In this document: positions 1-64,000 of the stretch, piece after piece | Position numbering within the stretch: position 1 is the first letter of the stretch | Layout: the number at the start of each line of letters is the position of its first letter | From: Mucilaginibacter sp. OK283 | GTDB lineage: Bacteria; Bacteroidota; Bacteroidia; Sphingobacteriales; Sphingobacteriaceae | Direction of reading: 5' to 3' | Length of the DNA: 64,000 bases | NCBI RefSeq assembly: GCF_900110415.1 | Contig: NZ_FODR01000010.1 | Location: 124,001-188,000 of the forward strand | Notes under the pieces: generated by a model | Database searches by the model: none | What the model saw: the letters and a program-made list of their open reading frames with translations, nothing else | Told to the model about the DNA's origin: nothing | Made by a program: the position numbers and the translations under genes

Positions 1-2620
1 CATTTGGTATATGTATATCATCGCAATGGCTGCTTATGGCAATGGTTTGTGATGCCTGGCACCCGTTGTTATCGGTTACCGTTAAAATAACCGATCCTAA
101 TTTATTGGTTGTAAAAGTGTTGGTGCCGGGTTGCCCGTTCCATTCGTATTTGACAAAACCTGCGGGGGCTGTAAGGGTAATGCTTTCATTGGTATACTGA
201 CAAAGCGTAGCCGATGGTACGTTTAACGTTGGATTGGGAAAATACTGCACCGTAGCAGATTCATCAACCGTACAACCCGCCGTTGTTGTAACTGTAGCTT
301 TGAATGTACCCGAGTGCTGGATGCTTATTTTGTCGGATGTAGCGCCGGTACTCCAGGTAACAGTGCCGCTTGTATAGCTTGCTTTAAGATCGACCGTTTG
401 ACCATCGCATAAGGTGGTATTCACAATTTGTTGAATACTGACAGTGGGCGGTGGGGTAAATCCTAAATTATAGGCAGACGACGCGATATTGCAGGACCCA
501 GCACTTACAACGGTTACCGTATAGTTGCCACCTATATTGGTTGTTATGCTCGCTTTGTCCTGTTCGTCTGGTAATATATTTCCGCCCCTGAGCCAGTTTA
601 CAGTCGTAAACGGGTCTATATTAACATTCGCGGTTAGTTGGGCCATATCGCCAATGCAATATGCCGGTTTACTAGCAGATACAACAGGTTTTGGCAGTCT
701 AATGAAGTCGACCTGCAGCTCGGCGGACGAAACCGAGCCGGAACAACCGGTTACCACCACTTTATATTTACCCGGCTGGCTCACGTTTATTGATGCAGCG
801 CTGCCGGTTATGGGGCTGTCATCTTTATACCAGGCATACTGGTAACTTGTCCAATTCAAAATAGCCGAGGCATCAATAGGCACATTGGCCGATAGTGTGG
901 CCTGGTCGCCATCGCAGTAACTTGCTTTATCGGTGGTCAAAACCGGCGTTGGGATAGCAATAAAGTTTACCTGTACCTCTTTTGATGCTACCCAATTGCC
1001 TGCACAGGCGCTTACTTCTACCTTGTACTTGCCGGTTTCGGTAATATTATCAAGCGTGGCGGCTGTATTACCGTTTAACGCGCCATCCTTATACCAGCGA
1101 TATTGGTAGTTCGGTTTGTCGTCGGTTTTTAAGCTCGCTGATGAACCGGCGCAGTAGTTTAATACATCGGGATAGCTGAAGGTGAATTCGGGGGCGGCAA
1201 TTTGGGCTATTTTTAAATGGTTTGATTCGAAGTGCAAAGCCGAACAGGGATCATATAAAATTGCATAATAGTCGCCGGCACTGGTAATGGTATACTTGTC
1301 CTTACTTTCGTTTGGGATCTCTACGCCATCCTTATACCATTGTGCCAGGCCGCCAACATAATTTGAGTAGGTGAGCCGTGCCATTAAGATAGTATTTCCG
1401 CATACTTGAAACTTATTTACACTCGGGTCCTGACCATCAATATAAATTCCCTGTAATTGTTGGGTTTGGTCAATGTATGCGCCATAATCGGGCTTTAATA
1501 GATACAAACCATCCTGAGCGGCAACCCAAACCCCGTCCTCGCATGTTGGCGACGTGTAAGAAGTGGCGTTAACACAAATATCGTTGATCACCTTATTGCC
1601 CAAGCCGTCATAATGCTGAAATGAGTAATCGAAAAGATTGTCGTGAGTTTTGTTGTTCGAATTCGAAAAATACAAACCTTGGTCGGTTCCAAGTAAATAA
1701 TTTTCTTGCGTTAAGCTTTTTACGTTAATTAAGCCAAAAATAGAGGTGATCTTGTTGATGTTTATGCCGTTAAGATAGTGCTTATATGAGTTATATGAGT
1801 TATTTGAACCGCTCCACCTGTTTTGGAATAAACCATTTTCTGTTGACCAAAACTGATTGCCGGTATAAGGGAATCGCTGGTTGTAGGCATCAAAAATGTT
1901 ACCATTACCGTAGTAGGCAGACTTAAGCGTTTTGCCAAACTTATCCCCCTCCAGCCATATAAAACCGGTATACTCAAAAGAAGATGTATAGAAATTGGCA
2001 ACTTCGTAATATTTGGCGTTGCCGGGATAGGTATTGGCGTTAATAACATCAGTAAACATGAGCGAGCGATAGGTGCTTTCAAATAACCGCATATTGGTGT
2101 TAACAATGTTGATACGCCTCGCCGTTCCGTCCTTCATAGAATAAAAATAAAGACCATACGTTGTAGCTATCATCAATTCGTCTTTGCTGATATCTCCTAA
2201 TCCCTGGCTAAATACGGATTGTGTATAATTAAAGCCGATGGAATTTATAGTTCCTGTTATATCTTTTGACGTACCAATAACTTCGATACCGCTGCTTGTA
2301 TATTTAAGTACAATGCTGTTTGTAGCAATACATACTACATCCTTGCTGTCGCCGGCAATGTCAATAAAATTAACATTGCTATAGCCTGCAAATCGGCTGC
2401 TGTAATCAACCACATCACCGGTAACGCTGTTGATGCGAAAAACGCTATTGCCCTGGGCCAAAACCCATAGGTATGGATCAAGAAAATCGCGTTTTACCTT
2501 TAGAATATTTTTGCCCGCTAAAAAGGTGTCACTCAAATGCAAGTCCATATCCTGCTGAGCATGAACTTTGTAAACGGTAGCAATAAGGATTAACAGCAGC
2601 AAATAGCGCAAACGGGACAT
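1..2620 (-). CDS. Secreted Ig-like-repeat protein, type IX secretion cargo (3' end missing)
   Basis: An open frame begins at the ATG whose complement is 2618-2620 and stays open for 873 codons to the window edge. It starts with a signal peptide (MSRLRYLLLLILIATVYKVHA, cleaved near AQ). Residues of about 25-400 read like a two-component-regulator-type beta-propeller, for example a WVLAQGNSVFRI stretch. From about residue 400 there are several repeated Ig/PKD-like units with the pattern YQYRWYKDG..GKYKVEVSACAG. The last visible residues are CDDIHIPN, which is how the gliding-motility C-terminal (CHU_C, type B) sorting domain usually begins, so the missing part is probably that domain. The protein is inferred to be exported by the type IX system whose genes lie at 5155-10682. 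The ligand is unknown. The call is firm for a secreted repeat protein and moderate for type IX cargo. Confidence 0.8.
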   Translation of the reverse strand, partial: MSRLRYLLLLILIATVYKVHAQQDMDLHLSDTFLAGKNILKVKRDFLDPYLWVLAQGNSVFRINSVTGDVVDYSSRFAGYSNVNFIDIAGDSKDVVCIATNSIVLKYTSSGIEVIGTSKDITGTINSIGFNYTQSVFSQGLGDISKDELMIATTYGLYFYSMKDGTARRINIVNTNMRLFESTYRSLMFTDVINANTYPGNAKYYEVANFYTSSFEYTGFIWLEGDKFGKTLKSAYYGNGNIFDAYNQRFPYTGNQFWSTENGLFQNRWSGSNNSYNSYKHYLNGININKITSIFGLINVKSLTQENYLLGTDQGLYFSNSNNKTHDNLFDYSFQHYDGLGNKVINDICVNATSYTSPTCEDGVWVAAQDGLYLLKPDYGAYIDQTQQLQGIYIDGQDPSVNKFQVCGNTILMARLTYSNYVGGLAQWYKDGVEIPNESKDKYTITSAGDYYAILYDPCSALHFESNHLKIAQIAAPEFTFSYPDVLNYCAGSSASLKTDDKPNYQYRWYKDGALNGNTAATLDNITETGKYKVEVSACAGNWVASKEVQVNFIAIPTPVLTTDKASYCDGDQATLSANVPIDASAILNWTSYQYAWYKDDSPITGSAASINVSQPGKYKVVVTGCSGSVSSAELQVDFIRLPKPVVSASKPAYCIGDMAQLTANVNIDPFTTVNWLRGGNILPDEQDKASITTNIGGNYTVTVVSAGSCNIASSAYNLGFTPPPTVSIQQIVNTTLCDGQTVDLKASYTSGTVTWSTGATSDKISIQHSGTFKATVTTTAGCTVDESATVQYFPNPTLNVPSATLCQYTNESITLTAPAGFVKYEWNGQPGTNTFTTNKLGSVILTVTDNNGCQASQTIAISSHCDDIHIPN

Positions 2621-2692
2621 GACAAGGCTTTACAGGCAGAAAGATAAGATAAATATTAAAATATTTAAAACACTATTCTTCCCACCTGGCTG

Positions 2693-4033
2693 CTATCCCC
2701 CATAAATATTATACTCCAGAAACGCGTTCCTGAATTTACCATGAGGGTCATAATCTGCAACCACCTTTTTAAAATCGGCTATTTTTTCATAACGTGAGGC
2801 CAGCACTTTCGGATCGAGCGTAAACACTTTGCCCCAATGTGGCCGGGCATTAAAAGGGGCAAGGGCCTTTTCAATAACGGGGAGTAGTTTGGTAACAGCT
2901 TCGGTCTTCGGTTTCCAGGTAAAGTGAATGGTTACCGAGGTTTGATTATGGCAAGGGCTCATCCACAGGTTATCTGCCGCTATGGTGCGTATCTCGGTTA
3001 TAAATAAATGCGGGCCAACCTGCTTGCCTAATTTAGCAATCGCTTCAATGGCTGCTACCGCATGTTTTATCGGTACAAAATATTCTGCCTGTAGTTCTTT
3101 ACCGCTGCTTGGGGTAAAGCCCATTTTAAAATGCGGCAAACGCTCGTACCATGGTCCGGGTACACCTAACTGGTCGGTGCAGCTTTCGGCAGGGTGGTCA
3201 TAAATAGGGTGCAGGTTTTTGGTGGCCGCTTTGGCACCATAAAATTCGGGATCGTCATGGTCTTTTTCGGTCATGCGGCTTTTTATCCAAACCTCGTTTA
3301 CGTAGTCGTTTTGCCAATCGGTAAACAGACTTACGCTGTAACCTGCAGATACTATAGCTTCAAAATGTTGCTTAACCTGTGCCATAGGCAGTTTCAAAAA
3401 CACGCGCTGGCGCATCATATAAGTGGGCTCGATGGTCAGGGTAACTTTGGTAATAATGCCTATCGCCCCTAAGCCAACAACCACCGCGTTAAACTTTTCC
3501 GGGTCAGCAGCTTTTGAAAAATGGACTATGCTGCCATCGGCAACAACAACTTCCAGCGCTGTTACGGCGCTGGCCAGGTTGCCGTTTTTAACACCACTGC
3601 CATGCGTAGCCGTGGTGATTGAGCCTGCAACCGAAATATGCGGCAACGAAGCCAGGTTATGTAAAGCATAGCCTTCTTTATGTAGGTAGGGGGCCAGTTC
3701 GCCATATTTTATGCCGCCTTCAACAGTAACGGTCATGGCTTTTTTATCGATAGAAATTACTTTATTGAGTTCTTTGGTTGAAACCAGGTCGTCCTTGCTA
3801 TCGGCAATGCGGTTAAAGCAGTGCCTGGTACCCAGCGCCTTTAGCTTGCTATGTTTTTTTATGAGCTGCTGTACCTCGGCCACCGTAGCCGGATACTGCA
3901 CATTGGCAGTGCTGTAAGTAAGGTTGCCCGCCCAGTTTTGCAAGGGAGCCTGGCCGGCCAGGCAGATAACGGGAGATAAAAAAGGTGTAGCCATAAGTGT
4001 GCCGCCTAAACGGATAAAGGTTTTTCTTTTCAT
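2693..4033 (-). CDS. FAD-linked oxidoreductase, alditol/xylitol oxidase-like
   Basis: I chose the ATG at 4033 because it is followed at once by an export signal (MKRKTFIRLGGTLMATPF). An in-frame ATG 13 codons upstream would bury that signal. The signal resembles a Tat leader but has KRK instead of RR. The mature part opens with a PCMH-type FAD-binding domain: LGTRHCFNRIADS, where the His is the expected covalent FAD attachment residue in alditol oxidases, then VEGGIKYGELAPYLHKEG and ATHGSG. The C-terminal half ends in an ALO-type domain with HWGKVFTLDP. Family members oxidise polyols or aldonolactones with oxygen and release hydrogen peroxide. The gene is divergent from a MarR regulator and shares a palindromic control region with it. 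The substrate cannot be told from sequence. Confidence 0.8.
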   Translation of the reverse strand: MKRKTFIRLGGTLMATPFLSPVICLAGQAPLQNWAGNLTYSTANVQYPATVAEVQQLIKKHSKLKALGTRHCFNRIADSKDDLVSTKELNKVISIDKKAMTVTVEGGIKYGELAPYLHKEGYALHNLASLPHISVAGSITTATHGSGVKNGNLASAVTALEVVVADGSIVHFSKAADPEKFNAVVVGLGAIGIITKVTLTIEPTYMMRQRVFLKLPMAQVKQHFEAIVSAGYSVSLFTDWQNDYVNEVWIKSRMTEKDHDDPEFYGAKAATKNLHPIYDHPAESCTDQLGVPGPWYERLPHFKMGFTPSSGKELQAEYFVPIKHAVAAIEAIAKLGKQVGPHLFITEIRTIAADNLWMSPCHNQTSVTIHFTWKPKTEAVTKLLPVIEKALAPFNARPHWGKVFTLDPKVLASRYEKIADFKKVVADYDPHGKFRNAFLEYNIYGG

Positions 4034-4090
4034 AACTAATTGGTTGATACAAGGTAGGATTTTAATTGCCATAAAAAATTAAAATTAATC

Positions 4091-4123
4091 ACAAATATAG
4101 TTGACTTTGTCAACTATATTTGT
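4091..4123. promoter_or_regulatory. Perfect palindromic operator overlapping divergent promoters
   Basis: Positions 4091-4105 and 4109-4123 form a perfect 15-bp inverted repeat around TTT, with the core TTGACTTTGTCAA. The right arm contains TATATTTG (4115-4122), a match to the Bacteroidota -7 box TAnnTTTG that points to the MarR gene. By symmetry the left arm holds the same box on the minus strand (4099-4092), pointing to the oxidoreductase gene. A repressor bound here would cover both promoters. I infer the MarR protein encoded next door is the ligand. No clear -33 TTG lies at ideal spacing. Confidence 0.75.
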
Positions 4124-4153
4124 GAACTTAGCTTTTGTAACTGCATTATTTAT

Positions 4154-4582
4154 ATGGAAACAAAGTCGTCACCAGTTCAGCAAATTCGGGCCTTTAGTCG
4201 TTTTTATACGGATATTATAGGTTTGCTGGATAAACACCTGCTGCAAAGTGATTACTCGCTGGCCGAGGCGCGTATCTTATACGAACTTCATGCGGCTAAA
4301 AGCATGCAGGCCTCGCAAATTATCCCGGCAATGTATATCGATAAAAGTTATTTAAGCCGGTTATTGAAGAAACTGGAAAAGGATAAACTGATTGCCCGTA
4401 AGCCTTCGGAACATGATGCAAGGGCGATGGTTCTTTCGCTTACCGATAAAGGAACGGCCGAATTTGAAAAACTTAACCAGGCATCAGACAAACAAATTAA
4501 CCAACTGATAAAAGATTTGCCTGCTGCCAGACAGCTGGAACTGGTAGCGCATATGCAACAGATTATGACTATTTTAAAATGA
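4154..4582 (+). CDS. MarR family transcriptional regulator
   Basis: The 142-residue length and layout are typical of MarR. An N-terminal dimerisation helix is followed by a winged helix-turn-helix at about residues 45-100 (ASQIIPAMYIDKSYLSRLLKKLEKDKLI). The wing is ARKPSEHDARAMVLSLTDKG, where the DxR pair is the conserved wing signature. A C-terminal dimerisation helix closes the protein. It starts 30 bp after the palindrome at 4091-4123, which fits autoregulation together with control of the divergent oxidoreductase. The GNAT gene follows after 3 bases and is surely co-transcribed. The effector is unknown. Confidence 0.9.
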   Translation: METKSSPVQQIRAFSRFYTDIIGLLDKHLLQSDYSLAEARILYELHAAKSMQASQIIPAMYIDKSYLSRLLKKLEKDKLIARKPSEHDARAMVLSLTDKGTAEFEKLNQASDKQINQLIKDLPAARQLELVAHMQQIMTILK

Positions 4583-4585
4583 ACA

Positions 4586-5110
4586 ATGGATAACGAAAAG
4601 AGCACAACGTTAAACATCGGTGATATTAACATTCGGACAGTATTACAACCCGGCGACCTGGGTTACATCGCTTACCTGCACGGAGATATTTATGCGCGGG
4701 AATGTGGCTACGGACTTAACTTTGAACGTTATGTATTACAAGGCCTGGCCGACTTTGCCAGCCAATACAACGCCGGTAAAGATAAGGTATGGATTTGCGA
4801 GCACCGGCAGCAAATGATAGGTGTGCTGGTTGGCGTTAACCGCGGCGATAGTATACAACTGCGCTATTTTATTTTTAGGCCCGAATACCGGGGGCTTGGC
4901 CTCGGCAAAAAGCTGATGGATGGGTTTATAAACTATATGCACGAATCGCAGATAAACAAATCGTACTTATGGACAACCAACGAACAGCATGCAGCCATCT
5001 CGTTATATACGCGCTATGGCTTCCGGTTAGCCGAAGAAAAGGTATCCAACGGGTTTGATAAAGAGCTTACCGAAAGGCGGTATGACCTGGAACTTAACAA
5101 TAAATATTGA
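4586..5110 (+). CDS. GNAT family N-acetyltransferase
   Basis: This 174-residue protein carries the GNAT fold. Motif A, the acetyl-CoA pyrophosphate loop, is RPEYRGLGLGKKLM (about residues 98-112), preceded by the strand IQLRYFIF. Motif B is ISLYTRYGFRLAEE near the C-terminus. MarR-GNAT pairs or fusions are common in bacteria, and here the two genes are 3 bases apart. The acetyl acceptor could be a small molecule or a protein and cannot be predicted. Confidence 0.88.
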   Translation: MDNEKSTTLNIGDINIRTVLQPGDLGYIAYLHGDIYARECGYGLNFERYVLQGLADFASQYNAGKDKVWICEHRQQMIGVLVGVNRGDSIQLRYFIFRPEYRGLGLGKKLMDGFINYMHESQINKSYLWTTNEQHAAISLYTRYGFRLAEEKVSNGFDKELTERRYDLELNNKY

Positions 5111-5146
5111 CTACCCAATGCCGAATCCATCGCATTAGGTAGTCAA
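5107..5146. terminator. Hairpin between convergent operons
   Basis: Arms 5107-5121 and 5132-5146 form a 15-bp inverted repeat with one mismatch and a 10-base loop. The hairpin begins at the GNAT stop codon and ends 8 bases before the gldM stop, so it can serve both converging units. No long T-run follows on either strand, so it may be a weak bidirectional terminator. Confidence 0.55.
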
Positions 5147-5154
5147 CACTAAAC

Positions 5155-6687
5155 TCAATTGGCCGTGAGTGCCACCGGCGCCAGTTGCCTTGGCGAACCA
5201 TCGGGTCCAACCGCTATAATATTATCAAAAATTACCCTTGAACCTGGCTTGATGCTGTTAAGGGATGCCGTCATGGAATCATTCAGGGTGTTGCCCGATC
5301 CAACCTGTACCGATGCGGTTTCGCGGGGGTTGGCTATAATAAGGCTGAACCGAGTGATTTTGAACCTGGCGTCAAAATCAAAATTATCCAGCATGGCAAA
5401 AATAGCATTCTGAGCTTTTAAGGCCACGGTAGGTACGCTGCCGCTTGACCGGCCCGAGAATTTTGCAACTGGATCAGGAATGCGTTTGGCCCTGAACTGG
5501 GTATGGCTTAATACCTGTACTTTACCCGGCGCAATTTCTGCCGATACCGAAACGGTTACCGTACCAGGAGTAGTAACCCTGGCCACATATTTCCCTTCGG
5601 AACCACTGAGCGTGCCGCCCGAAATACCTATCCTGATGCTTTTTGATGGGATCCCTGGTACAGACACTGATACCGGGTTATCTACCCCGATATAAAATAC
5701 ATTCATCTTATCGGGCGACACCACTGCCGATGGCCTTGAAACAATGTAACGCTGCTCGGGCGTGGTATAGGTTTTTATAGTACCATCGGTTTGTTTTACG
5801 CTGATGGTGCCCTTCCAGTTAAATACCCCCTCGCGGCTGGTATTTACATTGTATACACCCCGGCCATCTTTAACTGATATGGGGCTGCCGCCAACCTGTA
5901 CCGTTGGGGTTGACCGTGAATCATAAGCAGTTAAAAATACCTGCGCGGTGTAAGGCTGTCCTTGTATCAGGTACGATGTTGGCGCCACGGCCACTGCCTC
6001 AAATTTATCCAGGTTCACTACTGCCTGGTCCATTTTGCCCAGTATCTTTTTCACTACTTCCGATTCGGCATTTTTGTTATCTGCCTGGATGCGCGATAGT
6101 ATCGTAAACGTCGCGGTTAAGGGCACGCCTTCACCAAAGTTCAACTCTTCCCAGTTGCGGTGGCTGGGGCCTCGTTTTACCGGGTCATCGGCATTAAGAT
6201 TGAATGATACCGTTTTGCTATCCTGCGGGCCTAACAAAGTGAGCAGCCTTTCGCGGGTATCATTAATTTTTTGTTTAAGCGCGGTAGCCCGCTTTTTGTT
6301 AATCATTACATCAAAGCCGATATCAAGGTTATCGCGCTGTTTTAAGTCGCCGGTTACAAAGTCGTATCCGTTGCTTTGATTACTAAGTTCTGCTTTGATG
6401 TCCCTGATGTAAGTATCCAGTTCTGTTGTTACTTCCCTTGCCTGTTTTGCTTTTTCATATACAGGTTTGGCCCTTTCGGGCGATTCCTTAAGGCGGGTTT
6501 GCTCAAAAGTGCTGAACAATTGCTGTACCGAATTACCCACGTTTGCCGCCGAAGCAGTTAAGCTGTCGTTTATGGTTTTAAACGCGTCCAGTATGGTTTC
6601 TGATACATTCAGGGCCAGCATTGCCAATAAAACCAGGTACATGATATTGATCATCTTTTGCCTGGTGGTTTCTTTTCCTGCAGCCAT
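5155..6687 (-). CDS. gldM: Type IX secretion motor protein GldM
   Basis: The 510-residue protein starts with a short cytoplasmic tail and one membrane helix (TTRQKMINIMYLVLLAMLAL, residues 8-27). This is the signature N-terminus of GldM/PorM, followed by NVSETILDAFKTIN and a long periplasmic part of helical and beta-sandwich domains. GldM forms the rotary inner-membrane motor with GldL and reaches across the periplasm to the GldK/GldN ring. The length matches the family. It is last in a minus-strand cluster, separated from gldL by a 343-base spacer that contains a hairpin repeat. Confidence 0.92.
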   Translation of the reverse strand: MAAGKETTRQKMINIMYLVLLAMLALNVSETILDAFKTINDSLTASAANVGNSVQQLFSTFEQTRLKESPERAKPVYEKAKQAREVTTELDTYIRDIKAELSNQSNGYDFVTGDLKQRDNLDIGFDVMINKKRATALKQKINDTRERLLTLLGPQDSKTVSFNLNADDPVKRGPSHRNWEELNFGEGVPLTATFTILSRIQADNKNAESEVVKKILGKMDQAVVNLDKFEAVAVAPTSYLIQGQPYTAQVFLTAYDSRSTPTVQVGGSPISVKDGRGVYNVNTSREGVFNWKGTISVKQTDGTIKTYTTPEQRYIVSRPSAVVSPDKMNVFYIGVDNPVSVSVPGIPSKSIRIGISGGTLSGSEGKYVARVTTPGTVTVSVSAEIAPGKVQVLSHTQFRAKRIPDPVAKFSGRSSGSVPTVALKAQNAIFAMLDNFDFDARFKITRFSLIIANPRETASVQVGSGNTLNDSMTASLNSIKPGSRVIFDNIIAVGPDGSPRQLAPVALTAN

Positions 6688-6802
6688 TTTTTTAAGTTTT
6701 AATTTGATTTATTAATTGCTTTGATAGGGTATAAACACCTTGTGGGATGTTGTTAGCCGTAGTGAGGGGTACGAGAACTATCGGGTTTGAACGCTGGTTA
6801 AG

Positions 6803-6964
6803 ACTCACCCGGCGAGGCTGCGCCCGCCACCCTCTCTTCGGCTTCGCCGGAAAGAGGGGCTTGAAAGCGTTTTTGTTTACTTCCATTAAGGATATTCCCC
6901 GTTCAATTCCCTCTTTCCACCGCAGGTGAAGAGAGGGTGGCGGGCGCAGCCTCGCCGGGTGAGT
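6803..6964. repeat. Palindromic repeat element, copy 1 (perfect 37-bp terminal inverted repeats)
   Basis: Positions 6803-6839 and 6928-6964 are exact reverse complements (37 bp), beginning ACTCACCCGG and ending CCGGGTGAGT. Inner segments near 6847-6858 and 6910-6918 (CGGAAAGAGGG / CCCTCTTTCC) extend the pairing, so the 162-bp element can fold into one long hairpin. It fills most of the gldL-gldM spacer (6688-7030), which holds no gene. A related element lies at 22104-22270. Confidence 0.85.
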
Positions 6965-7030
6965 TTTCGCCGCCCTACATATCCACCATCCTATACCAGC
7001 GTTCCAACCCGAAAAGTCGTTCCCCTTTTA

Positions 7031-7828
7031 CTACATCCGCTGCTGATTCATAGCCGAAAGCATGTTGGCGTAGTAAACATTTAATGATGATATATTTTGC
7101 ACCAGCTTGTTCACCTCATCCTTAAACACCCGGGTTTCGCCTGCCGACTCGTGCAAACTATTCAGGGTGCCGGTAAGGCCCTGGTAAAACTGGTTAATGC
7201 GGCGCAGGTTATTATCGGCCCCGCTCAGTTCGCTCTCGTATAATGAGTTTAAATGTGCCAGGTTATGTGTTAGCTTTAAAACCTGTTGCTGATAGGCATG
7301 GGCATCATCGCGGCTATCGGCAATGGTAGCAAAGCCGGCCGATGCTTTTTCGAACATGGTACCCAACAGATCAAACTTGGACGAAGCGGTTTTTAGCTTC
7401 GCCGCAAATTCGTCTGTCCCTAATGAAGCATCAGCTATAGCGTTTATCCGGCTCATTTTATCCGAAAATTGTTTTAATCCTTCTCCCAAATTGTTAATCT
7501 TTTCGGGGCTTAGGTCTGCATGGGTAAGTAAGCCGTCAAGGGCAGCGGTAACGCCGTTGGTTTGATGAACCGGCCTGTGCCTTGTTACTTCGCCGGCATA
7601 ATCAACAGCCAGTTCGGGATATACTTTTTCCCATTCCGGCTCTTCGGCCGGAGGGAAAAAGCCCAGGGTAAAAAACAGCAGGGCTTCTACAGATAAACCA
7701 AGCCCTATCATATAGGTGCCAAGCTGGCCACCCCAGTGATTAATTTTAAACATAGCGCCAAGGATAACTATACTGGCACCCCAGGAAATGGCTATATGCA
7801 GCCAGTTGATTTTTTTGCTCTTTAACAT
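7031..7828 (-). CDS. gldL: Type IX secretion motor protein GldL
   Basis: The 265-residue protein has two membrane helices near the N-terminus, about residues 10-26 (LHIAISWGASIVILGAM) and 37-57 (GTYMIGLGLSVEALLFFTLGF). Glu48 in helix 2 sits where GldL/PorL carry the proton-pathway glutamate, and Lys28/His31 lie between the helices. A cytoplasmic region rich in coiled coil fills residues 100-265. GldL supplies the stator part of the proton-driven secretion/gliding motor with GldM. It begins 28 bases after the beta-barrel gene. The call is secure. Confidence 0.92.
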   Translation of the reverse strand: MLKSKKINWLHIAISWGASIVILGAMFKINHWGGQLGTYMIGLGLSVEALLFFTLGFFPPAEEPEWEKVYPELAVDYAGEVTRHRPVHQTNGVTAALDGLLTHADLSPEKINNLGEGLKQFSDKMSRINAIADASLGTDEFAAKLKTASSKFDLLGTMFEKASAGFATIADSRDDAHAYQQQVLKLTHNLAHLNSLYESELSGADNNLRRINQFYQGLTGTLNSLHESAGETRVFKDEVNKLVQNISSLNVYYANMLSAMNQQRM

Positions 7829-7856
7829 GATATTTGATTTTTAATGGTTTTACAGA

Positions 7857-8483
7857 TCAGAATTTTACATAAATGGTTACCGCCGAATTAAGGCCAGGCA
7901 GCAGGCCCCGTAACCCGCTGCTTACTTTGCTGGCCTTATCGCCATAGGTTGATGTGGCCGAACTGGTTGGAATAAACCACCCCAAATCCGTACGCATACC
8001 TATGTTTTTGAACAGGTGGATATTACCCAGCCCGGTGCCGATATAGGGTCTTACTTTCGACATGTAGATAGTGTAGTTGGGTGTAGTGCCTATCCCTTCC
8101 CTATACACATTATTTGAAAAATAATAAGCAATACCGGTAGATATGTACCACTTACGCGCCAGCCAGTCGCTTTGGCCGTACAGGGGCTGCCAATCGGCAA
8201 TGGCAAATACCGATGTGCGGTTAAACTGGGCACCGCGGCCGTTGTATTGCACCGTCATCCCCGGGAAGGTATTGAAACCTATCCTGGCGTTAAATGATTT
8301 CAAAAAACTGTATGATCCCTGGATGCCTAACCCCTGCGTACCAACCTGTACGCCAAATGATGATGTTGGAAATGCACTATACTCGGGCAGTACCTGGGCG
8401 CTGGCCTTGCCGCAGCAAAACAACAGCCCCGATATGAGCATCATCAATAAAAACTCCTTGAATAATTTTGCTTGCGTTGTCAT
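7857..8483 (-). CDS. Small outer-membrane beta-barrel protein inside the gld cluster
   Basis: I do not recognise a named family. The 208-residue product has an N-terminal signal sequence (LLMMLISGLLFCCGKASAQ). A series of amphipathic strands follows, alternating with short turns (FGVQVGTQGLGIQGSYSF, KWYISTGIAYYF, VRPYIGTGLGNI). It ends in Phe (AVTIYVKF), the usual C-terminus of an outer-membrane barrel of about 8 strands. Its start overlaps the gldN stop by 4 bases (ATGA), so the two are translationally coupled. PorP/SprF is the usual barrel near gld/por genes, but that family is about 300 residues and this protein lacks recognisable similarity to it. A structural role in anchoring the secretion ring is inference. 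Confidence 0.7.
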   Translation of the reverse strand: MTTQAKLFKEFLLMMLISGLLFCCGKASAQVLPEYSAFPTSSFGVQVGTQGLGIQGSYSFLKSFNARIGFNTFPGMTVQYNGRGAQFNRTSVFAIADWQPLYGQSDWLARKWYISTGIAYYFSNNVYREGIGTTPNYTIYMSKVRPYIGTGLGNIHLFKNIGMRTDLGWFIPTSSATSTYGDKASKVSSGLRGLLPGLNSAVTIYVKF

Positions 8484-9385
8484 AGCTTCTCCTCCTTTTT
8501 ACTATCTGTTTGTGCTAAATTTTTTGCGTTTACGCCCCTGGGGTTTTGCCAGATGTGTTTTTTTAGGTCGGCAATTTTTTGTTCAAGTAATACCGCTTCG
8601 GTGCTGCCCGGCTCCAGTTGCCCACTTTGTACCCCACCCGGCGACGCTTGTTTTACCAGGTAGGCCGAAAACTTGTGCTGCATAAACACATCATCCAGCG
8701 TAAAATCAAAAATGTCCTTGTCGGGGTTGCTCACATCCTCCTGCACCAGCGTGTACCGCAGCTGTGGAAAATAAAGCCAGAAGGCCGGGGTAAATGCCAG
8801 GTTGTCGGCCAGGTCGGCTGATGTGCTGATGTGCATCATGGGGGCCAGCGCTACAATGCGGGTGTCAACCCGGCCGCGCTGCCTGTCAAAAAACACATCT
8901 TCCTTAATCCGGAACCGGCGTACTTTATCGGGGTTGAACTCGTTAAGCGCCATCCTTGAGCCTGTTTGGTTACCGTCTTTATCAAAAATTGGTATCAGTA
9001 CCGAGTCGGCAAAGCGCAACTCGCCTTGTTTGGCGCTGAGTTTCTTTTTCAGATCCTCTTTTTCATAAGGCGTAAGCTTGCCTGATTTTATCCCTTTCAT
9101 GATAGCTTCCATAAGGGATTTACCAGGGATGGTAAGGATGCTGTTGCCCGAGTCGGAAAGGTCGATATCCCGCCAAACCTGTGCATATAACCTGATGTTG
9201 GCGGCATTAGCCTTTGGATAGGGGAAAGGCTTTGCTTTTCCTAAATCGGCCGATTTAATTAAATTATCATATGCCGGCAGGGTATCTGTTAACGTACTAT
9301 CGGCCACTATTGCCTGGGCAAAGGACATACCCCTGCCGAAACCGATCAGCAGAAGGGTTTCAATCACTATTATTATCTTTTTCAT
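8480..9385 (-). CDS. gldN: Type IX secretion ring protein GldN
   Basis: The protein has 301 residues with a signal peptide (IETLLLIGFGRGMSFAQA). The GldN/PorN core is visible: YAQVWRDIDLSDSGN, then RRFRIKEDVFFDRQRGRVDTRIVALAP, then FWLYFPQLRYTLVQEDV. The stretch FTLDDVFMQHKFSAYLVKQ corresponds to the family's FDDIFQKRxFSSYI motif. GldN binds GldK to form the periplasmic ring under the outer membrane. It starts 4 bases after gldK. In the standard order gldN follows gldM. Here it directly follows gldK. Confidence 0.9.
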   Translation of the reverse strand: MKKIIIVIETLLLIGFGRGMSFAQAIVADSTLTDTLPAYDNLIKSADLGKAKPFPYPKANAANIRLYAQVWRDIDLSDSGNSILTIPGKSLMEAIMKGIKSGKLTPYEKEDLKKKLSAKQGELRFADSVLIPIFDKDGNQTGSRMALNEFNPDKVRRFRIKEDVFFDRQRGRVDTRIVALAPMMHISTSADLADNLAFTPAFWLYFPQLRYTLVQEDVSNPDKDIFDFTLDDVFMQHKFSAYLVKQASPGGVQSGQLEPGSTEAVLLEQKIADLKKHIWQNPRGVNAKNLAQTDSKKEEKL

Positions 9386-9389
9386 AAAA

Positions 9390-10682
9390 TTATCGTTTAG
9401 CGTATTTTCTTGTTTTCACCTGCTCGCCGGGGAGTTCAAAGGCGGCCATCACGCAGCGGAAACCTATGTAGGAGTGGGCGTTACCCTGGTCTTCAAAACT
9501 ACGGGTATCACTGTTCAGCATCTCGCCGTTATCTTTCCATGATCCGCCGCGTACTACCTTTCGTTTTAATAGGGGCGAGTCTTTATCGGCGGCATCATAC
9601 AGCAAAGCCGGGTTTAAATCGTTTACCAGTTGCGATGCCGAAGGGCTAAAAGCGTCCATCGTCCACTCAGATACGTTGCCGGCCATGTTGTAAATGCCAA
9701 AGGCGTTGGGGGTATATGAGGTAACCGGCAGCGTAAATGTTGATCCATCGCTGGAGTAGGCGCCCTCGCCTTGTTTAAAGTTGAGCGAAAGTTTTTCCTT
9801 ACCGGTAGTTTTATCAATAGTGGTTTTTACTGTTCGTTCTACAGTATCAGCTGGATCGAGCTTGGCTTCGGCGGCGTATTGCCACTGTGCTTCGGTAGGC
9901 AAACCAAAACTTAGTTTAAAATTTTTAAGGTTGGGATTGTTCCTGATGAGCACCTTTAACTGCGTACTGCGCCAGTCGGCATAAGCACGGGCCTGTTTCC
10001 AGGTTACCCCGACTACAGGGTTATACTCATAAATTTTATTGCTGAAGTAGTTGGCGTCCATCACCGTCATTTGCGCGTTCGGAAAATCCGTCGACCATAC
10101 ATGCTCGTTAGGATAAACGCCGACCGTATCCATTACATACTGGTTGTTTTTTTCGCCATCCATGCGCACGTAATAAAACCGGTAGTTCATTAATGCCGGG
10201 TCGGGCATACGCTGGCCATTGAGCATGGTCATCATACCGGCCAGCTTTTCTTTTACGTCTGCCGGTGCGCGTTTCCATAAGGGCGAAATCTTGTGCACTT
10301 TATCCCAGTCTATCAGCCTGATCTCCTTGCGGTTTTTACCAACGGTTGCCCCTGTGGATGGCAGGTAAAAGGAATCATCGTGGAGGTAATCGGTAATGGC
10401 TACCGAATCGGCAACCCAGTTTACAAAGGCCTGGTATTGCTTATTGGTTACTTCGGTTTTGTCAATAAAAAAAGCGCTTACGCTTACATTGCGTTTTTCG
10501 GATTTATCATCATCATCTTGCAGTTTGTATTGGAAAGTGCCTGATGGTATATACACCATGCCTGCCGGCGGGATGAGGCGCTTTACAGAAACAGCGCGGG
10601 TGGCCGGGGTATTGTATAGTTTTGACTGGCAGGAGCTGAGCACTATTAGCAGCAAGCCTGTAATTTGAATTGACGATCTCAT
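9390..10682 (-). CDS. gldK: Type IX secretion lipoprotein GldK
   Basis: The 430-residue protein has a lipoprotein signal with lipobox LSSC (about residues 15-18). A formylglycine-generating-enzyme-like (SUMF1) fold follows: GMVYIPSGTFQ, FFIDKTEVTNKQYQAFVNW, FGLPTEAQWQYAAE, YNMAGNVSEWTMDAF, VVRGGSWKD and IGFRCVMA. In GldK/PorK this fold is structural and forms the outer-membrane ring with GldN, so it should not be read as a sulfatase modifier. It is the first gene of the minus-strand gld unit. Confidence 0.92.
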   Translation of the reverse strand: MRSSIQITGLLLIVLSSCQSKLYNTPATRAVSVKRLIPPAGMVYIPSGTFQYKLQDDDDKSEKRNVSVSAFFIDKTEVTNKQYQAFVNWVADSVAITDYLHDDSFYLPSTGATVGKNRKEIRLIDWDKVHKISPLWKRAPADVKEKLAGMMTMLNGQRMPDPALMNYRFYYVRMDGEKNNQYVMDTVGVYPNEHVWSTDFPNAQMTVMDANYFSNKIYEYNPVVGVTWKQARAYADWRSTQLKVLIRNNPNLKNFKLSFGLPTEAQWQYAAEAKLDPADTVERTVKTTIDKTTGKEKLSLNFKQGEGAYSSDGSTFTLPVTSYTPNAFGIYNMAGNVSEWTMDAFSPSASQLVNDLNPALLYDAADKDSPLLKRKVVRGGSWKDNGEMLNSDTRSFEDQGNAHSYIGFRCVMAAFELPGEQVKTRKYAKR

Positions 10683-11097
10683 AATTGACTTATCGGGGTT
10701 TTAAATAAAAAAATAGTCGAGGTGAGATCATAGCGTTTTTTTAATTGGTGAAACAATGACTCAAATATGGGAGGTGTGCACCCAAGGGGGCATAATGTGC
10801 CGATGAACAGACTAAATAACTCGATAAAGAAATTGGCGGGTAAAAAGTAGAATTTTTAGTTGGTTGCCTGTGCAATATATCAGTATGGATATGCGTTTTT
10901 AGTCGCGCTTTTGCGTGTTTCACAGGTATTTAGCAGATTTTGGCTGAAAATATTGTGTGATTTTTTGGCGTTACGATTGGATAGGACTACACGAAATGCC
11001 GGTTTGCAAGAAAGGTATTTTGATAAAACTATGGGCAGCAGGAGAGCAGGATTTAATTCACCTGTTTTCGGGCCAGGGTTAAGTCCGGTTGTGTAAA
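10683..11097. other. Intergenic region upstream of gldK
   Basis: The 415 bases between gldK and the AhpD-cluster terminator contain no gene with coding character. The gldK promoter should lie here on the minus strand, but I find no good TAnnTTTG match close to the start codon. A TTG-initiated frame on the plus strand (10860-11096) is compositionally unconvincing. Confidence 0.5.
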
Positions 11098-11130
11098 CAA
11101 AAGGCCCAGTATTACTACACAGGGCCTTTG
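11098..11130 (-). terminator. Intrinsic terminator of the AhpD cluster
   Basis: AAAGGCCC (11100-11107) pairs with GGGCCTTT (11122-11129), giving an 8-bp GC-rich stem and a 14-base loop. On the minus strand the stem is followed by TTTTG. It lies about 26 bases after the stop of the last AhpD-like gene. Confidence 0.65.
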
Positions 11131-11155
11131 TATTATAAAGCAGATCGGCTAAAAA

Positions 11156-11701
11156 TTATTTTAAAATACTGCCCACATAACCTTCAACTGCCCGTTGGGG
11201 AGCGCGGTTAACATAAAACGATCTGTCTTGCGGCGCCCATGTGCCCAGGCCATCTACATAGCGGTTAAACATGCAAAACGATGCGGCTATCAGCACCGTG
11301 TCGTGTATCTCTATATCTGTAGCGCCTTCGCTCCGGGCGGCATCTACCTGCTCGGTGGTTACATTTTTACCCCCTTTTTGAACACTGCCGGCAATGGTTA
11401 ATAATGCTTTAATTTTAGGCGATATATTAGCGGATGTAAAATCGGCTTTAATAGCATCTATATCGTCTATACTACAGTTAAGATAGTGGCCGGCTACCGC
11501 GCCATGCACGTTCTGGCAAAAAAAGCAGTCGTTCAGGTACGATACGTAGGTGCCTATCAACTCCCGCTCGCCACGGGTTAGCGAGTTGTCTGAGCGCAGC
11601 AAAAATTCGGCAAGGGCATTCAAGGGGGCCTCGGTTTCGGGCCGGTAAAACATCAGGCCTCTTATGCCTGGCAAGTCGTTATTTAATTCAATATGTGCCA
11701 T
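11156..11701 (-). CDS. AhpD-like CxxC protein (carboxymuconolactone decarboxylase fold), paralog 1
   Basis: I chose the ATG at 11701 because the product then starts MAHIEL, aligned with paralog 2 (MAHINV). The in-frame upstream codons come from the spacer. The 181-residue protein is an all-helical AhpD/CMD-family member. The redox motif CFFCQNVH places Cys59, Cys62 and His66 in the same register as the two paralogs, with RGERELIGTYVS before it. The C-terminal block IHDTVLIAASFCMFNRYVDGL is typical of the peroxidase-related subfamily. Such proteins can reduce organic hydroperoxides through the CxxC pair, but the electron donor and substrate here are unknown. Confidence 0.85.
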   Translation of the reverse strand: MAHIELNNDLPGIRGLMFYRPETEAPLNALAEFLLRSDNSLTRGERELIGTYVSYLNDCFFCQNVHGAVAGHYLNCSIDDIDAIKADFTSANISPKIKALLTIAGSVQKGGKNVTTEQVDAARSEGATDIEIHDTVLIAASFCMFNRYVDGLGTWAPQDRSFYVNRAPQRAVEGYVGSILK

Positions 11702-11923
11702 GGTATATTTTTTATGGTGAATAATTATTGTTGTTGAGGTGGTAGGTGTTCGGATCATTTATTTCCTCCGCACGGGAGGGGTGTGGCTGGCAATGTGCGC
11801 AAAAGCAGGGAGGGGTTTCGCCGCGCGACCATAAAAGTGTACTTGATCGCATAATTAAACCCCTACCTCCTCCTTCCCCAGGGAAGGAATCGCACATTCC
11901 ACCGCTTTTTTTCTTCCGAACAC
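11702..11923. repeat. Intergenic inverted-repeat spacer between AhpD paralogs
   Basis: This 222-base spacer holds no gene. AGGGGTTT (11811-11818) and AAACCCCT (11857-11864) are inverted copies, and C-rich runs around them (CCTACCTCCTCC, GGGAGGGG) add partial pairing. It looks like a degenerate palindromic element of the kind found elsewhere in the window. Confidence 0.5.
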
Positions 11924-12469
11924 CTATGGCGTATTGGGAGGTAAAGTATACCCCTTTGCCATACGTATGCCCATTTCTGCATAAGCTTCCGGATCTGTTG
12001 GTGTAAGGCTGGCCAGCCCGTCTACATAACGGTTAAACATGCTGAATGACGCGGCGATCAGTACCGTATCGTGTAACTCGCGGTCGGTAGCGCCAAGACT
12101 TTTGGCGGCGTCAATATCGGCCTGTTTAACTTCGGTACCCAGGATTTGCACTTTACCAGCTATGTTTAATAGCGCTTTCAGCTTATCGCTTACCGGGGCC
12201 TCCTGCATATCTCTCAATACCTCGTCAACAATAAGGGCATCGTCTTCATACAGGCACCTTGCCGCAGCGGCATGGCTACTGTAGCAAAAGGTGCAGTTGT
12301 TGCGGTACGATACATATGCGGCTATCAGTTCGCGCTCAGCGGGTGATAGGGTAGATTCGCCCCGCAGCAGTATCTGCGCCAGCTCATATAAAGGCTTACC
12401 TGTTTCGGGCCTGAACATGACCAGCGAACGGATGCCCGGAACGCCTTCGGGTACATTGATGTGTGCCAT
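11924..12469 (-). CDS. AhpD-like CxxC protein, paralog 2
   Basis: This 181-residue protein is closely related to its neighbour at 11156-11701. It has the same start (MAHI), RPETGKPLYELAQILLRG, the redox motif CTFCYSSH (Cys59, Cys62, His66) and the C-terminal block LHDTVLIAASFSMFNRYVDGL. The start codon lies 5 bases from an octamer tandem-repeat tract (12474-12567), which therefore sits in its leader or promoter. It follows the MFS gene by 127 bases on the same strand. The likely role is thiol-based peroxide or radical handling linked to whatever the receptor and MFS protein transport. Confidence 0.85.
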   Translation of the reverse strand: MAHINVPEGVPGIRSLVMFRPETGKPLYELAQILLRGESTLSPAERELIAAYVSYRNNCTFCYSSHAAAARCLYEDDALIVDEVLRDMQEAPVSDKLKALLNIAGKVQILGTEVKQADIDAAKSLGATDRELHDTVLIAASFSMFNRYVDGLASLTPTDPEAYAEMGIRMAKGYTLPPNTP

Positions 12470-12473
12470 ATTT

Positions 12474-12567
12474 TTATTGAATTATTGAATTATTGAATTA
12501 TTGAATTATTGAATTATTGAATTATTGAATTATTGAATTATTGAATTATTGAATTATTGAATTATTG
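12474..12567. repeat. Octamer tandem repeat (GAATTATT), about 11.6 copies
   Basis: The unit GAATTATT recurs without interruption, with its G at 12479 and then every 8 bases to 12567. It fills most of the 127-base gap between the MFS stop and the start of AhpD paralog 2 and abuts that start. Perfect purity suggests recent slippage. Confidence 0.97.
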
Positions 12568-12596
12568 CTCTTTAAAAACCTTTTCGCTTTAACCTT

Positions 12597-13853
12597 TCAG
12601 CTTTTGCCTTCTCTTTTATGGCCAAAAAGCACTACCAGCAGACCTACCACAAATACTAACGAAAAAATGAATATGGCATTACCATAGCCGCCCAGGGCCG
12701 ATACCAGTATGCCTACAAACAATACGGCTGTTGCGGTAAATATTCTGCCTATGTTAAAGCAAAATCCCGTTGCTGTGGCACGGATGCCGGTTGAAAATAG
12801 CTGTGGTATGTAGGCTGATAATACACCCTGGCTGGCGCCGAAAAATAAAGCCAGTACGCAGATCTCGGCATAAATAACAGGGCTGAAGGTGCTGTTGGTT
12901 TTAAACAACACGAACGATAAACCGGCACATACCGCAAAACAAATCAGCATCGACCGGCGCAAGGTAAGCAGGTTTACCAGCCACCCCGAAAGGAAACCAC
13001 CTGTTAGGCCACCCATACCCAAAAACATCATGCTTAAGCCACGCTCTTTGGCTGCATCATGATTGGTGATAAGGCTTTGCACCCAGGTTGGCAGCCAGGA
13101 AAATATGGCCCACAGGCCTATTAACATAGTGCCAAAGGTCAGCGAACCTACTACCAACTCCCGGCGATGGGCGGGCGATAGTAATTTATTTAGCGGGTTG
13201 TTGCGGTTGGCAATATCGTTACGATAGCTTAGCCAGCCTGGCGATTCGGATAAAACCCAGGCGCCAATCAGCGCCAGGGCCAGCGGGATAACGCCGATAA
13301 GAAAACCTGACCGCCATGACGATACCACGTAATTGATAAGCCCGGCCGAAAAGATGCCCACGGGGAAGGCGATAGACAGGATTCCGATAACAACGGCTTT
13401 GCTTTTGGCAGGCCAAACTTCGCTTATAAGGGTAATGGTTGTTACCAACACGCCACCTACACCAAAGCCGCTCATAAAACGGCATAGCACAACGCCCCAC
13501 CAGGTGGGCATTTGGCCTGTTAAAATGGTGAAGATGCCATAACAGCTAATGGCCATCAGTAAGGCGGTTTTACGGCCCATTTTGTCGCTGATAACGCCCC
13601 ATGTAAAGCCGCCCAATGCCCAGCCAAAAATGAAGATGGCGTTAATATAGCCACTGATGGAGTTAATTTCGTTTGGAGGCAAATTGCCCTGCAAATCTTT
13701 TACCACCACCGGCAGGTAAACCGACATCAGGGTAGATACCGTGCCGCCAAGCGCGCTGCTCAAAAAACAAATAGCAAATAGTATTACCCGGTAAGGTACG
13801 CTGATATCTGTTTGCGGTTTTAAACCCGGCTTATCAATTACAAGTGTGCTCAT
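12597..13853 (-). CDS. Major facilitator superfamily transporter
   Basis: The 418-residue protein has about 12 hydrophobic segments. The MFS loop 2-3 signature GVISDKMGRKTALL lies at about residues 87-100, and FMSGFGVGGVLVTTITLISEVWPAKSKA resembles the aromatic acid:H+ symporter / sugar-porter branch. A second-half equivalent loop (GWLVNLLTLRRS) is also visible. It starts 5 bases after the TonB-receptor stop, so the pair is co-transcribed and may move the same solute across the outer and then the inner membrane. The substrate is not readable from sequence, and export is not excluded. Confidence 0.85.
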   Translation of the reverse strand: MSTLVIDKPGLKPQTDISVPYRVILFAICFLSSALGGTVSTLMSVYLPVVVKDLQGNLPPNEINSISGYINAIFIFGWALGGFTWGVISDKMGRKTALLMAISCYGIFTILTGQMPTWWGVVLCRFMSGFGVGGVLVTTITLISEVWPAKSKAVVIGILSIAFPVGIFSAGLINYVVSSWRSGFLIGVIPLALALIGAWVLSESPGWLSYRNDIANRNNPLNKLLSPAHRRELVVGSLTFGTMLIGLWAIFSWLPTWVQSLITNHDAAKERGLSMMFLGMGGLTGGFLSGWLVNLLTLRRSMLICFAVCAGLSFVLFKTNSTFSPVIYAEICVLALFFGASQGVLSAYIPQLFSTGIRATATGFCFNIGRIFTATAVLFVGILVSALGGYGNAIFIFSLVFVVGLLVVLFGHKREGKS

Positions 13854-13858
13854 GTTGT

Positions 13859-16624
13859 TTATTTTAAAAGGTCATCAAATACTATGGATACGTAATAAAT
13901 AGCGCCAATGGCCGGCGAACCGTACGACTGGTAGATGTGCCGGTTGAAAATATTGCTGCCCCCCAGCTTAACTGTCGATTTGAACTTTGGGAGCTTTTTG
14001 CTGATCTGCGCATCAACCACCGAGTAAGCATCTACACGGCCCGGACGCGTACCGTTAAACGTACCGTACCAATCAAACGCGCTTTGCCAGTGCCAGGCCA
14101 GGTTAAAGCCAAAGTTGTTGGCAAAATTGCTGTTGCCAAAAGTGGTATTGGTAGCCCATTTAGGCGTGTTAAAGGCTGCAATGTTATTTGGATTTGCGTT
14201 GCGCAGATTGAAAGTTGATAGCGTAGCGTTGGCACCCAGGGCATATCCTTTATCAAACAAATAAGTTAAGCCTGCGCTTGCGCCCTGTGCCGATACTTTA
14301 TCGGGCGCGTTGGTGTATAGCTGGAAGGCATGTACCTTGCCACCGGGAATATCACTTGCCGATGCTGTGGTAACTTTGCCATCGGCACCTAATATTTGAT
14401 CTTGTGGCTGTATTACTACCGTGTTCAGGATAAAGTTGGTATAGCTGCTGTAGTAATAGTTTACATCAACCAGTAATTTATCCATAATTAAGCCTTTATA
14501 GCCCAGCTCAAAGGCCTTTTGCTGCTCGGGCTTAATATAGGCCACATTTGATTTTTGCAATAACCCTTTGTTTTGCTCAACCGCTTGCGGAAAGGGTGTT
14601 CCGCCGGCAACAGCCGCGCCAAATGCCGCACCAAAGGCACTTACTGATGATGCAGTGAACGAGTTTTCATAAACGTTTAACCCTGCACTGTTTTTGGGCG
14701 CGCCACCTAAAATGGTGATAGGGCCTACGTTAAGGTGAATAAACTGATCAACCGGGGTAGGGTTCCGGAAACCGGTTTGGTATGATGCCCTGAAATTATG
14801 GGTTTTATCAACGGTATAAACTGCCGAGAAGCGAGGCGTAAAGCTGCCTTTAAAGTTTTCGTTTTTATCATAACGGATAGAGGCCGTTAACTTCAGGTTA
14901 TCGTCAAACAGTTTTTTGGCGGCCTGCATAAACGCGCCGTATTCGGCAATTGTTACGCGGTTGGTTTTATCATCAAACAAGCTGCCGTTGGTAAACATGC
15001 GGTAATCGCGGTAACTGCCGCCGGCCAGCAGTTCAAACACTTTAATAGCGCTCGAGAAATCGTATTGCCCATCAGCATGGTAAAATTTACTTGCACTAAA
15101 TACACCCGCACCGCTTAGGCCGTAGTTATGAATAGATGCATCTTTGGCAGCGTTGAAGGCAGCTGTGCCCGGTAAAAAACGGCCCTGATCTGCAAAAGAC
15201 CTTGCTGCCGCATTATCGTGGGCGGTTACGCCGCTGGCGTTGCCGTTGTATGCTGTTGAGTAACGGGTAAACCAGGTATCGTCGGCTTTATCGGGCGTTA
15301 CGGTGTTGCCGCTTAAATCCTGTACCCAATCGCGGTTGATGAACTGCGCCAGCGAACGGGTATTATAGGAATCGTGCGAGTTTTCGGCTACGGAGTATCC
15401 GCGGATAAAAAAGTTACTGCCTTTCAGCTCCACCCTGTGGGTTTGCAGTACAAAGTTATTCAAATCAAAACGGCTGCTGCCGGTATAGCTGGCGGTTCCT
15501 TTACCAAAGTTGTACTGGTAAATGGCCTCCAGGTTATTGCTGATGCGGTAATGCAAAGCGCCGTTTAACTTAAGGCTGTATACGTTATAATTCATCAAGT
15601 CTTTTTCCTCGTAACCAGTTCTCGATACCAGGCCGATGCCGGGAAGTGTACGGGATACTTCATCGCCGTAAATATTCAGCGCGTCGCGTCCGGGGTTATT
15701 GGGCCCCCGTTGGGCAACCGGGGTTGATGCGCTTACATCGGTATAGTTTTCGGCATACCAATCCCTGCCGGTTAAATACGAGGCGTTAATTTTTAAGGCA
15801 AATCTGTCGTTGAAGGCTTTGGCATATCGCGCAGCAAAATCATATAACCCCTGTGGCTTTACAGATGATTCGCCAAAGTGGTTCATTCCGGTTTTAGCCT
15901 GCAGAGTTAAGCCCTGGTATTTGAAGGGATCTTTTGTTTTTAACGACAATAAACCATTAAAGGCTACGGGGCCATATAAAGCTGATGCCGCACCTGGTAT
16001 AACTTCGGCGCTTTCGATATCAATATCCGATGCGCCGAAAAGGTTACCTACCGAGAAGTTGAGGCCGGGTGTTTGGTTATCAACACCATCAACCAACTGC
16101 AAAAAGCGGCCGTTACCAGTGCTGTTAAAGCCACGGGTATTTACCTGTTTGTAGGTTAAGCTGCTGGTTACCGCTTCAACCCCTTTTAAGCTTTGCAAGC
16201 CATCATAAAACGTGAAAGAAGGATTTTCCTTGATAGCTTTCAGGCTCATTTTTTCGATACTAACCGGCGATTGCAATATGCTTTGGTTAATACGGGTAGC
16301 AGATGATACAACCTCGTTTAGTACGATGGATTTTTGCTGTAATTTGAGGCTTACTTCGCCGGCGGTTGTAACATTGTTTTCTATTTGCTCATACCCTACG
16401 GCAGATATAATGAGCGTAAAGGGCGGCTTAATTTTATTAAGGTTGAGGGAGTAATTACCCTTCGAGTCGGTAATGGTACCGGTTAATTTTCCTTTAACGG
16501 TAATGCTGGCGCCCACAACAGCCTGACCGGTTGAGGCATCGGTTAGGGTACCCGTTATTTTGCTTTCCTGCGCAAACAGGTTGATTGACGAGAGCAGTAA
16601 TATGATAAATAAAAGTTTTTTCAC
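13859..16624 (-). CDS. TonB-dependent outer-membrane receptor
   Basis: The 921-residue protein has a signal peptide (LLFIILLLSSINLFAQ) and a CarboxypepD_reg-like domain at about residues 22-100 (ITGTLTDASTGQAVVGASITVKG). A plug domain follows at about 110-235 (VNTRGFNSTGNGRFLQLVDGVDNQTPG, GAASALYGPVAFNGLLSLKTKDP), then a 22-strand-type barrel ending YYVSIVFDDLLK. No SusD partner lies beside it, so it is not a standard SusC/SusD glycan system. Metal chelates, cofactors or aromatics are all possible. It sits between AhpD paralog 3 (34 bases upstream) and the MFS gene (5 bases downstream). Energy would come from an ExbB/ExbD/TonB complex such as that at 40749-43715. Confidence 0.92.
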   Translation of the reverse strand: MKKLLFIILLLSSINLFAQESKITGTLTDASTGQAVVGASITVKGKLTGTITDSKGNYSLNLNKIKPPFTLIISAVGYEQIENNVTTAGEVSLKLQQKSIVLNEVVSSATRINQSILQSPVSIEKMSLKAIKENPSFTFYDGLQSLKGVEAVTSSLTYKQVNTRGFNSTGNGRFLQLVDGVDNQTPGLNFSVGNLFGASDIDIESAEVIPGAASALYGPVAFNGLLSLKTKDPFKYQGLTLQAKTGMNHFGESSVKPQGLYDFAARYAKAFNDRFALKINASYLTGRDWYAENYTDVSASTPVAQRGPNNPGRDALNIYGDEVSRTLPGIGLVSRTGYEEKDLMNYNVYSLKLNGALHYRISNNLEAIYQYNFGKGTASYTGSSRFDLNNFVLQTHRVELKGSNFFIRGYSVAENSHDSYNTRSLAQFINRDWVQDLSGNTVTPDKADDTWFTRYSTAYNGNASGVTAHDNAAARSFADQGRFLPGTAAFNAAKDASIHNYGLSGAGVFSASKFYHADGQYDFSSAIKVFELLAGGSYRDYRMFTNGSLFDDKTNRVTIAEYGAFMQAAKKLFDDNLKLTASIRYDKNENFKGSFTPRFSAVYTVDKTHNFRASYQTGFRNPTPVDQFIHLNVGPITILGGAPKNSAGLNVYENSFTASSVSAFGAAFGAAVAGGTPFPQAVEQNKGLLQKSNVAYIKPEQQKAFELGYKGLIMDKLLVDVNYYYSSYTNFILNTVVIQPQDQILGADGKVTTASASDIPGGKVHAFQLYTNAPDKVSAQGASAGLTYLFDKGYALGANATLSTFNLRNANPNNIAAFNTPKWATNTTFGNSNFANNFGFNLAWHWQSAFDWYGTFNGTRPGRVDAYSVVDAQISKKLPKFKSTVKLGGSNIFNRHIYQSYGSPAIGAIYYVSIVFDDLLK

Positions 16625-16658
16625 AGTGATTTGGTTTTAAATTAGTTAGGGTAATGGC

Positions 16659-17219
16659 TTATTTTTTTAAGTGATCATAGCCTTGCGGCAGGCGGGTATA
16701 ACCATGGTTAACCAGGCGATCGGCCAGGATGTTATAGTACCCGGCATCGGCAGGTAACGCTGTAGCCAGGCCATCAACATAGCGGTTGTACAGGCAAAAA
16801 AGAGCAGCTATTAGTACGGTATCGTGAATTTCGATGTCCGTCGCGCCCGCAGCTTTAGCCCGGTCAATTTCGGCGGAGGTTACATTTTTACCGCTTTGGC
16901 CGGTTAGTTTGGCAATGGTGAGCAGTGCCTTCATTTTTTCGCTCACTGGTGCTGTCTCGATGTTTTCTTTGATTTTTCGGGCGGTATCATTTTCGCCTAA
17001 ATACAAGTCGGCAGCGGCGGTGTGGGCGGTAGTACAAAACTTGCATTGGTTGCCGTGCGATACGATGGTTGCTATCAGCTCGCGGTCGCCCTCGGATAGG
17101 GTCGACGGGCCGCGAAGCAAAATTTGGGTCAGGTCGCGAATAGGTGCAGCACTTTCTTTGCTGTACTCCAATAAACCGGTTATGCCCGGTAAATGGGATT
17201 CAAGAGGAATATAAGGCAT
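16659..17219 (-). CDS. AhpD-like CxxC protein, paralog 3
   Basis: The ATG at 17219 gives MPYIPLESHLPGITGLLE, in register with the other two paralogs. A longer frame to 17321 would add 34 residues read from low-complexity spacer. The 186-residue product has CKFCTTAH (Cys59, Cys62, His66), preceded by DRELIATIVSHGNQ, and the block IHDTVLIAALFCLYNRYVDGL. CxxC followed by AH is the classic AhpD arrangement. It is the first gene of the receptor/MFS cluster and the most diverged of the three copies. Confidence 0.85.
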   Translation of the reverse strand: MPYIPLESHLPGITGLLEYSKESAAPIRDLTQILLRGPSTLSEGDRELIATIVSHGNQCKFCTTAHTAAADLYLGENDTARKIKENIETAPVSEKMKALLTIAKLTGQSGKNVTSAEIDRAKAAGATDIEIHDTVLIAALFCLYNRYVDGLATALPADAGYYNILADRLVNHGYTRLPQGYDHLKK

Positions 17220-17418
17220 TTTAATTTGAAAATTTGAAGATTTGAAAATTGCCGGAGAGGTAATTAGCTTATCGATACTCTTACTACGCCACTGCCGCGT
17301 TTTTGCTCTTGCTAAATGCAAAGCAGCAAACTGCGTTAAAGCACACAGGCAAATTCCAATAAAAGCAAATCAATGGTACTAACAGTACCGTCCGGAAAAA
17401 TGAATTAAAAAGAGGGGA

Positions 17419-17967
17419 TTAGCAGGTGGCTTTTGGCGGTTGCTCAGGAATGTCCTGCTGGTAATAAACCAACGGCTGTACAGGTTGTACAACGTTTTTC
17501 GGTAAGTTTTTTATAGGGCAATTAAACTCAATTTGCGCAAAAGAGAAACTTATGTTTTCCTGCACAATGGTTTTGCCGTAGGGTACATGATCTTTTTGTG
17601 GTACCGGGATATCTTTAACGCCTTTGGCATTAACTACATTTTTATCAATATGTTGTGTGGTTTCGTAATTGGGGATGCACATCAGGTGTAAACCAGTGCG
17701 TGTCATCTTCATTTTTACGTAGTTGTAGTTGATGCTCCCAAATTGAATTTGCCCGGCAATGTTCTCAAAGCTTTTCCAGTCGTGAATATTGGGGAGGTTA
17801 ACGGGGATAACTACCTCTGTTAGATCTTTAATATTGTAAAGCCCTTTACGGGTTTGCTCGGTATAAAACTTATTTGTTTTGTAAACCAAATATTGATGAA
17901 ATGCCAGCTGCCCGCCAATATTTAGCAGGTGAATGTTGAGTAACATTAAGGCAATAAATTTTTTCAA
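17419..17967 (-). CDS. Conserved-looking hypothetical protein with N-terminal membrane anchor or signal
   Basis: I do not recognise a characterised family. The 182-residue product has a hydrophobic N-terminus (FIALMLLNIHLLNIGGQLAF) that may be a signal or an anchor. The remainder is soluble and strand-rich with a VVIPVNLPNIHDW segment and a Pro-rich, Cys-terminated tail (IPEQPPKATC). It lies 199 bases upstream of AhpD paralog 3 on the same strand, so membership in that unit is possible but not shown. It is divergent from the GH32 gene. Confidence 0.65.
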   Translation of the reverse strand: MKKFIALMLLNIHLLNIGGQLAFHQYLVYKTNKFYTEQTRKGLYNIKDLTEVVIPVNLPNIHDWKSFENIAGQIQFGSINYNYVKMKMTRTGLHLMCIPNYETTQHIDKNVVNAKGVKDIPVPQKDHVPYGKTIVQENISFSFAQIEFNCPIKNLPKNVVQPVQPLVYYQQDIPEQPPKATC

Positions 17968-18131
17968 TCTGGTTTAAAGGCAAAAGAGTTGTTTAAAGTT
18001 GTGACTTTAAAACAAACTTTCAAAATTTTATTTAACAATAGCGTGAATATCTGCCGGGTTTACGCCCTATTTGCTCCGGAGTTAATTTTTAATGTACATT
18101 TATGCTGCCAACTTTATAAAACAGCTACCCG

Positions 18132-19643
18132 ATGTTTAAATATTTTACCTACTGCCTTGTCTTCGTGACGTTTACTGTTAAAGTATTTGCCCAGCAAACG
18201 CCAACGCCACAATGGCGACCAGCATACCATTTTACGCCGCCCACCGGCTGGACTAACGACCCTAACGGACTCCTCTTTCTCGACGGGAAATATAACCTGT
18301 ATTATCAGCATAACCCTTTCGAAAATAAATGGGGGCATATGAGCTGGGGACACGCCACCAGTACCGACCTGCTGCACTGGAAAAATCTGCCGGTAGCCAT
18401 TACCGAAATAGTGACAAAGGATACTTTAACCTATGTCTACTCCGGCTCGGCAGTGGTGGATAAAAATAATACCAGTGGTTTTGGTAAAAATGGTAAAGCT
18501 CCTATTGTTGCCATTTTTACAGCCGATCAGCCCAAACAGAAAAAAGAATCGCAATATATAGCTTATAGTAACGATGGAGGCATAAGCTACACCCAATACA
18601 CCGGCAACCCAGTTATCGATTTGAATAAAAAAGATTTCCGCGACCCCAATGTTTTCTGGCACGAACCAACCAAACAGTGGATTATGACTGTAGCCATGGT
18701 TGACGAGCATATGGTAAGGATTTACGGCTCTAAAAACCTGAAAGAGTGGACAAAGCTCAGCGATTTTGGCCCTGCTGGTTATACTAAAAGCGGCTGGGAA
18801 TGCCCATCAATGGTGCCGTTGTTAGTCGATGGCAACAAATCGAAAATTAAGTGGGTGCTTTTTGTTTCGGCCTTTACAGACCGCGGTCCATCGATGCAAT
18901 ACTTTATTGGCGATTTTGATGGCACTACTTTTAAAAATAGTTATCCCGGTGCCGCAACCTTGCCGGTTGATGGTGGCGATGCTTTTTATGCTGCTATCCC
19001 CTGGCGTTTACCTAATCATAAAATTACTTTATTGGGTTGGTTGGTGCCTGGTAAACCAGATACCTACCCGTGGCGCGGCCAAATGTCTATCCCCCGCAAT
19101 CTTTCCTTAAAAACTACAAGCCAGGGATTGAGGCTGGTACAACAGCCTACTGTCGACAGTGAAAAGAAACTAGATACAATGGCTGCCAGTGTTATTTTTA
19201 AAGACATCCAGATGAAAAAAAGCGATATACCATTGCCGGAAGCTGGCAACAGTAATGCTTATTGGATAGATGCCGAATTTGTTATGAGCACAACTGAACT
19301 GGCCGGTTTTAAAATTGCACAAAACAAGGATATGCCAGCCAATGATATAATTGTAGGGTACGATGCTGCTAAGCAACAACTGTTTATTGATTGCTCGAAT
19401 GCCGAAAAGAATAATAAGCCAGCTGTTAATCACATTCAAGCTATACCCATGCGGCCTATGAAACTCTTGAATACACTGGTGAAGATCCAGCTACTTGTTG
19501 ACCGTAATTCAATAGAGATATTTGGCAACAATGGGGAAAAGGTTATTACTACGGCTTTTTACCCTGATGCAAAATCTACGGGGGTATCAATATTTGGCGA
19601 GTACGTTGACGTTAATTTGAAGATCAGAAGAATGGATAAATAA
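18132..19643 (+). CDS. Secreted GH32 fructosidase (levanase/inulinase type)
   Basis: The 503-residue protein has a signal peptide (YCLVFVTFTVKVFAQ) and the GH32 five-bladed propeller. The nucleophile motif is GWTNDPNG (Asp near residue 43), followed by YYQHNPFENKWGHMSWGHATSTDLLHW. The transition-state stabiliser motif is FRDPNVFW and the acid/base motif is WECPSM. A C-terminal beta-sandwich ends ISIFGEYVDVNLKIRRM. Such enzymes release fructose from levan, inulin or sucrose-type ends in the periplasm or outside. It stands alone with no SusC/D pair or fructokinase beside it. The leader contains AAACTTTCAAAAT (from about 18014), shared with half of the palindrome at 19689-19724. Confidence 0.92.
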   Translation: MFKYFTYCLVFVTFTVKVFAQQTPTPQWRPAYHFTPPTGWTNDPNGLLFLDGKYNLYYQHNPFENKWGHMSWGHATSTDLLHWKNLPVAITEIVTKDTLTYVYSGSAVVDKNNTSGFGKNGKAPIVAIFTADQPKQKKESQYIAYSNDGGISYTQYTGNPVIDLNKKDFRDPNVFWHEPTKQWIMTVAMVDEHMVRIYGSKNLKEWTKLSDFGPAGYTKSGWECPSMVPLLVDGNKSKIKWVLFVSAFTDRGPSMQYFIGDFDGTTFKNSYPGAATLPVDGGDAFYAAIPWRLPNHKITLLGWLVPGKPDTYPWRGQMSIPRNLSLKTTSQGLRLVQQPTVDSEKKLDTMAASVIFKDIQMKKSDIPLPEAGNSNAYWIDAEFVMSTTELAGFKIAQNKDMPANDIIVGYDAAKQQLFIDCSNAEKNNKPAVNHIQAIPMRPMKLLNTLVKIQLLVDRNSIEIFGNNGEKVITTAFYPDAKSTGVSIFGEYVDVNLKIRRMDK

Positions 19644-19688
19644 GGGTGTAATCGTAAAGAAAATGCGTTTTCTGTAAGTTTTATTTTG

Positions 19689-19738
19689 TTATTAAACTTT
19701 CAAAATATTTTGAAAGTTTAATAATTTATTTAGATTTG
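19689..19738 (+). promoter_or_regulatory. 36-bp palindrome plus -7 box before the MBOAT pair
   Basis: Positions 19689-19706 and 19707-19724 are exact reverse complements with no spacer (core TTTCAAAATATTTTGAAA). The right arm contains TTTG (19709-19712), and 18 bases later comes TAGATTTG (19731-19738). Together these match a Bacteroidota TTTG / TAnnTTTG promoter for the gene at 19775. A repressor bound to the palindrome would cover the -33 box. It lies after the GH32 stop, and the hairpin could also act as a terminator. Confidence 0.7.
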
Positions 19739-19774
19739 TACTATCTAAACGGATAAAAATAAATACCCTGTAAA

Positions 19775-20209
19775 ATGAAAACCATAGGTTTTAGTATTCA
19801 GCAATTGATCTGGTTTGCGGGGCTGGCCCAGGTAGGGTTGGCGGTTGGCAGCCTGACCATTCCCCGGGTTTTAAACTGGCGGCCCGAGCTGTTAAAAGTG
19901 CAGCCCCTGATTAAGCAAATGTTTTGGACTTATGCCGCATACATCCTGGTTATTAACCTTTGCTTCGGGCTGCTTTCGGCACTGGCATCTAATGACCTTG
20001 TTAACGGAACACGGCTTGCAACATTGCTTACCGGCTTTATCGCCGCCTACTGGATCTCCAGGGTGCTGATCCAGTTTCTTTATTTCGACAGGGCAAATTT
20101 CCCTTCAGGTAAATTGCATAAACTGGCCGAGGCGGTATTGGTTGTTCTTTTTGTTTTCCTGAGTATTGTTTATAGCAGGGCCTGTTACTTTAATTATATG
20201 CAGTCATGA
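19775..20209 (+). CDS. Small four-helix membrane protein paired with an MBOAT enzyme
   Basis: This 144-residue protein of unknown function has four predicted membrane helices: about residues 9-30, 49-70, 80-102 and 120-138. It contains no recognised catalytic motif. The stop overlaps the start of the MBOAT gene by 4 bases (ATGA at 20206-20209), so the two are translationally coupled and probably form a complex or pathway. A strong palindromic promoter region lies upstream. Confidence 0.75.
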   Translation: MKTIGFSIQQLIWFAGLAQVGLAVGSLTIPRVLNWRPELLKVQPLIKQMFWTYAAYILVINLCFGLLSALASNDLVNGTRLATLLTGFIAAYWISRVLIQFLYFDRANFPSGKLHKLAEAVLVVLFVFLSIVYSRACYFNYMQS

Positions 20210-21180
20210 TCACCACGACGGTACTATTACCCTTGTTATATTTCGGCATCACAAACGCTGTTGTTGTACTGTTGGGCTATGTTTTTATAAAATATAAAAT
20301 GGTGTGGCAAAGCTGGGTTTTGCTGATTGTGAGCATCCTTATCGTTGATCTCATATTTTTACATGCTAACCCCATATTGCGAATGCTGGCCATTATTTCC
20401 ACAACCTTTACCGCCATGAAGGTTATTGCTGTGGCTCAAAATTATAAAAGCAAAAAACTTACCCTTCGATTTAATCAATGGCTGGTTTTTGCAGGCGGCT
20501 GGGCCGGCATGCGTGCCGAACCTTTTGAAAACCTTGGGCATGCACCCTTAACCAATGCCTGGGCAATGATTTGGTTTGGCCTGGGCCGGGTAATAGCCGG
20601 CGGGGTATTTATTCTGCTGGGGCGCCAAATTGTATTGCTGCCTTTGGGGCCGAAGCCGGCTTACCTGTTAACCACCGCTTTTTTACTGGTTGGGCTAAGT
20701 CTTATTCTTCACTTTGGACTGTTGAGTATTAGCGCAGGTACGTGGCGACTTAAAGGCGTAAATACCTATTACCTGTTCAAACAACCTGCCAGGGCCATGA
20801 GCATTACTGAATTTTGGGGTAAACGCTGGAACATGGCCTTTAGCGAAATGACCTCCATAACCATCTTTCGCCCCTTGCGTAATAAAATAGGGCCGGCTGC
20901 CGCGTTAATGGTCGCATTCGGTTTCTCGGGACTGCTGCATGAACTGGCCCTTAGTGTACCGGTAAATAGCGGATATGGTTTGCCTATGATATATTTTATT
21001 ATCCAGGGAGCTATGGTACTGCTGGAAAAAGTGTTGACAAATGGTGGGGCTGCTTTTTTAAAACACCCGTTCACCGCCCGTTTATGGACATTGTTTTGGG
21101 TGATAGCACCAATGCCCTTGCTGTTTCACCCGCAGTTTATCAGGCAAATTGTGTGGCCGATGGTGGGGTTACACGTGTAA
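20206..21180 (+). CDS. MBOAT-type wax-synthase-like acyltransferase
   Basis: The 324-residue integral membrane protein has about eight helices. SITEFWGKRWNMAFSEM matches the FWxxRWxxxF signature of membrane-bound wax synthase-like acyltransferases (MBOAT_2 branch). A helix later, FGFSGLLHELALSVP carries the conserved catalytic His. Relatives transfer an acyl chain to a long-chain alcohol, sterol or similar acceptor. In bacteria the acceptor is mostly unknown. The coupling with the small membrane protein at 19775 is tight. Confidence 0.8.
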   Translation: MITTTVLLPLLYFGITNAVVVLLGYVFIKYKMVWQSWVLLIVSILIVDLIFLHANPILRMLAIISTTFTAMKVIAVAQNYKSKKLTLRFNQWLVFAGGWAGMRAEPFENLGHAPLTNAWAMIWFGLGRVIAGGVFILLGRQIVLLPLGPKPAYLLTTAFLLVGLSLILHFGLLSISAGTWRLKGVNTYYLFKQPARAMSITEFWGKRWNMAFSEMTSITIFRPLRNKIGPAAALMVAFGFSGLLHELALSVPVNSGYGLPMIYFIIQGAMVLLEKVLTNGGAAFLKHPFTARLWTLFWVIAPMPLLFHPQFIRQIVWPMVGLHV

Positions 21181-21476
21181 GCTTAAATAACGTGTATCGC
21201 ATGGGCGTTCAATGGAACATTTGTGCAACTCCTGCCCATGACATATTCTTTAAACTTCTCTTTTGTCATAGCGAGTGACAGAATCCGCAGTCAAGAAACT
21301 CCGGAGCTGGAATTGATTTTCAATGGTACACCCCACTCAAAAAATATGTGCACAATGCAGCATCCGAATTGCGACCTACACTGTTAGATAAACATCCGGC
21401 ATCGTTGAAGGTGGATAAAGCAGGTTTATAATTAATGGAATAAAGTAGTTATCGGGCATTTTATACCTTTAATTAC
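21181..21476. other. Non-coding spacer with repeat and possible gene relic
   Basis: This stretch contains no intact gene. From 21265 it reads GTCATAGCGAG..GAATCC, resembling the repeat found at 51538 and 55213 (GTCATTGCGAG..CAATCC). Frame 21279-21431 on the plus strand, read after a stop, gives a protein-like tail (FQWYTPLKKYVHNAASELRP, ending DKAGL) that could be the end of a lost gene. I cannot name it. Confidence 0.4.
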
Positions 21477-21521
21477 TTGCAAACTTGGGTATATTTGGGG
21501 GTAAACGCATTTCAACGGCGA

Positions 21522-22037
21522 ATGTACGATCAAAATAAAATAGACGACTTTTTTCTTCGCTCTGAACAAACTATTAAAACTTGTGATCGAGACAGTGCTT
21601 TCATACTTATTTCGTCTGAAATAGACAATTGCGAAACCAGGTATCTTAACGAATACATTACAGCTCTGAATTTTATACGTCATGAAAAAGTTTTAGACTG
21701 GATTGAAATGAGTGCCCATAGAATAACTGATGTAAATCTCAGTTGGGGGCACCTTGCAGCCAGTTCCTATTTTAACTGGAATAAGGCAGATAAATGGTTG
21801 ACAAAAGGGAGGCCCTTGAGTTTAATAAGCCTTGATGCATTGGTGTTCTGCACGTCAATTGGAGAACGATTAAATCAATCGCCCTGGATGAGACAAATTC
21901 AGCCAAGGCTTGTTGATAATCCAAAGCCAGAAATTGTTGCTGCAAGAGTTCAAGAATATTTGAAAACAGACGCTGTGCCGAGAACAAAGCGGGTTGTTAA
22001 TCAGATTATTGAAAATATTTTTGATGCCGGATATTAG
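21522..22037 (+). CDS. Hypothetical protein, immunity-like size
   Basis: The ATG at 21522 (MYDQNKIDDFFLRSEQ) is preferred over a TTG 15 codons upstream. A -7 box TATATTTG at 21490-21497 would place the transcript start just before this ATG. The 171-residue acidic protein is mostly helical, lacks a signal or membrane helix, and has the segment RITDVNLSWGHLAASSYFNW. I do not recognise the family. The size, isolation and flanking repeats are like those of orphan immunity proteins, but no toxin is nearby. Confidence 0.65.
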   Translation: MYDQNKIDDFFLRSEQTIKTCDRDSAFILISSEIDNCETRYLNEYITALNFIRHEKVLDWIEMSAHRITDVNLSWGHLAASSYFNWNKADKWLTKGRPLSLISLDALVFCTSIGERLNQSPWMRQIQPRLVDNPKPEIVAARVQEYLKTDAVPRTKRVVNQIIENIFDAGY

Positions 22038-22103
22038 TCATTAAGTATGCTGATTGTATTAAAAAGTGAGTTCAGCATCCCTGATTCTTCGAAATTGCTG
22101 AGT

Positions 22104-22270
22104 ACTCACCCGCCTGTTCGCAGTAGTCGAACTGCACCGCTCTCGGGCGATTGCAGTGTACAGACGCTCGAAAATTTGAATTTTATTTCGCAAACCCTAA
22201 GCCTCGTTCAAGCCCCATCTTTCCTGCACAGCCGAAGAGAGGGGGACGAGCGCAGCGATGCCGGGTGAGT
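22104..22270. repeat. Palindromic repeat element, copy 2 (diverged)
   Basis: The element is bounded by ACTCACCCG (22104-22112) and CGGGTGAGT (22262-22270). Its right 37 bases (22234-22270) match the right arm of the element at 6803-6964 at 31 of 37 positions by my count. The left arm has drifted. The two copies have nearly the same total length (167 and 162 bp), so they look like one family of hairpin elements. This region lies in the 320-base spacer 22038-22357, which has no gene. Confidence 0.75.
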
Positions 22271-22307
22271 CTTTGCCTGCGTTCAAATATTTACCCCTAA
22301 AACACAA

Positions 22308-22338
22308 ACACCCCGTTATGCCGGGCATAACAGGGTGT
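22308..22338 (-). terminator. Intrinsic terminator after the GLPGLI gene
   Basis: Arms 22308-22322 and 22324-22338 pair with one mismatch (a G:U in RNA), forming a very stable stem. On the minus strand it is followed by TTTGTGTTTT. It lies 20 bases beyond the stop of the gene at 22358-23134. Confidence 0.8.
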
Positions 22339-22357
22339 TGCTTAAGTTTATGATAGG

Positions 22358-23134
22358 TTAAAGGATAAAGGCTTTTAAATAGGCGTTGGCATAAGTGCCC
22401 CAATCTTTCATCACATTTTTTAGGGTAGCTGCCAGTTGCTGGTTGTTTACCACTTTTCCTTTTTTGGGCGGCGCAAGCGCTTTGTCGTCCACAGGCACTT
22501 CGTTTACCTTGGTGGCAAACCAGGTTACGTTTTCATGCGGCAGGGCAAGGCCCAATATCATCCCGGGAAGGCCTGTGAAACTTTCTGGTCCGCCAGGTAC
22601 GGCAATGTCGTCGGTATAAAACGCTACCACATAAATAGAGTCCATAACCAGGGCGTTGGCACGGCGGCAGGTAAAGCCGGCTATTTCCCGGGTTTCGCTG
22701 GTTATCTTCCAGTTTATTTTGCGCAAGGTATCTTTTACCAGGAAGTTTTGCTCAAAAACCTTTTTCTGGTTGATGCTTAGGCCCGTGGTTAAATCGTCGG
22801 CAATGGTATTTACCTGGTTTACTACAGGGCTTTCGCCAAAAAAGCCATTATCGGGCGCATCAGATTCGATAGGCGTAAACATCGTTTTGTTATTGGCAAA
22901 TGTTAACGTGCTTTTAAGCTTTTTAAACTGTGGCTGTGTTTTTTTATAGGAGTCAAAAGCAGATCGAAGAAAGTCTTCATTGTTTTTATTGATCTGTTTT
23001 TCAAAAAAAGCAAACATGTTCACAGTTTTTTCAAACTCGATGGTGCCATTCATGGTAAAGTGCTTGTTTTGAGCAAACACGGCACTACTGCCCAAAGCAA
23101 TTATACAGGTGGTAAGTATTATAAGGTTTTTCAT
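22358..23134 (-). CDS. GLPGLI family secreted protein
   Basis: The 258-residue protein has a signal peptide (LIILTTCIIALGSSAVFAQ). The family motif appears as GLPGMILGLALP near residue 187, preceded by GFTCRRANAL and VVAFYTDDIAVPGGPESF. GLPGLI proteins are periplasmic or surface proteins of Bacteroidota with no established biochemical role. They are usually encoded beside a carboxypeptidase-regulatory-domain outer-membrane protein, as here: the partner's stop lies 5 bases upstream. Confidence 0.9.
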   Translation of the reverse strand: MKNLIILTTCIIALGSSAVFAQNKHFTMNGTIEFEKTVNMFAFFEKQINKNNEDFLRSAFDSYKKTQPQFKKLKSTLTFANNKTMFTPIESDAPDNGFFGESPVVNQVNTIADDLTTGLSINQKKVFEQNFLVKDTLRKINWKITSETREIAGFTCRRANALVMDSIYVVAFYTDDIAVPGGPESFTGLPGMILGLALPHENVTWFATKVNEVPVDDKALAPPKKGKVVNNQQLAATLKNVMKDWGTYANAYLKAFIL

Positions 23135-23139
23135 AGTGC

Positions 23140-25938
23140 TTATTTTTTAGGTGCTGCCCCGCCGCCAACATGGTTAAAATCCCAGGTAAGGGATAACATA
23201 AAATATCTTTTAATCGCAGTATATCTTTCCTGAGTAAGTATCCCGGCAGATCCTGACCGGTTGTACCCTTTATTTTGGTTAAGCAAGTCGTTGCCGCTTA
23301 AAGTTATTTTAATACTTTCGTCCTTCATAAACGCCTTGCTTATGTTGGCATTTAGCGTGGTACGCTTAAAATCTTCAGGAAAAGATTGCGTTTTGGCGTT
23401 GTATTGGTAATTACAATCGGAGCCAATACCGAATTTTGCCGGTAAATAAATATTAAACCCGCCGTTGGCATTAAACCCGCTGCCGTTATTGTTTACATTT
23501 GGTAAAAGCGATGATGAGTTAAGCGTATAGGCGGGGCCGGCAGATGCCCATACATTATATTTTTTTTGCTTGTATTTTGATAAGTTAAAATTGGCCGAGT
23601 AGGTGTACGAGGTAGTTTTATTGAGCTTGTTGTTTGACAGGTTATAATAGGTATTTCCATTAGCATCGGCGCTTAAACCGGCGTTGATATCGCCAATCGG
23701 GATTTTGCGGCCGTAGTAAACATTAACGTACATATTAACAGTTTGCTTATCCAGGTTTGAAGATTGAAAAACACTTTTACCGGTTTGCGTATCGGTAACC
23801 ACATTACTTACAATAGGGTTCATGGTGCTGCTGTATGAGCCGCCTACGTACAATGATTGATCGCTGATAACCTGGTAGGAGTTGTACCATAACGAAAACC
23901 GGTTAGTAAATGATGGCTTCAGGTTAGGATTACCCAATGTAACATTTAGCGGGTCGGTATTTACCCTTACCGGCTGAATCTGGTCGATGTTTGGTTGCGA
24001 AGTATTACCGTTGTAACTGATACGGATAGATTGCTGCTGCGAAAACCGGTATTGGTATGTAGCCTGCGGAAACCAGTTTACAAAGTTGCGGTTCCGGGAA
24101 TTGGCATCGTTAAATAAATCAACCTGTTTAAAATTAACCGTTGCTACTTTTGAGCCAAAGTTGAAAGTGGCCTTTTTACTTTTATAATTAAAATTTAAGC
24201 CAAACTGGTTAGAAAGCTGATTAAGCTTATAATTATTGCTCAGCGAATCAATTTGTACGTTATAAACACCCGGGGCCGATTGGTTGTAGGAGCGCCTGTC
24301 TGAGGTTCCGTTGTTCACGTTGATGCCGTAATTTACAACAGCCGAAAACTTTTTAGATAGCGGCTCGGTATAGGTTACAGTGGAGCTTAATACATTATTT
24401 TTAGTTTGGGTGGTTTTACGCTGATCTATGGCCTGCGTACTGGTTGCATTTTCCAGCGTATCAAAAAACGCCGTGTTTGATTTCAAAAAGCCCTTCGCAT
24501 CGCTTTCATTGTAAGCTTCACTGATGTTTACCGATAATGTGCGTCCTACTCTTTTAAATTTTTTGGTGTAAAAAGCGCTTGCATGAAATATTTTGTCGGT
24601 AACATCATTGTTTACTGTCCGGTTATTGGTGTTTAGCTTAGTACCGTTTTGGCGTAAGCTTGTCGAGGTGTAAGTATTGTCAACCTTGCTGTGTTTATCA
24701 GTTCCGTCAACCATCAGCTTTAAATTTGATGACGTATCCAGTTTTACCTGGTACGTTAAATCAAGCTTTTGGCGAAACATATATTTATGAAAGGTTTGAT
24801 CGGAGTTGCTGTTGATAAAATTGCCCGGCAGTGTATTTTGGGTTAAGATGTTTTTTGTTCCATCCACATCAAGCGAGCCTATTTTATAATTGGCGTTGAT
24901 TGATTGTTTATCAGCATTCCATTTGGTATCATAATGTGCACCGGCGGTGCGTGCTAATGGAATACCCTCGCCTTCAAACCTGCCATTCCAGCTGTCAAGG
25001 TCGCTCTCGTCGCCGCCTCCGTTAAAGAATAAGCCGCCGTCGTCGCTAAACTCCAGGCCGGTGCCGCCGTATTTATTTTCGTCTCTCCAGCCAAGGCCTA
25101 TTTTACCGGTATTGCCTATAGTACCATAAACCGAAAACTTTTGCTTTCCCTTAAAGCGGTTAAACATCAGTTGTTCCTGGTAATATTTATCGGTACCGCC
25201 TTCAGCATCCAGTTTGCCAAAATAGCCGTTCTTTTTATCCTCTTTAAGCTTAATGTTGATGGTTTTATTTTTCACCCCGTCATCAATACCGGTAAATGCG
25301 GCCTGGTCGCTTTTTTTATCGTAAAGCTGTACTTTATCTACCATATCTGCACGCAGGTTTTTGGTAACCAGGGTTGGGTCATCGCCAAAAAATTCCTCGC
25401 CATCAACCAAAACCTTACTTACGGTTTGGCCCTGGGCGGTAATTTTACCATCCTTATCCACCTGGATGCCTGGAAGCTCCTTCAAAAGGTCTTCTACTTT
25501 TGCGTTCGGTTGTACAGTAAATGCATTGGCATTAAATTCGGTAGTATCGCCCTTAATTTTAACCGCCGCTACCTGAGCTTTTATAATAACTTCTTTAAGC
25601 AGCTGTGTTTTAAGTATCATGCCTATGCGGCCAAAATCGTGCGTGGTATGTGCCGAATCGAGTGTAAAACGCTCCACAAAATCGGCGTAACCAGAGTAGC
25701 TTACCAGCAAAATGAATTTACCTTTTTTTAAATTGTTAATGGCAAACTGACCATCGTTTACCCGGGTAAACTTTTGCAGGATAGAATCTTTGGCATTTAA
25801 AACAGCAACAGTAGCGTTGGTTAATTTAGAATTTGAAGCCGTATCGGCAACTCCGCCTTTGATGGAATAAGTACTTTGTGCAAAAACAGAAGCTGTACCA
25901 AGCAGGAGTATTATTAGTGCAGTAATTGTGATTTTCAT
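23140..25938 (-). CDS. TonB-receptor-like outer-membrane protein (CarboxypepD_reg plus OMP_b-brl_3)
   Basis: I chose the ATG at 25938 (MKITITALIILLLGTASVFAQ, a clean signal peptide). An alternative TTG seven codons upstream is unlikely. The protein has about 932 residues. A CarboxypepD_reg-like domain spans about 25-110 (YSIKGGVADTASNSKLTNAT). A plug-like part follows (VEDLLKELPGIQVDKDGKIT, VLVDGEEFFGDDP), then a long barrel with Asn/Tyr-rich strands ending SLTWDFNHVGG. It pairs with the GLPGLI gene downstream. Three direct repeats at 25990-26040 precede it. Confidence 0.88.
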   Translation of the reverse strand: MKITITALIILLLGTASVFAQSTYSIKGGVADTASNSKLTNATVAVLNAKDSILQKFTRVNDGQFAINNLKKGKFILLVSYSGYADFVERFTLDSAHTTHDFGRIGMILKTQLLKEVIIKAQVAAVKIKGDTTEFNANAFTVQPNAKVEDLLKELPGIQVDKDGKITAQGQTVSKVLVDGEEFFGDDPTLVTKNLRADMVDKVQLYDKKSDQAAFTGIDDGVKNKTINIKLKEDKKNGYFGKLDAEGGTDKYYQEQLMFNRFKGKQKFSVYGTIGNTGKIGLGWRDENKYGGTGLEFSDDGGLFFNGGGDESDLDSWNGRFEGEGIPLARTAGAHYDTKWNADKQSINANYKIGSLDVDGTKNILTQNTLPGNFINSNSDQTFHKYMFRQKLDLTYQVKLDTSSNLKLMVDGTDKHSKVDNTYTSTSLRQNGTKLNTNNRTVNNDVTDKIFHASAFYTKKFKRVGRTLSVNISEAYNESDAKGFLKSNTAFFDTLENATSTQAIDQRKTTQTKNNVLSSTVTYTEPLSKKFSAVVNYGINVNNGTSDRRSYNQSAPGVYNVQIDSLSNNYKLNQLSNQFGLNFNYKSKKATFNFGSKVATVNFKQVDLFNDANSRNRNFVNWFPQATYQYRFSQQQSIRISYNGNTSQPNIDQIQPVRVNTDPLNVTLGNPNLKPSFTNRFSLWYNSYQVISDQSLYVGGSYSSTMNPIVSNVVTDTQTGKSVFQSSNLDKQTVNMYVNVYYGRKIPIGDINAGLSADANGNTYYNLSNNKLNKTTSYTYSANFNLSKYKQKKYNVWASAGPAYTLNSSSLLPNVNNNGSGFNANGGFNIYLPAKFGIGSDCNYQYNAKTQSFPEDFKRTTLNANISKAFMKDESIKITLSGNDLLNQNKGYNRSGSAGILTQERYTAIKRYFMLSLTWDFNHVGGGAAPKK

Positions 25939-25989
25939 AAGGTTATTTATGGAAACCAAGATATAACTAAGTTTTTAGTAATCAAAACG

Positions 25990-26040
25990 ATTTAACATTT
26001 GCACCTGTATATTTAACATTTAAAGCCAAAAATTTAACAT
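25990..26040 (-). promoter_or_regulatory. Three ATTTAACAT direct repeats at exact 21-bp spacing
   Basis: ATTTAACAT occurs at 25990-25998, 26011-26019 and 26032-26040. The start-to-start distance is 21 bp both times (two helical turns), so all copies face the same side of the helix. They lie 52-102 bp upstream of the outer-membrane protein start, where an activator would bind. LytTR-type response regulators bind 9-bp direct repeats with about 12-bp gaps, and this layout has the same geometry. The minus-strand word ATGTTAAAT only partly fits the published LytTR consensus. The rest of the spacer 25939-26295 holds no gene. Confidence 0.6.
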
Positions 26041-26295
26041 GTATGAATTTTTTAAAGCATGCAAGCAATTGATTTTCATCTTAGTAAACAAATATGGGCT
26101 TGTAGTGTAATAATATTATTACATTTTAAATAAAATACCGAAAGATAACCGGCGAATAGCAAAGGGATAAATGTATAAAGCATGGTGCTATGCAAGCCAA
26201 TAGTGTAAAATGGAAAATTATAACTTGGAATTGCTTTTTACCTTGAACTTAAGATTGAAATATTGTTGGTGATTGAACAAGTTAGAAAATATCAC

Positions 26296-27600
26296 CTACT
26301 GCTCCTTGTTTTTTTGGTAGGCTACCCAAACGTAAAAAGGTACGCTCATCATCAGCAAAACAAAGCCGTAATACACGGCATCTTTGCCCGTGCCTACAAT
26401 ATTCCACAGCGAGTAACCAAATGCTACTATAGCCAAAGCCACCGCGCCAAGCCAGCCATCTGCCTGTTTATTTTTTACCTTGATAATAAGATAGGACGCA
26501 GCCGATAACAGGTAAGGAATAAGCATCGACAGCAACGAAAGCATCAGTAAAAACCGGAATTGTTCAACAAATCCTTTGGAGTAATTCATACTCATAAAAA
26601 CAGAAACCAGCGTACTGCTAAGCAGGATTCCCATGTAAGGCACGCCTTTTTTATTTTGCTTGCTAAATATGGCGGGGAACAATTTATCCCTGGCAACGGC
26701 AAAGGGCATTTGCCCCTGCATCAGTGTCCACCCGTTAAGCGCACCAAAAGCGGCAATGGCAACACCGGCGCTTACCCAGTAGCGAATGTTATTGCCATAA
26801 ATTATAGCAGCGGCATCGGCGTAAGGCGTTTGCGATTTTGCCAACTCCGCAGCGGGAATAAGGCCCATTACGCTTACACTCCCTAAAATATACACCAATG
26901 TAGCAATTAACAGGCCCAGCAATGTGGCACGCGGCACCGTTTTTTGTGGATTTTCTACACTCCCGGCGGGTATAGTGGCGCATTCAATCCCGATAAACGA
27001 AAACAGGGTCATGGCTGCGGTAGTGCTTATTGCACCATAGGTACTTGTACCGCTGCTATTAAACGGGCTAAAGTTTTTGGCCTGTAAAAAAAACAGGCCG
27101 CCAAATGCCACAAGCACCAGTGGTAAAATTTTAAGTATAGTTGTAACCAGCTGCCATTTGCCGCTGGTTACAACTCCGCGGGTGTTAATATAAGTAAGCA
27201 GCCATATAGCGCACAGGCCGGTGGCTATTGCTGGAAGGCCGCTTGCCAGTGCCGGGAAAAATGTACTTAAGGCGCTCACCAGCGATTTGGTAATGGCCGC
27301 GCAGGCGCATGAGGTAGATAAGAAATAACCCCAGGCCACCAGGAAGCCTGCAAAATCGCCCAGTCCGTAACGTGTAAAGGCGTAGGGGCCACCCGTAGCA
27401 TGTGGCAGTAGCTTACTCATGTTACTGAAAACCTTTGCCAGGAAAAACGAGCCCACTGCCGAAAATATCCAACCCAACAAACCAATACTCCCGAAACTGG
27501 CCATAGCGGCGGGCAGTAAAAAAACACCTGCACCTATCATATTGCCCGCCACCAGGGAGGTGCTTGTCCATAAGCCTAATTTTTTTTCTGAGTTGGGCAT
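26296..27600 (-). CDS. APC-family amino acid permease (AdiC/PotE-like)
   Basis: The ATG at 27600 (MPNSEKKLGLWTSTSLVAGNMIGAG) is preferred because family members start just before helix 1. The longer frame adds 32 atypical residues. The 434-residue protein has 12 helices. Helix 1 carries GNMIGAGVFLLP, the substrate-binding GxG loop of APC transporters. Helix 6 has FSFIGIECATIPAGSVENP, close to the arginine:agmatine antiporter group. The actual substrate is unknown and there is no decarboxylase gene nearby. Confidence 0.85.
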   Translation of the reverse strand: MPNSEKKLGLWTSTSLVAGNMIGAGVFLLPAAMASFGSIGLLGWIFSAVGSFFLAKVFSNMSKLLPHATGGPYAFTRYGLGDFAGFLVAWGYFLSTSCACAAITKSLVSALSTFFPALASGLPAIATGLCAIWLLTYINTRGVVTSGKWQLVTTILKILPLVLVAFGGLFFLQAKNFSPFNSSGTSTYGAISTTAAMTLFSFIGIECATIPAGSVENPQKTVPRATLLGLLIATLVYILGSVSVMGLIPAAELAKSQTPYADAAAIIYGNNIRYWVSAGVAIAAFGALNGWTLMQGQMPFAVARDKLFPAIFSKQNKKGVPYMGILLSSTLVSVFMSMNYSKGFVEQFRFLLMLSLLSMLIPYLLSAASYLIIKVKNKQADGWLGAVALAIVAFGYSLWNIVGTGKDAVYYGFVLLMMSVPFYVWVAYQKNKEQ

Positions 27601-27786
27601 TGCAGTAAATAAAATTGAGGATGATAAGATAGGGTTTTTATTAAATACTGCCGTAGTAATTTTGTATAAGTGTCCAAAACTTGGTTTTGAACGCAACTTG
27701 AATTTTGTTTAAACATTTCCCGTTCAAATTCCTTTTACTACCGGCAAATACCTGCTGCCGATTCATAGTCGGCATATAATTTCCGG

Positions 27787-29559
27787 ATGAAGAAAAATTT
27801 TTTTTTAGGAGCGATAAAAACGGTTACGGTGCTTTTGGCCACGGCCATTGCGGCAATAACACTCGCTTTTGTTTTAAACAAACATTCTGACAAAACACTG
27901 ACTGCCGATAAAAACAATGGCGGGTTATACCTGCCCGGTAATTTCAAAGCCGTTATTGCCATTGATAGCCTGGCCGGCAGGGCACGGCACCTGGCCGTAA
28001 ATACCAATGGCGATATTTATGTAAAACTCAGGTTTCCCGATTCTATTGGCGGCAACATTGCGGCACGGGATACCGATCATGACGGCAAGGTAGATACGAT
28101 TAAAAAATTTGGCAACTATGATGATAAAGGGCCTTATGGTACCAGTATGCGGGTGCATAAGGGCTACCTGTATTTCAGTTCGGAGGTAAACGTTTATCGC
28201 ACCAAATTAAATCCGAATACGTTGGTGCCCGATGGTCCGCTGGAATTAATATTACATGATGCTCATGGCGAGCACGAGCATGACGCCAAGCCCCTGGCTT
28301 TTGATGATGCCGGGCATATGTACGTGGCCTTTGGTGCTCCATCTAACGCATGCCAGGAGCAAAACCGGGTTCCCGGTTCGCCGGGAATAAAAGGCTGCCC
28401 CTTGTTGCAGGAGTACGGCGGTATATGGCAGTTTGATGAAGCCAAACCCAACCAGCAACAAAAAGATGGCATCCGCTATGCTACTGGCTTACGCAGCGTG
28501 GTAGCCATGGATTGGAACACGGCGGATAATTGCCTGTATGTTGTAGCCCACGGCCGCGACGACCTGCGGTTGTTGTTCCCCAAAAAATTCAGCGCCTGGC
28601 AAAGCGCCGTAGCGCCTGCAGAGGAATTTTTTAAAATAAAACAAGGTACAGACGTTGGCTGGCCTTACTACTATTACGACCCCATTAAACATAAAAAACT
28701 GTTAAACCCCGAGTATGGCGGCGATGGCATAAAGGCGGGCGACGGCGCAAAATATGCCCAGCCATTGATTGCCTTCCAGGCGCATTGGGCACCCAACGAT
28801 TTGTTGTTTTATACCGGTAACCAGTTTCCGGCCAGGTATAAGAATGGCGCTTTTGTGGCTTTTCATGGTTCAACCAACCGCTCGCCGTATCCGCAGGCCG
28901 GCTTTTTTGTGGCTTTTGTGCCCTTTAAAAATGGCATGCCGACGGGTAAGTGGGAGATATTTGCCGACGGTTTTGCCGGCCGTAATACCGTGGTAAGCGT
29001 AAGCGAGGCGCTTTGCCGCCCCATGGGTTTATCCACAGGGCCCGATGGCTCATTGTACGTGAGCGATACTGAATTAGGAAGGGTGTGGCGCATTTTTTAT
29101 CAGGGCGATAAAACTAAATTTATCAGCACCATGCTGGCCAAAATGGAACTGCGTAAAAAGCTGCCCAACTTTAAAATACCCGATCAGGCACGCAATAATT
29201 TTGCTACCGGGATGCTTAAAGGCGGCGCAAAAATTTACACCACGCATTGTGCCAACTGTCATCAAAAAAATGGCAAGGGAGATGGTAACCTTTTCCCCCC
29301 GCTGGCCGGATCGGAGTGGGTAACAGGCGGCAAATATATGGAAAAGGAACTTGCCATAAGGGTTTTATTAAACGGCCTGGAGGGGCCGGTTACCGTTAAT
29401 GGCAAGCCCTACAATAGCGTAATGCCAAAGCATGATTTTTTGAGCGATGCCGAAATAGCAAGTGTGCTAACCTATATCAGGAGCAATTTTGGCAACAACA
29501 GCAGCCTGGTTACCGCATCTGAAGTAAAAAAAATAAGGGCGAGCCTGCCTGGTAAATAG
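27787..29559 (+). CDS. PQQ-type sugar/sorbosone dehydrogenase fused to cytochrome c
   Basis: The 590-residue protein has an N-terminal signal or anchor helix (TVTVLLATAIAAITLAFVL). A six-bladed propeller of the soluble glucose/sorbosone dehydrogenase class occupies about residues 45-440 (ARHLAVNTNGDIYV, ATGLRSVVAMDWN, DVGWPYYYYDP, RPMGLSTGPDGSLYVSDTELGRVWRI). A C-terminal cytochrome c domain has the haem site CANCH (near residue 489) and a likely axial Met in VMPKHDFLSDAE. It would oxidise a sugar or aldehyde in the periplasm and pass electrons directly to its own haem. PQQ synthesis genes are not in the window. Confidence 0.85.
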   Translation: MKKNFFLGAIKTVTVLLATAIAAITLAFVLNKHSDKTLTADKNNGGLYLPGNFKAVIAIDSLAGRARHLAVNTNGDIYVKLRFPDSIGGNIAARDTDHDGKVDTIKKFGNYDDKGPYGTSMRVHKGYLYFSSEVNVYRTKLNPNTLVPDGPLELILHDAHGEHEHDAKPLAFDDAGHMYVAFGAPSNACQEQNRVPGSPGIKGCPLLQEYGGIWQFDEAKPNQQQKDGIRYATGLRSVVAMDWNTADNCLYVVAHGRDDLRLLFPKKFSAWQSAVAPAEEFFKIKQGTDVGWPYYYYDPIKHKKLLNPEYGGDGIKAGDGAKYAQPLIAFQAHWAPNDLLFYTGNQFPARYKNGAFVAFHGSTNRSPYPQAGFFVAFVPFKNGMPTGKWEIFADGFAGRNTVVSVSEALCRPMGLSTGPDGSLYVSDTELGRVWRIFYQGDKTKFISTMLAKMELRKKLPNFKIPDQARNNFATGMLKGGAKIYTTHCANCHQKNGKGDGNLFPPLAGSEWVTGGKYMEKELAIRVLLNGLEGPVTVNGKPYNSVMPKHDFLSDAEIASVLTYIRSNFGNNSSLVTASEVKKIRASLPGK

Positions 29560-29598
29560 CTCACTTATCCGTTATAGCTATCACCTTGCAGTAGGGGC

Positions 29599-30060
29599 TT
29601 ATATATAAACCCCGTAGCTCATTTTTAATCTATCCATTACTACATGGGTATAAAAACGCTGCACATCGGGGCTATCCATAAAATATTTTTTGCTGAATTG
29701 CTCGTAGTGTTTCATATCCCTGGTGTTAACAATAAGCACCAGGTCATAGGTGCCGGTTACGTAGTAGCACTGGGATACTTCGGGGCAATTTTCAATTTCG
29801 GACCTGAACCTTTCGATGGTGCGGGAGCCATCTTCCTGCATGCAGATATCTACTATACAAGTTAGCCCAATACCTGCCGCCGCGGACGAGATGATAGCTA
29901 CATCTGCCTCAATAATTTTTTCATCACGGAGTTTGGCCAGTCGCCTTTGTACAGCCGATGCACTCAGGTTTACCATTTGGGCCAGGGCCTGGGCGGTAAG
30001 GCGGTTGTCTTTTTGTAATAAACGCAGCAACTTTTTATCGTAGTCGTCAAGCATGTACAT
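29599..30060 (-). CDS. Lrp/AsnC family transcriptional regulator
   Basis: The 153-residue protein has an N-terminal winged helix (LDDYDKKLLRLLQKDNRLTAQALAQMVNLSASAVQRRL) followed by an RAM/AsnC ligand domain (CPEVSQCYYVTGTYDLVLIVNTRDM). An ATG two codons downstream is an equally possible start. It is divergent from a class V aminotransferase and probably controls it, as Lrp proteins often do for an adjacent amino-acid gene. Confidence 0.9.
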   Translation of the reverse strand: MYMLDDYDKKLLRLLQKDNRLTAQALAQMVNLSASAVQRRLAKLRDEKIIEADVAIISSAAAGIGLTCIVDICMQEDGSRTIERFRSEIENCPEVSQCYYVTGTYDLVLIVNTRDMKHYEQFSKKYFMDSPDVQRFYTHVVMDRLKMSYGVYI

Positions 30061-30142
30061 AATTTACCCGTTTTAAGGGCTAAATTAATTAAAACATGCG
30101 CAATACAGGTCAATAAGCGATTTTTATGCAGGGGCATGTTGG

Positions 30143-30150
30143 TAGTTTTG
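30143..30150 (+). promoter_or_regulatory. -7 box before the aminotransferase
   Basis: TAGTTTTG matches the Bacteroidota TAnnTTTG consensus 36 bases before the start codon at 30187. AACATGC near 30102 and GCATGTT near 30135 form a spaced inverted pair in the same divergent region and could be an Lrp site. Confidence 0.5.
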
Positions 30151-30186
30151 AATTATCATCCACAGTAAACAAACAGGTAAATATTT

Positions 30187-31410
30187 ATGAAACTATTAGC
30201 CAACAGCATATTCACCCAAGCCGAAATTGAGCAGTTCAGAAACGATACTATCGGCTGTACCTATGTTAACCATTTAAACAACGCCGGTGCCGCATTGATG
30301 CCCAATGTAGTCACCGATGCCATTACCGGCCATATTAAGCTGGAAGCAGAGATAGGCGGATATGAGGCCGCCGCAGCAAAGGCCGGTGCCATTGCCGGAT
30401 TTTATGGGCTGGCTGCGCGGCTTATCAACAGTAAACCCGGTAACATCGCTTTTACAGCAAGCGCTACCGACTCGTACATCAGGGCTTTATCTTCAATTCC
30501 ATTTGTAGCGGGGGATATTATTTTAACCGATTGCGACGACTACATCTCAAACCAGCTCCATTTTCTATCGCTCAAAAAACGGTTTGGAGTTGATATTGTC
30601 CACATAAAAAATGCTGCCGCTGGCGGTGTCGACCTTGCCGACCTGGAAGCTAAATTATATGAGCTTAAGCCCCGTTTGCTGGCTATAACCCATATCCCCA
30701 CCAATTCGGGCCTGGTGCAGCCTGTTAACCAGATTGCAGCCATCTATGCTAAATATTGCCAGGAAAATGGTGACAAAACATGGTATATTTTGGATGCCTG
30801 CCAATCGGCAGGGCAAATGAAACTGGATGTACAACAACTTCAATGCGATTTTTTATCGGTAACTAACCGCAAGTTTTTGAGGGGGCCGCGTGGTTCGGGC
30901 TTTTTGTATATCTCGGATAAAGCTTTACAGGGCAAACTTGAGCCTTTGTTTATTGATATGCGCGGCGCACGGTGGACAGAAAAAGACCAATATGAGCAAC
31001 AGCCCGATGCCAAACGTTTTGAAGACTGGGAGTTTGCCTACGCTACCGTAGTTGGCAGCGCCGAAGCTATCAGGTACTGCCTGGCCATCGGCGAAGACAG
31101 AATCTGGCAGCAGGTTAAACAGCTATCTGCCTATTTGCGAACACGTTTAGCATCAATACCAAATGTCAGGGTGTTGGATCAGGGGCCCGAATTGAGTTCG
31201 TCTGTTACCTTCACGGTTGCAAACTCATCAGCCGAGTACCTGGTGAAACAGTTTTTACAGCACAATATCAATGTGGTATCGTCCTATCGTGAATTTGCGG
31301 TTATCGATTTTGACCAAAAACAGGTAGAGTGGGCTATCAGGGTATCGCCGCATTATTATAATTCCATTGATGAACTTGACGCGTTGGTTGATTGCCTGGC
31401 CGGTTTTTAA
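30187..31410 (+). CDS. Class V PLP-dependent aminotransferase (cysteine desulfurase / isopenicillin-epimerase-like)
   Basis: The 407-residue protein has the fold-type I class V layout: NHLNNAGAALMP near the start, ASATDSYIRAL, the Asp-binding segment WYILDACQSAGQMKLD, and SVTNRKFLRGPRGSGFLYI with the PLP Lys near residue 232. It could be an aminotransferase, lyase or epimerase. A desulfurase role is unlikely because no SufE, SufU or Fe-S gene is near and the usual catalytic Cys loop is not evident. It is divergent from an Lrp regulator, which suggests amino-acid metabolism. Confidence 0.82.
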   Translation: MKLLANSIFTQAEIEQFRNDTIGCTYVNHLNNAGAALMPNVVTDAITGHIKLEAEIGGYEAAAAKAGAIAGFYGLAARLINSKPGNIAFTASATDSYIRALSSIPFVAGDIILTDCDDYISNQLHFLSLKKRFGVDIVHIKNAAAGGVDLADLEAKLYELKPRLLAITHIPTNSGLVQPVNQIAAIYAKYCQENGDKTWYILDACQSAGQMKLDVQQLQCDFLSVTNRKFLRGPRGSGFLYISDKALQGKLEPLFIDMRGARWTEKDQYEQQPDAKRFEDWEFAYATVVGSAEAIRYCLAIGEDRIWQQVKQLSAYLRTRLASIPNVRVLDQGPELSSSVTFTVANSSAEYLVKQFLQHNINVVSSYREFAVIDFDQKQVEWAIRVSPHYYNSIDELDALVDCLAGF

Positions 31411-31423
31411 TTTAGAGAGGCGT

Positions 31424-32143
31424 TTAACCCTCCAGTTTGCCCAACACCTCTTTGGCATATGAACTACCGATTGGAATACTTTGGCGGCCAATTTCAATAT
31501 GGCTGCCGGTGTAGGCATTAATATGATTGATGGAAATTATGTAAGAACGATGTACGCGGATGAAATAATTGGCAGAAAGTTTTTCTTCCAGGTAGCCAAG
31601 GGTTTGGTAGGTGATAACGGGTTTATCTGTAGTATGTATTTTTACATAATCTTTCAGGCCTTCAATGTACAGTATATCTTTGAGTAGCAGCCGCACCATT
31701 TTTTTATCGGCCTTTACATAAATAAAAGCATGCTGATCGGGCTTTGATGACTGAAGGGGTGCGGGTAGGCTTATAACTTCGGGCGCTTTAGCGTTGATGA
31801 ATTTATCAACGGCTTTTAAAAAGCGCTCAAATGATACGGGTTTCAGCAGGTAATCAATCACATTAAGTTCGTAACCTTCCAGCGCAAACTCGCGGTAAGC
31901 GGTTGTCATTATAACCGGCGGCGGATTTTTTAGGGTGCGCAATAACTCTATTCCGGTTAATTGAGGCATCTGGATATCTAAAAACACCAGATCGACGTTG
32001 TTTGCTTTAAGTGCATTGTAAACCTCCATGCCGTTGGCACAAATAGCAACCGGGTTTAAGTTTTGGAGCTTGCTTACATGGTTTTGCATAATTTCGCGGG
32101 CAAGCTCCTCATCGTCGGCTATGATGCAGTTTATAGGTTTCAT
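31424..32143 (-). CDS. LytTR response regulator
   Basis: The 239-residue protein has a receiver domain (acidic pair at 10-12, phospho-acceptor Asp56 in VFLDIQMP, then Thr/Lys switch residues) joined to a C-terminal LytTR DNA-binding domain (about 140-239: IYVKADKKMVRLLLKDILYIEGLKDYVKIHT, FIRVHRSYIISINHI). LytTR domains bind spaced direct repeats. Its start overlaps the stop of the sensor kinase gene by 4 bases. Confidence 0.94.
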   Translation of the reverse strand: MKPINCIIADDEELAREIMQNHVSKLQNLNPVAICANGMEVYNALKANNVDLVFLDIQMPQLTGIELLRTLKNPPPVIMTTAYREFALEGYELNVIDYLLKPVSFERFLKAVDKFINAKAPEVISLPAPLQSSKPDQHAFIYVKADKKMVRLLLKDILYIEGLKDYVKIHTTDKPVITYQTLGYLEEKLSANYFIRVHRSYIISINHINAYTGSHIEIGRQSIPIGSSYAKEVLGKLEG

Positions 32144-33189
32144 AGGTCAAGTTTCAGGTCGGCCTCAAAAATGCCATTGTTTTGGTTCAGTACAAGTTCA
32201 TAATGGTCCGGGTAAGTTAGTTCCAGCCGCCGTTTAACATTTTTAAGCCCAAGGCCATAATTAGCTGGTTTGGGTAATGGTTGATAACTGTTTTCTACCT
32301 TTAAAAACAACCTGTTACCAATAACTTTAATGTTAATGGTTATCCACCCATCGCTTTCGGCAAGGCTGTGTTTAAATGCATTTTCAACAAAAGGCAATAA
32401 CAAAAGCGGAGCTATCATTTTGCCGGCAATATCGCCGGAGTATTGGAACGATAATTCAAGCCTGTCGGCAAAGCGCATTTGCTCAATGCCAATATAGTTT
32501 TCCAGGTGTTTAATCTCGTCCTGTAGCAATACCTTGTTTTCGCTTGCTTCATATAACATATAATGCATCAGATCCGACAGGCGAAGTACCACTTTTGATG
32601 CCTGTTCGCTGCCCTTTAGTGTGAGCGCATAAAGGGTATTTAGCGTATTGAAAAAAAAGTGCGGGTTTATTTGTGCTTTTAATAAGCCCATTTCGGCATT
32701 AAATTTTTCCTTCTCCATTTCTCGCATGTTTTTTTCCTGCTGATATGCATTACGCATAAGTTTAATAAGCATGGCAATAAATAGGACAGGAGCATTGCCC
32801 GCCGCATTTTTGAAGATGCGTACAGGAATCCAGAAGTCTGTTTTTTCCATTTTAAACATAGCAGGGTCATGAATTTTATCCCAGGGTACCCAAATGGCAT
32901 AAGCAAAAAAGCGCGGCAGCAAACCGCCAATTAGAATTAGCGCCGCCATCCCGATGGCGTATTGAGTATACTTTTGAGGATAATAAAATAACGGCATCAA
33001 CACATACAGGTTTAAATAAGTAACCAGCATGCATATAGGAACGCTTGTTGACAACTGCGGATCGAGCTTAAAAGCAAATACATCCTTATCTTCCCAACCG
33101 TTGTTTACACATTGGTACAGGATATAGGCCAGCCAAAACAGCAGGTGCCGCGTTATAGCCTGGTATGGTATCTGCCTGTTTTTTTGCAT
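32140..33189 (-). CDS. LytS-type sensor histidine kinase
   Basis: The 349-residue protein has four N-terminal membrane helices (about residues 10-150), a short coiled coil (NAYQQEKNMREMEKEKFNAE), then the His_kinase domain LLKAQINPHFFFNTLN with the phospho-accepting His. The ATPase N box is LLPFVENAFKHSL and the G box is NYGLGLKNVKRRLELTY. There is no extracellular sensor domain, so the signal is likely sensed in or at the membrane. It is coupled to the response regulator by an ATGA overlap. Confidence 0.93.
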   Translation of the reverse strand: MQKNRQIPYQAITRHLLFWLAYILYQCVNNGWEDKDVFAFKLDPQLSTSVPICMLVTYLNLYVLMPLFYYPQKYTQYAIGMAALILIGGLLPRFFAYAIWVPWDKIHDPAMFKMEKTDFWIPVRIFKNAAGNAPVLFIAMLIKLMRNAYQQEKNMREMEKEKFNAEMGLLKAQINPHFFFNTLNTLYALTLKGSEQASKVVLRLSDLMHYMLYEASENKVLLQDEIKHLENYIGIEQMRFADRLELSFQYSGDIAGKMIAPLLLLPFVENAFKHSLAESDGWITINIKVIGNRLFLKVENSYQPLPKPANYGLGLKNVKRRLELTYPDHYELVLNQNNGIFEADLKLDL

Positions 33190-33375
33190 GTTGTAAAATT
33201 GAACATTCTAAGCTATTTGTGCCTGGTTTTTCGACAAATCTCCTTTTTTAAGCCGTTAATTATACGTTTACCACCTTTAACGGGTTTAAGCCCGGCAAAG
33301 GCGTATCGGCGGCTCGTAAGCGGCAGTATGTCTAAAAGTACAAAATAGAAGCTTTTAGCTCCATTTATTTGGGGT

Positions 33376-35592
33376 ATGAAAATTTTTACGGCTTTAAGAT
33401 TTAGCAAGAGTTTATGTTTATTGGCGGCATTTATAACAACCGGGTTACACCCGTTATACGCACAGGAAGCGTTTGCCCCGCTGCCTGTAGCAAACCGCCC
33501 GCATTTGCAGGCCACACGTGTTACCGGGCCAATAAATATAGATGGTATCCCCGATGAGGCCGCATGGAATAACGCGCCGGCAGCCGCTCATTTTACTACG
33601 GCTTACCCACGGCAGGGAGATAAGGCTACCTACGATACCGAAGTAAGGTTGTTATATGACGACAAAAATATCTACATCAGTGCCCGCTGCGATTTTCCGC
33701 CGGGGAAAAAAAGCCTCCAGGTACAGGATTTGCGCCGCGATTTCAGCTACAGTAATAACGAGCTTTTTGAGATCCTGATTGATCCTTTTAAGGATCCGCG
33801 CATGCCGGTGATGACATTTTGTGTAACACCCTACGGTACGCAAATGGATATTATGCACTATGCCGATTTTAGTTACGACTATAAATGGGATGCGGTATGG
33901 CAGGCCGCCAGCAAAATACAGGAACATTCATGGACAACCGAGGTGGCTATTCCGTTTACCTCATTGCGGTATCCAAAAAACTCAACGGAGTGGAGCATTA
34001 ATTTTGCACGCAACATCCGCTTTATTGGCGAAACCAATGGCTGGTCGCCCTGGCCACAGGCATTTAGCGAAACGCAGCTGGCTTATGGCGGCATCCTTAC
34101 TAACATAGTGCCCCCGGATGCCGGTTTTAATTTACGGGTTGAGCCCTACGCCCTGGTAAATGCCAAACGGGCTGATAATAACGGGACACATTACAAACCC
34201 GAAGTTGGCGGCGAAATTAAGTATGCCATCAACTCCAACACCCTGCTTGAAGGTACCATCAATACCGATTTTGCCCAGGCCGATGTGGATAAGCAGGTGG
34301 TTAACCTGAGTCGGTCGAGCGTTTTCTTTCCCGAAAAACGGCAGTTCTTTTTAGAAAATTCAAGCCTGTTTTCGGTAGGTCAAAACAGTATTATTCAGCC
34401 GTTTTTTAGCAGGAGGATAGGGTTGAGCGACAATGGCTCGCCTTTAACCATCAATGGCGGCTTAAGGTTTATCCACCAGGATAACAAACAGTCTGCCGGA
34501 ATACTGGTCATGAAACAAAATGGAGATACTACAGAAAACGGGGCTTTGTTTGGCGTTTTTAGGTACAAAAGAAGTGTTAGCCAGCGCTTGCAACTGGGCG
34601 CCATGGAGGTATTGAGGCAAAATTTTGCCGGCCTAAATCAGTCTGCTTCTGTTAACCCTGTCGAGGTGGTGGATGCTTTTTGGCAGGTAAGCCAGCCGTT
34701 ATTTATAAGGGGCATGGCATCTTACTCGGGCAACTCGCTAAGCGGGCAAAAGGGGCCGGCCGCCTTTGCCGAATTTAACTACTCGGCTACTCATTTTTTT
34801 ATCGATTGGTTTCAAACGGCTGTATCTAAAGGCTACCAGGCACAAACCGGCTTTACCGCCAGGGACAATTTTATCAATACACAACCCACGCTGTATATTT
34901 TTATGCATAAAAAATGGTTCCCCAAAAATGTACAGTTTTTTAGCCCGCAGTTTACTGCCGATATTTACCATGAGGCATCAAGCGGCAAATTCCAGGAGGC
35001 CAGTGTGGTGGTGATGCCGCTGCAATTGTTTTTTACCAATCAATCGCACCTTGATTTTAGTATCACCAGTTCCTGGGAGAACCTGACAGATAATTTTCAA
35101 CCGGTGCGGAATGTTGACATAGCTGCGGCCAATTATCACTTTAACCGGTACGAGTTTTATGGCATTACCAATGCCGCAGCCCCCTTTAGTGCCGAAACCC
35201 GGCTGAGTACAGGCGGCTACTATAATGGCAGGCTTAATAGTTATTATTTATCGTTACGTGCTGCTCCCGTACCCCAGCTATCGCTGGTAATGAGCTATAC
35301 CCGCAACGATTTTAAAAATGTGGGTATAAACCGGGAATCAGCCACTACCCACCTGCTGGCACCCGAATTGCGGGTAGCTGCAAATCCCAAAATGTTGCTC
35401 TCGGCCTTCTACCAATACAATACCGATGCCCGTAACGGATCGTTAAATGCCCGCTTCTCCTGGGAGTACAGGCCGCTATCGTTCATTTACCTGGTGATAA
35501 ACAGCGTTAATAATTACTATAAAACTCCATTCGGAATTCCGCAGCGACAGCAGGGAGGTATCATGAAGCTTACTTATATCAGGCAGATATGA
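33376..35592 (+). CDS. DUF5916 protein with N-terminal CBM9-like domain
   Basis: The 738-residue secreted protein has a signal peptide (LCLLAAFITTGLHPLYAQ). A carbohydrate-binding-module-9-like domain covers about residues 45-230 (INIDGIPDEAAWNNAP, VRLLYDDKNIYISARC, WTTEVAIPFTSLRYP). A DUF5916 part of strand-rich repeats follows (INTDFAQADVDKQVVNLSR, FFPEKRQFFLENSSLF) and looks like an outer-membrane barrel. Its role is unknown in the family. It is divergent from the LytS/LytTR pair across a 186-base region. Confidence 0.85.
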   Translation: MKIFTALRFSKSLCLLAAFITTGLHPLYAQEAFAPLPVANRPHLQATRVTGPINIDGIPDEAAWNNAPAAAHFTTAYPRQGDKATYDTEVRLLYDDKNIYISARCDFPPGKKSLQVQDLRRDFSYSNNELFEILIDPFKDPRMPVMTFCVTPYGTQMDIMHYADFSYDYKWDAVWQAASKIQEHSWTTEVAIPFTSLRYPKNSTEWSINFARNIRFIGETNGWSPWPQAFSETQLAYGGILTNIVPPDAGFNLRVEPYALVNAKRADNNGTHYKPEVGGEIKYAINSNTLLEGTINTDFAQADVDKQVVNLSRSSVFFPEKRQFFLENSSLFSVGQNSIIQPFFSRRIGLSDNGSPLTINGGLRFIHQDNKQSAGILVMKQNGDTTENGALFGVFRYKRSVSQRLQLGAMEVLRQNFAGLNQSASVNPVEVVDAFWQVSQPLFIRGMASYSGNSLSGQKGPAAFAEFNYSATHFFIDWFQTAVSKGYQAQTGFTARDNFINTQPTLYIFMHKKWFPKNVQFFSPQFTADIYHEASSGKFQEASVVVMPLQLFFTNQSHLDFSITSSWENLTDNFQPVRNVDIAAANYHFNRYEFYGITNAAAPFSAETRLSTGGYYNGRLNSYYLSLRAAPVPQLSLVMSYTRNDFKNVGINRESATTHLLAPELRVAANPKMLLSAFYQYNTDARNGSLNARFSWEYRPLSFIYLVINSVNNYYKTPFGIPQRQQGGIMKLTYIRQI

Positions 35593-35604
35593 TCCAGGGT
35601 TTAA

Positions 35605-35724
35605 CTTCCTGCTCGTTTTTGCTCGTCTGCCGATCCGGAATCAATTAACGACGTGGAAATAGGTAAAATAGAACTCCCCATTGGCGATACTTATAAGGCT
35701 TTGGTGCAACAGTTAAAGCGGTAA
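35605..35724 (+). pseudogene. Possible gene relic
   Basis: After an in-frame stop, codons 35605-35724 encode a protein-like 39-residue tail (ending IELPIGDTYKALVQQLKR) with no start codon. It may be the 3' end of a deleted gene between the DUF5916 and SRPBCC genes. I cannot assign a family, and it could be chance. Confidence 0.3.
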
Positions 35725-35801
35725 CGTCTCAAAGCGTTTAAATTGCTTCTCAGGGAATCAAAAAATACAGGCCGCCTTATCTATTCCCCGCCGCGCCAAT
35801 A

Positions 35802-36251
35802 TCATTCTCCTTCAGCTATCGTTTTTACAGTATCCAGTGCTTTTGGCCATACGTTCTTAAAAAAAGCGGTCATATCTTTGGGGAAATTGCCGCCGCTAAG
35901 TTGAACTGTAAGCAAGGTTTTGCCATTAGTGTTTTTGAGAGTATATTCTTCTAACGAGCCACTGCACATCTTGGCACCACTACTATCGTAATTCTCGATT
36001 CCCTTAATTATTTCGCCAATGCCTTTAATCGCCATAAATTCATTTGTAATAGCTCTATCAATGACTCCTATCATTCCCGATTTCTTATGGTCTAAAAATA
36101 AAGCCTTGCTGCCCTCTTTCCAGTCGGTAACGGCGTGCGAGCCTTCGCAAAAAACTGCGGTCCACGTTGGGTAATTGGCATCGGTAAAAAGTACGTTCCA
36201 AACTTTTTGGGGTGATGCATTGATCTCGACATTGAACGTGATGTTTTCCAT
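35802..36251 (-). CDS. SRPBCC/AHSA1-family ligand-binding protein
   Basis: The start at 36251 (MENITFNVEINASPQKVWNVLF) matches the family N-terminus, and the longer frame adds 19 unlikely residues. The 149-residue protein has the START-like fold pattern: ASPQKVWNVLFTDANYPTW, EGSKALFLD, and a C-terminal helix (AFFKNVWPKALDTVKTIAEG). Such proteins bind small hydrophobic ligands or act as stress cofactors. The ligand is unknown. Confidence 0.85.
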   Translation of the reverse strand: MENITFNVEINASPQKVWNVLFTDANYPTWTAVFCEGSHAVTDWKEGSKALFLDHKKSGMIGVIDRAITNEFMAIKGIGEIIKGIENYDSSGAKMCSGSLEEYTLKNTNGKTLLTVQLSGGNFPKDMTAFFKNVWPKALDTVKTIAEGE

Positions 36252-36450
36252 TATTGTATGTTTTGATAACACAAAAATGGTTAACGCCCGGCTGATTAAA
36301 AAGGGCAAAAAGCGACAAACTACGGTGGTAATACAGACAGTAGCAAGCTTTAAGCCGCAAACGCCGGATGCGGCACATAATTAATGAGTGCTCCGTCCTG
36401 TGTTTGATCTTATCCTTTATCTAAAATTCTTTGCTCCTTGTTTCTAAAAA

Positions 36451-37488
36451 TCAATTTTTGCCAACCTCAATAATATGAAATGACCCAGGCACCTGTTTTG
36501 GGCGGGGTTTAGGATTTTCGGCCGTCACCACACCAGGTTCGGTTTTAGCTGCGGGCAGGTATAGTTTATGAGTAAGCAAGTCGATGCCGATGGTACGGGC
36601 GCTGGGTTCGGTTGGGATGTTTTCTACAAACTCAAATTTATCGGCACTAAGCTCTTTTACCACGCTGATGGTTCCCTCGCCGTTTGAGGCATAGGCTAAT
36701 TTTAGTTTTGGATCAAACACCAGCCCGTCGCAACCGCCTATCGGGAATTTGGCTAAGTTTTTACCATTGGCGGCGTCCATTACCACCATGGTGCTGTTAC
36801 CACCGCAGCCAATAAACAGGCGATTGGTAGCACGATCGATATCTAAACCCGACGGTTCATCGCCGCCTTCAATTTTATAACGGGCTTCTGCTTTTAAGGT
36901 AGTGGCGTTAATAACAACCACCTCGTTAGTAGTTTCGGCATTTACAAATACTTTTCCTTTGCCGTCAGAAACGCCCGTTTCTGGCTTCGCGTCCAGCGGG
37001 ATGGTAGCAATCACCTTATCGGTAGCCACATCAATCACCGAGGCATCTTTACTTCGGCCATTAAAAGTATATACCTTTTTTGCAAAAGGCTCATAAAATA
37101 TAGCATCGGGATTGGTGCCAACGGCAATTTCGCCCAAAACTTTAAAGGTGGTTAAATCAAAAACAATCACTTTATTAACACGGCCGGCGCTGATGTAGCC
37201 TTTATTTAAAGCATGTACCAAAGCTATTCCATGTACGCCGGGTGTATTGGGGATATAACTTACAGAATCGCCGCTGGTTGATAATATATTTACCTGGTTG
37301 CCGTGCGACGTATAGATGAGTTTATTGGCCCCGTCAACCGTAATATAATCCCAACCACCCGTGCTTTTTATCGGGAAGCTTTTTAACATATGTAAGCCTG
37401 TTTTTTGCTGGGCCTGGGCATAAATTGGTTTAGCTAATATAAAAATAGCCATAAAGGCCAATCCAAGTATGAGTTTAGCGCTTTTCAT
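36451..37488 (-). CDS. Secreted YVTN/YncE-like beta-propeller protein
   Basis: The 345-residue protein has a signal peptide (LGLAFMAIFILAKPIYAQ) and seven or so YVTN-type blades (WDYITVDGANKLIYTSHGN, VIVFDLTTFKVLGEIAVGTNPDAI, ASVIDVATDKVIATIPLDAKPETGV). These repeats form a periplasmic or surface propeller, usually of unknown ligand. It stands alone. Confidence 0.87.
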   Translation of the reverse strand: MKSAKLILGLAFMAIFILAKPIYAQAQQKTGLHMLKSFPIKSTGGWDYITVDGANKLIYTSHGNQVNILSTSGDSVSYIPNTPGVHGIALVHALNKGYISAGRVNKVIVFDLTTFKVLGEIAVGTNPDAIFYEPFAKKVYTFNGRSKDASVIDVATDKVIATIPLDAKPETGVSDGKGKVFVNAETTNEVVVINATTLKAEARYKIEGGDEPSGLDIDRATNRLFIGCGGNSTMVVMDAANGKNLAKFPIGGCDGLVFDPKLKLAYASNGEGTISVVKELSADKFEFVENIPTEPSARTIGIDLLTHKLYLPAAKTEPGVVTAENPKPRPKQVPGSFHIIEVGKN

Positions 37489-37598
37489 GATTAATTGATT
37501 TGATGCAATCTACTTCATTGATTCTGTAGAAATGTTGGATACCGGAAAAGAAAATGTACCCGGAGGTTTTGGCTACACTTATCCCCGGGCTTAAAAAC

Positions 37599-37632
37599 AA
37601 AAGAGCGACCTGTTTACACCAGTCGCTCTTTT
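37599..37632. terminator. Intrinsic terminator after metK
   Basis: AAAAGAGCGAC (37599-37609) and GTCGCTCTTTT (37622-37632) form a perfect 11-bp stem with a 12-base loop. On the minus strand the stem ends in TTTTG and further T residues. It sits 22 bases after the metK stop. The flanking A and T runs let it work in both directions. Confidence 0.85.
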
Positions 37633-37654
37633 ACTTTAAATTTTATTTAAAAGA

Positions 37655-38905
37655 TTACAGGCCAAAAGCGGCTTTCACTTTGTCAACGTAATCCAGCTTT
37701 TCCCAGGTAAAAAGCTCTACTTCGCGCAGTAGCTGGCTACCATCATGGGCAATAAAAGTTTTTGTTACCGTTTCGTTGGGTTTACCAAAGTGGCCATAAG
37801 CTGCAGTTTCGCTATAAATAGGGTTGCGCAGTTTAAAGCGGGTTTCAATGGCATATGGGGTCATATTAAATACCTCTTCTACCTTTTTAGCAATTTCGCC
37901 ATCGTGTAAAGCAACTTTTGCAGTGCCGTAAGTGTTTATGTAAATACCCATTGGCTGGGCAACGCCAATGGCGTATGATACCTGTACCAAAACCTCGCTG
38001 CAAACGCCGGCAGCTACCAGGTTTTTGGCTATATGGCGGGTTGCATACGCAGCAGAGCGATCGACCTTTGATGGATCTTTGCCAGAAAAAGCCCCGCCAC
38101 CGTGTGCGCCTTTGCCACCATAGGTATCCACAATAATTTTACGGCCGGTTAAGCCGGTATCACCATGTGGGCCGCCTATAACAAATTTACCGGTCGGGTT
38201 AATATGGTATTTAATCTGATCGTTAAAAAAGTGAGCGTATTTTGGATACTTTGCTTTAACACGAGGGATAAGGATGCTGATAATATCCAAACTGATTTTG
38301 GCCAGCATAGCCGCCTCCTCGTCAAAATCATCATGTTGGGTTGATATTACAATGGCATCAATACGCTGTGGCTGGTTGTCATCACTATACTCCAGCGTAA
38401 CCTGCGATTTTGCATCCGGACGAAGGTATTTGATCTCATTGTTTTCCCGGCGGATGGCAGCAAGCTCTATTAATAAAGCATGGGCAATATCCAATGCCAG
38501 TGGCATATAGTTCTCAGTTTCGTTGGTGGCATAGCCAAACATCATACCCTGGTCGCCGGCGCCTTGTTCTTCGGGCGCTTTGCGTTCAACACCCTGGTTA
38601 ATATCCGGCGATTGCTCGTGAATTGCCGATAGTACACCGCATGAACTGCCATCAAACATGTATTCGCCTTTGGTGTAACCAATTTTATTAATTACCTCGC
38701 GGGCTATTTTCTGTACATCTAAATAGGCTTTTGATTTAACTTCGCCGGCTAAAATTACCTGCCCGGTAGTTACCAGTGTTTCGCAGGCTACTTTTGAGTT
38801 AGGGTCGAATGCTAAAAAATGATCAATCAACGCGTCTGAGATCTGATCAGCAACTTTATCCGGATGTCCTTCTGATACGGATTCAGAGGTAAATAAATAT
38901 GGCAT
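37655..38905 (-). CDS. metK: S-adenosylmethionine synthase
   Basis: The 416-residue enzyme makes SAM from ATP and methionine. The N-terminal ATP site is [19 protein letters not shown]. The methionine/ATP loop [12 protein letters not shown] and the P-loop-like [19 protein letters not shown] are intact, as are [23 protein letters not shown] and the C-terminal domain. The length is usual for Bacteroidota. It is preceded by a SAM-II-like leader, so end-product feedback on its own transcript is likely. Confidence 0.97.
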
Positions 38906-38978
38906 ATAAACTTTTTATACAATTAATGTGAAACAGCCGAGCGGGGGATTTATGAGGGATCGTAGTAAAAAGAAGCAT

Positions 38979-39055
38979 GGGTATTAGCACTTTTTTACGT
39001 GGTTGCAATCCTTTCCTTTCGATAAAGGGTGTTAAATCAGTCCACTTTCGGGTGG
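38979..39055 (-). promoter_or_regulatory. Probable SAM-II-class riboswitch before metK
   Basis: Read on the minus strand, the leader contains GTGG, then CTGATTTAAC, a small extra hairpin (CCTTT..AAAGG), ATTGCAA, CCAC, and later GTGCTAAT. Helix P1 is GTGG with CCAC. The CUGAUUUAA, GCAA and GCUAA words in this order are the SAM-II pseudoknot signature. The loop carries a helix that the minimal SAM-II aptamer lacks, so it may be a long-loop variant. Just 5' of P1, CCAC (39052-39055) can pair with the same GTGG, giving a competing hairpin. The aptamer ends 74 bases before the metK start. Confidence 0.75.
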
Positions 39056-39063
39056 CAAAAATA
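39056..39063 (-). promoter_or_regulatory. -7 box of the metK transcript
   Basis: The minus-strand sequence TATTTTTG matches TAnnTTTG and lies immediately upstream of the riboswitch, so the RNA would begin at or just before the aptamer. No ideally spaced -33 TTG is seen. Confidence 0.6.
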
Positions 39064-39093
39064 AAACAAATTTTACAAAGCCGAAAATACATT

Positions 39094-39101
39094 TACTTTT
39101 G
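39094..39101 (+). promoter_or_regulatory. -7 box of the lipid-kinase gene
   Basis: TACTTTTG matches TAnnTTTG, 22 bases before the TTG start at 39124. It is divergent from the metK promoter. Confidence 0.55.
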
Positions 39102-39123
39102 ATACTTTAAATAATACAGATAA

Positions 39124-40011
39124 TTGAAACGTAAAGCGTTGTTTATAATAAACCCCATAGCAGGGGGCAAAAAGAAGGATCGTGTGCCGGAGCTGATTGA
39201 TCAACATCTTGACAAAAATGTATTTGATTACCATATAATATTTACCGATGGTGTTTCGCATGCACAACAAATAGCTGCGGAAGCTGCGGGTAAAGTTGAT
39301 ATTGTAGCTGCTGTGGGCGGGGATGGTACCGTTAACGAAATTTCGTCGGCCATAGTAGGCAGCACTACAGCGTTGGGTATTGTGCCATTTGGTTCGGGTA
39401 ATGGCCTTGCGCGCTTTTTGGGCATCCCTATGGATACCGCGGCATCTATAAAAACGTTGGGTGGTTATAGGGTTGAAACCATCGATTCGGGTTTGATGAA
39501 CGGCCAGCCTTTTTTTAATATGGCAGGCATGGGGTTTGATGCCCATATAGCCGAAGTATTTTCGCATGGCAAAAAGCGGGGTTTTTTAACCTACATCAAA
39601 TCAACCATGCAGGAGATCATGAGTTACCGGCCTGAAAAGTATTGGATTGAAATTGATGGCAAAAAACATGAACGCGACGCTTTTATAATAAGTATAGCCA
39701 ATTCATCGCAATGGGGCAATGATGTGCATATCGCTCCCGGGGCGTCGGTACAGGATGGTTTGCTGGATGTTTGCATTATCAGCAAATTTCCGGCTTGGCG
39801 CCTGCCCGAGATTGGCGCGCGATTAATGCTGAAAACAATTGAGGCGTCGACATATATTGAGATTATAAAGGGGAGGGACATTCATATTAAAAGAGTAGGC
39901 CCGGGCGCGATACATCTGGATGGCGAGCCACAGGTAATGCAGGCAGATTTACATATTAATATAGAACCAAAGTCATTAAAAGTTATTGTAGGGGCAGGCT
40001 ATAAAGATTAA
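39124..40011 (+). CDS. Diacylglycerol/lipid kinase family protein, TTG start
   Basis: The 295-residue protein has the DAGK catalytic fold: [12 protein letters not shown] near the start, [20 protein letters not shown] (GGDGT nucleotide loop), [18 protein letters not shown] and a C-terminal LDGE motif. It resembles YegS/BmrU-type soluble lipid kinases. Translation begins at TTG: the preceding in-frame codon is TAA, and no ATG lies upstream of the essential NPIAGG motif, so no other start is possible. The SUI1-family gene follows after 5 bases. Confidence 0.9.
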
Positions 40012-40016
40012 TAATC

Positions 40017-40352
40017 ATGGCAAAAAAGAATTTTACAGGGGTGGTTTATTCAACTGATCCCGATTTTGAATACCAGGAGAATGGCGGGCCCAACGCACAA
40101 ACGCTGCCTCCGCAACAACAAAACCTCAAAATATATCTCGACCGTAAAGGCGGCAGCAAACTGGTATCCAGGGTAAGCGGCTTTATTGGTACAGATGCCG
40201 ATTTGGAGGCCATTGGCAAAAAATTAAAAACAAAATGCGGGGTAGGCGGTTCGGTAAAAGATGGCGAAGTACTGATACAAGGCGATTTCAGGGATAAAAT
40301 ACTGATACTCTTACAAACCGACGGATACAAAGTAAAAAAAGCAGGCGGATAG
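40017..40352 (+). CDS. SUI1/eIF1-family translation factor (YciH-like)
   Basis: The 111-residue protein has a basic C-terminal SUI1 domain: [44 protein letters not shown] and [18 protein letters not shown]. The KCGxGGSxKDGEIxIQG pattern is diagnostic. YciH proteins affect start-codon selection in stress. It is co-transcribed with the upstream kinase. Confidence 0.93.
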
Positions 40353-40748
40353 TTTATAAGTGCTTCATAGCCTATGCATTAAGCAGTATCATAGCGTATT
40401 TTATACACTAAAACATCATTATAAACCGGTGATTGCACCATAACAAATAAAGCACATAACATGTGTGTAACGAAATAGTAGCATAAATTTTATCACTATT
40501 GCTTGATAATATTAAAAAAAATGGTTTTCATTGCAAATAATTGTAGTGGCAACACACAATAATTTATCGGTATTACGTTATTTATATCCAATTGCACACA
40601 AAATGTAATTTGGTATTAAAAAATTGTAAAGAATAATATAAATGGTTTTTTTATTTCAATAAAATTCTATTTTTGTTATTCGCATTTAAGTAGCACATTT
40701 AACTAACTTATAACATAAACAAAAACTAAAACTAAAAATTTAAAAGTA
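40353..40748 (+). promoter_or_regulatory. Long AT-rich leader of the exbB operon
   Basis: No gene is seen in these 396 bases. TATTTTTG at 40668-40675 matches TAnnTTTG and would give a leader of about 65 bases before exbB. The upstream 300 bases are strongly AT-rich and may contain binding sites, but I find no clear palindrome. Confidence 0.5.
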
Positions 40749-41585
40749 ATGGCAAACGCACCAACAAAACCAACTACTCCTGTTAAAAAAGAAAGCTCAA
40801 GTGCATCAAGCATATTTGCTTCTTTAACTATTCCAATTTGCCTGGTAGTAGCAATTTGTATTTTCGTATTTATACTTGGTGATCCAAGCAACTTTAAAGG
40901 TGGTGATGTAGCTAATGGTTACCCTGCAAACATTTATGGAACAGTTCACAAAGGCGGTGTTATCGTACCTTTGATCATGTCGTTCTTATTAATGGTTATT
41001 GTTTTCTCTATCGAGCGCTTTGTGGTAATTGGTAAAGCATCAGGTACTGGTAGTGTAGATTCTTTTGTTAGAAAGATCCAGGCTGCCCTTAACGCTGGTA
41101 ACATTGCAGCAGCATCAGCTGAGTGCGATAAACAAAAAGGTTCAGTAGCAAACGTTATCAAATCGGCATTGAAAAAATATGGCGAAATGGAAGCAGAACC
41201 AAACCTTGATGTTGACCAAAAAACTTTAGCCATCCAAAAAGACATCGAAGAAGCAACAGCTTTAGAAATGCCTATGTTGGAGCAAAACTTAACTATCATC
41301 GCAACATTAGTATCTATCGGTACATTAACAGGTTTGTTAGGTACGGTTGTGGGTATGATTGGTGCGTTCTCGGCGTTAGCAACTTCAGGTGTGCCTAACC
41401 AGGTTGAACTATCTGCCCACATCTCTGAAGCTTTGATCAACACTGCATTTGGTATCAGTACTTCAGCTATCTCAATTATCATGTACAACGTATTTACGTC
41501 AAAAATTGATAAACTGACTTACGCTATCGACGAAACTGGTTTCAGCATCGTGCAAACATTTGCTTCGTCACATAAAAACAAATAA
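40749..41585 (+). CDS. exbB: MotA/TolQ/ExbB proton channel protein
   Basis: The 278-residue protein has an N-terminal helix (LTIPICLVVAICIFVFILGD), a second helix near 85 (VIVPLIMSFLLMVIVFSIERFVVIGKA) and the conserved channel block LVSIGTLTGLLGTVVGMIGAFSAL with a further helix (ISEALINTAFGISTSAISIIMYNVF). It assembles into a pentamer around ExbD and uses proton flow to drive TonB. It is first in the operon exbB-exbD-exbD-tonB. Confidence 0.93.
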   Translation: MANAPTKPTTPVKKESSSASSIFASLTIPICLVVAICIFVFILGDPSNFKGGDVANGYPANIYGTVHKGGVIVPLIMSFLLMVIVFSIERFVVIGKASGTGSVDSFVRKIQAALNAGNIAAASAECDKQKGSVANVIKSALKKYGEMEAEPNLDVDQKTLAIQKDIEEATALEMPMLEQNLTIIATLVSIGTLTGLLGTVVGMIGAFSALATSGVPNQVELSAHISEALINTAFGISTSAISIIMYNVFTSKIDKLTYAIDETGFSIVQTFASSHKNK

Positions 41586-41669
41586 AAATATAGTAGTGCA
41601 TCTGCTGCGTAATTAACGCCGGCAGCGTTTAAACACATTATACACTATATATTTTTAAAAAATTTTAAT

Positions 41670-42293
41670 ATGGCAAGGATAAAAGTTCCAAGAAAGAGTA
41701 CAGCAATCGACATGACCGCCATGTGCGACGTGGCGTTCCTGTTGCTAACTTTCTTTATATTAACTGCAAAACCAAAAACGGAAGACCCGGTTCCAATCGA
41801 TATTCCGAAATCTTCCATCCAGCAGCCTGTGCCTGAGTCGGATTTTGGGACAGTATCTGTAGGGTCTCAGAAAGCATTCTTCGGCGTTGAAGGGACTGAC
41901 ATTCGCAAGGCGCTTTTAACTCAAATGGGTGATATTTATCACATTACTTTCACCCCTGAGGAGCAAAACAGGTTTTCTACAATCACCTCTGTAGGCGTGC
42001 CTATGAGCCAGTTAAAGCAGTTTATTGCTTTATCTGCAGATCAGCAAAAGAAGTTTGTTGCACCAGGTATCCCAAGAGATTCTGTGAGTAACGAATTATT
42101 TAACTGGATTCGTGAAGCCCGTAAAGCAACTGTTGCATTGCATAATACGCAAATGCGTATCGCAATTAAAGGTGATAGCAAAGAAGAATACCCGGTTATT
42201 AAGGATGTTGTAGGTATTTTGCAAAAGCAAAAAGTTAACAAGTTTAGTTTAATAACAGATCTTGGTGGCGGTGGTACTGCCCCTAAAAAATAA
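41670..42293 (+). CDS. exbD: ExbD/TolR-family biopolymer transport protein (1)
   Basis: The 207-residue protein has one N-terminal helix bearing the proton-carrying Asp (TAIDMTAMCDVAFLLLTFFIL). A larger periplasmic part than in classical ExbD follows, ending LITDLGGGGTAPKK. Two tandem exbD genes are usual in Bacteroidota. The 6-base gap to the next gene shows co-transcription. Confidence 0.92.
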   Translation: MARIKVPRKSTAIDMTAMCDVAFLLLTFFILTAKPKTEDPVPIDIPKSSIQQPVPESDFGTVSVGSQKAFFGVEGTDIRKALLTQMGDIYHITFTPEEQNRFSTITSVGVPMSQLKQFIALSADQQKKFVAPGIPRDSVSNELFNWIREARKATVALHNTQMRIAIKGDSKEEYPVIKDVVGILQKQKVNKFSLITDLGGGGTAPKK

Positions 42294-42299
42294 AGAATC

Positions 42300-42845
42300 A
42301 TGGCAGAATTAGACACCTCCGGGGGAGGGAAACATAAAGGCGGGAAGGTTAGAAGTAAAAAGCAATCAACCCGTGTAGATTTAACCGCGATGGTTGACCT
42401 TGCATTCTTGCTGATCACCTTCTTTATCATGACTACTACATTGGCCAAATCAAAAGCGATGGACCTTGCAATGCCTGATAAAGATGAAAAGACCAAAGAT
42501 CAGTTGCCAATTGCCGCTTCACGTTCATTGACCCTTTTATTAGGTAGCGATGACAAACTGGAGTGGTACCTGGGCGAACCTGGTAAATCGGCTCCTGAAG
42601 TTACCAATTACCGGCCCGATGGCTTGCGTAAGTTGTTAATTGAAAAAGGCAAAGATGTACAGGCAAAAACGGGTAAGGTTATGTTTGTTGTAATAAAACC
42701 AAGTGATAAATCAAAATACAAAAACATGGTAAGTGTTTTGGATGAGATGGCTATCACTAACATAACAATGTATGGTATTGTTGATATCACAGCACCCGAA
42801 GTAGAGTTGCTGAAAAGAGAGAACATTTACAACGATAACAAATAA
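42300..42845 (+). CDS. exbD: ExbD/TolR-family biopolymer transport protein (2)
   Basis: The 181-residue protein has a basic N-terminus and the helix TRVDLTAMVDLAFLLITFFIM, with the Asp in the same position as in the first ExbD. It ends in a periplasmic domain (YKNMVSVLDEMAITNITMYGI). The two ExbD proteins probably form heteromeric dimers inside the ExbB ring. Confidence 0.92.
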   Translation: MAELDTSGGGKHKGGKVRSKKQSTRVDLTAMVDLAFLLITFFIMTTTLAKSKAMDLAMPDKDEKTKDQLPIAASRSLTLLLGSDDKLEWYLGEPGKSAPEVTNYRPDGLRKLLIEKGKDVQAKTGKVMFVVIKPSDKSKYKNMVSVLDEMAITNITMYGIVDITAPEVELLKRENIYNDNK

Positions 42846-42884
42846 TAATAAATAACGTTAATTACTATTAAAGCCTGACAAAAA

Positions 42885-43715
42885 ATGTTTGGATCAAAAT
42901 TAGACATATTAGATCAGAAATGGATCGACGTTGTTTTTAATCTTAGGAATAAGTCTTACGGGGCTTATGAACTTAGAAAGGATAACTCAAAAAATACATC
43001 AAGGGCGCTTATTTACGCCATTGTGTTTTTCGTGCTTGTTGTTTCTGCACCTACTATTATAGCGAAGATCAGGGGACTTATCCCGAAAGCTGATGACAAA
43101 GTGAAGATAACAGACGTAGTGCTGTTACCGCCACCACCGGTGGATCAAACCAAAAAACCACCTCCGCCGCCGCCAGAACCACCGAAACCAAAAGTTGACC
43201 AGGTGCGTTTCCCTCCTCCGATTGTAAAACCGGATAATGAGGTTAAGGAAAAGGATCCGCCAACTGTGAAGGAACTTCAGGTAGCTGACCCTGGTCAGAA
43301 AGATCAGAAAGGCGATCCTAACCAGGAGATCAGGATTGATGAGCCTGTAGGTAACTCAGATATTAAACAGGTTGTTGAGGAAGACCCTAATAAGATCTTC
43401 GCATCTGTTGAAAATTTACCGGAGTTTCCAGGTGGCCAGGATAAATTTATTGCTTACTTGAGTAAAACTATACGTTATCCTGCTGTCGATCGTGAAAACG
43501 GTACACAAGGACGTGTAATTCTTACCTTCGTTGTGGAACGTGACGGCTCGTTAACTGATATCAAAGTTTCAAGAAGCCTTAGTCCTGGTACCGATGCGGA
43601 AGCTGTTCGCGCGTTGAAATCATCGCCGAAATGGAAGCCGGGTATTCAGAATGGCAGGCCAGTGCGTGTACAATATAGCGTACCGGTAAGCTTTGCATTA
43701 GCTGCCGATAATTAG
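42885..43715 (+). CDS. tonB: Energy transducer TonB
   Basis: The 276-residue protein has a cytoplasmic N-terminus typical of Bacteroidota TonB (KWIDVVFNLRNKSYGAYELRKD). One membrane helix follows (LIYAIVFFVLVVSAPTI), then a proline-rich periplasmic spacer with runs of PPPPP, and a C-terminal TonB domain of about 90 residues (FPGGQDKFIAYLSKTIRYP, GRVILTFVVERDGSLTDIKV, WKPGIQNGRPVRVQYSVPVSF). It transmits energy to receptors such as the one at 13859-16624. Confidence 0.95.
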   Translation: MFGSKLDILDQKWIDVVFNLRNKSYGAYELRKDNSKNTSRALIYAIVFFVLVVSAPTIIAKIRGLIPKADDKVKITDVVLLPPPPVDQTKKPPPPPPEPPKPKVDQVRFPPPIVKPDNEVKEKDPPTVKELQVADPGQKDQKGDPNQEIRIDEPVGNSDIKQVVEEDPNKIFASVENLPEFPGGQDKFIAYLSKTIRYPAVDRENGTQGRVILTFVVERDGSLTDIKVSRSLSPGTDAEAVRALKSSPKWKPGIQNGRPVRVQYSVPVSFALAADN

Positions 43716-43719
43716 GATA

Positions 43720-43950
43720 ATGTCAATTAATTTCAATAAAGAGCAAAAATCGCCCAAAAGGCGGTTTTTGCTTATTTTAGGAACAGCCGCATTTATTTGT
43801 TTTATAGTTTTAGGCTTGATGATTATGTTTTGGGATGCACTCCCACTACAATTACAGCCATATCAGCGAAAACTTTTTGGAGCCTTTATAATAGGCTACG
43901 CTATTTTGCGTTTCTCAAGGGTATTCAAAAAAGATAAGTATGATGAATAA
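43720..43950 (+). CDS. Small conserved membrane protein of the tonB operon
   Basis: The 76-residue protein has two hydrophobic helices (FLLILGTAAFICFIVLGLMIMF and LFGAFIIGYAILRFSRVF) separated by a short loop with Pro and Gln. It starts 4 bases after tonB, and its stop overlaps the next start. Its function is unknown. The gene is usually present at this place in Bacteroidota. Confidence 0.8.
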   Translation: MSINFNKEQKSPKRRFLLILGTAAFICFIVLGLMIMFWDALPLQLQPYQRKLFGAFIIGYAILRFSRVFKKDKYDE

Positions 43951-44863
43951 GTACACTAAAAAATGCGCTTTTTTTATGTTTCTTGCAGCAGCGTTGCTGC
44001 AGGCGTGTGAGCCTAATCGTACTACTCACTCAGGAAGCGATACTTTTGATTCGGGAAAAGCCCAGTTTGCCGCGGACGAATCATTTGCCCCAATTATTGA
44101 GCAGGAAGAATATGTATTTAAAAGTAGGCACGCTGATGCTAACCCAACTTTTTTGTATAGATCAGAAAACCAGGCCATTAATATGTTGCTTAATGATAGC
44201 GTGCGGATGGCTGTATTGGCCCGTAATTTGGATACCGTTGAACGCAATGTGCTGATAAAGCGTGGTTTGAGTGTTGAGGTACAACGATTTGCAATTGACG
44301 CCGTGGCGTTAATTGTAAACCATGCTTCTAATGATACTACTATTACAGTAAGCATCTTGAAAAAAATGCTCAACGGACAAGGTGATCCGAATAAAACAAT
44401 TGTTTTTGATAACCCTAACTCAAGTTTGGTAAGGTATTTGAAGGAGTTTTCGGGCAACAAGGAATTTAAGCAGAAAAACATTTACGCGCTTAAATCAAAT
44501 AAAGAAGTTATAAAGTACGTTAGCGAACACCCGGACGCCCTTGGCATTACAGGTTTTAGCTGGCTGAACGATCCGGGAAAGGATATTGCCGCTTATGTGG
44601 ACAATGTTAAAATAGTTAGTGTTAAGGATGAGGCCAGTAAGGAGTATTCCGGCCAATACTTTAAACCTTCACAGGAATCGCTTGTCTTAAAACAGTATCC
44701 TTTAAGCCGGGGATTGTACCTGGTTAATAGTTCGAGTAAGATTGGTTTAGCAATTGGTTTTGCAACCTTTTTAGGTAGCGATGTAGGGCAACGGATCATA
44801 TTGAGATCTGGTTTGCTCCCCGATTCAATACCGCCACGGGAGATAATTTTAAAAAGTAAATAA
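43940..44863 (+). CDS. PstS-like phosphate-type binding lipoprotein
   Basis: The 307-residue protein has a lipobox LLQAC after a hydrophobic signal. It folds like a periplasmic binding protein (VLARNLDTVERNVLIKRGLSVE, DAVALIVNHASNDTTITVSIL, LGITGFSWLNDPGKDIAAYV). No Pst ABC genes are in the window, so a role in uptake is unproven. Its place in a tonB operon suggests a link to envelope energy or outer-membrane traffic. Confidence 0.82.
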   Translation: MMNKYTKKCAFFMFLAAALLQACEPNRTTHSGSDTFDSGKAQFAADESFAPIIEQEEYVFKSRHADANPTFLYRSENQAINMLLNDSVRMAVLARNLDTVERNVLIKRGLSVEVQRFAIDAVALIVNHASNDTTITVSILKKMLNGQGDPNKTIVFDNPNSSLVRYLKEFSGNKEFKQKNIYALKSNKEVIKYVSEHPDALGITGFSWLNDPGKDIAAYVDNVKIVSVKDEASKEYSGQYFKPSQESLVLKQYPLSRGLYLVNSSSKIGLAIGFATFLGSDVGQRIILRSGLLPDSIPPREIILKSK

Positions 44864-44873
44864 TTAAAATAAG

Positions 44874-46571
44874 ATGAAAATGATCAGTAAAATAGCTAAG
44901 GCAACATTAGGACTGGTATTAATAGGTTCATCATCAGTTTTTGCGCAAAGTCTAGCCGACGCCAAAAAAGCTATTGACGCCGAACAATATCAGAAAGCCA
45001 AATCGATGCTTAAAAACCTTACGGCCACGCAGGCCGACAAGGACGAGAATTTCTTTTACCTGGGTTGGGTGTACATCAAACAGGATTACTCCGACTCGGC
45101 TAAGGCGGCCTTTAACAAAGGTATTGCCGTAAACCCAAAATCGGGTTTAAACTATGCCGGTTTAGGTGCTGTTGCCCGTTTGGATAAAGACAAAGCAGGT
45201 GCTACAACAAACTTTAACCAGGCCGTAGCCCTTGCAGGTAAAAATGCGAAGCCTTATGTATTTGTGGGTAAAGCTTATTTGCTGCCGGTAACTACAGATG
45301 GTAAAGTATCTGTTGACGATGCAAGCGCTGCAATCGCGGTGTTGCAAAAAGGTAAGGCTGTTGCCCCTAAGGATGTAGAACTATTGATTACGTTAGGTGA
45401 TGCTTATGCTTCGCAAATAAAAAGTAATGAAGCTTACCAGGCTTATTCTGATGCATCAACCATCGACCCTAAAAACCCTGCTGCTAAAGTTGCAACCGGC
45501 GTTTTATGGAGGTATGCTAATAACTTTGAGGATTCTGAAAAGCAATTCCAGGATGCTTTAGCCATCGACCCTAACTATGGTCCGGCTTACCGCGAGTGGG
45601 CCGAAACAGATAACCGTTGGGCAACAACTGACCCTAAAATGGCGTCAGTAAAAATTAAACAAGCAGTTGAGGAATATAAAAAATATATAAGCCTGACAGA
45701 TCAGTCGCCAGAATCGCAAATGCGTTATGCCGACTTCCTGATAAGTGCAGGCCAATACGCCGAATTACAGCCAGTTGCGGCCGATTTGGTTAAGTCAGCT
45801 AAGTCAAACTTAAGGGCTTATCGCTATCAGGCTTATGCCGCTTATGAAAATAAGGATTATCCCGCCGGTTTAACAGCCATGAATACCTGGATGACAAAAG
45901 CAGATCCTAAAAGGATTGTACCCCGCGATTATTTATACCTGGGTCGCTTACAGATGAAAACAGGTACAGATTCGGTAGGTATCAATACTTTGAAAAAAGC
46001 GTTAACAATGGATTCAACACAAACAGATGTGTATGGAGAAATTGCGAAGTCATTGTTCCAACAGAAAAAATACCTTCAAGCTGGTGATGCTTATAAGTTA
46101 GTTACCGTAAAAGGTGGCCGTGCTGTGAAACTTACCGACTATTTTTACGAAGGTATTAGCTATTACTACGGTTACGACGAAAAGAAGCCAGGTGCTGACT
46201 CGGTAATTGCTAAAGCTGATTCGGCTTTTAGCTATGTTACTCAAAAAGCGCCTACAACTTCAGATGCATACATTTACCGTGCACGTGTTAACGAGTTGAA
46301 AGATAAAGACCGTAACAACATTGTAGGTTATGCCAAGCCGTTTTACGAGAAATACATTGAAGTTGCAACTGCTAAAGGGGCACCAGATGATAAAACTAAA
46401 AAGAACCTTGCAGAAGCGTATGTTTATTTAGGTACTTACGCCGAATTTAAGGAAAAAGATTTGGCCAAGGCTACCGATAACTACACCAAAGCAAGGGACA
46501 ACGACCCCAATAATAAGCAGGTGGTGGCTTTCTTTGCCCGCAAAGCAGGCGGAGCGGGTAAAAGCAAATAG
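44874..46571 (+). CDS. Secreted TPR-repeat protein
   Basis: The 565-residue protein has a signal peptide (LGLVLIGSSSVFAQ) and about ten TPR-like helical hairpins (FYLGWVYIKQDYSDSAKAAFNKGI, AVLQKGKAVAPKDVELLITLGDAY, PAYREWAETDNRWATTDP). TPRs bind other proteins, and in this operon context an envelope-assembly scaffold role is inferred. A strong terminator follows at 46597-46647, so it ends the exbB operon. Confidence 0.85.
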   Translation: MKMISKIAKATLGLVLIGSSSVFAQSLADAKKAIDAEQYQKAKSMLKNLTATQADKDENFFYLGWVYIKQDYSDSAKAAFNKGIAVNPKSGLNYAGLGAVARLDKDKAGATTNFNQAVALAGKNAKPYVFVGKAYLLPVTTDGKVSVDDASAAIAVLQKGKAVAPKDVELLITLGDAYASQIKSNEAYQAYSDASTIDPKNPAAKVATGVLWRYANNFEDSEKQFQDALAIDPNYGPAYREWAETDNRWATTDPKMASVKIKQAVEEYKKYISLTDQSPESQMRYADFLISAGQYAELQPVAADLVKSAKSNLRAYRYQAYAAYENKDYPAGLTAMNTWMTKADPKRIVPRDYLYLGRLQMKTGTDSVGINTLKKALTMDSTQTDVYGEIAKSLFQQKKYLQAGDAYKLVTVKGGRAVKLTDYFYEGISYYYGYDEKKPGADSVIAKADSAFSYVTQKAPTTSDAYIYRARVNELKDKDRNNIVGYAKPFYEKYIEVATAKGAPDDKTKKNLAEAYVYLGTYAEFKEKDLAKATDNYTKARDNDPNNKQVVAFFARKAGGAGKSK

Positions 46572-46589
46572 TTTTTAGAACCGAGAGTT

Positions 46590-46777
46590 AAGAATCAAGA
46601 GTCAAGACGAGGAAAAGCAATGCTTTCCTTATCTTGACTCTTTTTTTGCGCCGGGTTGCAAGAGGGGGTAAGAGTTAATATCAAAAGGCGACGCGGTTAT
46701 TATCTGATCGTCGCCTCATATTTTCACTGGTGTACAGACTATATGAAGATATTTTTTTGCCTTAACTCTTGATTCTT
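46590..46777. repeat. Inverted-repeat element with internal hairpins
   Basis: AAGAATCAAGAGT (46590-46602) recurs inverted at 46765-46777. Between them lies the terminator at 46597-46647 and another 8-bp hairpin (AGGCGACG at 46686-46693 and CGTCGCCT at 46709-46716). It sits in the exbB-operon to nuoA gap (46572-46832), which has no gene. Confidence 0.55.
46597..46647 (+). terminator. Intrinsic terminator of the exbB-TPR operon
   Basis: Arms 46597-46619 and 46621-46642 pair over about 22 bases with two mismatches and one bulge. They are followed by a run of seven T (46641-46647). This is the clearest rho-independent terminator in the window. Confidence 0.9.
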
Positions 46778-46820
46778 GAATCTTGAATCTAATAAGGCTT
46801 TTTTATTATCAATCCATTAG

Positions 46821-46828
46821 TATATTTG
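46821..46828 (+). promoter_or_regulatory. -7 box abutting nuoA
   Basis: TATATTTG matches TAnnTTTG and ends 4 bases before the nuoA ATG at 46833, so the transcript would be leaderless or almost so. A -33 TTG at normal spacing is not evident. Confidence 0.6.
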
Positions 46829-46832
46829 CACC

Positions 46833-47204
46833 ATGGAAGCACACAGTTTACCGGGTAGCTATCTGCCCATTATATTTCAAATGCTGGTGGCGTTAGGGTT
46901 TGTTGTTACTACCATGTTTGTAACACATAAAATTGGTCCTAAACGTAAAACAAAAGATAAGCTTACACCTTTTGAATCGGGTATTGAGGTTGTAGGTAAT
47001 GCCCGTACGCCTATTTCTATCAAGTATTTCCTGGTAGCCATCCTGTTTGTATTGTTTGATGTGGAAGTTATTTTTATGTACCCATGGGCGGTTAATTTTA
47101 AAGCTATGGGCGAACAGGGAATGATTGAGATGTTCATCTTCATGGCTACCCTTTTATTAGGTTTTATCTACGTTATTAAAAAGGGCGCTTTAGACTGGGA
47201 TTAG
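46833..47204 (+). CDS. nuoA: NADH-quinone oxidoreductase subunit A
   Basis: The 123-residue protein has three membrane helices. The NuoA signature KLTPFESGIEVVGNARTPISIKYF lies between helices 1 and 2, with FDVEVIFMYPWAV next. It is the first gene of the complex I set and belongs to the proton-pumping membrane arm. The 120-base gap to nuoB contains another promoter-like site. Confidence 0.96.
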   Translation: MEAHSLPGSYLPIIFQMLVALGFVVTTMFVTHKIGPKRKTKDKLTPFESGIEVVGNARTPISIKYFLVAILFVLFDVEVIFMYPWAVNFKAMGEQGMIEMFIFMATLLLGFIYVIKKGALDWD

Positions 47205-47268
47205 TTTAGAACAATTCTAAATATAGCCATCGGCTACGCATAGTGTACCTTTTACATCGTTATTTATG

Positions 47269-47304
47269 TAATTTTGCGCTCATTACCTGTTAAGGCAGGT
47301 AATG
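47269..47304 (+). promoter_or_regulatory. Promoter box and hairpin in the nuoB leader
   Basis: TAATTTTG (47269-47276) matches TAnnTTTG. It is followed by CATTACCTG (47281-47289) and CAGGTAATG (47296-47304), a perfect 9-bp stem, 6-base loop and TTTT. This looks like a terminator placed 21 bases before nuoB, so attenuation is possible. Confidence 0.55.
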
Positions 47305-47324
47305 TTTTCTATTAACATTATTCA

Positions 47325-47867
47325 ATGAGTGATATTCAAATAGTTAATGCCCCTATGGGGGTTGAAGGTTCCGGTTTTTTTGCCACGTCGCTTGATAAGG
47401 CGGTTGGCTTGGCCCGCGCTAACTCACTATGGCCATTGCCTTTTGCCACATCATGCTGCGGTATTGAATTTATGGCTACAATGGCTTCTCACTACGATCT
47501 TTCGCGTTTTGGTGCCGAGCGTTTAAGTTTTTCGCCACGACAGGCAGATTTGCTGATGGTTATGGGTACTATAGCCAAAAAAATGGCCCCGGTACTGCGC
47601 CAGGTTTACCTGCAAATGGCCGAGCCCCGTTGGGTTATGGCTGTCGGCGCCTGCGCATCAAGCGGCGGTATTTTTGATACTTACTCTGTATTACAGGGTA
47701 TCGACGAAGTTATCCCTGTAGATGTTTACGTACCCGGCTGCCCGCCACGCCCCGAAGCTATCATTGATGGTTTTATGAACATACAGGAACTGGTAAAAAC
47801 TGAAACTGTGCGCAGAAGAAATGAGCCTAAATACCAGGAATTATTAGCTAAATACGGAATTCAATAG
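47325..47867 (+). CDS. nuoB: NADH-quinone oxidoreductase subunit B
   Basis: The 180-residue protein holds cluster N2, with ligands in TSCCGIEFMA, VGACASSGGIF and VPGCPPRPEAII. It is in the peripheral arm next to the quinone site. Its stop precedes nuoC by 2 bases. Confidence 0.97.
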   Translation: MSDIQIVNAPMGVEGSGFFATSLDKAVGLARANSLWPLPFATSCCGIEFMATMASHYDLSRFGAERLSFSPRQADLLMVMGTIAKKMAPVLRQVYLQMAEPRWVMAVGACASSGGIFDTYSVLQGIDEVIPVDVYVPGCPPRPEAIIDGFMNIQELVKTETVRRRNEPKYQELLAKYGIQ

Positions 47868-47869
47868 TA

Positions 47870-48373
47870 ATGGCCCAGATACCCAACGAAGAGCTTTTAA
47901 AGAGAATCGGCGAGAAATTTGGCGAGCAGGTTACCTTAGTGGGTGAGCCTTATGGTTTGCTGACTGTAGAAACAAGCCGCGAGCAGATCATTGACCTGTT
48001 AACTTTCCTGAAAACAGACCCGGCCCTTAAGTTTATATTTTTAACAGATATTACCGGCATTCACTACCCAGAGCAGGAAAAGCAAATTGGCATTATTTAC
48101 CATTTGCACAGCCTTACTACCAACACCCGTATCAGGATAAAGGTATTTTTGGCTGATGGCGATGTCCATATCCCGACTGCCACCGTACTATGGGAAGGCG
48201 CTAACTGGATGGAGCGTGAAACTTACGACTTTTTTGGAGTGATCTTCGAAGGTCATCCCGACTTGCGTCGTATTTTAAATGTTGACGATATGACCGCTTT
48301 CCCGATGCGGAAAGAATTCCCGCTGGAAGATCCTAACCGTGTGGATAAGAAGGATTACTTTTTTGGAAGATAA
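47870..48373 (+). CDS. nuoC: NADH-quinone oxidoreductase subunit C
   Basis: The 167-residue protein has the 30-kDa subunit signature ERETYDFFGVIFEGHPDLRRIL and the C-terminal FPMRKEFPLED. It is separate from nuoD, unlike the fused NuoCD of Escherichia coli. It helps form the hydrophilic quinone module. Confidence 0.96.
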   Translation: MAQIPNEELLKRIGEKFGEQVTLVGEPYGLLTVETSREQIIDLLTFLKTDPALKFIFLTDITGIHYPEQEKQIGIIYHLHSLTTNTRIRIKVFLADGDVHIPTATVLWEGANWMERETYDFFGVIFEGHPDLRRILNVDDMTAFPMRKEFPLEDPNRVDKKDYFFGR

Positions 48374-48377
48374 ATAC

Positions 48378-48406
48378 ATGCCGCACAGGGTAACCTTACG
48401 CGGCAT
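48378..48406 (+). other. Hairpin between nuoC and nuoD
   Basis: ATGCCGC (48378-48384) pairs with GCGGCAT (48400-48406), and GGTAACC lies in the loop. No T-run follows. It may be a processing or stability site rather than a terminator. Confidence 0.45.
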
Positions 48407-48436
48407 CACTATATAAAAGAAATATAAATTATACTG

Positions 48437-49648
48437 ATGCAAAACCATCCTGTATATACAGATAACGATCCGCAAAGCGAGCTTTCAACCTTAAACCTCG
48501 GCCCAACCCACCCTGCTACCCACGGTGTGTTTCAAAATGTGCTGCAGTTGGATGGAGAAAGAATTGTGAGCGGCGTATCAACCATAGGCTATATTCACCG
48601 GGCGTTTGAGAAAATTGCCGAACACCGCCCTTTTTACCAGATAACCCCGTTAACCGACAGGCTTAACTACTGTTCATCACCCATCAATAACATGGGCTGG
48701 CACATGACGGTAGAGAAACTGTTAGGCATCACCACACCAAAGCGTGTTGACTATCTGCGTGTAATTGTGATGGAACTGGCCCGTATTGCCGACCACATTG
48801 TTTGTAACGGCGTATTGGGTGTAGATACCGGCGCTTTTACCGGGTTCCTGTATATGATGGAATTCCGCGAGGCTATCTATGAAATTTATGAAGAGGTTTG
48901 CGGCAGCCGCCTAACTACAAACATCGGTCGTATTGGTGGTTTTGAACGTAATTTCAATTCTATCGCTTTCGCCAAACTGCGTAAGTTTTTAGTTGATTTC
49001 CCTAAAACATTAAAAGAGTTTGAATCGCTGTTTAACCGTAACCGCATTTTTGTCGATAGGACAAAAGATGTGGCCGCTGTTACCGCCGAAGATGCCTTAA
49101 GCTATAGTTGGACAGGCCCTTTACTGCGCGCCGCCGGTGTTGATTACGATGTAAGGGCCATGAACCCATACTCGTCATACGAAGATTTTGATTTTGAAGT
49201 ACCGGTAGGAACCAATGGCGATGTTTACAGCCGCTTTTTGGTACGCAACGAAGAGATGTGGCAAAGTTTGCGCCTGATTGACCAGGCCTTAACCAAACTG
49301 GACAAAGAGCCATCGGATGTTTTTCACGCCCATGTGCCGGAGTTTTACCTGCCTCCAAAAGAAGAAGTTTATAATAACATGGAAGCCTTGATCTATCACT
49401 TTAAAATTGTGATGGGCGAGATACCAACCCCTAACACCGAGGTTTATCATTCGGTTGAGGGCGCTAATGGCGAGTTAGGTTTTTATTTGGTGAATGATGG
49501 CGGGCGTAGTCCATACCGTTTGCATTTCCGCAGGCCAAGCTTTATCAATTACCAGATGTACGCGCCAATGAGCCGTGGGATGTTATTATCAGATGCGATT
49601 ATTAATATGAGTAGTTTAAACGTTATAGCCGGAGAGTTAGATGCTTAG
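48437..49648 (+). CDS. nuoD: NADH-quinone oxidoreductase subunit D
   Basis: The 403-residue 49-kDa subunit has LNLGPTHPATHGVFQNVLQLDGE, GYIHRAFEKIAEHRPFYQ, RIGGFERNF and the C-terminal GELGFYLVNDGGRSPYRLHFRRPSF. It lines the quinone-reduction chamber with NuoB. It overlaps the start of nuoE by 8 bases. Confidence 0.97.
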   Translation: MQNHPVYTDNDPQSELSTLNLGPTHPATHGVFQNVLQLDGERIVSGVSTIGYIHRAFEKIAEHRPFYQITPLTDRLNYCSSPINNMGWHMTVEKLLGITTPKRVDYLRVIVMELARIADHIVCNGVLGVDTGAFTGFLYMMEFREAIYEIYEEVCGSRLTTNIGRIGGFERNFNSIAFAKLRKFLVDFPKTLKEFESLFNRNRIFVDRTKDVAAVTAEDALSYSWTGPLLRAAGVDYDVRAMNPYSSYEDFDFEVPVGTNGDVYSRFLVRNEEMWQSLRLIDQALTKLDKEPSDVFHAHVPEFYLPPKEEVYNNMEALIYHFKIVMGEIPTPNTEVYHSVEGANGELGFYLVNDGGRSPYRLHFRRPSFINYQMYAPMSRGMLLSDAIINMSSLNVIAGELDA

Positions 49649-50165
49649 AGTTGAAGATACTCAGGTTTCGGTTGAGTTTAGCCCGGAACTGCTGAATAAA
49701 TTTGCTGATGTGGTTACCCGCTATCCTGCAGGTAAACAAAAATCGGCATTGTTGCCTATCCTGCACTATGTACAGGCCGAGTTTGGCTGGGTAAGCCCGC
49801 AGGCTATGGATAAGGTAGCAGCCTATTTGGATATATTGCCGATAGAGGTTTACGAAGTAGCTACATTTTATACCATGTACCTGCTTAAGCCAAGCGGTAA
49901 ATACGTATTGGAAGTGTGCCGTACAGGCCCATGTGGTGTAGTTGGTGCCGATAAGATCATGGATCATATTGAGCAAACACTTGGTGTACCCGAAGGCGAA
50001 GTTACTGCCGATGGCTTATTTAGCTGGAGAGGTGTAGAGTGCCTTGCAGCGTGTGGCTACGGCCCTGTTTTACAAATAGGCCCCGAATATACTTTTTACG
50101 AAAATTTAACTAACCAATCGGTTGATAAACTGGTTAGTGATTTAAGGGCAAAAGCAAAAAATTAA
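49641..50165 (+). CDS. nuoE: NADH-quinone oxidoreductase subunit E
   Basis: The 174-residue thioredoxin-fold subunit has the 2Fe-2S ligands in CRTGPCGVVGAD and CLAACGYGPVLQIG. It pairs with NuoF in the NADH-oxidising tip. It starts inside the end of nuoD and stops 4 bases before nuoF. Confidence 0.96.
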   Translation: MLRVEDTQVSVEFSPELLNKFADVVTRYPAGKQKSALLPILHYVQAEFGWVSPQAMDKVAAYLDILPIEVYEVATFYTMYLLKPSGKYVLEVCRTGPCGVVGADKIMDHIEQTLGVPEGEVTADGLFSWRGVECLAACGYGPVLQIGPEYTFYENLTNQSVDKLVSDLRAKAKN

Positions 50166-50169
50166 AGCA

Positions 50170-51528
50170 ATGGGACGCAAATTACTTTTAGAACATATAA
50201 ACGTACCCGGCATCAATACATTTGATGTGTACCGCCAAAAGGGTGGTTATGCATCTGTAGAGAAAGCTTTAAAAACCATGACGCCTGAGGCGATTGTGGA
50301 AGAGGTAAAAAAATCAGGCTTACGCGGTCGTGGTGGTGCGGGTTTCCCAACCGGCATGAAATGGAGCTTTTTGGCTAAACCCGAAGGGGTAGAACGTTAC
50401 CTGGTTTGTAATGCCGATGAATCGGAGCCTGGTACTTTTAAAGATCGCTATTTGATGACTTACATCCCTCACTTATTAATTGAGGGGATGATTGTTGCCA
50501 GCTTTGCGCTGGGTGCCAAAACATCATATATCTACGTTCGTGGCGAAATGATGCCGCAGATCCGCATCCTGGAAAGGGCTATCGCGGAAGCAAAAGCAAA
50601 GGGATTTTTAGGAAAAAATATATTAGGATCGGGCTACGACCTGGAGCTGTATGTACAACCGGGTGGTGGTGCATACATCTGCGGAGAGGAAACCGCCCTG
50701 TTAGAATCATTGGAAGGTAAGCGCGGTAACCCGCGTATTAAACCACCATTCCCGGCTATTGCTGGCTTGTATGGCTGCCCGACAGTGGTAAACAATGTGG
50801 AATCAATTGCCGCCGTAGTGCCTATTATCAACGAAGGTGGCGACGAGTATGCAAAAATAGGTATTGGCAGAAGCACAGGCACCAAGCTGATCTCGGCTGG
50901 CGGTAACGTGAAAAAACCAGGTGTTTACGAAATTGACCTTGGCCTGCCTGTTGAAGAATTTTTATACTCCGACGAATATTGCGGTGGCATCGCCAACGGC
51001 AAACGCTTAAAAGCCGTGGTAGCAGGCGGTTCATCTGTACCGATTTTGCCGGCTAACCTGTTCATGAAGACCATTAATAACGAACCACGCCTGATGAGCT
51101 ATGAATCATTAGCTGATGGTGGATTTGTAAGTGGTACCATGATGGGTTCGGGTGGTTTTATAGCTTATGATGAAGACCAATGTATAGTACGCAATACCTG
51201 GAACTTCACCCGTTTTTATCACCACGAAAGTTGCGGGCAATGTTCGCCATGCCGTGAAGGTACAGGATGGATGGAAAAAGTATTGCACCGTTTAGAGCAT
51301 GGCCATGGCAAAATGAGCGATATGGACCTGCTGGTTGATGTATCTAAAAAGATTGAAGGAAATACCATTTGCCCGTTAGGTGACGCTGCAGCCTGGCCCG
51401 TAGCCAGTGCGATACGACACTTCAGGGACGAGTTTGAATGGCACGTAACTAATGGAGCTGAAGCTGTGACAAGGAATTTTGGGTTGGCACATTATGCGGA
51501 TCCATTGACCGTGGCGGCGGCGGTATAA
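50170..51528 (+). CDS. nuoF: NADH-quinone oxidoreductase subunit F
   Basis: The 452-residue subunit holds FMN and the NADH site: [48 protein letters not shown]. The 4Fe-4S ligands are in [14 protein letters not shown], with a distal Cys in NTICPLGD. It is followed by a 177-base spacer with a 29-bp inverted repeat before nuoG. Confidence 0.97.
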
Positions 51529-51537
51529 TACACACGC

Positions 51538-51617
51538 GTCATTGCGAGGTACGAAGCAATCCCCGACTATGCTGAGCGGATTTGCAAATCGGGGATTGCT
51601 TCGTACCTCGCAATGAC
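51538..51617. repeat. 29-bp perfect inverted repeat between nuoF and nuoG
   Basis: Positions 51538-51566 and 51589-51617 are exact reverse complements with a 22-base loop. They begin GTCATTGCGAGG and end CCTCGCAATGAC. The left arm is repeated exactly at 55213-55241 and more loosely at 21265. This is a mobile-looking hairpin element, not a canonical terminator. Confidence 0.9.
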
Positions 51618-51705
51618 GGAACTCTTAAACTTTATAATTGAAAAATTAGAGTTTAGGATTTTGTAATTAGGATTTAGAGTTTATACGAGGACGTTATATA
51701 TATAA

Positions 51706-52701
51706 ATGTCGATGAAAGTAACGATTGACGGAATACCCGTTGAAGTAGAACCAGGAACAAGCATACTTAATGCCGCGAGGCAGATAGGTGGCGACATTGT
51801 TCCGCCTGCTATGTGCTATTACTCCAAACTGGAAGGCAGTGGTGGTAAATGCCGTACCTGTTTGGTTAAGGTGACCAAAGGATCTGAAAAAGACCCTCGC
51901 CCTATGCCTAAACTGGTAGCATCATGCCGTACCGGTGTAATGGATGGCATGGAAGTGCAAAATATTACATCGCCCGAAGTTATTGAGGCTCGCAAAGGTG
52001 TGGTTGAAATGTTATTGATCAATCACCCGCTGGATTGCCCTGTTTGCGACCAGGCCGGCGAATGTCACCTGCAGGATTTAGGCTTTGAGCACGGTGCGGC
52101 TAAAACCCGCTACGAATTTGACCGCCGTACTTTTGAAAAAATTGATATCGGCGATAAAATTCAGTTGCACATGACGCGTTGCATCCTTTGCTACCGTTGT
52201 GTTTTCACTGCCGACCAGATCACCAATACCCGCTTACACGGCATCCTGAACAGGGGCGATCATTCAGAGATCTCTACCTATATTACAAAAGCTGTTGATA
52301 ACGATTTCTCGGGCAACGTAATTGATGTTTGCCCGGTAGGCGCGTTAACTGATAAAACTTTCCGCTTTAAAAACCGTGTTTGGTTTACCAAGCCGGTAGA
52401 TGCGCACCGCGATTGTGATAAATGCTGTGGTAAGGTAACTTTATGGTATAAAGGTGAGGATGTGATCAGGGTAACCGGCCGTAAAGATGTTTATGGCGAG
52501 GTAGAAGAATTTATCTGCAATACCTGCCGTTTTGATAAAAAGAAAACAGCTGATTGGGTAATTGAAGGCCCGCGTAAAATATCGCACAAATCGGTTATCA
52601 GCTCAAATCATTACGAGTTTACGCCGCTGCCGGTTGTTAAAACCAACCCGGTATTACTTGAAGCCAATAAAGAACAATTTGAAAGGGATACACGCTTATA
52701 A
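51706..52701 (+). CDS. nuoG: NADH-quinone oxidoreductase subunit G, short form
   Basis: The 331-residue protein covers only the N-terminal part of NuoG. A 2Fe-2S ferredoxin domain has ligands in PPAMCYYSKLEGSGGKCRTCLVKV. The His-type 4Fe-4S motif is CPVCDQAGECHLQ, and a second 4Fe-4S site has RCILCYRCVFTAD plus DVCPVGALT. The extra pairs CDKCCGK and CNTCRF follow. The large molybdopterin-like domain is absent. It overlaps nuoH by one base. The short form looks intact (clean start and stop), so it is a lineage variant rather than a broken gene. Confidence 0.92.
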   Translation: MSMKVTIDGIPVEVEPGTSILNAARQIGGDIVPPAMCYYSKLEGSGGKCRTCLVKVTKGSEKDPRPMPKLVASCRTGVMDGMEVQNITSPEVIEARKGVVEMLLINHPLDCPVCDQAGECHLQDLGFEHGAAKTRYEFDRRTFEKIDIGDKIQLHMTRCILCYRCVFTADQITNTRLHGILNRGDHSEISTYITKAVDNDFSGNVIDVCPVGALTDKTFRFKNRVWFTKPVDAHRDCDKCCGKVTLWYKGEDVIRVTGRKDVYGEVEEFICNTCRFDKKKTADWVIEGPRKISHKSVISSNHYEFTPLPVVKTNPVLLEANKEQFERDTRL

Positions 52702-53759
52702 TGGGAACCGATTTAATATTTAGGATTGTACTGATCGTTGTTATTTTCCTGATCAGTTTGGTTGTGGCCATGTACTCAACCTATGCCGAGCGTAAAATAG
52801 CGGCGTTTTTCCAGGATAGGATAGGCCCTAACCGTGCCGGTCCCTGGGGTATTTTACAGCCGCTTGCGGATGGTGGCAAGATGTTTTTAAAAGAAGAGAT
52901 TATCCCTACAAATGCTACTTCTTTTCTGTTTATAGTAGGCCCTTGTTTAGCTATTTTAACGGCTTGTATAGGTTCGGCTGTTATCCCATGGGGTCAAAAA
53001 ATGGTTATCGGCGGTCACATTGTCGATTTGCAGGTTACCGATATCAATGTTGGTGTATTATATATCTTCGGCGTGGTATCATTAGGCGTTTATGGTGTAA
53101 TGATTGGCGGCTGGGCATCAAACAATAAATACTCATTGTTAGGAGCTATCCGTGCGGCATCTCAAAACATCAGCTACGAAATTTCGATGGGTTTATCCAT
53201 CATTGCCTTATTAATGCTTACCGGCACTTTAAGTTTGAAAGAGATTGCCGAGCAGCAGCACGGATTTTGGGCTAATGGATGGTTTAGCTGGAATTTTTTT
53301 CGTCAGCCATTAGGCTTTTTGATATTCATCGTATGCGCATTTGCCGAAACCAACCGTACGCCGTTTGACTTGCCCGAGTGCGAAACCGAGCTTGTAGGTG
53401 GTTACCATACTGAATACTCATCAATGAAATTAGGTTTCTATTTGTTTGCAGAGTATATCAACATGTTCATCTCATCGGCAGTGATGGCTACCCTTTACTG
53501 GGGCGGTTATAACTACCCTGGTATGGATTGGGTTACAGCACATGTAGGCCCTGCAATTGGCCCGCTGATTGGCACTGTTGTGCTTTTTGCAAAAATATTC
53601 CTGTTCATCTTCTTCTTTATGTGGGTGCGTTGGACAATCCCGCGTTTCCGTTATGATCAGCTGATGGATTTGGGCTGGAAGATATTGATACCATTGGCTA
53701 TTGCCAACATAGTGCTTACCGGTGTGGTGAGTACAGCACTTAAACACTTTGGATTTTAA
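52701..53759 (+). CDS. nuoH: NADH-quinone oxidoreductase subunit H
   Basis: The 352-residue eight-helix subunit has TYAERKIAAFFQDRIGPNRAGPWGILQPLADG and FAETNRTPFDLPECETELVGGYHTEYSSM, which are diagnostic. It connects the quinone site to the membrane arm. Confidence 0.97.
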   Translation: MGTDLIFRIVLIVVIFLISLVVAMYSTYAERKIAAFFQDRIGPNRAGPWGILQPLADGGKMFLKEEIIPTNATSFLFIVGPCLAILTACIGSAVIPWGQKMVIGGHIVDLQVTDINVGVLYIFGVVSLGVYGVMIGGWASNNKYSLLGAIRAASQNISYEISMGLSIIALLMLTGTLSLKEIAEQQHGFWANGWFSWNFFRQPLGFLIFIVCAFAETNRTPFDLPECETELVGGYHTEYSSMKLGFYLFAEYINMFISSAVMATLYWGGYNYPGMDWVTAHVGPAIGPLIGTVVLFAKIFLFIFFFMWVRWTIPRFRYDQLMDLGWKILIPLAIANIVLTGVVSTALKHFGF

Positions 53760-53763
53760 TTAA

Positions 53764-54261
53764 ATGGAATCATTAAGCAATAAGAAAAAAGTATTGGAAG
53801 TAAAGCCGCTCAATTTTCTGGAGCGTGCTTACCTGCCGGCCATTGTTGGCGGTTTGGCCACTACGATGAAGCACTTTTTCAGGAAGCCGGTAACCATCAG
53901 CTATCCTGAAGAGAAGCGTGAGTTTTCTGAAAACTTCCGCGGCATGCACTCGCTTAAGCGCGATGAGGATGGTAAAGAACGTTGCACCGCCTGCGGTTTG
54001 TGCGCTTTATCATGCCCTGCAGAAGCTATTACAATGACGGCCGCCGAGCGCCAGAAAGGCGAAGAGCACCTGTACCGCGAAGAAAAATACGCTGCTGTTT
54101 ACGAAATAAATATGCTGCGCTGTATTTTTTGCGGCTTATGCGAAGAGGCCTGCCCTAAAGAGGCCATTTACCTTGACGGAGATATTGTGCCTGCCGACTA
54201 TTTAAGGAAGGATTTTATTTACGGTAAAGACAAATTAGTAGAGGCACCCTTAAATCAATAA
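53764..54261 (+). CDS. nuoI: NADH-quinone oxidoreductase subunit I
   Basis: The 165-residue ferredoxin-like subunit has two 4Fe-4S motifs, CTACGLCALSCPAEAI and CIFCGLCEEACPKEAI. It carries electrons from NuoG to NuoB and starts 4 bases after nuoH. Confidence 0.97.
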   Translation: MESLSNKKKVLEVKPLNFLERAYLPAIVGGLATTMKHFFRKPVTISYPEEKREFSENFRGMHSLKRDEDGKERCTACGLCALSCPAEAITMTAAERQKGEEHLYREEKYAAVYEINMLRCIFCGLCEEACPKEAIYLDGDIVPADYLRKDFIYGKDKLVEAPLNQ

Positions 54262-54271
54262 AGAAGTTTTA

Positions 54272-54304
54272 TACCTTTGCCCAACCTTAAAGCAGGGCAA
54301 AGGT
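54272..54304 (+). promoter_or_regulatory. Hairpin overlapping a -7 box before nuoJ
   Basis: TACCTTTG (54272-54279) matches TAnnTTTG. ACCTTTGCCC (54273-54282) pairs perfectly with GGGCAAAGGT (54295-54304) across a 12-base loop. The site may start a separate nuoJ-N transcript, attenuate read-through from nuoI, or both. Confidence 0.55.
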
Positions 54305-54321
54305 ATTTTGTAAATATAAAC

Positions 54322-54819
54322 ATGAGTACATTTTACTTCATCGCGTTTTTGTCCATATTCTTTTCGATATTGGTAATCTCGGCCAAAAATCCGGTACATA
54401 GTATCCTTTATCTTATACTTACCTTTTTTACGTTCACCATTCACTATATTTTACTGAATGCCCAGTTTTTGGCTATTGTAAATTTCATAGTGTACATGGG
54501 CGCTATCCTGGTATTGTTCCTGTATACCCTGATGCTCATTAACCTGAATAAGGAAAGCGAGCCGGTTAAACCGTTTATGATCAAAATAGCCGGTGTATTT
54601 GGCGGTGGCATTCTTGCTGTTGCAATTGCATCGTCATTAAAACTGGTTGCCACATCAAACCCGGTGGTACTGCAAAACCCCGACCTTGGGTTGGTGAAAA
54701 ACCTGGGTAAAGTATTGTTTAACGAATTTTTACTGCCATTTGAAGTATCGTCTGTATTGCTGTTATCGGCAATGGTAGGCGCTGTTTTGCTGGCTACAAA
54801 AGACCCTAAAACTACATAA
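54322..54819 (+). CDS. nuoJ: NADH-quinone oxidoreductase subunit J
   Basis: I chose the ATG at 54322 ([20 protein letters not shown]). The longer TTG-initiated frame reads through the hairpin. The 165-residue protein has five helices and the conserved [31 protein letters not shown]. Its stop shares a base with the nuoK start. Confidence 0.94.
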
Positions 54820-55148
54820 TGGAAAGTTTAACAAATACCATGCACGCGGTGCCGCTTAATCATTACATATTGTTAAGTGCCATTATTTTTTCGATTGGTG
54901 TAATGGGCGTATTAATCCGCCGTAATGCCATCGTGATTTTTATGTCGGTTGAGTTGATGCTGAACTCGGTAAACCTGTTGCTAACTGCATTTTCTGTTTA
55001 CAGGGGCGATGCTACCGGCCAGGTTTTCGTATTCTTTATTATGGCGCTGGCTGCTGCCGAAGTAGCTGTGGGCCTTGCTATCATCGTGATGATCTATAGG
55101 AACACAAATTCGATAGATATTAACGTGCTGAACAGACTGAAGTGGTAA
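54819..55148 (+). CDS. nuoK: NADH-quinone oxidoreductase subunit K
   Basis: The 109-residue three-helix subunit has [35 protein letters not shown] with the conserved Glu in helix 2, and [25 protein letters not shown]. The gap to nuoL (196 bases) holds AT-rich words and a repeat copy. Confidence 0.96.
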
Positions 55149-55212
55149 GGTGATTTTAGATTTCGGAATTTCGATTTCGGATTTTAGAATTATAACAAAT
55201 ATAAAACATACC

Positions 55213-55241
55213 GTCATTGCGAGGTACGAAGCAATCCCCGA
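55213..55241. repeat. Copy of the 29-bp repeat between nuoK and nuoL
   Basis: This segment is identical over 29 bases to 51538-51566. Its partner arm is degenerate: the following GGATTTGCA matches the first copy's loop, but then the sequence departs. Confidence 0.85.
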
Positions 55242-55344
55242 TAGGCAAACCGGATTTGCATTGGGAGAGAGTTTTAATCTGGCGACAGACGAATAAATAA
55301 ATTAAAAACGTATAACGTAGTACGTAAAACGTATAACTCAAAAC

Positions 55345-57255
55345 ATGAATCAATATATCTGGCTTATTCCCATATTACCGTTAGCCGGTTTTATTATTAA
55401 CGGACTTGGCCGTAATTCATTATCAAAAGGCGTAATAGGCTTTATTGGCAGTGCGCTGGTATTGGCATCGTTTGCCTTAAGCATTGCTGTTTTCTTCCAG
55501 GTAAAAGCAACCGGGGTAATTAACGTTAACTATTTCGATTGGATTAACGCGGGGCCCGTAAAAGTGCCTTTCGCGTTTCTTGTAGATCAATTGAGTTCTA
55601 TAATGTTGCTTATAATTACAGGTGTAGGTTTCCTGATCCACTTGTATTCTATTGGCTATATGCATGATGATAAAGGTTTCGGTAAGTTTTTCTCTTACCT
55701 GAACCTGTTTGTATTTTTCATGCTTTTACTGGTGATGGGCTCAAATTACATTATCATGTTTATAGGCTGGGAGGGTGTTGGTTTATGCTCATACCTGCTG
55801 ATAGGCTTCTGGTATACCAACCCAAGCTATGCGGATGCCGCCAAGAAGGCTTTTATCATGAACCGTATTGGCGATCTTGGCTTTTTAATGGGCGTATTCC
55901 TTATTATCTACGCTTTTGGCACTGTTGAATTTGCAACTCTTTTCCCTAAAGTAGCGGCAATGAAAGTTGGTGCTGCACCGCTTACAGCTATTGCTTTACT
56001 GCTGTTTGTGGGTGCAATGGGTAAATCGGCACAGTTACCGTTGTTTACCTGGTTACCGGATGCTATGGCCGGCCCTACACCGGTTTCGGCATTAATACAT
56101 GCTGCAACCATGGTAACAGCCGGTATATATATGATCGCCCGCTCAAACATTATTTATACACTATCCCCGTTTGCTATGGAAGCGGTTGCGATAGTAGGTT
56201 TAGCTACGGCCTTGTTTGCCGCGCTAATTGCTCTTACACAAACTGATATTAAAAAGGTACTGGCTTATTCAACTGTGTCGCAGTTGGGGTATATGTTTTT
56301 GGGCCTGGGCGTTGGCGCCTACACAGGTTCTTTCTTCCACGTGTTAACCCATGCCTTCTTTAAAGCTTTATTATTCCTTGGTGCAGGTTCTGTTATTCAC
56401 GCGGTAAGCGGCGAACAGGATATGCGTAAAATGGGTGGCTTGAAAGGTAAGTTGCCTGTTACTTTTATAACCATGCTGATTGGCACCATTGCGATATCTG
56501 GTATCCCGCCATTCTCTGGTTTCTTTTCAAAAGACGAAATTTTAGCCCACGCCTACGAACATAGCACTACATTTTATGTAATTGGTGTGTTTACAGCGAT
56601 GCTAACCTCTTTCTATATGTTCCGGATGATGTACCTTACCTTCTGGGGTAAATTCCGCGGAACCCATGAGCAGGAACATCATTTGCATGAGTCGCCGGCT
56701 ACCATGACTATTCCTTTGATTGTATTAGCTATATTATCCATCGTAGGTGGTTTAATAGGTGTGCCTGAAGTATTAGGCGGCCACCATGAGTTAGGGCAAT
56801 ACCTCGCGCCGGTATTTAAAGCATCAACTGCCGCGTTGCCAATGCATGAATTATCTGCAGGTACAGAAAAAGCATTGATGATAATTTCGGTAGCGTTAGC
56901 ATTTGCAGCATTAATTTATGCTTATGTTAAATATGTTAAAAACGGCCGCGTACCGGTGGCTGATACCGAAGAGCGCCCGGCACTAACCAGCTTATCATAC
57001 CATAAATTTTATGTTGATGAACTGTATGATTTTCTTATCCGCAAACCCCTGGATTTTCTGTCGACCTTCTTCTACAATGTAGTAGATAAAATGGGTATCG
57101 ACGGCCTGGTGAACGGGATTGGTAAAGGTACAATTGAAACCAGCAAAGGCTTGCGTTTACTGCAAACCGGTAATGTAGGTTTTTACATATTTGTAATGGT
57201 ACTGGGTATTATAGGCGTACTGCTGTATACCGTATTTGGATTAACTAAAGTATAA
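55345..57255 (+). CDS. nuoL: NADH-quinone oxidoreductase subunit L
   Basis: The 636-residue antiporter-like subunit has the Lys/Glu helices and family motifs GWEGVGLCSYLLIGFWY, GKSAQLPLFTWLPDAMAGPTPVSALIHAATMVTAG and THAFFKALLFLGAGSVIHA. The C-terminal lateral helix is present. It is one of three proton-pumping antiporter-like subunits. Confidence 0.97.
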   Translation: MNQYIWLIPILPLAGFIINGLGRNSLSKGVIGFIGSALVLASFALSIAVFFQVKATGVINVNYFDWINAGPVKVPFAFLVDQLSSIMLLIITGVGFLIHLYSIGYMHDDKGFGKFFSYLNLFVFFMLLLVMGSNYIIMFIGWEGVGLCSYLLIGFWYTNPSYADAAKKAFIMNRIGDLGFLMGVFLIIYAFGTVEFATLFPKVAAMKVGAAPLTAIALLLFVGAMGKSAQLPLFTWLPDAMAGPTPVSALIHAATMVTAGIYMIARSNIIYTLSPFAMEAVAIVGLATALFAALIALTQTDIKKVLAYSTVSQLGYMFLGLGVGAYTGSFFHVLTHAFFKALLFLGAGSVIHAVSGEQDMRKMGGLKGKLPVTFITMLIGTIAISGIPPFSGFFSKDEILAHAYEHSTTFYVIGVFTAMLTSFYMFRMMYLTFWGKFRGTHEQEHHLHESPATMTIPLIVLAILSIVGGLIGVPEVLGGHHELGQYLAPVFKASTAALPMHELSAGTEKALMIISVALAFAALIYAYVKYVKNGRVPVADTEERPALTSLSYHKFYVDELYDFLIRKPLDFLSTFFYNVVDKMGIDGLVNGIGKGTIETSKGLRLLQTGNVGFYIFVMVLGIIGVLLYTVFGLTKV

Positions 57256-57277
57256 ACGATAGCGTTTAAAACATAAA

Positions 57278-58753
57278 ATGACCGTTAGTATATTAATTTT
57301 TTTACCGGTAATTGCTGCAGTTATAGTAGCCTTTTTAAAAGGCAACACAGCTAAATATGCCGCCTTATTTTTTGCAATAGCCGAGCTGGCAGTAGCGGGC
57401 TTGTTTTTAAGCAAGTTTGTACCCGATGCAACTTCGCAGTTTGTTATAGATGCCCCATGGATACCAAGGTTAGGCATTTATTTTAAAGCGGGTATTGATG
57501 GGATTAGCATGATTGTAGTGTTACTTACGGTATTGCTTGTTCCGCTTATCATATTAAGTACATTTAAGCATGAGTACAAAAACGCGGGTGCTTTTTACGG
57601 CTTGATTTTGTTTATGCAGGCTGGCTTGTTGTTGGTGTTTACTGCGATGGATGGCTTTTTGTTTTACGTAGGATGGGAGGCTGCATTAATTCCAATTTAC
57701 TTTATATGCGCCCTTTGGGGTGGCGAAAACCGTATCCGCATTACGCTTAAGTTCTTTATCTACACGTTTGCAGGTTCGTTGTTTATGTTGGTGGCCATCA
57801 TCTACCTGTACCTGCAATCACCAACAAAAACATTTGATATACATGCCTTTTACACTTTAAAATTAGGCACTCAGCAGCAATCATGGGTGTTTTTGGCGTT
57901 CTTTTTGGCATTTGCCATTAAGATGCCTGTATTCCCCTTCCATACCTGGCAGCCCGATACTTATACAGAAGCCCCAACCGGCGGTACCATGATGTTATCA
58001 GGTATTATGCTTAAGATGGGTGTATATGGCGCTATTCGCTGGATGATCCCAAATGCACCTGCAGGTCTTGACCACTGGCAGGCCATTATAACTACACTGG
58101 CGGTTATAGGCGTCGTTTATGCATCGATTATTGCTTTTAAGCAAACTGACGGCAAACGTTTGGTAGCTTATTCATCTATTGCGCACGTTGGCTTAATTGC
58201 CGCAGGCATATTTACATGGAGCCAGCAGGGCGTACAGGGAGCGTTGGTGCAGATGCTTAACCACGGTATAAACGTTGTTGGTATGTTTTTTATTTGGGAT
58301 ATCATCAGCACCCGTTTAAACACCCGCGAGATAGGAAATCTTGGTGGTATTGCTAAAGTAGCACCTAAATTTTCCATAGCGTTTTTAATTATTGTATTGG
58401 GTACAGTAGGTCTGCCGTTAACCAATGGTTTTGTAGGCGAGTTTTTATTGTTAGATGGGGTGTTTCAGTATAGCGCATTCCATTACATGAATATTGCTTT
58501 GGCTGTTATTGCCGGTACAACCATTATTTTAGGTGCGGTTTATATGCTGCGCATGTACAAAAATGTAATGCAGGGCGAAACCAATGAATTAACTACCAAT
58601 TTTAAAGATATCAGCGGATCTGAGCAATTAGTACTTGGTATTATCTGCGTATTAATAATTGGTATAGGTATTTATCCGCAACCTATTTTGCACATATCTG
58701 AGGCGGCTGTTACTAATTTGATAAATACTTTGAATACAAAACCAGCCTTTTAA
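57278..58753 (+). CDS. nuoM: NADH-quinone oxidoreductase subunit M
   Basis: The 491-residue antiporter-like subunit has the conserved GWEAALIPIYFICALWGGENR, IKMPVFPFHTWQPDTYTEAPTGGTMM and MLNHGINVVGMFFIWD. It starts 22 bases after nuoL. Confidence 0.97.
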   Translation: MTVSILIFLPVIAAVIVAFLKGNTAKYAALFFAIAELAVAGLFLSKFVPDATSQFVIDAPWIPRLGIYFKAGIDGISMIVVLLTVLLVPLIILSTFKHEYKNAGAFYGLILFMQAGLLLVFTAMDGFLFYVGWEAALIPIYFICALWGGENRIRITLKFFIYTFAGSLFMLVAIIYLYLQSPTKTFDIHAFYTLKLGTQQQSWVFLAFFLAFAIKMPVFPFHTWQPDTYTEAPTGGTMMLSGIMLKMGVYGAIRWMIPNAPAGLDHWQAIITTLAVIGVVYASIIAFKQTDGKRLVAYSSIAHVGLIAAGIFTWSQQGVQGALVQMLNHGINVVGMFFIWDIISTRLNTREIGNLGGIAKVAPKFSIAFLIIVLGTVGLPLTNGFVGEFLLLDGVFQYSAFHYMNIALAVIAGTTIILGAVYMLRMYKNVMQGETNELTTNFKDISGSEQLVLGIICVLIIGIGIYPQPILHISEAAVTNLINTLNTKPAF

Positions 58754-58808
58754 TGCTGGCTGCGCGCATTTAGAGTTTAGAATTTGGCTTTTAGAATTTA
58801 TTAAAAAC

Positions 58809-60191
58809 ATGACTACTTTAATCATCATATCTGTTTTACCGATAGTGTTGCTGTACCTTGGCTTGTACAAGGTTTCAAAGGCATTATTACCTGTTACCAT
58901 TGTTGGTTTGCTTGCTGCGCTGGCTTGCGCCGTGGCGGAGTATAAAAGGCCCGATACCACAATCCCTACTTTTCATGGTATGATGATGTTTAATAATTTC
59001 TCTGTTGTATTTTCATCAATAGTTATAATAACAACCATTTTAATCCTGCTGTTATCAGCCGGATATTTTGAGAAGATAAGTAACCACGTTGCCGAGTATT
59101 ACGCTATTATCCTGTTTTCATTAACAGGGATTATAGTAATGGTTTCTTACTACAACCTAACGATGATGTTTATTGGTATCGAAATCATGTCGGTAAGTTT
59201 ATACATACTGGCGGGCATCAAGAAGAGCGATTTTGCATCAAACGAGGCGGCATTAAAATATTTCCTGATGGGGGCGTTCTCAACAGGTTTCTTATTGTTT
59301 GGTATTACTTTGCTTTACGGCACAACAGGCTCTTTTAGCCTGGAGGTTATTAATGATTGGGTTGTTGCGCATCCACACGCGGATCCTATGTTTTATACAG
59401 GCATAGGGCTTATTATTGTTGGGCTATGTTTTAAAGTAGGCGCTGCGCCTTTCCATTTCTGGACGCCAGACGTTTACGAAGGCTCGCCAACCCTTATAAC
59501 GGCTTTCATGTCTACGGTGGTTAAAACTGCAGGCTTTGCTGCATTCCTGCGTTTGTTTTCGGTATGCTTCGCGCCGCTATCTGATTTCTGGACACCAATT
59601 TTACTGGTTATCACTGTAGCAACATTATTTATAGGCAACATTACTGCATTATATCAGCAAAGCTTTAAAAGGATGCTTGCTTTTTCAAGTATCTCGCATG
59701 CTGGTTACCTGCTTTTTGCAATTGTTGCTTTAGGCGCAAGTTCGGCTAATTCGGTATTTATTTATGCAACTGCCTATTCTGTTGCATCCATTGTAGCATT
59801 TGGTGCCCTTATTTTAGTGCAGCAACAAAGCGGCAGCGATAATTTTGAGAGTTTTAACGGCCTTGCAAAAAAGAATCCCTTCCTGGCATTAGTACTTACT
59901 GTTGCCATGCTTTCATTGGCCGGTATCCCGCTTACTGCAGGCTTTATGGGTAAGTTTTATATGTTTACCGGTGCGCTTGCTAAATACCAGTTTTGGCTGG
60001 TTATAGTAGCTGTTGTAAACGCAATCATCAGTATTTTCTACTACTTCAGGGTTATTGTGGCCATGTACTTCAGGGCGGCAGATAGGGCCGAGCTGGTGGT
60101 GCCGGCTTACTATAAAATTGTTTTTGCTATTTCGGCATTGGCAACTATCATCATCGGTGTTTACCCTGATTTTATTTCCTATTTCATTTAA
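58809..60191 (+). CDS. nuoN: NADH-quinone oxidoreductase subunit N
   Basis: The 460-residue antiporter-like subunit has GIEIMSVSLYILAGIKKSD, KVGAAPFHFWTPDVYEGSPTLITAFMSTVVK and FKRMLAFSSISHAGYLL. It closes the complex I set. The 55-base gap before it holds TTTAGAGTTTAGAATTT-type words. Confidence 0.97.
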   Translation: MTTLIIISVLPIVLLYLGLYKVSKALLPVTIVGLLAALACAVAEYKRPDTTIPTFHGMMMFNNFSVVFSSIVIITTILILLLSAGYFEKISNHVAEYYAIILFSLTGIIVMVSYYNLTMMFIGIEIMSVSLYILAGIKKSDFASNEAALKYFLMGAFSTGFLLFGITLLYGTTGSFSLEVINDWVVAHPHADPMFYTGIGLIIVGLCFKVGAAPFHFWTPDVYEGSPTLITAFMSTVVKTAGFAAFLRLFSVCFAPLSDFWTPILLVITVATLFIGNITALYQQSFKRMLAFSSISHAGYLLFAIVALGASSANSVFIYATAYSVASIVAFGALILVQQQSGSDNFESFNGLAKKNPFLALVLTVAMLSLAGIPLTAGFMGKFYMFTGALAKYQFWLVIVAVVNAIISIFYYFRVIVAMYFRAADRAELVVPAYYKIVFAISALATIIIGVYPDFISYFI

Positions 60192-60246
60192 TAGTAACTG
60201 GGTACTGCAAATTGATATAATATTTGTAGTTTTACAGATATAGTGA

Positions 60247-60894
60247 ATGGAAAGTTTTTGGGATTACCTTCAAAATTTAACGGACGCTCAATCCATCATA
60301 AGTAGGGGAGGTTTTTATTTCCTGCTTGTTGTTGTTTTTGCTGAAACCGGGTTGTTTTTTGGTTTTTTTTTGCCAGGAGACTATTTGTTATTTATGGCAG
60401 GCTTGTTGTGTTCTGCAGGCAAGGTTGACGTAAATATATCTACATTGGTGTTATCGCTCATTGCAGCAGGCATATTAGGAAATTTTACGGGATATTGGTT
60501 TGGTCATCGAACGGGGCCTGTATTGTTCAATAGAAACGACTCGCTGTTTTTTAAGAAGCGATATGTGATACTGGCCAGCGACTTTTATAACAAATACGGC
60601 GGTATGGCTTTGATTTTGGGCAGATTTTTCCCTATCGTTAGGACATTTGCCCCTATATTTGCAGGTGTTGTTAAAGTTGATCTTAAAAAGTTTGCTTTAT
60701 ACAACCTTGTTGGTTGCGTAGCATGGGTGTGCACTTTTACCTTGGGCGGTTTTTTTTTAGGAAAACGGTTCCCGCAGTTAAAGGATTACATGCAGTATGT
60801 AGTTTTGGGGCTTATAGTAATTACTACCATACCCCTTGTTGTTGCTTACGTACGGAAGAAAATTGCAGAGAATAAAGAACAGAATATTAGATAA
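60247..60894 (+). CDS. DedA family membrane protein
   Basis: The 215-residue protein has the DedA/SNARE-assoc. core: VFAETGLFFGFFLPGDYLLFMAG, GNFTGYWFGHRTGP, ALILGRFFPIVRTFAPIFAGV and a C-terminal helix pair. DedA proteins are lipid or proton-linked membrane proteins. Members of this superfamily flip undecaprenyl phosphate. The exact substrate is not readable. Confidence 0.9.
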   Translation: MESFWDYLQNLTDAQSIISRGGFYFLLVVVFAETGLFFGFFLPGDYLLFMAGLLCSAGKVDVNISTLVLSLIAAGILGNFTGYWFGHRTGPVLFNRNDSLFFKKRYVILASDFYNKYGGMALILGRFFPIVRTFAPIFAGVVKVDLKKFALYNLVGCVAWVCTFTLGGFFLGKRFPQLKDYMQYVVLGLIVITTIPLVVAYVRKKIAENKEQNIR

Positions 60895-60915
60895 TAAATA
60901 TACTACAAATACCAA

Positions 60916-61461
60916 ATGAGTACACAACATCCATGGCACCAGGTTTCTCCAGGGGATAATATGCCCGAAATTGTTAATGCGATAATTGAAATACCTAAAG
61001 GCTCAAAAGCCAAATATGAAATTGATAAAGAATCTGGTTTATTAAAATTGGACCGTGTGTTATTTTCATCGGTGATGTATCCTGCCAACTACGGCTTTAT
61101 ACCGCAAACATATTGTGATGATAAAGATCCGTTGGATATACTGGTGCTCTGTTCAATTGATGTTTTCCCGATGTCGATAATAGAAGCAAAAGTAGTAGGC
61201 GTGATGCACATGGTTGACAATGGCGAACAGGATGACAAAATAATTGCGGTGGCAAAAAATGATATGTCGGTTAATTATATTAACGACCTGAATGAATTGC
61301 CGCCACACGCCATGACAGAGATTGTACGTTTTTTTAAAGATTACAAGAAACTGGAAGGCAAAAACGTAACTATCGAACATTTATTAGGTGTGCGTTACGC
61401 ACATAAGGTAATAAAAGAGAGTTTGGAATTGTATAAGTCTACTTTTCCTGTCACGCAATAA
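60916..61461 (+). CDS. ppa: Inorganic pyrophosphatase, family I
   Basis: The 181-residue soluble enzyme has [47 protein letters not shown] and [16 protein letters not shown], the metal-binding Asp set of family I. It hydrolyses pyrophosphate from biosynthesis. It starts 21 bases after the DedA stop, and its own stop precedes the next start by 7 bases. Confidence 0.96.
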
Positions 61462-61468
61462 TTAATAG

Positions 61469-62809
61469 ATGGACCCCGCGCATTACGAAATAAGTACCTT
61501 TTATTTAATTGCAACCGTATTCCTGGTTTTGCTCAACGGTTTTTTTGTAGCCGCAGAGTTTGCCATGGTAAGGGTACGGGGTTCACAAATTGAAATTAAA
61601 GCAAAATCGGGCAGCGGAGTAGCAAAAGTTGCTCGCGGTATACTGCATAACCTTGATGGATACCTGGCTGCTACCCAGTTGGGTATTACCATTGCCTCGC
61701 TGGCGCTTGGCGTAGTGGGCGAAGAGGTTGCCACTAACATTGTTATCCGTGCATTTTTAGCTGTAGGTATAACACTGTCAAGCGGGTTTATTACCGCCAG
61801 TCATATTTTGGCTTTTACTTTTATCACCGTATTGCATATTGTATTTGGCGAGCTTGCTCCCAAATCTATTGCTATTCAAAAGTCGGTTCGTACGGTGCTG
61901 GCCATTTCGCTGCCGCTTAGGTTTTTCTTTGTGTTTTTTAAACCTTTGATTTGGGTACTGAACGGCTTTGCCAATTTTATTTTAGGGCTTTTAGGTATAA
62001 ATACTTTAGAGGGGGGTGAAGCACACCACAGTTCTGAAGAATTACAATACCTGCTTGAACAGGGAAAAGAATCGGGCGCATTGGATTCAAACGAACATGA
62101 GCTGATCCAGAACGTTTTTGATTTTAACGAACGTGTAGTTAAAAATATCATGGTGCCGCGTACCAAAATTTCGGGCATCGATATCAGTTCAACCAGGCAG
62201 GAACTGCTGGATATGATCATTGATGAAGGCTATTCTCGAATGCCTGTTTATGACGACGTTATAGATAAAATTATAGGCATTGTACACGCCAAAGATATTT
62301 TGCCGCTGCTGGCACGCGACGAGGAAATTGTGTTGAAAAATATAATCCGCAAGCCATACTTCATCCCCGAAACCAAAAAGATCAACGATCTGATGGCCGA
62401 ACTGCAACAAAAACGTATCCAGATAGCCATAGTGCTTGATGAGTTTGGCGGAACAGCGGGGATGGTTACCCTGGAAGATATTGTGGAAGAACTGGTAGGT
62501 GAGATACAGGATGAATACGATGAGGAAAAACCAATTGTAGAAAAAGTTAATGAGCGCGAGTTTATTGTAAATGCCCTTGCGCCCATATATGACGTAAACG
62601 AACACCTACCCCATGACTTGCCCGAAGATGGCGACTTTGATACTGTAAGCGGCTGGCTGGGCGACATATTCGGTAAAATTCCGGATGTTGGCGAGCAAAA
62701 GGAATCAAATGGCTATAATATTACGGTGCTGCGCAAATCAGACCAGAATATTGAATCTGTGAAACTGGAATTGCTGATAAATGAAGAAGATGCTGTAGAT
62801 TTACATTAA
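61469..62809 (+). CDS. CNNM/CorC-type transmembrane CBS protein
   Basis: The 446-residue protein has a DUF21/CNNM membrane domain with four helices (about 10-190), two CBS domains (about 215-335: MVPRTKISGIDISSTRQELLDMI, RMPVYDDVIDKIIGIVHAKDIL, IQIAIVLDEFGGTAGMVTLEDIVEELVGEIQDEYD) and a transporter-associated CorC_HlyC domain at the C-terminus. Relatives act in magnesium efflux. The hemolysin label for this family is historical. Confidence 0.93.
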   Translation: MDPAHYEISTFYLIATVFLVLLNGFFVAAEFAMVRVRGSQIEIKAKSGSGVAKVARGILHNLDGYLAATQLGITIASLALGVVGEEVATNIVIRAFLAVGITLSSGFITASHILAFTFITVLHIVFGELAPKSIAIQKSVRTVLAISLPLRFFFVFFKPLIWVLNGFANFILGLLGINTLEGGEAHHSSEELQYLLEQGKESGALDSNEHELIQNVFDFNERVVKNIMVPRTKISGIDISSTRQELLDMIIDEGYSRMPVYDDVIDKIIGIVHAKDILPLLARDEEIVLKNIIRKPYFIPETKKINDLMAELQQKRIQIAIVLDEFGGTAGMVTLEDIVEELVGEIQDEYDEEKPIVEKVNEREFIVNALAPIYDVNEHLPHDLPEDGDFDTVSGWLGDIFGKIPDVGEQKESNGYNITVLRKSDQNIESVKLELLINEEDAVDLH

Positions 62810-62821
62810 TCTGCTTAGCCA

Positions 62822-63532
62822 ATGCATCTTTTTTATACACCTGATATCGCCCCCTCGCACCCTCAATATTTTCTAAGTGAAGAAGAGAGCAAGCATGCTA
62901 TACGTGTTTTGCGGCTGGAGGCAGGTGACGAAGTTCAACTGATTGACGGCCGCGGCGGATTTTATAATGCGGTTATTCACGATGCGCATCCTAAACGTAC
63001 CATCCTCAATATTACTTCTGTTACTCCGGAGTTTAATAAACGGAACCATTACCTGCACATAGCTGTAGCACCCACCAAAAATATCGAGCGCCTGGAATGG
63101 TTTTTAGAAAAAGCCACCGAAATTGGTATTGATGAAATATCGCTTATCATTACCCAGCGTTCTGAGCGTAAGGAAGCCAAAGTTGACAGGCTTAACAAGA
63201 TTATTACCGCTGCTATCAAGCAATCGTTAAAAGCATACCATCCTGTACTAAATGATGCGGTTAAATTTAACCAGCTGTTAGCTCTACCTTTTGATGGACA
63301 AAGGTTTATTGCTCATTGTGAACCGGGCGATAAGCTCGATTTGCGTAAAGTAATAAACCCACAGGGGCGTTATTTAATATTGATAGGACCTGAGGGTGAT
63401 TTTAGTCCTGCCGAAATTGAGCTGGCTTTGGAAAGCGGCTTTAAACCGATAACTTTGGGTGAGGCCAGGTTGCGTACCGAAACCGCTGCCCTGGAGGCCT
63501 GCTTTGAGGTTAATTTTTTAAACCGGCTATGA
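62822..63532 (+). CDS. rsmE: 16S rRNA (uracil1498-N3)-methyltransferase
   Basis: The 236-residue SPOUT enzyme has the N-terminal PUA-like part (HAIRVLRLEAGDEVQLIDGRGG) and the SAM knot (LILIGPEGDFSPAEIELALESGF, LGEARLRTETAALEA). It overlaps the next start by 4 bases (ATGA). Confidence 0.95.
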   Translation: MHLFYTPDIAPSHPQYFLSEEESKHAIRVLRLEAGDEVQLIDGRGGFYNAVIHDAHPKRTILNITSVTPEFNKRNHYLHIAVAPTKNIERLEWFLEKATEIGIDEISLIITQRSERKEAKVDRLNKIITAAIKQSLKAYHPVLNDAVKFNQLLALPFDGQRFIAHCEPGDKLDLRKVINPQGRYLILIGPEGDFSPAEIELALESGFKPITLGEARLRTETAALEACFEVNFLNRL

Positions 63533-64000
63533 AGAAACTTACGTATACTGCTATAGCTTTTACCGCATTTGTTGTAATGTGTGGCTTTTGTGCACCAGCA
63601 TACAAAATGGCGCGGCTTAAGTACGCCGGCGGGGGCGATTGGTATGGCGACCGAACTGCTTTAACTAACCTTGCAAAATTTTGTAATGAAAACCTGAAAA
63701 CTAATTTTGATGTCGATGATGAGGTAGTAGAAGCAGGCAGTGCATCTATTTTTAATTATCCATTTGTTTTTATGACAGGGCATGGTAACGTGATTTTTAG
63801 CGACCAGGAAGCCCGAAACCTGCGCAAATACCTCACAGGTGGTGGCTTTTTGCATATCGATGATAACTACGGACTGGATAAATTTATCCGCCCGCAAATG
63901 AAAAAGGTTTTCCCAGAACTTGAATTTGTTGAACTGCCACTTAATCATCCCATTTATCACCAAAAATACAGCTTCCCTAATGGCTTGCCCAAAATACATG
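63529..64000 (+). CDS. DUF4159 secreted protein (3' end missing)
   Basis: The frame opens at the ATG overlapping the rsmE stop and stays open for 157 codons to the edge. A signal helix (YTAIAFTAFVVMCGFCAPAY) precedes the DUF4159 core: ARLKYAGGGDWYGDRTALTNLAKF, PFVFMTGHGNVIFSDQEARNLRKYLTGGGFLHIDDNYG and FPELEFVELPLNHPIYH. It is an alpha/beta, ThuA/GATase-like fold of unknown activity, often found near MoxR/BatA-type genes. Confidence 0.88.
   Translation, partial: MKKLTYTAIAFTAFVVMCGFCAPAYKMARLKYAGGGDWYGDRTALTNLAKFCNENLKTNFDVDDEVVEAGSASIFNYPFVFMTGHGNVIFSDQEARNLRKYLTGGGFLHIDDNYGLDKFIRPQMKKVFPELEFVELPLNHPIYHQKYSFPNGLPKIH

Follow-up and report, generated by a model that had tools for sequence, protein, structure and literature searches.

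The locus analysed here raises the question of what a Mucilaginibacter genome does with a row of genes for all four families of the GldKLMN (PorKLMN) type IX secretion and gliding core, arranged in an uncommon order around a gene for a small predicted outer-membrane barrel. The first-pass annotation of the window (the whole stretch of 64,000 nucleotides that was analysed) had suggested, as one possibility, a second, specialised secretion set with its own barrel, and we asked whether the row belongs to type IX secretion at all.

A second set of core genes with its own barrel

The five genes, which we call set 2, are the following:

gldK2, 9390..10682, minus strand: ring lipoprotein of the K2 lineage described below; TIGR03525, 371.0 bits (cut-off 350); aligned to PorK 9ots_A
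gldN2, 8480..9385, minus strand: ring subunit; TIGR03523, 91.7 bits (cut-off 85.9); PF19841, E 1.4e-49
set-2 barrel, 7857..8483, minus strand: predicted signal peptide and eight-stranded outer-membrane barrel (AlphaFold2); 208 residues
gldL2, 7031..7828, minus strand: inner-membrane motor subunit; TIGR03513, 176.3 bits (cut-off 68.3); essential Glu kept
gldM2, 5155..6687, minus strand: motor shaft; TIGR03517, 355.2 bits (cut-off 180); PF12081, PF21601, PF21602 and PF12080

The order gldK-gldN-barrel-gldL-gldM was borne out as a single minus-strand row, with 5/5 genes lying where the first-pass annotation had placed them. The products of gldK, gldL, gldM and gldN all pass their NCBIfam equivalog cut-offs (4/4), and GldM2 contains the four GldM domains defined in Pfam. 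The genes are separated by 4 nt between gldK and gldN, 28 nt between the barrel gene and gldL, and 343 nt between gldL and gldM, while gldN and the barrel gene overlap by 4 nt. The gldL2-gldM2 gap (window 6688-7030) holds a self-complementary element of 169 nt that matches its own reverse complement at 78%; it has relatives at window 22202-22287 and in five other stretches (L017, L018, L058, L083 and L177), and is thus a dispersed palindromic repeat.

The window genome (7.19 Mb in 36 contigs) carries a canonical set elsewhere, in the order DUF-HemD-gldK-gldL-gldM-gldN, and gives two matches to GldM_4th, so that the suspicion of a second, paralogous set with a conserved barrel of its own held. 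Nor is the arrangement the common one in the family, under an established name: the barrel was found in 11/100 relatives, all within the genus (11/61 genus genomes), and it has no family name. In a family sample, GldM was present in 287/301 genomes, and the seven genomes with two copies all belong to the window's genus. At 10 of the 11 barrel loci in the genus the complete K-N-barrel-L-M row was present, and the eleventh ends at a contig end; because of this recurrence, the row is not a chance arrangement. The flanks vary among the 11 loci. Next to set 2 in the window, at 11156-17321, three carboxymuconolactone-decarboxylase-like genes (one identified by Pfam, the other two by likeness) surround an MFS transporter and a TonB-dependent receptor, and a similar gene group adjoins set 2 in L059 and L178.

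A scan for the barrel across 84,980 species, with one genome per species, returned 17 loci, which were found in Mucilaginibacter, in MAGs titled Mucilaginibacter or Bacteroidetes, and in Olivibacter sp. XZL3 (36% identity). A second, weak barrel match in one genome (G013, locus L027; 26% identity, one internal stop) was dropped, having no Gld gene nearby.

The K2 lineage of GldK and its occurrence without SprA and PorG

Searches with GldK as the query, and then with a K2 profile, placed the window's GldK2 in a separate GldK lineage, K2, that is present in 88/400 genomes of the order and 9/22 genera (E<=1e-150). In the GldK tree, for which a midpoint root served for drawing only, 37 K2 rows and 39 canonical rows fell on opposite sides of one branch of length 1.56 with 100/100 support. 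The GldM tree contained two very long outgroup rows, and its split was left unrooted. We found no K2-like lineage described in the literature, and a gldK without sprA may have been noticed earlier in a single species.

Sorting of 82 K2 stretches, 71 of them distinct, revealed several layouts. The full K-N-barrel-L-M row was present in 24 of the 71, including two with an extra barrel before gldK2; one further stretch held a truncated full row, three had K-N-barrel, 16 had only K-N, and one had only K. The remaining 26 combined an upstream barrel with K-N, and gldM or gldL-gldM lay in the stretch for 14 of these. K2-N2 pairs lacking nearby barrel or motor genes occur also in genomes that bear a type IX system. 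The first-pass annotation had described gldN as moved next to gldK; the order itself is real, but gldN was not simply moved, since the K2-N2 unit stands alone in many genomes and is joined by barrel and motor genes in some lineages only. Two stretches of a genome in the Mucilaginibacter group (L284 and L285 of G461) hold two K2-N2 copies, with a barrel-like gene upstream of each.

We then compared the occurrence of K2 with that of the type IX translocon. Presence or absence of SprA was scored by a single profile, TIGR04189, and 24 genomes, picked from K2-positive and GldK-negative ones rather than at random, were tested with three profiles. K2 was the only GldK in 15 of the 24: Olivibacter sp. 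XZL3 (G114), G137, and 13 genomes of genus g55. Profile searches detected SprA in 0/15 of these K2-only genomes and canonical PorG in 0/15, with one weak PorG match in G137, to a 428-residue frame resembling the secondary matches seen in SprA-bearing genomes. In five of the 24, K2 occurred together with canonical GldK, and SprA and PorG were present in 5/5. The last four, of the same genus as K2-only ones, contained no GldK, SprA or PorG. Canonical GldK was accompanied by both SprA and PorG in 22/22 genomes (these five and 17 Mucilaginibacter), while K2 genomes divided into 15 with and 15 without SprA, so that K2 does not track SprA; the Fisher values for these associations take no account of how the genomes are related. 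All 17 Mucilaginibacter genomes, the window genome included, contained one SprA, with or without set 2. These results do not support the view that set 2 is a secretion set: K2-only genomes lack detectable SprA and canonical PorG, and in the window genome two sets stand beside one SprA.

No GldJ-like pattern was present among the matches listed for Olivibacter sp. XZL3 and G393 (the same as G115). Type IX CTD-tail matches numbered one or two in K2-only genomes, nine in the window genome and one in each of three SprA-bearing genomes, so that the counts add little to the comparison. A small protein of ~140-190 residues with a CTD-like tail (e.g., G000:C12:251330-251566) was matched in nearly every one of 30 genomes, including genomes that have neither GldK nor SprA, and the tail profile alone is therefore no sign of type IX cargo.

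Linking cysteine, barrels and motor

In the canonical system, a cysteine of GldK/PorK that is disulfide-bonded to PorG and SprF has been reported as "completely invariant" (PMC12635249). The linking residue is Cys343 in F. johnsoniae GldK, with Cys356 also named in the same source, and according to section 9 of that paper (PMC12635249) Type A export requires it. Alignment to PorK 9ots_A placed the linking site at Cys311 in the canonical GldK of the window genome, and at a Lys in GldK2. When only GldK frames with two motifs were counted, the linking cysteine was present in 46/46 distinct canonical sequences (from 83 loci) but in 0/67 distinct K2 sequences (of 70). GldK2 retains its lipoprotein cysteine and a cysteine near the C-terminus. 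Two GldK-like proteins from genomes outside the family (L179, 7563-8795; L180, 7194-8501) also lack the linking cysteine; they score 221 and 163 bits, against the cut-off of 350, were left out of these counts, and are possibly another cysteine-less GldK branch.

The only cysteines of the window barrel are residues 23 and 24, inside the predicted signal peptide. Among 29 distinct barrels, 28 have no cysteine beyond residue 45, and 0/29 have one in the last 14 residues, while PorG of the window genome has a cysteine in its C-terminal tail. The AlphaFold2 model of the set-2 barrel (mean pLDDT 82.0) has eight long strands, and among solved structures its fold comes closest to those of CarO (VIA-align Z 16.9, rmsd 3.0 over 162 residues), OprF and OmpA; this fold is common, so the likeness is no sign of function. 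Neither PorG nor SprF structures were among the fold matches listed. The barrel had been judged too short for PorP/SprF, and we agree: it is a predicted eight-stranded outer-membrane protein with no NCBIfam PorP/SprF match, and with no Pfam match at E<=10, the PorG family DUF6089 included. Profile-profile comparison with PorG gave a probability of 75%, and the two barrels may be distant kin. The set-2 barrel may plausibly be associated with the ring, as the first-pass annotation had proposed.

In genus g55, a different barrel lies directly before gldK2 in 19/19 stretches, and it is found also in the single stretch from genus g56. Like the window barrel, it has eight predicted strands and no tail cysteine; it differs in its position and in sequence, with an hhalign probability of 23% against the window barrel and 47% against PorG.

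Arg9 of GldM, which we take to be a motor residue, was kept in 40/40 sequences. Glu48 and Lys28 of GldL were likewise kept in 40/40 GldL proteins, 19 of them from set 2. The conserved Glu in the second transmembrane helix of GldL is described as a residue of the proton-driven motor (PMC8986121).

Selection on these genes was evaluated from dN/dS. Values of 0.03-0.10 were obtained for the barrel in five pairs and, from a single pair per gene, for window-type K2, N2, L2 and M2. Two pairs of SprA-less g55 genomes gave 0.010 and 0.019 for K2, with saturation in a third pair. Purifying selection on K2 is thus strong in genomes that lack SprA.

Two genomes of genus g54, to which Olivibacter sp. XZL3 also belongs, bear on how the motor is used. 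Both G150 and G160 have SprA, PorG and canonical GldK; their canonical loci (L327 and L330) contain gldK and gldN only, with no gldL or gldM, and the only GldM found in either genome lies inside a K2-N2-barrel-L-M row. The motor of the K2 operon may serve the canonical ring and the K2 ring alike in these cells, and it probably also powers secretion. Sharing of this kind speaks against specialisation of the motor and favors the view that the task is set by the ring instead.

A proposed machine and its alternatives

The reading that we favor, with a probability of roughly 60%, is that set 2 encodes a proton-driven motor and ring that have been uncoupled from type IX secretion and act on an eight-stranded barrel of their own. 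It draws on the K2-only genomes without SprA or PorG, the loss of the linking cysteine in 67/67 sequences, the lack of a tail cysteine in the barrels, the 24 loci with the full row, the purifying selection and the retained motor residues. From these data we infer that GldK2 and GldN2 would assemble into a lipoprotein ring or track under the outer membrane, which the GldL2/GldM2 motor would move by the proton gradient. Lacking an exposed cysteine for PorG or SprF, the K2 ring would not be tied to the type IX translocon, and its partner would probably be the co-encoded barrel, contacted and held with no disulfide; in other genera, the different eight-stranded barrel directly before gldK2 may take this part. 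Force would then reach the outer membrane or cell surface rather than SprA by way of PorG, and set 2 would have no role of its own in secretion. For the window genome, where a type IX system is present, the same independence would follow by analogy with the K2-only genomes.

It is unlikely, in our estimate, that set 2 is instead a specialised second type IX core that feeds the single SprA, exports a subset of cargo and uses the barrel in place of PorG. The window genome does have SprA and its nine CTD-tail matches, all of the Gld parts are homologous and above their family cut-offs, and in G150 and G160 the motor of the K2 operon is the only one found in cells with SprA. On the other side, sets of the K2 type persist where SprA and PorG are missing, K2 lacks the cysteine on which Type A export is reported to depend, and genomes with and without set 2 alike have a single SprA (17/17). 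The K2-N2 pairs that stand alone in genomes with a canonical set would fit the view that K2 and N2 are extra, non-tethering subunits, mixing into the canonical ring or track and tuning it as GldJ might; GldJ is likewise a GldK-like track protein and has been modelled into the F. johnsoniae track (PMC12635249, section 11). We consider this quite unlikely, given that K2 occurs without canonical GldK in 15 genomes, that N2 accompanies K2 and hence a complete second ring is encoded, and that 24 loci keep motor genes and the barrel together with K2-N2. Finally, the absence of SprA and PorG from K2-only genomes, and of any GldK from four genomes of the same genus, might indicate a relic with no present function, the remains of a type IX core that had been duplicated or lost; this seems very improbable for genes with intact frames and dN/dS of 0.01-0.10, and Mucilaginibacter retains set 2 alongside a complete type IX set.

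Some K2 loci have neighbors that hint at what an uncoupled motor and ring might do. Polysaccharide-assembly genes lie within ~4 kb of 22/69 K2 loci, compared with 0/21 canonical loci and 0/20 random stretches, although the reference genes were picked after the K2 loci had been viewed, so that the comparison leans toward K2, and one of the positives (L288, 52 bits) is weak. Wza/Wzc-type genes are upstream of K2 operons in 7/20 K2-operon stretches of one set and in a separate lineage (L171), and genes for GDP-fucose, GDP-mannose or UDP-glucose stand beside K2 in the Olivibacter group and at Mucilaginibacter K-N pairs. For the window's own locus we rejected such a link, since 0/17 Mucilaginibacter K-N-barrel-L-M loci, the window included, have a neighbor of this kind. 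The capsule/EPS neighborhood of some K2 loci is therefore a lead rather than a result, and we offer only tentatively, and with some doubt, the broader idea of a distinct Bacteroidota envelope machine that has shed secretion and disulfide coupling and drives barrels for the assembly or placement of capsule or EPS.

Compared with known systems, set 2 resembles the GldKLMN core in having all four core families, the motor residues and a predicted lipoprotein ring component; it differs in its order, in the missing GldK linking cysteine and in its presence where SprA and canonical PorG are absent. The set-2 barrel is similar to PorG (PG0189; DUF6089) as a predicted eight-stranded outer-membrane barrel associated with the same ring family, but it has neither a DUF6089 match nor the tail cysteine. 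F. johnsoniae likewise has additional subunits of the GldK or GldN kind, GldJ and GldO, with GldO a paralogue of GldN and GldJ similar to GldK (PMC9127263). In contrast to these, K2 is paired with N2 and accompanied by barrel or motor genes, and GldK2 scores above the GldK cut-off and below that for GldJ. The motor and ring families of set 2 are thus known ones, and three features of type IX systems (the linking cysteine, SprA and PorG) are not matched.

One consequence is that gldK, gldL, gldM and gldN, as called by current cut-offs, are no proof of a type IX system, for Olivibacter sp. XZL3 has them and has no detectable SprA. A proposal made in 2025 holds that disulfides from the invariant GldK cysteine power secretion and gliding alike (PMC12635249), and K2, a whole lineage without this cysteine that persists where translocon and PorG are gone, offers a natural test of it. 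If the reading favored here is correct, the GldLM/GldKN motor and ring would be separable from type IX secretion.

Follow-up and report, generated by a model that had tools for sequence, protein, structure and literature searches.

AhpD-fold paralogues with a TonB-dependent receptor and an MFS transporter form a conserved gene block in Mucilaginibacter and other Bacteroidota

The proteins of the TIGR01926 family (PDB 2prr, 2pfx, 3c1l, 2oyo, and 6k40) have the AhpD/CMD fold, a Glu together with the motif C-x2-C-x3-H, and a length of about 190 aa. Most of these structures were deposited as uncharacterised or putative proteins. The known mechanism of AhpD is a proton relay of a Glu, two Cys, a His/Tyr, and a His (PMC3141380). 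The CMD member TTHA0727 has lost the equivalent of the first Cys, which has been taken to mean that it has no peroxidase activity (PMC3141380). The AhpD-like RclX, which carries CxxC, protects Pseudomonas aeruginosa against HOCl/HOSCN (PMC7950407). The tetrabromopyrrole debrominase Bmp8 (6ohi/6ohj) is a CMD-fold metabolic enzyme, and gamma-carboxymuconolactone decarboxylase is likewise a metabolic enzyme of this fold that acts on small molecules. The SusC-type PULs have a TonB receptor with a CarboxypepD_reg domain.

The locus reported in this work lies in a window of Mucilaginibacter sp. OK283, where the window is the whole stretch of 64,000 nucleotides that was analysed. The block is transcribed in the order of HypN, AhpD1, TBDR (TonB-dependent receptor), MFS, AhpD2, and AhpD3, all on the minus strand. 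The five-gene run that an earlier note described on this DNA was confirmed in all details that were checked, and HypN was added upstream as a sixth conserved gene. The features are shown in Table 1. The AhpDs are numbered here in the order of transcription; the earlier note seems to number them by coordinate.

Table 1. Features of the block and their positions in the window.
Feature	Position	Strand	Description
HypN	17967-17419	minus	182 aa; long N-terminal helix (predicted); head gene of the block
AhpD1	17219-16659	minus	186 aa; CMD/TIGR01926-type AhpD-fold, C59xxC62xxxH66
TBDR	16624-13859	minus	921 aa, GTG start; CarboxypepD_reg-like N-domain, plug, and barrel
MFS transporter	13853-12597	minus	418 aa; nearest to aromatic-acid:H+ symporters (TIGR00895, under cut-off)
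Octamer tandem array TTATTGAA x 11.8	12474-12567	no strand	Perfect copies; MFS-AhpD2 gap
AhpD2	12469-11924	minus	181 aa; AhpD-fold enzyme
Interspersed repeat	11743-11923	no strand	AhpD2-AhpD3 gap; matched ~30 times in the genome, in full or in part
AhpD3	11701-11156	minus	181 aa counted from the ATG at 11701; AhpD-fold enzyme; type whose CxxC is always kept in the sample

The TBDR and MFS genes are 5 bases apart, as had been noted before. The two following gaps are unusual in the window: 127 nt between MFS and AhpD2, which holds the octamer array, and 222 nt between AhpD2 and AhpD3, which holds the interspersed repeat. Only a few bases separate the octamer array from the start codon of AhpD2, which lies downstream of it. 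In the 7.2-Mb genome, no more than three sites have four consecutive exact octamers. Two of these sites adjoin AhpD genes, namely the block on contig C11 and C15:188894 behind AhpD4-DUF3179. M. flavus (L057) also carries the array between MFS and AhpD2, though in another number of copies, and the array may be a length-variable spacer. The interspersed repeat has a unit of 150-180 bp, and its copies are spread over the genome. Directly downstream of the block, T9SS genes were observed at 5155-10682 of the window on the minus strand, in the order of GldK, GldN, a gene for an unknown protein of 208 aa, GldL, and GldM. A K-L-M-N order, unlike that in the window, is known from other T9SS loci.

The block is co-inherited as a unit in the bacteria that carry it. 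Strong AhpD homologues (>140 bits) were found in 13 of the 201 family genomes that were searched. The orthologous MFS was found in 10 of the 201 genomes at 11 loci, and all 11 loci are inside AhpD clusters. The MFS thus occurs in 10/13 genomes with strong AhpD homologues and in 0/188 of the others (Fisher test, p = 1.2e-14, with shared ancestry ignored). Receptors of at least 60% identity to the TBDR were found in nine family genomes, in every case inside AhpD clusters, while the seven examined cases of further receptors (at most 47% identity) all lie without AhpD or MFS. The TBDR therefore belongs to a receptor clade that is confined to AhpD clusters in the family sample. The earlier note had held that an AhpD-receptor-MFS adjacency not conserved in related genomes would refute an undescribed system; the search of Bacteroidota for the block and its co-occurrence found this adjacency conserved. 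Chance adjacency was considered and rejected since both synteny and co-occurrence are against it.

The order of the block recurs in Sphingobacteriaceae, Chitinophagaceae, Spirosomataceae/Cytophagaceae, and Saprospiraceae with gaps near zero. In the phylum sample, the AhpD family was found in 21/297 genomes. We annotated 80 named loci from Mucilaginibacter, Pedobacter, Segetibacter, Flavitalea, Spirosoma, Larkinella, Ohtaekwangia, Saprospiraceae, and others, and the closest matches among them are from Mucilaginibacter. The 67 loci outside the set of Acidobacteriota and others were chosen by AhpD2 similarity, so that their counts describe block structure and not prevalence. Among these AhpD2-selected loci, MFS is present in 64, a TBDR or SusC in 57, and all three AhpD types in 52; the three AhpD types together with MFS and a TBDR or SusC are present in 49. 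A contiguous run of TBDR, MFS, AhpD2, and AhpD3 is present in 37/67. The median gaps are operon-like (AhpD1-TBDR 33 nt, TBDR-MFS 5 nt, MFS-AhpD2 14 nt, and AhpD2-AhpD3 8 nt), and in numerous Bacteroidota loci AhpD1 is preceded by HypN.

The wider gene set in Bacteroidota consists of several recurrent partners, some of whose loci are duplicated in the counts. They are HypN (56 loci), DUF3179 (39 loci), PAP2/VCPO-like lipoproteins (14 loci), FG-GAP/UnbV_ASPIC proteins of the CRTAC1 type (14 loci), MetE-like PF01717 (nine loci), and PF00756 esterases (five loci), and SusC/SusD and two barrel-like families without a Pfam match are also recurrent. The block had been described as lacking SusD, which is true of the copy in the window; SusC/SusD genes do occur in a sister form of the locus, and sister loci also carry a secreted-type esterase. 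HypN paralogues in this genome head two other modules. The first (contig C14) consists of HypN, FG-GAP/UnbV, and a small secreted protein. The second (L179, C24:28000-44000) consists of HypN, a barrel, PAP2/haloperoxidase-like, DoxX-like, another barrel, RidA, a BhcC-like aldolase, and an M19 dipeptidase, and much of its gene content reappears in a joined locus (L048) from another genome of the genus. Modules are fused into one run in Chitinophagaceae (L072) and in that one same-genus genome (G111, L048). These HypN-headed modules and joined runs indicate that the block is best regarded as a module within a multi-operon system. No constant substrate-defining catabolic enzyme was found among the neighbours of the block, and no ring-cleavage or lactonising enzyme was recognised among the recurrent ones. 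A fourth AhpD paralogue lies elsewhere in the same genome beside a DUF3179 gene. In that region (L036, C15:177000-196900; 8602-13000 of the locus), alpha-acetolactate decarboxylase, AhpD4, DUF3179, and an AraC-type regulator were observed together.

All three AhpDs in the window score 43-50 bits with CMD PF02627, whose cut-off is 23. AhpD1 (89.5) and AhpD2 (88.1) are above the cut-off of 81.8 of TIGR01926 ('peroxidase-related'), and AhpD3 (79.8) is just under it. The CxxC-x3-H motif at residues 59, 62, and 66 and the block VLIAA.F..[FY]NRYVDGL were seen in all three copies as previously described, and AhpD1 has 47% and 50% identity to the other two. The tree of 78 sequences exhibits three clades with high support values (AhpD1 100/99, AhpD2 98/97, and AhpD3 98/97). 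These clades largely agree with the position in the block, distant families included, which points to an old triplication after which the copies mostly stayed where they were. Additional AhpD types are found with SusC/SusD or DUF3179, and the fourth paralogue of this genome is one of them.

Glu47, Asn57, Cys62, His66, and Asn146 are invariant in 279/279 full homologues, and His133, Tyr148, Asp150, and Gly151 are nearly invariant. Cys59 is replaced with Thr in 21 of the 279, so that CxxC is retained in about 92%. The replacement corresponds to three changes on a larger tree and is confined to the AhpD1 and AhpD2 types, where types were assigned by best match; Cys59 is present in 119/119 of the AhpD3 type. 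The Streptomyces single-domain homologues that were newly checked have Thr at this position (11/11), and a Nonomuraea homologue has Cys. Selenocysteine at CxxC was rejected as the in-frame stops of three loci (L138, L148, and L151) are ordinary termination codons that end the genes. The replacement of Cys59 in some members around an invariant Glu-Cys-His core suggests that a disulfide relay is not under selection in all members. The label of peroxide-type CxxC enzymes in the earlier note is weakened: both Cys are present in the three window copies, but the first is not kept in some AhpD1 and AhpD2 lineages or in the Streptomyces homologues checked. The AF2 model of AhpD2 (pLDDT 90) has TIGR01926 structures as its best structural matches and Bmp8 as a weaker one, and His133, Tyr148, and Asp150 are absent from the aligned PDB relatives.

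The main rival explanation is oxidant defence, in which the AhpDs would reduce organic hydroperoxides, hypohalous acid, or the products of these, the transporters would import or expel a redox-active compound, and the PAP2 haloperoxidase-like partners would be the oxidant source. It is the main rival because most members have CxxC and RclX gives a precedent, and the TIGR01926 scores of two of the three window AhpDs and the PAP2/VCPO-like neighbours are in line with it. However, the loss of Cys59 in AhpD1/AhpD2 lineages and Streptomyces parallels TTHA0727, the only 1-cysPrx_C match (PF10417, AhpC/TSA-type) in the genome lies on contig C13 and not near the block, and simple peroxide protection would not call for a dedicated receptor and importer. 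We consider oxidant defence rather unlikely. In-house detoxification, one of two readings offered by the earlier note, is weakened by the absence of a nearby AhpC and by the near-invariant extra residues and survives as this rival. Its other reading, AhpD-fold proteins as catabolic enzymes, is favoured in the form of processing enzymes: the proteins can do without the first Cys, no AhpC gene lies close to the block, and the residue pattern suggests chemistry that may go beyond peroxide defence. Redox chemistry may still be involved given the 'peroxidase-related' name of TIGR01926 and the CxxC of most homologues and of all AhpD3-type members.

The receptor has the PF07715 plug and PF00593 barrel domains above cut-offs, and CarbopepD_reg_2 was also called. 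The MFS transporter matches Pfam MFS_1, and its best NCBIfam model is TIGR00895 AAHS (155 bits against a cut-off of 418.55). The two-membrane transport route that had been proposed is plausible with these domains, and the import direction of the MFS would follow from this family resemblance, which is under the curated cut-off. HypN has no Pfam or NCBIfam match, and its AF2 model is poor (pLDDT 61) and gave no PDB match. Most neighbourhoods of related stand-alone receptors (39-47% identity) gave no clue to the substrate, and one such receptor adjoins a ModE-like gene. The closest PDB relative of the receptor is Cir, the colicin I receptor. PF00756, to which the esterases of sister loci belong, is a family that includes enterochelin esterases. 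Both would suit uptake of a xenosiderophore or metal chelate from which the AhpD CxxC proteins free the metal by reduction. That explanation is very unlikely, as the top NCBIfam model of the receptor is SusC/RagA, though under cut-off, the MFS resembles organic-acid symporters, and no siderophore gene recurs among the neighbours.

Related arrangements were also identified in other phyla. In one Acidobacteriota locus (L122), the AhpDs are accompanied by a CRTAC1-type protein, an MFS of the monocarboxylate type, and an outer-membrane barrel that resembles Oar. Its transporters are of the same two kinds, yet they are not orthologous to those of Bacteroidota; the presence of unrelated transporters of the same kinds beside AhpDs was counted for import. 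In Streptomyces, the AhpD family is next to MFS in about 5/14 contexts, several of which are biosynthetic clusters, and the MFS neighbours that were tested include two of the metabolite/H+ symporter type. A general AhpD-MFS pairing, suggested by the first Streptomyces plasmids, was rejected when wider sampling cut the pairing to that proportion.

Streptomyces relatives also lie inside enediyne clusters, such as that of C-1027 on plasmid SGLP1, and this presence is an unexplained lead. The S. globisporus C-1027 plasmid (L200) has a TxxC-type AhpD-family gene and an 'alkylhydroperoxidase' at 36371-36922 and 34400-35395, and NBC_00637 and NBC_00846 have an AhpD-family placement similar to that of the C-1027 cluster. 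Such genes may have a part in enediyne chemistry or in self-protection. The enediyne homologues, and the CRTAC1/UnbV proteins that co-occur in both settings, would fit an electrophilic metabolite of actinobacterial type that is imported by the receptor and MFS and disarmed or scavenged through attack by Cys62 of the AhpDs. However, the Streptomyces carriers are producers, so the genes may be biosynthetic, and Bacteroidota may often have CRTAC1-type proteins on unrelated grounds. We consider this explanation highly improbable. A broader proposal is decidedly unlikely: three paralogues with divided labour, possibly in one hetero-oligomer, would use Cys62/His66/Glu47 chemistry instead of a disulfide relay to break down or disarm a reactive natural product that enters by the TonB receptor and MFS, in a multi-operon Bacteroidota system whose chemistry is common with actinobacterial enediyne clusters.

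The reading that we prefer, with a probability of roughly 0.55, is that an organic-acid-like compound enters through the TonB receptor and MFS and then undergoes AhpD-fold chemistry. The TBDR would carry a small molecule across the outer membrane, and the aromatic-acid-symporter-like MFS would carry that molecule or its acid across the inner membrane. The three ancient AhpD-fold paralogues would then transform it in the cytoplasm. They would do so with the shared AhpD core of Glu47, Asn57, Cys62, and His66 and the His133, Tyr148, and Asp150 of their own family, the complete CxxC redox pair being constant in the AhpD3 type alone. On this reading, the block would belong as one module to a conserved system for acquiring and processing a compound.

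The earlier note regarded the block as a candidate for an undescribed system, and we found this gene combination described nowhere in the open-licence papers that were searched. Parts of these kinds are familiar, whereas we found no description of their combination or of the conserved residues of the subfamily. The block is a conserved unnamed gene set in a minority of Bacteroidota, in which an enzyme family labelled 'peroxidase-related' is present in triplicate alongside a putative dedicated route for import across both membranes. Many CMD/AhpD annotations would be misleading if the AhpDs turn out to act in metabolism.

Comparing the block to the known systems, the TIGR01926 structures have 27-31% identity to AhpD2 in structural alignment and lack G151 in addition to H133, Y148, and D150 of the block group. 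AhpD of M. tuberculosis has the proton-relay Glu, two Cys, and His at equivalent spacing. However, it is a weak structural match, its partner AhpC is not near the block, its His132 position is Phe/Tyr in the block group, and its first Cys is dispensable there. RclX shares the fold and CxxC with the block AhpDs, whereas it is encoded in a single-gene operon beside the regulator gene rclR with no receptor or transporter described. Bmp8 was matched to AhpD2 by Foldseek (TMq 0.66-0.70) with 14-16% identity, and the likeness seen is one of fold. The beta-ketoadipate pathway context of gamma-carboxymuconolactone decarboxylase was not found among the recurrent neighbours of the block. The SusC-type PULs resemble the block in their receptor and the sister loci in SusC/SusD and the esterase, whereas the block itself, without SusD and glycan enzymes, has an aromatic-acid-type MFS and AhpDs instead.
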